Origin: Caldifarciminota bacterium
Lineage (GTDB): Bacteria > Hydrothermota > Tepidihabitantia > Tepidihabitantales > CAIPLT01
Assembly: GCA_025061975.1 (NCBI GenBank)
Contig: JANXBB010000039.1
Location: forward strand, 1 to 11,052
Direction: 5' to 3'
Length of the DNA stretch: 11,052 bases
Shown: in pieces, positions 1 to 11,052 of the stretch
Layout of the letters: every line of letters begins with the position of its first letter
Numbering within the stretch: position 1 is the stretch's first letter
Notes under the pieces: model-generated
What the model was told of the DNA's origin: nothing
Databases searched by the model: none
The model's input: the letters and a program-made list of their open reading frames with translations, nothing else
Made by a program: the position numbers and the translations under genes

Positions 1-1
1 T

Positions 2-3000
2 GTTGCTAGTTACACAACAGCAAGAGGAAGTTTTAACTTGGGCCAGTTTGATATTGAGGAAGGATCGGAAAAAGTTTACGTAAACGGAGTACAACTTACT
101 CGTGACGAATACGAAATTAATTATACTACCGGAGAGCTTCGTTTCAAAAATCCGTTGCCAGCCAATGCAGATGTCAAGGTTACTTACGAATATCGGCCAC
201 TTTTTTCGTTAGCACAAAAATCACTTTTAGGAACCAGAGGCGAATGGAAATTCAGCGATAACGGAAAAATTGGATCCAGTATTTTCTACCGAGACGAAAT
301 TACCGCTGATGTAACTCAAAAACCCAAGCTAGGTTCTGAAATGTTGAGGCGGATGATTACTGAGGCGGATTTTTCTTATACCTATAAACCGGAATTTTTC
401 TCAAATTTTCTTAAGTCAATTCCCTATTTAAATAATAAAAGCGATGTGACTTTCACAATCTCCTCAGAAGCTGCAGCATCGCTTCCCAATTTTAGTCGTC
501 AAAATTTAGTTTATATTGATGATTTTGAAGAAACTCAAATTAACCAGAGCGTTTTATTGCGTGGGTTAGTGTGGAAATGGGCTTCGGTACCTATTGGGCA
601 AGATACTGCAAATTTTGCGCGAATTCCACTTTTCTGGTATAACCCGACAACTCTTATTCGCAAGGACTCAATATTTGGATCTGGCATCGGTGAAGAAGGG
701 CGTGACTTAGAAGAATATTTAAGAATTATTTATATTCCAGATAATCAAAATTCTTGGGCCGGTATTATGAGCTGTCTTTCGCAATCGGGTTGGAATTTGA
801 AAGACATCGAGAATTTAGAAATCATCTTTCGTCACCTTCCATATCGCACTGGACGACTTCATTTTACAGTTGCAACAGCGATTGATGAAGATGCGCCGCG
901 TCGTAGTAAGGATGGTAGAATTGTTGGATATAACGGTAACCACGATACTGAAGATAAAAACGGTAACGCAATTTTGGATGAAGGTTTAGGAGAGGATTGC
1001 GGATTAGATGGAGTATCCGGTAGCGATCCTCAAGACATTTTTGGAGATGACGGGAATGACGATTACGATCCTTATCGAAATCCTATGGGTACCGAAAATA
1101 ATCGGCAGCTTGATGATGAGGATTTAGATAAAAACGGGTTTTCGCGGTATAATGATTACTATGAGTATACAATTAGCCTTTCAGATAGTAATTATATTAC
1201 AAATTTAAATGGTAATTGGCGTCTTTTAAGGATTCCGTTAATGGACTCAGTTTTTCAAGCTTCTTCCAATCGATTTGTGAAAACTGGAATTTTTAACTGG
1301 GAAAACGTTCGGATAGTAAGAATTTGGTTTTCAGGTTTTGATGGACCTGACACAATCGATCTTTATTCTGTAGCATTTGTCGGTTCTAAATGGCAAAAAG
1401 CCCGAGTATTTATTGCGGATAGTGCTGTTGCCGGTGCGATGCCACCGGATACTACTGAAAGGGTAACTATTGCGCTAATAAGTCAAAAAACAGATATTAA
1501 CTATACACCACCTTTTGAATTACGAAAAGATGCGATGGGCCGATACGAGTATGAAGCCTCGTTATCATTCCGCTATGATAGTATAAAACCAGGCCATGGC
1601 GTAATAGCACAGAAGACCAATTTCCCTCGGGAAGATTACCGAGAATATTCGAAAATTAAAATATACGTTTATCAGTCGCCTAATGAAGTATTTCCACCAA
1701 TATGGTTTTTCCGGTTTGGAAGCGACTCAATGAATTTTTACGAATATCGAGCACAAACTAATATCGGTAATAATATTCCGGGCCGAGTTGGATGGTGTGA
1801 ATTTACAATCGATCTTGATAGTATAGTTTTTTATAAAACATTGAAATCAAGACGCGATACAATTATCGGCAATTATCGAATTTATGGCTCCCCGTCAATT
1901 AGTGATATTAGGTATCAAAGCTTAGGAATAATAAATCCTTACCCATTTATAATTTCAGGTTCGGTTTGGTTTAATGATATTAGACTAACTCAGTCTAATA
2001 TTGAAGCTGGATATGGAGTTACTACTAACGTATCGTTTAATTTGGGTGATTTAGCTACTTTAGGATTTAATTATACCTATTCCGATCCGAATTTTAAACG
2101 ATTTAGTGAAGGACGGGGCGTCAAAACTACTGGATTCGTTCATAATACCGGATTTAATATTCGTACCAATCTTGATAGATTTTTACCAGCAAAATTAGGG
2201 TTAAATATTCCATTATCATATCGCCGCACTGATGCTCGAGGACTACCAAAATATTCTAATTTGCACTCTGATTACCGAATACCCAAGAGACTTGCTCAAC
2301 AAGAAAAGCAACTTACACGAGACGAGCAAATTTCGTTTTCTGGAATATCAAAGCGTAAAAGCAGCAATAAAATTCTTAATTATACAATAGAAGCTTTAAA
2401 TTACTCGTTTACTTACAGAAAAATGAATAATTACAATTATTCAGGGATTGACAGTACAACCTCAGTTGCACATACTTTTGACTATTCGATTAATCCTGAT
2501 TTGACAATAACAGTAGGTGATAAAGAATTTTCAGTTCTTCCTAACCGAATAAATTTCGGTGTCGATTTTGGGCGAGCTCGAACTATTAGATATAATGCTC
2601 GGTATTACGATTCATTAGGAAGTCGGATACGAAAAGATAGTTTACTTCGGATTGACTCAACAGCTAATGCTAATCTTGATTTAGAGGTTTCGGCATCACC
2701 GCTAGAAAATTTAGATATAAATTATAATTTCTCATCAAATAGAGATCTTTCTGTAAATAAAGACAAATGGGAAAAATTTGCAATTTTTAAAGTTGGCCAA
2801 GAGAGTGATAACAATGAAAACTTCTCGGTTAGTTATGAATTAGAACTAGGCGATATTCTAAAACCCGAGATTCGTTATGAAGAAAGTTATGATGAAAATC
2901 GACCTAAGAGGCAAGGGGAATATAAATTAAGAAACTTTGTTAACAATCGAAGTTTAGATCTTTCCACAGATTTTTCACTTCCTGAACTATTAAGACTGAT

Positions 3001-3952
3001 TTCTGGCGATAAATCCGCAAACAGTAAAGCAATTGCCGCACTTTCTAATATAATAGAAGACGTTAATCTTAGTTATTCTCAAGAATACGAAGCGCAATAT
3101 CAGTCAGTGTCTTCACGCCCCCATTTTCTTTATCGGCTCGGCTTCACTAATAAATTTAGCTACGATACGATTTCGGCTCAACGACCTATTAGCAATCTAA
3201 ATCGTAATCGAGATTTTCAAGCAAGCAGCGGCCTACGCTTTAAAGATCTATCATTAAGTATTCGTTATGGTCAAGAACAGGAACGACAATATTACCGATA
3301 CGATATTAACGAAAATCGTTCTTTAACTTGGCCTGATATGAGTTTTACTATTAGTCGAATAGAACAATTTTTAAAAGGGCTCGCTACAAGTTCGGATATT
3401 AATTTTTCCTATAAATATCAGACCCGACTGAGTGGGATGATTTATGAAGATACCCTAAGGCTTGAAGGAAGAAGAGAGCAGAAGATTTTTGATTTAAACC
3501 CCCTCTTTGGTTGGCGAACAACATGGAAAGGAAGGCTTTCAACAAACCTTTCGACTAATTATTCTCGAAGTCAAGAAATTATGCGATTAACTCAGGGGAG
3601 TAATATTCTTGAAACTTATCAGAAGGGTGCTAATTTTTCATTAGGATATAGTTTTTCAGCTCCTGAGGGCATTCCCCTGCCGTTTTTAAGGCAGATAAAA
3701 CTTTCTTCCAATGTTAATCTTAATCTAAATTTCCGATACAATGAAAATCAATCTTTTACTCAATATTACATGGGAAACAAAGTTACAACACGCAATGATC
3801 GTTCGTTAGGAACTGATTTTTCTGCATCATATCAAATTTCTAACGCTGTTCAAGCTGGAATTACTAGTAGTTATACCGAATATAGTGACCGCCAACGCGG
3901 GCGTTCTACTCAAACGGTGGATTTAAATTTCTGGGTGCAGTTTAATTTTTAA
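2..3952 (+). CDS. sprA: SprA-like giant outer-membrane / cell-surface protein, C-terminal part (5' end outside window)
   Basis: The reading frame is open from base 2, with no stop upstream of the first possible initiator (TTG at 38), so this is the 3' part of a longer gene: 1316 codons are visible, whereas Flavobacterium SprA is about 2400 residues. In Bacteroidota SprA is the outer-membrane channel of the type 9 secretion system, needed for gliding and export. The start of the visible part has the SprA repeat style (FDIEEGSEKVYVNGVQL, then YEINYTTGELRF). The middle carries an acidic Asp/Asn/Gly-rich stretch (about residues 315-380). The last 650 residues alternate polar and aromatic residues as in membrane beta strands and end in WVQFNF, a terminal aromatic typical of outer-membrane barrels. 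The ComEA-like gene follows after 10 bases, probably co-transcribed. Family assignment is good; whether a full type 9 system exists cannot be judged here. Confidence 0.85.
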   Translation, partial: VASYTTARGSFNLGQFDIEEGSEKVYVNGVQLTRDEYEINYTTGELRFKNPLPANADVKVTYEYRPLFSLAQKSLLGTRGEWKFSDNGKIGSSIFYRDEITADVTQKPKLGSEMLRRMITEADFSYTYKPEFFSNFLKSIPYLNNKSDVTFTISSEAAASLPNFSRQNLVYIDDFEETQINQSVLLRGLVWKWASVPIGQDTANFARIPLFWYNPTTLIRKDSIFGSGIGEEGRDLEEYLRIIYIPDNQNSWAGIMSCLSQSGWNLKDIENLEIIFRHLPYRTGRLHFTVATAIDEDAPRRSKDGRIVGYNGNHDTEDKNGNAILDEGLGEDCGLDGVSGSDPQDIFGDDGNDDYDPYRNPMGTENNRQLDDEDLDKNGFSRYNDYYEYTISLSDSNYITNLNGNWRLLRIPLMDSVFQASSNRFVKTGIFNWENVRIVRIWFSGFDGPDTIDLYSVAFVGSKWQKARVFIADSAVAGAMPPDTTERVTIALISQKTDINYTPPFELRKDAMGRYEYEASLSFRYDSIKPGHGVIAQKTNFPREDYREYSKIKIYVYQSPNEVFPPIWFFRFGSDSMNFYEYRAQTNIGNNIPGRVGWCEFTIDLDSIVFYKTLKSRRDTIIGNYRIYGSPSISDIRYQSLGIINPYPFIISGSVWFNDIRLTQSNIEAGYGVTTNVSFNLGDLATLGFNYTYSDPNFKRFSEGRGVKTTGFVHNTGFNIRTNLDRFLPAKLGLNIPLSYRRTDARGLPKYSNLHSDYRIPKRLAQQEKQLTRDEQISFSGISKRKSSNKILNYTIEALNYSFTYRKMNNYNYSGIDSTTSVAHTFDYSINPDLTITVGDKEFSVLPNRINFGVDFGRARTIRYNARYYDSLGSRIRKDSLLRIDSTANANLDLEVSASPLENLDINYNFSSNRDLSVNKDKWEKFAIFKVGQESDNNENFSVSYELELGDILKPEIRYEESYDENRPKRQGEYKLRNFVNNRSLDLSTDFSLPELLRLISGDKSANSKAIAALSNIIEDVNLSYSQEYEAQYQSVSSRPHFLYRLGFTNKFSYDTISAQRPISNLNRNRDFQASSGLRFKDLSLSIRYGQEQERQYYRYDINENRSLTWPDMSFTISRIEQFLKGLATSSDINFSYKYQTRLSGMIYEDTLRLEGRREQKIFDLNPLFGWRTTWKGRLSTNLSTNYSRSQEIMRLTQGSNILETYQKGANFSLGYSFSAPEGIPLPFLRQIKLSSNVNLNLNFRYNENQSFTQYYMGNKVTTRNDRSLGTDFSASYQISNAVQAGITSSYTEYSDRQRGRSTQTVDLNFWVQFNF
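944..1141 (+). other. Acidic, probable calcium-binding segment inside the SprA-like protein
   Basis: About 66 codons within the SprA-like gene are dense in Asp, Asn and Gly, with units such as DTEDKNGNAILDEG, GDDGNDDYDPYRNP and DDEDLDKNG. Spacing of the acidic residues resembles EF-hand, dockerin or thrombospondin-type-3 calcium loops, which are common in surface proteins. That calcium is bound is inference; the composition is seen directly. Confidence 0.5.
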
Positions 3953-3962
3953 TCTGAATTTA

Positions 3963-4346
3963 ATGAATCGCAAAGAAAAACTTGCGTTAATACTTTTATC
4001 TTTAACATTGTGCGTAGGAATAATTATTAATTACATTAAAACCAAACGAATACAAGAAACTAATAAACTAGTTATTTCGTTAAAAGACAGCATCTCAGCA
4101 AAAGAAAATGACTCGTCCACTACAAACAATAATAGTGTAAAATCATCTCGGAATCTCCTTGTTAATATAAATACTGCTGACGCTAAAGAATTAGAAGTTC
4201 TGCCCGGAATTGGGCCGGTTATTGCTCAAAGAATTGTTGAGTATCGAGAACAGAACGGCTACTTTAAAGCCAAAGAAGAAATTCTGCGAATAAAAGGAAT
4301 TGGTCCTAAGAAATATCAAGCAATAAAAGATAAAATAACTTTGTAA
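3963..4346 (+). CDS. ComEA-like membrane-anchored helix-hairpin-helix protein
   Basis: A 127-residue protein. Residues 5-24 form one hydrophobic segment after a basic N-terminus (MNRKEK), so it is probably anchored in the inner membrane with the rest outside. A polar Ser/Asn-rich linker (about 42-63) leads to two helix-hairpin-helix motifs at about 67-126: VNINTADAKELEVLPGIGP and then LRIKGIGPKKYQAI. This layout is that of the ComEA family, which binds double-stranded DNA without sequence preference during natural transformation. Similar small proteins occur in many bacteria without proven competence, so the role in DNA uptake is inference. The gene starts 10 bases after the SprA-like stop, without a clear Shine-Dalgarno, and probably shares its transcript. 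It ends 17 bases before the cas promoter; I see no hairpin terminator between them. Confidence 0.8.
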   Translation: MNRKEKLALILLSLTLCVGIIINYIKTKRIQETNKLVISLKDSISAKENDSSTTNNNSVKSSRNLLVNINTADAKELEVLPGIGPVIAQRIVEYREQNGYFKAKEEILRIKGIGPKKYQAIKDKITL

Positions 4347-4351
4347 ATAAT

Positions 4352-4367
4352 TCAATTAAAGTATTGA
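4352..4367. repeat. Small inverted repeat overlapping the -35 box
   Basis: TCAAT (4352-4356) and ATTGA (4363-4367) are perfect inverted copies around a 6-base centre, and the right arm lies in the TTGACA box. It could be an operator for a repressor, but five-base arms are expected by chance in such AT-rich DNA. Confidence 0.2.
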
Positions 4368-4392
4368 CAATTTTTCGCAAGTTTTTTATAAT
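4364..4392 (+). promoter_or_regulatory. Perfect sigma-70-type promoter of the cas operon
   Basis: TTGACA at 4364-4369 and TATAAT at 4387-4392 are separated by exactly 17 bases, the consensus for housekeeping-sigma promoters. Transcription should begin near 4399-4401, only 5-7 bases before the cas6 ATG at 4406. The -35 box also reads as a TTG that could be mistaken for a cas6 start. The match is seen directly; use of Escherichia-type consensus by this lineage is an assumption (Bacteroidota proper use a different consensus). Confidence 0.75.
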
Positions 4393-4405
4393 TATCACCA
4401 GAAAA

Positions 4406-5161
4406 ATGCGAATAAAAATAACACTTCAACCTCATACTAAAGAGTTACTTCTTCCTGTACATCACAATCACATACTTCAAGCATGTATTTACCGTAATCT
4501 TTCTTTAAGTCTTGCATATAAGATTCACAATTTTGGATATGTTTATGAAAAACGTCAATTTCGGATGTTTAATTTTTCTCGGCTCATAGGAAAATTTACA
4601 CACAAAGATAATAATATTTCGTTTTATGGTCCGATAACTTTGTGGATTTCTTCGCCTTTTACAGAAATTTTAGAATCATTCGCTGCTCATATAGCAAAAA
4701 AAGGCAAAATAAAAATTGGCGACAATTTTTGCGAAGTAGCAGGTATAGAAGTAATGTTTCTTGATAATTTCTCAGAATCAATTTTAATTAATACCCTTTC
4801 ACCCATAACTGCATATAGTACCTTGTTAACAGCTGATGGCAAAAAAAAGACATATTATTATTCACCGTACGAAGAGGATTTTTCAAGAATTATCCATCAA
4901 AACCTGTTAAAAAAATATTATATAGTAAACAAAAAACATCTTTTAGACAAAATAGAGCGTTTTTCTATTGTTCCAATAAAAGTTTCCAAAAAAAACGAAC
5001 ATATTATTTATTATAAAAATACATTAATTAAAGCGTGGTCGGGTATTTATAAACTAGAAGCACCCAAGGAGTTGATTAAAATAGGATTCGATAGCGGCTT
5101 AGGGAGTAAAAACAGTCAAGGATTTGGAATGATTGCGATATATAATAAAGAAAATCTTTAA
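4406..5161 (+). CDS. cas6: Cas6, CRISPR RNA-processing endoribonuclease
   Basis: A 251-residue protein of usual Cas6 length (220-270). Cas6 cuts the long CRISPR transcript within each repeat to give crRNAs. The N-terminal part has the family pattern LQACIYRNL followed by YKIHNFGY and the basic stretch EKRQFRMFNFSRL. Tyr29, His41 and Lys49 sit where Pyrococcus furiosus Cas6 has its catalytic Tyr31, His46 and Lys52. The C-terminus has the diagnostic glycine-rich loop GFDSGLGSKNSQGFGM (about residues 229-244). I chose the ATG at 4406: the upstream TTG at 4364 is the promoter -35 box and would add a 14-residue tail that Cas6 proteins lack. There is no room for a Shine-Dalgarno on the predicted short leader. 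First gene of the cas operon; cas3' follows after 10 bases. Confidence 0.92.
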   Translation: MRIKITLQPHTKELLLPVHHNHILQACIYRNLSLSLAYKIHNFGYVYEKRQFRMFNFSRLIGKFTHKDNNISFYGPITLWISSPFTEILESFAAHIAKKGKIKIGDNFCEVAGIEVMFLDNFSESILINTLSPITAYSTLLTADGKKKTYYYSPYEEDFSRIIHQNLLKKYYIVNKKHLLDKIERFSIVPIKVSKKNEHIIYYKNTLIKAWSGIYKLEAPKELIKIGFDSGLGSKNSQGFGMIAIYNKENL

Positions 5162-5171
5162 TTAATAAAAT

Positions 5172-6848
5172 ATGAATTGCAAAGAGTTTTATAATACATA
5201 TTTTAAAATACCTGCCCCATATCCTTATCAACAAGAAGTTTGGCAAGCTTTTTTAGATGGGAAATTCCCGATGTTTATAAAAGCACCTTCAGGAGCTGGA
5301 AAAACAGAATCAGTTGTAGCTCCGTTTCTCTATCAATTTATTGATTCAAAAATTTCCCTAGCTCCGCGACTAATTTATGTTTTACCAACGCGTGTCCTTA
5401 TCAACACTATTGCTAAAAGGTTGGAATCTTACAGTAAAGAAATTAATTCTTCAATCTCAGTAAATATTCAACACGGTGATACCCGTAACGATCCGTTTTT
5501 CATAGGTGATATTGTTGTAACAACTCTTGATCAATTTTTCTATGGATTTTGCCGTGCTAGCCGACAGGTGGGGCATCATATTGATATGCCGGCCGGTGCA
5601 ATTGCTTCTTCTATCGTAGTATTTGATGAAGCAAATATGTATCGTGACGAGCTTACATTTTCGATAATGCGGGCATTAATGGAAATTTTAGACCATAGTA
5701 AAATTCCGTTTATTGTTATGACGGCAACAATGCCGTCAAGTCTGAAGAATAGTTTATTTGAAAACATAAAATTAACTGAAGTGCTAAGTAAGGATACAGA
5801 GTTTAAGCAGAATAACACGATTAAATTTACTCTATTAGAAGAACCGCTAATTAAAAACGATGAAGTAGAAATACCAGACAGGATATTAGAAAAAATAAAA
5901 AATAAAAAAACTTTAATTGTACTTAATCAAGTGAGAAAAGCTCAACTGGTTTATAAAACGTTAACGAAACAGTTAAATTTAAGCGAAGATGAAATTGTAT
6001 TGTTACATTCGAGATTTACATTAGAGGACCGCACGGAACATGAAAATAAAGCTCTTGCACTTATTCCGAGTAGAAATAAGGATAAATTTCAATCCGAATC
6101 CCTGAATAAAAAGCGCGCAATAGTTGTATCTACACAAGTCCTTGAAGCCGGTATTGATTTTTCAGCTGAGCTTTTATTGACCGAGCTCGCTCCAGCAGAT
6201 AGTTTAGTCCAACGTGCGGGAAGGTGTGCTCGATATCAAGGCGAACAAGGCGAAATGATTGTTTTTGGGTTATATGAAAAAAAGGGCAAAAAAGAGGGTG
6301 AAAATAATGAAGATAAATGGCATTATCCATATACAAAGGAAGCCATAAAGGATACGGAAAGATGGTTAAAAGAGAATTCTTCTTTTGACATTAAGTCATT
6401 CAGTGATGCGTGTAAGTTTGTTGATTGTCTTAATTATTCAGTTAGTGATTATGAAGCCAAAGACATCTTGTTCGATCTTTACGAATGTGTGCTTTATGCC
6501 GATACAAAACCGGAAAATATCCAATTACGGAGTGGAAAACCTGTAACCATAGTTGTAGTAGGACCTTTTAGTAAAACGCAAAAAAGGGAGAAGGAGGAGA
6601 CAAAAATTCTTAATTGGATAAAATCTAACGATATTAGAAAAAAATCGTTTTGCGTTGATGTAGACTTTCTTTTAAGGCTAAAAGAGTTTATTAAAATTAA
6701 ATATGAACTCCGTTGGGATGATCAAAAAAACGAATACGTGGTAAAGGAGTTTTCTCAAGATGTTAAACCTTTTGCGAAATATCTTTTAGATAGCTCAAAT
6801 TATGATAAAACAATAGGGTTAAAAGATGACAGAGGATTATTTATATAG
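5172..6848 (+). CDS. cas3': Cas3', CRISPR-associated superfamily 2 helicase without HD domain
   Basis: A 558-residue helicase that would unwind DNA, using ATP, once the Cascade complex has bound a target. Motifs in order: PYPYQQEVWQ (Q-like, about 17-26), Walker A APSGAGKT (38-45), Ia PTRVLINT (72-79), TTLDQF (117-122), Walker B DEAN (152-155), III TAT (184-186), LHSRF (278-282), V STQVLEAGIDF (320-330) and VI LVQRAGRCAR (345-354). There is no nuclease domain at the N-terminus; the HD nuclease is the next gene, whose start overlaps this stop by 23 bases. Such a split is typical of subtype I-A. The Walker B box has Asn where most Cas3 helicases have His, an oddity noted separately. The C-terminal 150 residues are less conserved. 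No clear Shine-Dalgarno precedes the ATG. Confidence 0.93.
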   Translation: MNCKEFYNTYFKIPAPYPYQQEVWQAFLDGKFPMFIKAPSGAGKTESVVAPFLYQFIDSKISLAPRLIYVLPTRVLINTIAKRLESYSKEINSSISVNIQHGDTRNDPFFIGDIVVTTLDQFFYGFCRASRQVGHHIDMPAGAIASSIVVFDEANMYRDELTFSIMRALMEILDHSKIPFIVMTATMPSSLKNSLFENIKLTEVLSKDTEFKQNNTIKFTLLEEPLIKNDEVEIPDRILEKIKNKKTLIVLNQVRKAQLVYKTLTKQLNLSEDEIVLLHSRFTLEDRTEHENKALALIPSRNKDKFQSESLNKKRAIVVSTQVLEAGIDFSAELLLTELAPADSLVQRAGRCARYQGEQGEMIVFGLYEKKGKKEGENNEDKWHYPYTKEAIKDTERWLKENSSFDIKSFSDACKFVDCLNYSVSDYEAKDILFDLYECVLYADTKPENIQLRSGKPVTIVVVGPFSKTQKREKEETKILNWIKSNDIRKKSFCVDVDFLLRLKEFIKIKYELRWDDQKNEYVVKEFSQDVKPFAKYLLDSSNYDKTIGLKDDRGLFI

Positions 6849-7578
6849 CGCCACTAATGAAAAATATATTGAGCATATTTTAAATTGCCAAAATTACTTA
6901 AATAAAATTTATCCGCTGTTTGAATCTGTAATATTTAGAGTTCTAAACATTGATCAATATAATAAGAAAAATGTTCAAGAAGCTTTTGAGGCGATGATTA
7001 TTTATCATGATTTAGGTAAATTAACTGAACAATGGCAAAAAAACTTAAAAGAAAACAAACGACGCCCAGTTCATGCAACAATTGGGGCGGCTTATTTGTG
7101 GAAAACTTTACCACAAGGTTTAAAAGAACCGATAAGTTTTGCAGTCGCTATTCATCATACTGATAGTGGGCTTTTAAGTGATAACATTGAACGTCCTGAC
7201 GTTCAGGCAATAAAATCTCATATTGTAGATAACGAAGGAAAAATCAAATGGGCACAAAGAGAAGGAGCGTTTGAAGAGTTAAAAAATGAAGGCTTTTTCA
7301 ACACGGAAATTAATTCTCTTACGATTTATGATCTTAAAAAAATGGCTCGAGAATTACGCGAATGGGCTAGAGGGCGTTCCTTAAATGCTCAACATCACAA
7401 GCGACTTCAAGTAGCACTGTGCCATCATATCTTAAAATTATGCGATGTTTCTGCAGCCGGTGCAAGAAAAGATTGGGAAAATGAGACATGCGATCCTAAT
7501 AATTTATACGGTGGGTGGATTATGGTGGACAGTATAAAAAAATACGTAGAAAATAAAATTAAAACACAAAAGAATTGA
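6826..7578 (+). CDS. cas3'': Cas3'', CRISPR-associated HD-family nuclease
   Basis: A 250-residue HD nuclease, the DNA-cutting partner of the separate Cas3' helicase. Metal-ligand candidates follow the Cas3'' order: His17, the HD pair His61-Asp62 in IYHDLGKL, His83 in PVHATIGAAYLW, His110-His111 in AVAIHHTDSG, His200-His201 and Asp207 in LCHHILKLCDVSAAGARKDW. All appear intact, so an active nuclease is likely. The ATG at 6826 lies 23 bases inside the end of cas3' in another frame, with a modest AGGG at 6815-6818 as ribosome site; translation is probably coupled so that the two partners are made together. The stop (TGA at 7576) is 2 bases from the cas8 ATG. Confidence 0.9.
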   Translation: MTEDYLYSATNEKYIEHILNCQNYLNKIYPLFESVIFRVLNIDQYNKKNVQEAFEAMIIYHDLGKLTEQWQKNLKENKRRPVHATIGAAYLWKTLPQGLKEPISFAVAIHHTDSGLLSDNIERPDVQAIKSHIVDNEGKIKWAQREGAFEELKNEGFFNTEINSLTIYDLKKMARELREWARGRSLNAQHHKRLQVALCHHILKLCDVSAAGARKDWENETCDPNNLYGGWIMVDSIKKYVENKIKTQKN

Positions 7579-7580
7579 TT

Positions 7581-8933
7581 ATGACACAAGAGATATCTCT
7601 TTATACACCCCTGACAGGATATCCGGAACTTGAAGCGAAAATTGCTTATGGTCTTGCAAAAGTCGGTGTTGAATCTGCTGAGGTTGAGTCTATAACTATT
7701 GAGCCATTAGGGGGATGTTATAAAATTACTATTAACGGCACAAAAGACAAGCTTGAGTCAGCATTTAACACCATAATGCACCGACTGTTTTCTTCTAAAT
7801 TTATTCCCTTAAACACTCCTGGCGTTACCAGTAGAACAGCTTTAACACTTACTACACAGAAAAACGAAAAGTTTGAATTAGACGATTATTTTAGATTACC
7901 GGCGATTAATTTTAAAAATCAAACAAACGAACCAGTTTGCCGTCACGGAAAAAATACCGTAAGTGCTGTAATAGGACTTACAGCTTCCACGAGCTATCAT
8001 CATGAACGGGACTATATAAACGTAGATAACAAAAAAGAGAATGGAGAAATTCATAAAACTCATCGTCCTACTAATCCGAAAGAAATTTGTAAAACTTGCG
8101 CATTATTAGCACTATTAGGAACCTGGTCTACAACATTTATCTTTAACATAAAAGACCAAGAGGTTGTCATTACGCCAATTCTAAAGCAAAAGCTTGGTGG
8201 AGCTCAACTAATAAAATTGTTTTCTATTCAACATCAACTTAGGAACATTAAAATGACGGCTGATATCCCTTCCACTCTTATACCAATATTGGTACTTTCT
8301 AAGATACCTTCAAATTTAGAAGTTTTAAAAGACTTTGATTTACATATTGCTGTGTTAACTCGTCCTCAAGGATATCATGTTGATAGTCTATATATCGGAG
8401 CAACCGGAAAATATATTGAGTATTTAAACAATAACTCCTATAATATAGCTGCAATTGATAATATGTTTGAAAATAATGCGATTGAAGCACTTTCGGTATT
8501 AAATAATTTATTAATAACACGCCGAAAAGATATGCTTCTTAAATTCGCTCGTGTTTATGTAAGTCAAACATCTTCAGATAATTGGATTAATTTAATGTAC
8601 TATCAAACTGCAAAATATTTATCTGAGGAGGTGTGTATGATTAATAAAGAAATTATAAACAATAAAGCCATAAGCAGCCTGGCTCAAACTTTAAGGTATT
8701 TTGTTAAAGAAAGGAAATACCATTATGCCGATGATTTAAGAAACAGCCGGAAGGATTCCAAAGATTTTGAAGAAACTATTGTAAAGATGTTACGGGAAGC
8801 TCGATTGCGAAAAGAACAAGACGATAAGATACATTTACCCAATGATGAAGAGATAAAAGAAATATTTAATTTAGCTCAAGATAATTTTGATGATGTTAAA
8901 ACTTCAATAGTGTTATTAGCATTAGCAGGTTAG
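7581..8933 (+). CDS. cas8: Cas8 large subunit of a type I-A-like Cascade (Csa4/Cas8a2-like)
   Basis: A 450-residue protein in the position of the large subunit, between cas3'' and cas7. Large subunits recognise the PAM and help open target DNA; they diverge so much that the call leans on context. The N-terminus (SLYTPLTGYPELEAKIAYGL) resembles Csa4/Cas8a2 proteins as I remember them; a distant Cas8a1 or Cas8b relative is possible. Visible features: a Cys/His set (Cys120, His122, Cys170, Cys173 in ICKTCALL) that could hold zinc, a middle of mixed strands and helices, and an all-helical basic C-terminal 100 residues. That last part has its own strong ribosome site and in-frame ATG (Met353) and probably doubles as the small subunit. 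I prefer ATG 7581 over the in-frame TTG at 7575, which overlaps cas3''. The stop codon lies in a 12-base tandem repeat. Confidence 0.75.
   Translation: MTQEISLYTPLTGYPELEAKIAYGLAKVGVESAEVESITIEPLGGCYKITINGTKDKLESAFNTIMHRLFSSKFIPLNTPGVTSRTALTLTTQKNEKFELDDYFRLPAINFKNQTNEPVCRHGKNTVSAVIGLTASTSYHHERDYINVDNKKENGEIHKTHRPTNPKEICKTCALLALLGTWSTTFIFNIKDQEVVITPILKQKLGGAQLIKLFSIQHQLRNIKMTADIPSTLIPILVLSKIPSNLEVLKDFDLHIAVLTRPQGYHVDSLYIGATGKYIEYLNNNSYNIAAIDNMFENNAIEALSVLNNLLITRRKDMLLKFARVYVSQTSSDNWINLMYYQTAKYLSEEVCMINKEIINNKAISSLAQTLRYFVKERKYHYADDLRNSRKDSKDFEETIVKMLREARLRKEQDDKIHLPNDEEIKEIFNLAQDNFDDVKTSIVLLALAG
8626..8633 (+). promoter_or_regulatory. Strong internal Shine-Dalgarno within cas8
   Basis: AGGAGGTG matches eight bases of the canonical anti-Shine-Dalgarno and lies 5 bases (from GGAGG) before the in-frame ATG at 8637. 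It is written in the cas8 frame as GAG GAG GTG, in a gene that otherwise mostly uses GAA for Glu, which suggests selection for the site itself. Geometry is the same as that of the cas7 start. Confidence 0.75.
8637..8933 (+). CDS. cas11: Predicted internal Cas11 small subunit (C-terminal 98 residues of cas8)
   Basis: This 98-residue product shares frame and stop with cas8 and would start at its Met353. It is predicted from the strong Shine-Dalgarno immediately upstream and from the lack of any separate small-subunit (csa5) gene among the visible cas genes. The sequence is almost wholly helix-forming and rich in Lys/Arg in its first half (LRYFVKERKYHYADDLRNSR, then VKMLREARLRKEQ), as expected of Cas11, which lines the Cascade belly and contacts target DNA. 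Independent translation of Cas11 from the end of cas8 is established for subtypes I-B, I-C and I-D. Here it is inference from sequence. It is somewhat short for a Cas11 (usually about 110-150 residues). The alternative is a chance site with a C-terminal domain acting only as part of Cas8. Confidence 0.65.
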   Translation: MINKEIINNKAISSLAQTLRYFVKERKYHYADDLRNSRKDSKDFEETIVKMLREARLRKEQDDKIHLPNDEEIKEIFNLAQDNFDDVKTSIVLLALAG

Positions 8934-8941
8934 CATTAGCA
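8916..8941 (+). repeat. 12-base tandem repeat across the cas8 stop codon
   Basis: TTAGCATTAGCA occurs at 8916-8927 and 8930-8941, with a period of 14. Each copy is itself two TTAGCA units. The cas8 stop TAG (8931-8933) lies in the second copy. Likely a replication-slippage duplication that now sets the end of the reading frame; no regulatory role is evident. Confidence 0.7.
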
Positions 8942-8968
8942 TGGCTTACAAATAAGGAAACACAAAAT

Positions 8969-8974
8969 GGAGGT
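8969..8974 (+). promoter_or_regulatory. Strong Shine-Dalgarno deciding the cas7 start
   Basis: GGAGGT ends 4 bases before the ATG at 8979. It overlaps an earlier in-frame ATG (8967), which would add only four residues; the ribosome site therefore favours 8979 as the true start. Confidence 0.75.
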
Positions 8975-8978
8975 AAAA

Positions 8979-9977
8979 ATGCTTAAATTTGTAACATTTG
9001 CAGTTAAATTGCAGCTTAATGTTCATGACTTAAACAACGAAGCGTGCACAGGAAATGTTACTGACATTAGAGTTATTGATTTTCTTAATGAGAATGGCGA
9101 AAAAGTGGAAGCACCAGCTGTATCAGGTCGGATGTTGAAACACTGGCACTATGAATTATTAAGAAATCTCGGGATACAAAAAGATTTAAGTTTCTGCGAT
9201 GCTTGTAAAATTGGCGAGCCGGTGAGGCCGGCTATTTTAAAGGATGGTAAATTATCACACGAGGAAGCAGTCAAAAAAGAACCCGGCGAGATTGTTAAAA
9301 GCAGCAAGATTGTTGAAAGGTGCGCTATTTGTGACATTCATGGGTTTTTAGCAGCAGTGCGTGAAACTTCAGAGCGGCGCAGTTCGCGGGTTATGTTTTC
9401 ATGGCTGCTACCAACCTTAGATAGTGTATCAGTTACCAAACAAGTAATACATTCTCGGGTTAAAAGTGGGATAGATTTTGAAGATGAGAAATTAACTTCA
9501 CAAATGCCTTTTAACAAATCATATGCTTCTGGAATTTATGGTTTTGTTTCAGCGTTTGATGTAGACCGAGTCGGTCTTATAGAATTAAATTTGGGGAAAA
9601 ATATTTCTGAGACAAAAAAAGAGGATAAAAATTCTAATCCTGAAGATAAAAAAAATGATGATGATGAACGCCAAAAACGCATTAAGTTAGCAATTGAGGC
9701 TTATAGACATCTGATTTCAGGTAAAATGGGGGCATCGCTTTCTCATGCAATTCCTCACGTTGATCCTATTGAAATTCTTGTAGTCTATTCCGAAAAAGGT
9801 CCATTACCATTTCCTGTTTCGCCAATCTATAGTGATTATATTAAAAAAACCATGGGTTTGGTTCCTCAAGACTCAAAATGTTTATTCTGGAGCAAAGATC
9901 AAAAAGAGGTTGAGGGGATTGAAAAAGTAAATTCAATTAACGATCTCTTCGGCAGGTTATTAGATAAGGTTAGATAA
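8979..9977 (+). CDS. cas7: Cas7 backbone subunit of Cascade (Csa2/DevR family)
   Basis: A 332-residue member of the Cas7/DevR family, whose copies polymerise along the crRNA to form the backbone of the interference complex. Family signs: the N-terminal strand KFVTFAVKLQLNVHDLNNE, GNVTDIRVIDF, the motif APAVSGRMLKHWHY (about 45-58), RCAICDIHGFLA (114-125), and SSRVMFSWLLPTLD (135-148). Later, LISGKMGASLSHAIPHVDP (245-263) fits the conserved core. Two CxxC pairs (Cys73/Cys76 and Cys115/Cys118) could form a zinc site. A highly charged, probably disordered insertion lies at about 208-236. I start at ATG 8979 because GGAGGT sits directly upstream; ATG 8967 is an alternative. It is separated from cas8 by 45 bases, the longest gap among the cas genes, and from cas5 by 36. 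The stop lies in a short tandem repeat. Confidence 0.92.
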   Translation: MLKFVTFAVKLQLNVHDLNNEACTGNVTDIRVIDFLNENGEKVEAPAVSGRMLKHWHYELLRNLGIQKDLSFCDACKIGEPVRPAILKDGKLSHEEAVKKEPGEIVKSSKIVERCAICDIHGFLAAVRETSERRSSRVMFSWLLPTLDSVSVTKQVIHSRVKSGIDFEDEKLTSQMPFNKSYASGIYGFVSAFDVDRVGLIELNLGKNISETKKEDKNSNPEDKKNDDDERQKRIKLAIEAYRHLISGKMGASLSHAIPHVDPIEILVVYSEKGPLPFPVSPIYSDYIKKTMGLVPQDSKCLFWSKDQKEVEGIEKVNSINDLFGRLLDKVR

Positions 9978-9978
9978 G
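9960..9978 (+). repeat. 9-base tandem repeat across the cas7 stop codon
   Basis: TTAGATAAG is present at 9960-9968 and 9970-9978 (period 10). The first copy encodes LDK in the cas7 frame and the second, shifted, supplies the TAA stop at 9975-9977. This repeats the arrangement at the end of cas8 with a different unit. Confidence 0.6.
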
Positions 9979-10013
9979 ATTGAAAAATAACTGCAAACTA
10001 TAGTGTGTTTAAT

Positions 10014-10775
10014 ATGAAAGCGGTTGTTTTTGATATCCGAGTCAACTCACTTTTCTCAATCCGAGTCCCTTACACCTGGCAATCAGCACTAAGTTATGTG
10101 TTGCCCCCTCCTTCTTCAATTATTGGTCTTGTTGCTAACGCGGTGCAACGTTATAATAATGACAAACATCCCCTTGAATATCTAAAGCAAGTTGAAAATT
10201 TAGTTGAATGGGCTGGAGCAAAATTACTTACGCCGGCAGTAACTAAAAGCTATACTACATCGGCGATTACTAAATGGTTATACGCAATCGGTGAAAAAGC
10301 AACCAATGTTTTAGGTAGGCAATATGTATATACAAAAAATATTAGAATAGCGATTGTTGTAAATGATGCGTCATTTGCAGAGGGGCTTAAAGATATTCTA
10401 AAAGTTACTCCTTTAACCTGCGGTGATAGCGAATCGCTTGTTTCAGTAGAAGATGTTTTAGTCTTTAATGCAGAAAAATTAGAGTATAAAAAAGATGAAG
10501 AAGTTGTAACTGAATACCCGGCGATTTTAGATTTTAATAAAATAGAACTTATTAACGGTGGAGGGCTGATCTATCCGATGCATAAAAGATGTTTGAAAGC
10601 TGAGCCAACCAAGACAAAAAAGGGCTCCAAAGGTGAATCAAGTTATCCGCTTTATAATTATATTCTGCCGGTTTCAAGCAAAGAATGCATTTTTTACCCA
10701 TCTAGTTTGACATTTAAAGTGAAGGATACAATTTACGGTTATAAGATTGATCATATCGGAAAGGTTATTATTTAG
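10014..10775 (+). CDS. cas5: Cas5 subunit of Cascade (subtype I-A-like)
   Basis: A 253-residue Cas5 protein, which caps the 5' handle of the crRNA and joins the Cas7 backbone to Cas8. The N-terminus has the RAMP-type strand MKAVVFDIRVNSLFSIRVP followed by the Cas5 signature SYVLPPPSSIIGLVANAV (about 27-44). CGDSESLVSV at 117-126 is a typical Cas5a motif, and the C-terminal region has NYILPVSSKECIFYPSSLTF. I chose the ATG at 10014; a GTG at 10005 in the same frame would add three residues. Neither has a recognisable Shine-Dalgarno, in contrast to cas7. The gene follows cas7 by 36 bases and ends 5 bases before the cas4 frame, in keeping with one operon. Length is normal for the family and no disrupted motif is seen. 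Confidence 0.9.
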   Translation: MKAVVFDIRVNSLFSIRVPYTWQSALSYVLPPPSSIIGLVANAVQRYNNDKHPLEYLKQVENLVEWAGAKLLTPAVTKSYTTSAITKWLYAIGEKATNVLGRQYVYTKNIRIAIVVNDASFAEGLKDILKVTPLTCGDSESLVSVEDVLVFNAEKLEYKKDEEVVTEYPAILDFNKIELINGGGLIYPMHKRCLKAEPTKTKKGSKGESSYPLYNYILPVSSKECIFYPSSLTFKVKDTIYGYKIDHIGKVII

Positions 10776-10780
10776 GTGAG

Positions 10781-11052
10781 TTGGATACAATAACCGGAAC
10801 ATTGATTTGGTATTATAATATTTGCAAAAGAGAAGTGTGGCTTTTAGCTCACGAAATAACCCCCGACCCAGATAATCAGCTAATTCAACTCGGTAGTCTT
10901 ATCCACTCTGAAGCGTATCCACAAGAGAAGAAAGGATGGGAAACCGCAGGAATGAAGATAGATATTATTAAACGAGTTGGGAAACAGATTATTGTTGGCG
11001 AAATTAAAAAATCTGATCGATTTTTGGAAGCAGCAAAAATGCAGCTTTTGTT
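10781..11052 (+). CDS. cas4: Cas4 nuclease, N-terminal part (truncated by window end)
   Basis: Ninety codons of a Cas4 are visible before the window ends. Cas4 is a RecB-like, iron-sulfur nuclease that helps select and trim prespacers by their PAM, together with Cas1 and Cas2. The family start ITGTLIWYYNICKREVWLLAH is present, with Cys15 the first iron-sulfur ligand. GSLIHSEAY holds His42, and the nuclease core shows Asp61 (MKIDI), then Glu74 and Lys76 in VGEIKKS, with Gln88 in AAKMQLL; all are expected RecB-type active-site residues. The start is uncertain: no ATG is available between the in-frame stop at 10748 and the family start. TTG at 10781 gives LDTITGTL and is my choice; AGGTGAG lies immediately before it, too close for an ideal ribosome site. 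cas1 and cas2 are expected next. Confidence 0.9.
   Translation, partial: MDTITGTLIWYYNICKREVWLLAHEITPDPDNQLIQLGSLIHSEAYPQEKKGWETAGMKIDIIKRVGKQIIVGEIKKSDRFLEAAKMQLL

Follow-up and report, generated by a model that had tools for sequence, protein, structure and literature searches.

The window, by which we mean the whole stretch of DNA that was analysed, is a contig of 11,052 bases that carries, all on the + strand, the end of a putatively SprA-like gene, a comEA-like gene, and then cas6, cas3', cas3'', cas8, cas7, cas5 and the start of cas4. The features of this operon are as follows.

4406..5161, + strand: cas6; the ORF opens at TTG 4364 and the family match begins at residue 15 (TIGR01877, E 1.6e-35; Cas6_I-A PF21350, E 2.3e-8)
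5172..6848, + strand: cas3' (helicase, separate gene; TIGR01587, E 3.4e-61)
6826..7578, + strand: cas3'' (HD nuclease, separate gene; TIGR01596, 55.4 bits against a cut-off of 43.45)
7581..8933, + strand: cas8a-cas11a gene; 450 aa from ATG 7581, the ORF being also readable from TTG 7575
7581..8636, + strand: Cas8a part (large subunit proper)
8626..8633, + strand: internal Shine-Dalgarno AGGAGGTG; dG -14.4 kcal/mol, the strongest among the window starts examined
8637..8933, + strand: cas11a, predicted internally started small subunit of 98 residues
8969..9977, + strand: cas7 with its Shine-Dalgarno GGAGG (GGAGG 8969-8973; gene from ATG, 8979-9977); PF01905, E 7.6e-57; dG -10.7
10014..10775, + strand: cas5; ORF from GTG 10005; TIGR01874 Cas5a, 31.1 bits against a cut-off of 23.05
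10781..11050, + strand: cas4, cut by the contig end; PF01930, E 2e-24

By its profile matches, this operon is a bacterial type I-A CRISPR-Cas system. As type I-A requires, cas3 is split into helicase and HD nuclease genes, for which TIGR01587 and TIGR01596 are both above cut-off. The cas7 product matches the DevR/Csa2 family PF01905 well above cut-off, its best NCBIfam match (TIGR02583) being below it, with 146.8 bits against 212.6, and the best PADLOC match of cas6 is Cas6b (PDLC01782), from residue 15.

As for the cas8 product, profile matches, whose residue numbers are counted from TTG 7575, divide it into two parts. A large subunit is present, with the PADLOC Cas8a profile PDLC01216 on residues 7-334 (E 2e-104). 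The remainder is covered by the PADLOC Cas11 profile PDLC01215, labelled as a CAS-III-B small subunit, on residues 336-450 (E 1e-51), and by the NCBIfam Csa5 model TIGR01878 on residues 340-451 (67.9 bits against a cut-off of 53.35), a model that starts about 16 residues upstream of the internal Met; the Pfam family PF21681 (Csa5_I-A) is below its cut-off on cas8, at 14.7 versus 30.3 bits. For comparison with solved structures we used 7tr6, the type I-A Cascade of Pyrococcus furiosus, in which we take chain C to be Cas8a and chains D and E to be Cas11a. A sequence profile of the Cas11 part matches Cas11a of 7tr6 (E 5.8e-5) and SSO1398 (E 0.0033), while a sequence profile built on the whole protein matched no solved chain. 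In the AlphaFold model of the cas8 product (pLDDT 90.6), the match to 7tr6_C stops at model residue 355, which is the internal Met, and the solved small subunits begin at residues 356-359. The fold predicted for the 98-residue product, which had been proposed to be a hidden small subunit, agrees with that of Csa5/Cas11a; a Foldseek search with the 98-residue model alone gave no match at E <=0.001, the best having E 0.13 with a probability of 1.00. On the NCBIfam and PADLOC profiles and the predicted fold, the residues after the internal ATG are Csa5/Cas11a and, in the model, this ATG sits at the joint between the Cas8a and Cas11a domains.

The original prediction placed a ribosome-binding sequence, AGGAGGTG (8626-8633), and an in-frame ATG (8637-8639) inside cas8. 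This is what the window holds, with five bases between GGAGG and the ATG, from which 98 codons run in the cas8 frame to a stop at 8931-8933. The arrangement GGAGG-N5-ATG occurs twice on the two strands of the window, at 8627 and at the cas7 start (8969), where 0.13 are expected, and two were reached in one of 200 dinucleotide shuffles of the window. With the looser spacing N4-8, two are found versus 0.67 expected and 28 of 200 shuffles are as high, which is unremarkable in the window alone. It had also been argued that GAG is used around the site in a gene that favours GAA; the preference exists, mildly (20 GAA versus 11 GAG), and within one gene it is weak evidence. We rejected the argument from the window only (GAG bias and looser spacing) as weak: since the looser-spacing count is ordinary and GAA exceeds GAG so little, a single sequence could not settle the question, and the weight rests on the comparison of homologues. 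The product has the 98 residues foreseen but is not basic as had been claimed, with 18 K/R against 19 D/E, a pI of 6.12 and a charge of -1.3; a basic Cas11 product was rejected, the charge being positive in just 7 of 30 alignment rows, window included. The predicted local RNA structure pairs the internal ATG, with a mean unpaired probability of 0.06 for the ATG and 0.46 for the Shine-Dalgarno site, and counts against initiation there. Frameshifting at the site was set aside because the frame is open across it in homologues and the ATG would be unneeded.

Among the 7995 best-scoring word candidates, we found at least 119 homologous proteins, mostly of 440-490 residues. Met occupies the internal-start column in 118 of the 119 found, the other (P0118) having a gap there. 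Three of five short database homologues (P0120, P0122 and P0123; 112-124 residues) start exactly at the internal Met and may be true split genes, or gene calls that pick the internal start behind upstream errors. As DNA, 29 genes were read, including that of the window. They derive from 34 distinct matching ORFs, of which L019, L025, L026 and the first piece of the broken L043 are without the region and L032 is a distant orphan, and they take in near-copies (L004/L034 and L017/L018), a contig-edge fragment (L024) and the downstream piece of L043. In L043 (genome G632), the first part of cas8-11 is broken by stops, and the downstream piece has the internal site and an open cas11 frame.

All 29 genes display an ATG behind a purine-rich stretch containing GGAG. 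This ATG is found at the aligned codon in 27 of them and one codon later in the two most distant (L044 and L037), and always 5-8 bases 3' of the GGAGG/GGAGA core. Codon 349 is AAG, AGG, GAG or CAG throughout, and codon 350 is GAG in 27 genes and AGG in the near-identical pair L017/L018, so that GGAG persists while residue 349 varies between K, R, E and Q, and residue 350 between E and R. Measured against each gene's own codon use in 24 representatives less than 80% identical, picked from 26 genes after the broken L043 and the distant L044 and L037 had been set aside, the two codons reach log10 P values of -13.5 (349) and -12.0 (350). In a per-column codon test, codons 350, 349 and 351 rank second, third and fourth of 459 columns. 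The first rank, above the site, is held by Arg324 (window 8550-8552), which is CGN in 27 of 29 genes though AGA and AGG dominate elsewhere in these genes. Across 429 degenerate columns in 24 genes (L043, L044, L037, L018 and L004 left out), the third base is invariant at 349 and 350 only, which are also the only columns with G in at least 90%. This fixed G is the disfavoured base in these genes, where AAA occurs 633 times versus 259 for AAG, and GAA 562 times versus 268 for GAG.

Codons 322-348 are also conserved above average, with a mean third-base majority of 0.68 versus 0.56, and this, together with column 324 outranking the site, means that some regional constraint or recombination is present. 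We therefore thinned the set by flanking DNA identity. All six genes with flanks less than 65% identical keep the pattern, which reads AAG, GAG or CAG followed by GAG in five and AGG AGG in one. The ATG and the ribosome site are kept beyond the amino-acid constraint in close and distant homologues, and selection for the ribosome site, as originally claimed, is supported by this comparison (invariant G at codons 349 and 350), the codon bias of this one gene being weak evidence.

Shine-Dalgarno strengths were computed with assumed anti-Shine-Dalgarno letters that may not be the window host's own; a search for 16S rRNA in the window's genome (89% complete) gave no match, so the host's own letters could not be read. 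The internal start has a median dG of -13.8 (29 genes) versus -5.5 for the cas8 start (27 genes, since L024 and L043 are without that start), and the internal site is the stronger one in 26 of 27 genes, with L037 as the exception. The internal sites of L021 and L037 are weaker (-8.0 and -7.4). None of 144 other in-frame ATGs reaches -13.8, the best being at -9.3, and of 647 other ATGs in any frame, 2 reach -13.8 and 19 reach the weakest internal site (-7.4). For the remaining cas genes, whose starts in relatives were assigned by script, uncurated, and in sets that take in near-copies, cas7 starts have a median of -12.2, with 28 of 28 at or below -9. Medians are weaker for cas5 (-3.8), cas3' (-4.5), cas3'' (-7.1), cas4 (0.4, n=7) and cas6 (0.1, n=3), and -9 is reached by 2 of 23 cas5, 4 of 16 cas3' and 3 of 21 cas3'' starts. 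The order in the window is internal cas11 (-14.4), cas7 (-10.7) and then the remaining scored starts at -4.8 or weaker, cas6 being scored from TTG only; most starts examined there have a weak or absent Shine-Dalgarno, and the upstream start of cas8 has almost none.

The strong sites are those of cas7 and the internal cas11, few other cas starts having one, and this distribution parallels the copy number of the subunits. Cas7 is a multi-copy subunit in type I-A. The same is stated for Cas7 of I-D in an excerpt of PMC10212523, and Cas11 is multi-copy as well, with five copies in a solved I-A complex (excerpt of PMC11899642).

It had been stated that no csa5 gene lies between cas6 and cas4, and indeed none does. 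As the contig ends inside cas4, the Csa5 profile was also run over the window's genome and over relatives to cover what lies past that end. In the window's own genome (89% complete), TIGR01878 has one match, inside cas8, and finds no separate csa5 elsewhere. Together with 20 others this makes 21 genomes, chosen as carriers of the fused gene, in which the sole significant TIGR01878 match is inside cas8: the best match lies in the fused frame in all 21, above cut-off in 18, and no match elsewhere is better than E 0.033. In a control, the same profile reached its cut-off in 0 of 14 known genomes, S. acidocaldarius giving one of the weak matches; a csa5 that has diverged may therefore have escaped it. 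Searched with a profile of the Cas11 part, the loci show, over their available length, no short ORF next to an intact operon; the short-ORF matches are the contig-edge L024, the downstream piece of the broken L043 and an orphan in L032. The latter, on the minus strand of L032 at about 1506-1923 (genome G143, of the window's phylum), is a 139-residue frame that resembles Cas11 (E 3e-12), lies among non-cas genes and is possibly an orphan small subunit. By profile search, csa5 as its own gene, the feature with which two papers describe type I-A, was not detected here.

We put at about 0.88 the probability that the single frame of cas8 makes two proteins, namely Cas8a with a C-terminal Cas11 domain and a free Cas11a from ATG 8637; the original prediction of an internal Cas11 is very probably right. 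It had named three outcomes that would speak against it, and it withstood all three checks: the ATG and ribosome site are not lost in close homologues, the profiles detect no separate csa5, and the predicted fold is that of Cas11. The upstream start, almost without Shine-Dalgarno in the window, would give Cas8a with its C-terminal Cas11 domain, and at the strong internal Shine-Dalgarno at the domain joint, ribosomes would start again at ATG 8637 to give free Cas11a (Csa5). We infer that this site is used, that free Cas11a would be in excess over Cas8a, and that several Cas11a copies would line the inner face of the complex, adjoining the Cas11 domain that Cas8a carries, just as the five Cas11 copies of the solved I-A structure do.

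Cas11 might instead be only a fused C-terminal domain as in I-F and I-G, which an excerpt of PMC13199841 describes with the fusion and without a separate small subunit, and the purine-rich stretch, located as it is at the domain joint, might be a ribosome pause that aids folding and not a site of initiation. However, pausing needs no ATG, yet one stands 5-8 bases past the core in every one of the 29 genes and, in L044 and L037, where it is one codon further on, it is still within initiation distance. Moreover, the internal site equals the cas7 start of these operons in strength, and the solved I-A complex holds five copies of Cas11 (excerpt of PMC11899642), all of which makes the fused domain with a pause site an unlikely explanation. 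The conserved bases could also be due to constraint on the protein, or to recent exchange of DNA across the joint, rather than to selection for initiation. Such an origin would account for the raised third-base conservation of codons 322-348, with codon 324 first of 459, and for the many inferred breakpoints near the joint, but the pattern is found in 6 of 6 genes whose flanks are less than 65% identical, the fixed third base is the disfavoured G, and residues 349 and 350 change where the GGAG bases stay. We consider it very unlikely. Proteolysis of the fusion at the joint could likewise release a free Cas11, and a Cas8b fragment was once read as protein fragmentation (excerpt of PMC11899642), but cleavage depends on neither an ATG nor a Shine-Dalgarno site, and the bases of both are kept more strictly than coding requires. 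Of the readings weighed here, proteolysis is the least probable.

McBride et al. 2020 reportedly described the internally translated Cas11 of types I-B, I-C and I-D. Internal Cas11 is named for I-D, I-B and I-C in an excerpt of PMC10212523, and part of a 2026 paper (PMC13199841) gives I-A a separate cas11, I-F and I-G a fused one, and I-B, I-C and I-D an internal one. A separate gene is also the source of Cas11 in I-A and I-E according to an excerpt of PMC11899642. In 2011 it was noted that some large subunits assigned to I-A to I-D may hold the small subunit at their C terminus (excerpt of PMC3150331). Our full-text searches returned, by title or abstract start among the matches listed, no report of an internal Cas11 in type I-A. 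A predicted internal Cas11 start in the I-B system of T. maritima gave no product in E. coli (excerpt of PMC13199841), so a candidate site need not work everywhere.

The arrangement described here differs from that of solved type I-A complexes. In 7tr6, Cas11a (108 residues) is a chain of its own beside the large subunit, of which the structure has 333 residues, whereas here there is one gene of 450 residues, with a free Cas11a predicted. Similarly, Csa5 of Sulfolobus solfataricus (3zc4) and the small subunits of the type I-A aCascade structures 9cro, 9crp and 9crq, whose chains we assign by size and fold, were solved as separate chains, whereas here the counterpart lies inside cas8a. Like the internal Cas11 of I-B, I-C and I-D, this one has start signals that lie in frame towards the 3' end of the large-subunit gene and are more conserved than coding demands, and a small-subunit fold; unlike those systems, which have other Cas8 or Cas10d families, it combines a I-A Cas8a with a Csa5-family Cas11. 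It resembles I-F and I-G in that the small subunit is fused to the large one (excerpt of PMC13199841), but in those types no separate small subunit is described there, while here the start signals of one are conserved. Internal Cas11 translation being known for I-B, I-C and I-D, what is new, as far as the papers searched go, is its very probable occurrence in type I-A, across a broad family, and this departs from papers of 2025 and 2026 that give the type I-A Cas11 its own gene. If it is true for bacterial I-A, internal translation would extend to a fourth subtype, and whether Cas11 is 'separate' or 'internal' would cease to follow from the subtype. Moving such systems into eukaryotic cells would then probably require Cas11a to be supplied as its own gene.

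By homology, the gene is a member of a widespread, mainly bacterial Cas8a-Cas11a fusion family, carried by Thermodesulfovibrio, Thermodesulfobacterium, WOR-3, Aerophobetes, Caldicoprobacter and a few archaeal contigs. The genes read as DNA include those of two cultured carriers, Thermodesulfobacterium thermophilum DSM 1276 (L004) and Caldicoprobacter oshimai DSM 21659 (L018). Under the name 'type I-A CRISPR-associated protein Csa5', which the sources give to many whole fusions, the Cas8a part (the large subunit) is hidden. The proposal of an internal Cas11 in an I-A-like operon with split Cas3 is supported, but it is not peculiar to this genome, being typical of a large family. The distribution is sporadic: it is carried by 3 of 100 relatives and, within the phylum of the host, by 6 of 147 genomes, counting that of the window and G143 with its partial match, and three other phylum searches gave 4 of 395, 6 of 395 and 2 of 17 genomes, including known genomes and the distant forms G374 and G856. 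A scan of genome contigs found none with a single protein query and 23 loci with an alignment query, and a search of viral contigs and plasmids found no relatives.

Cas8a backbones appear to have traded their Cas11 parts, in many cases with the junction close to the internal start. Cas11 type 'B' (L015-L018) forms one clade in the tree of the C part (support 100/100) and needs three changes in the tree of the Cas8a part, at least two of them forced by well-supported branches. The deep Cas8a clade L020-L023 (100/100) is scattered in the C tree, where just 2 of 20 inner branches are well supported. P0100 and P0075 are 96% identical in the Cas8a part and 38% in Cas11, the Cas11 of P0100 being 91% identical to that of P0104, and P0116 and P0013 are 97% identical in Cas11 and 40% in Cas8a. 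From 13 trios, in which some proteins are reused, 9 breakpoint intervals are within residues 332-362 and 4 are earlier (263-315), P0113 giving both answers with different donors. The proteins that appear to show exchange are P0090, P0096, P0098-P0102, P0104, P0105 and P0112-P0116, and the loci are L015-L018 and L020-L023; chimeric assembly could account for the exchanges in metagenome proteins, and possibly for those in MAG loci. Tentatively, and at somewhat less than even odds, we propose that cas11 of bacterial type I-A, a gene nested within another, behaves as a cassette that moves from one Cas8a backbone to another, with exchange points close to the ribosome site that it carries. In the same reading, the copy ratio of the subunits in the complex would be set by how strong the successive ribosome sites of the operon are (strong at cas7 and internal cas11, mostly weak at the rest), and the separate csa5 of archaea may have arisen from the fusion or have given rise to it. 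The cas8 gene of L016, labelled 'candidate division WOR-3 bacterium', is identical to that of G114, which belongs to the same phylum as the window's genome, and the Aerophobetes genome G961 holds two diverged copies of the fused gene (L007 and L013).
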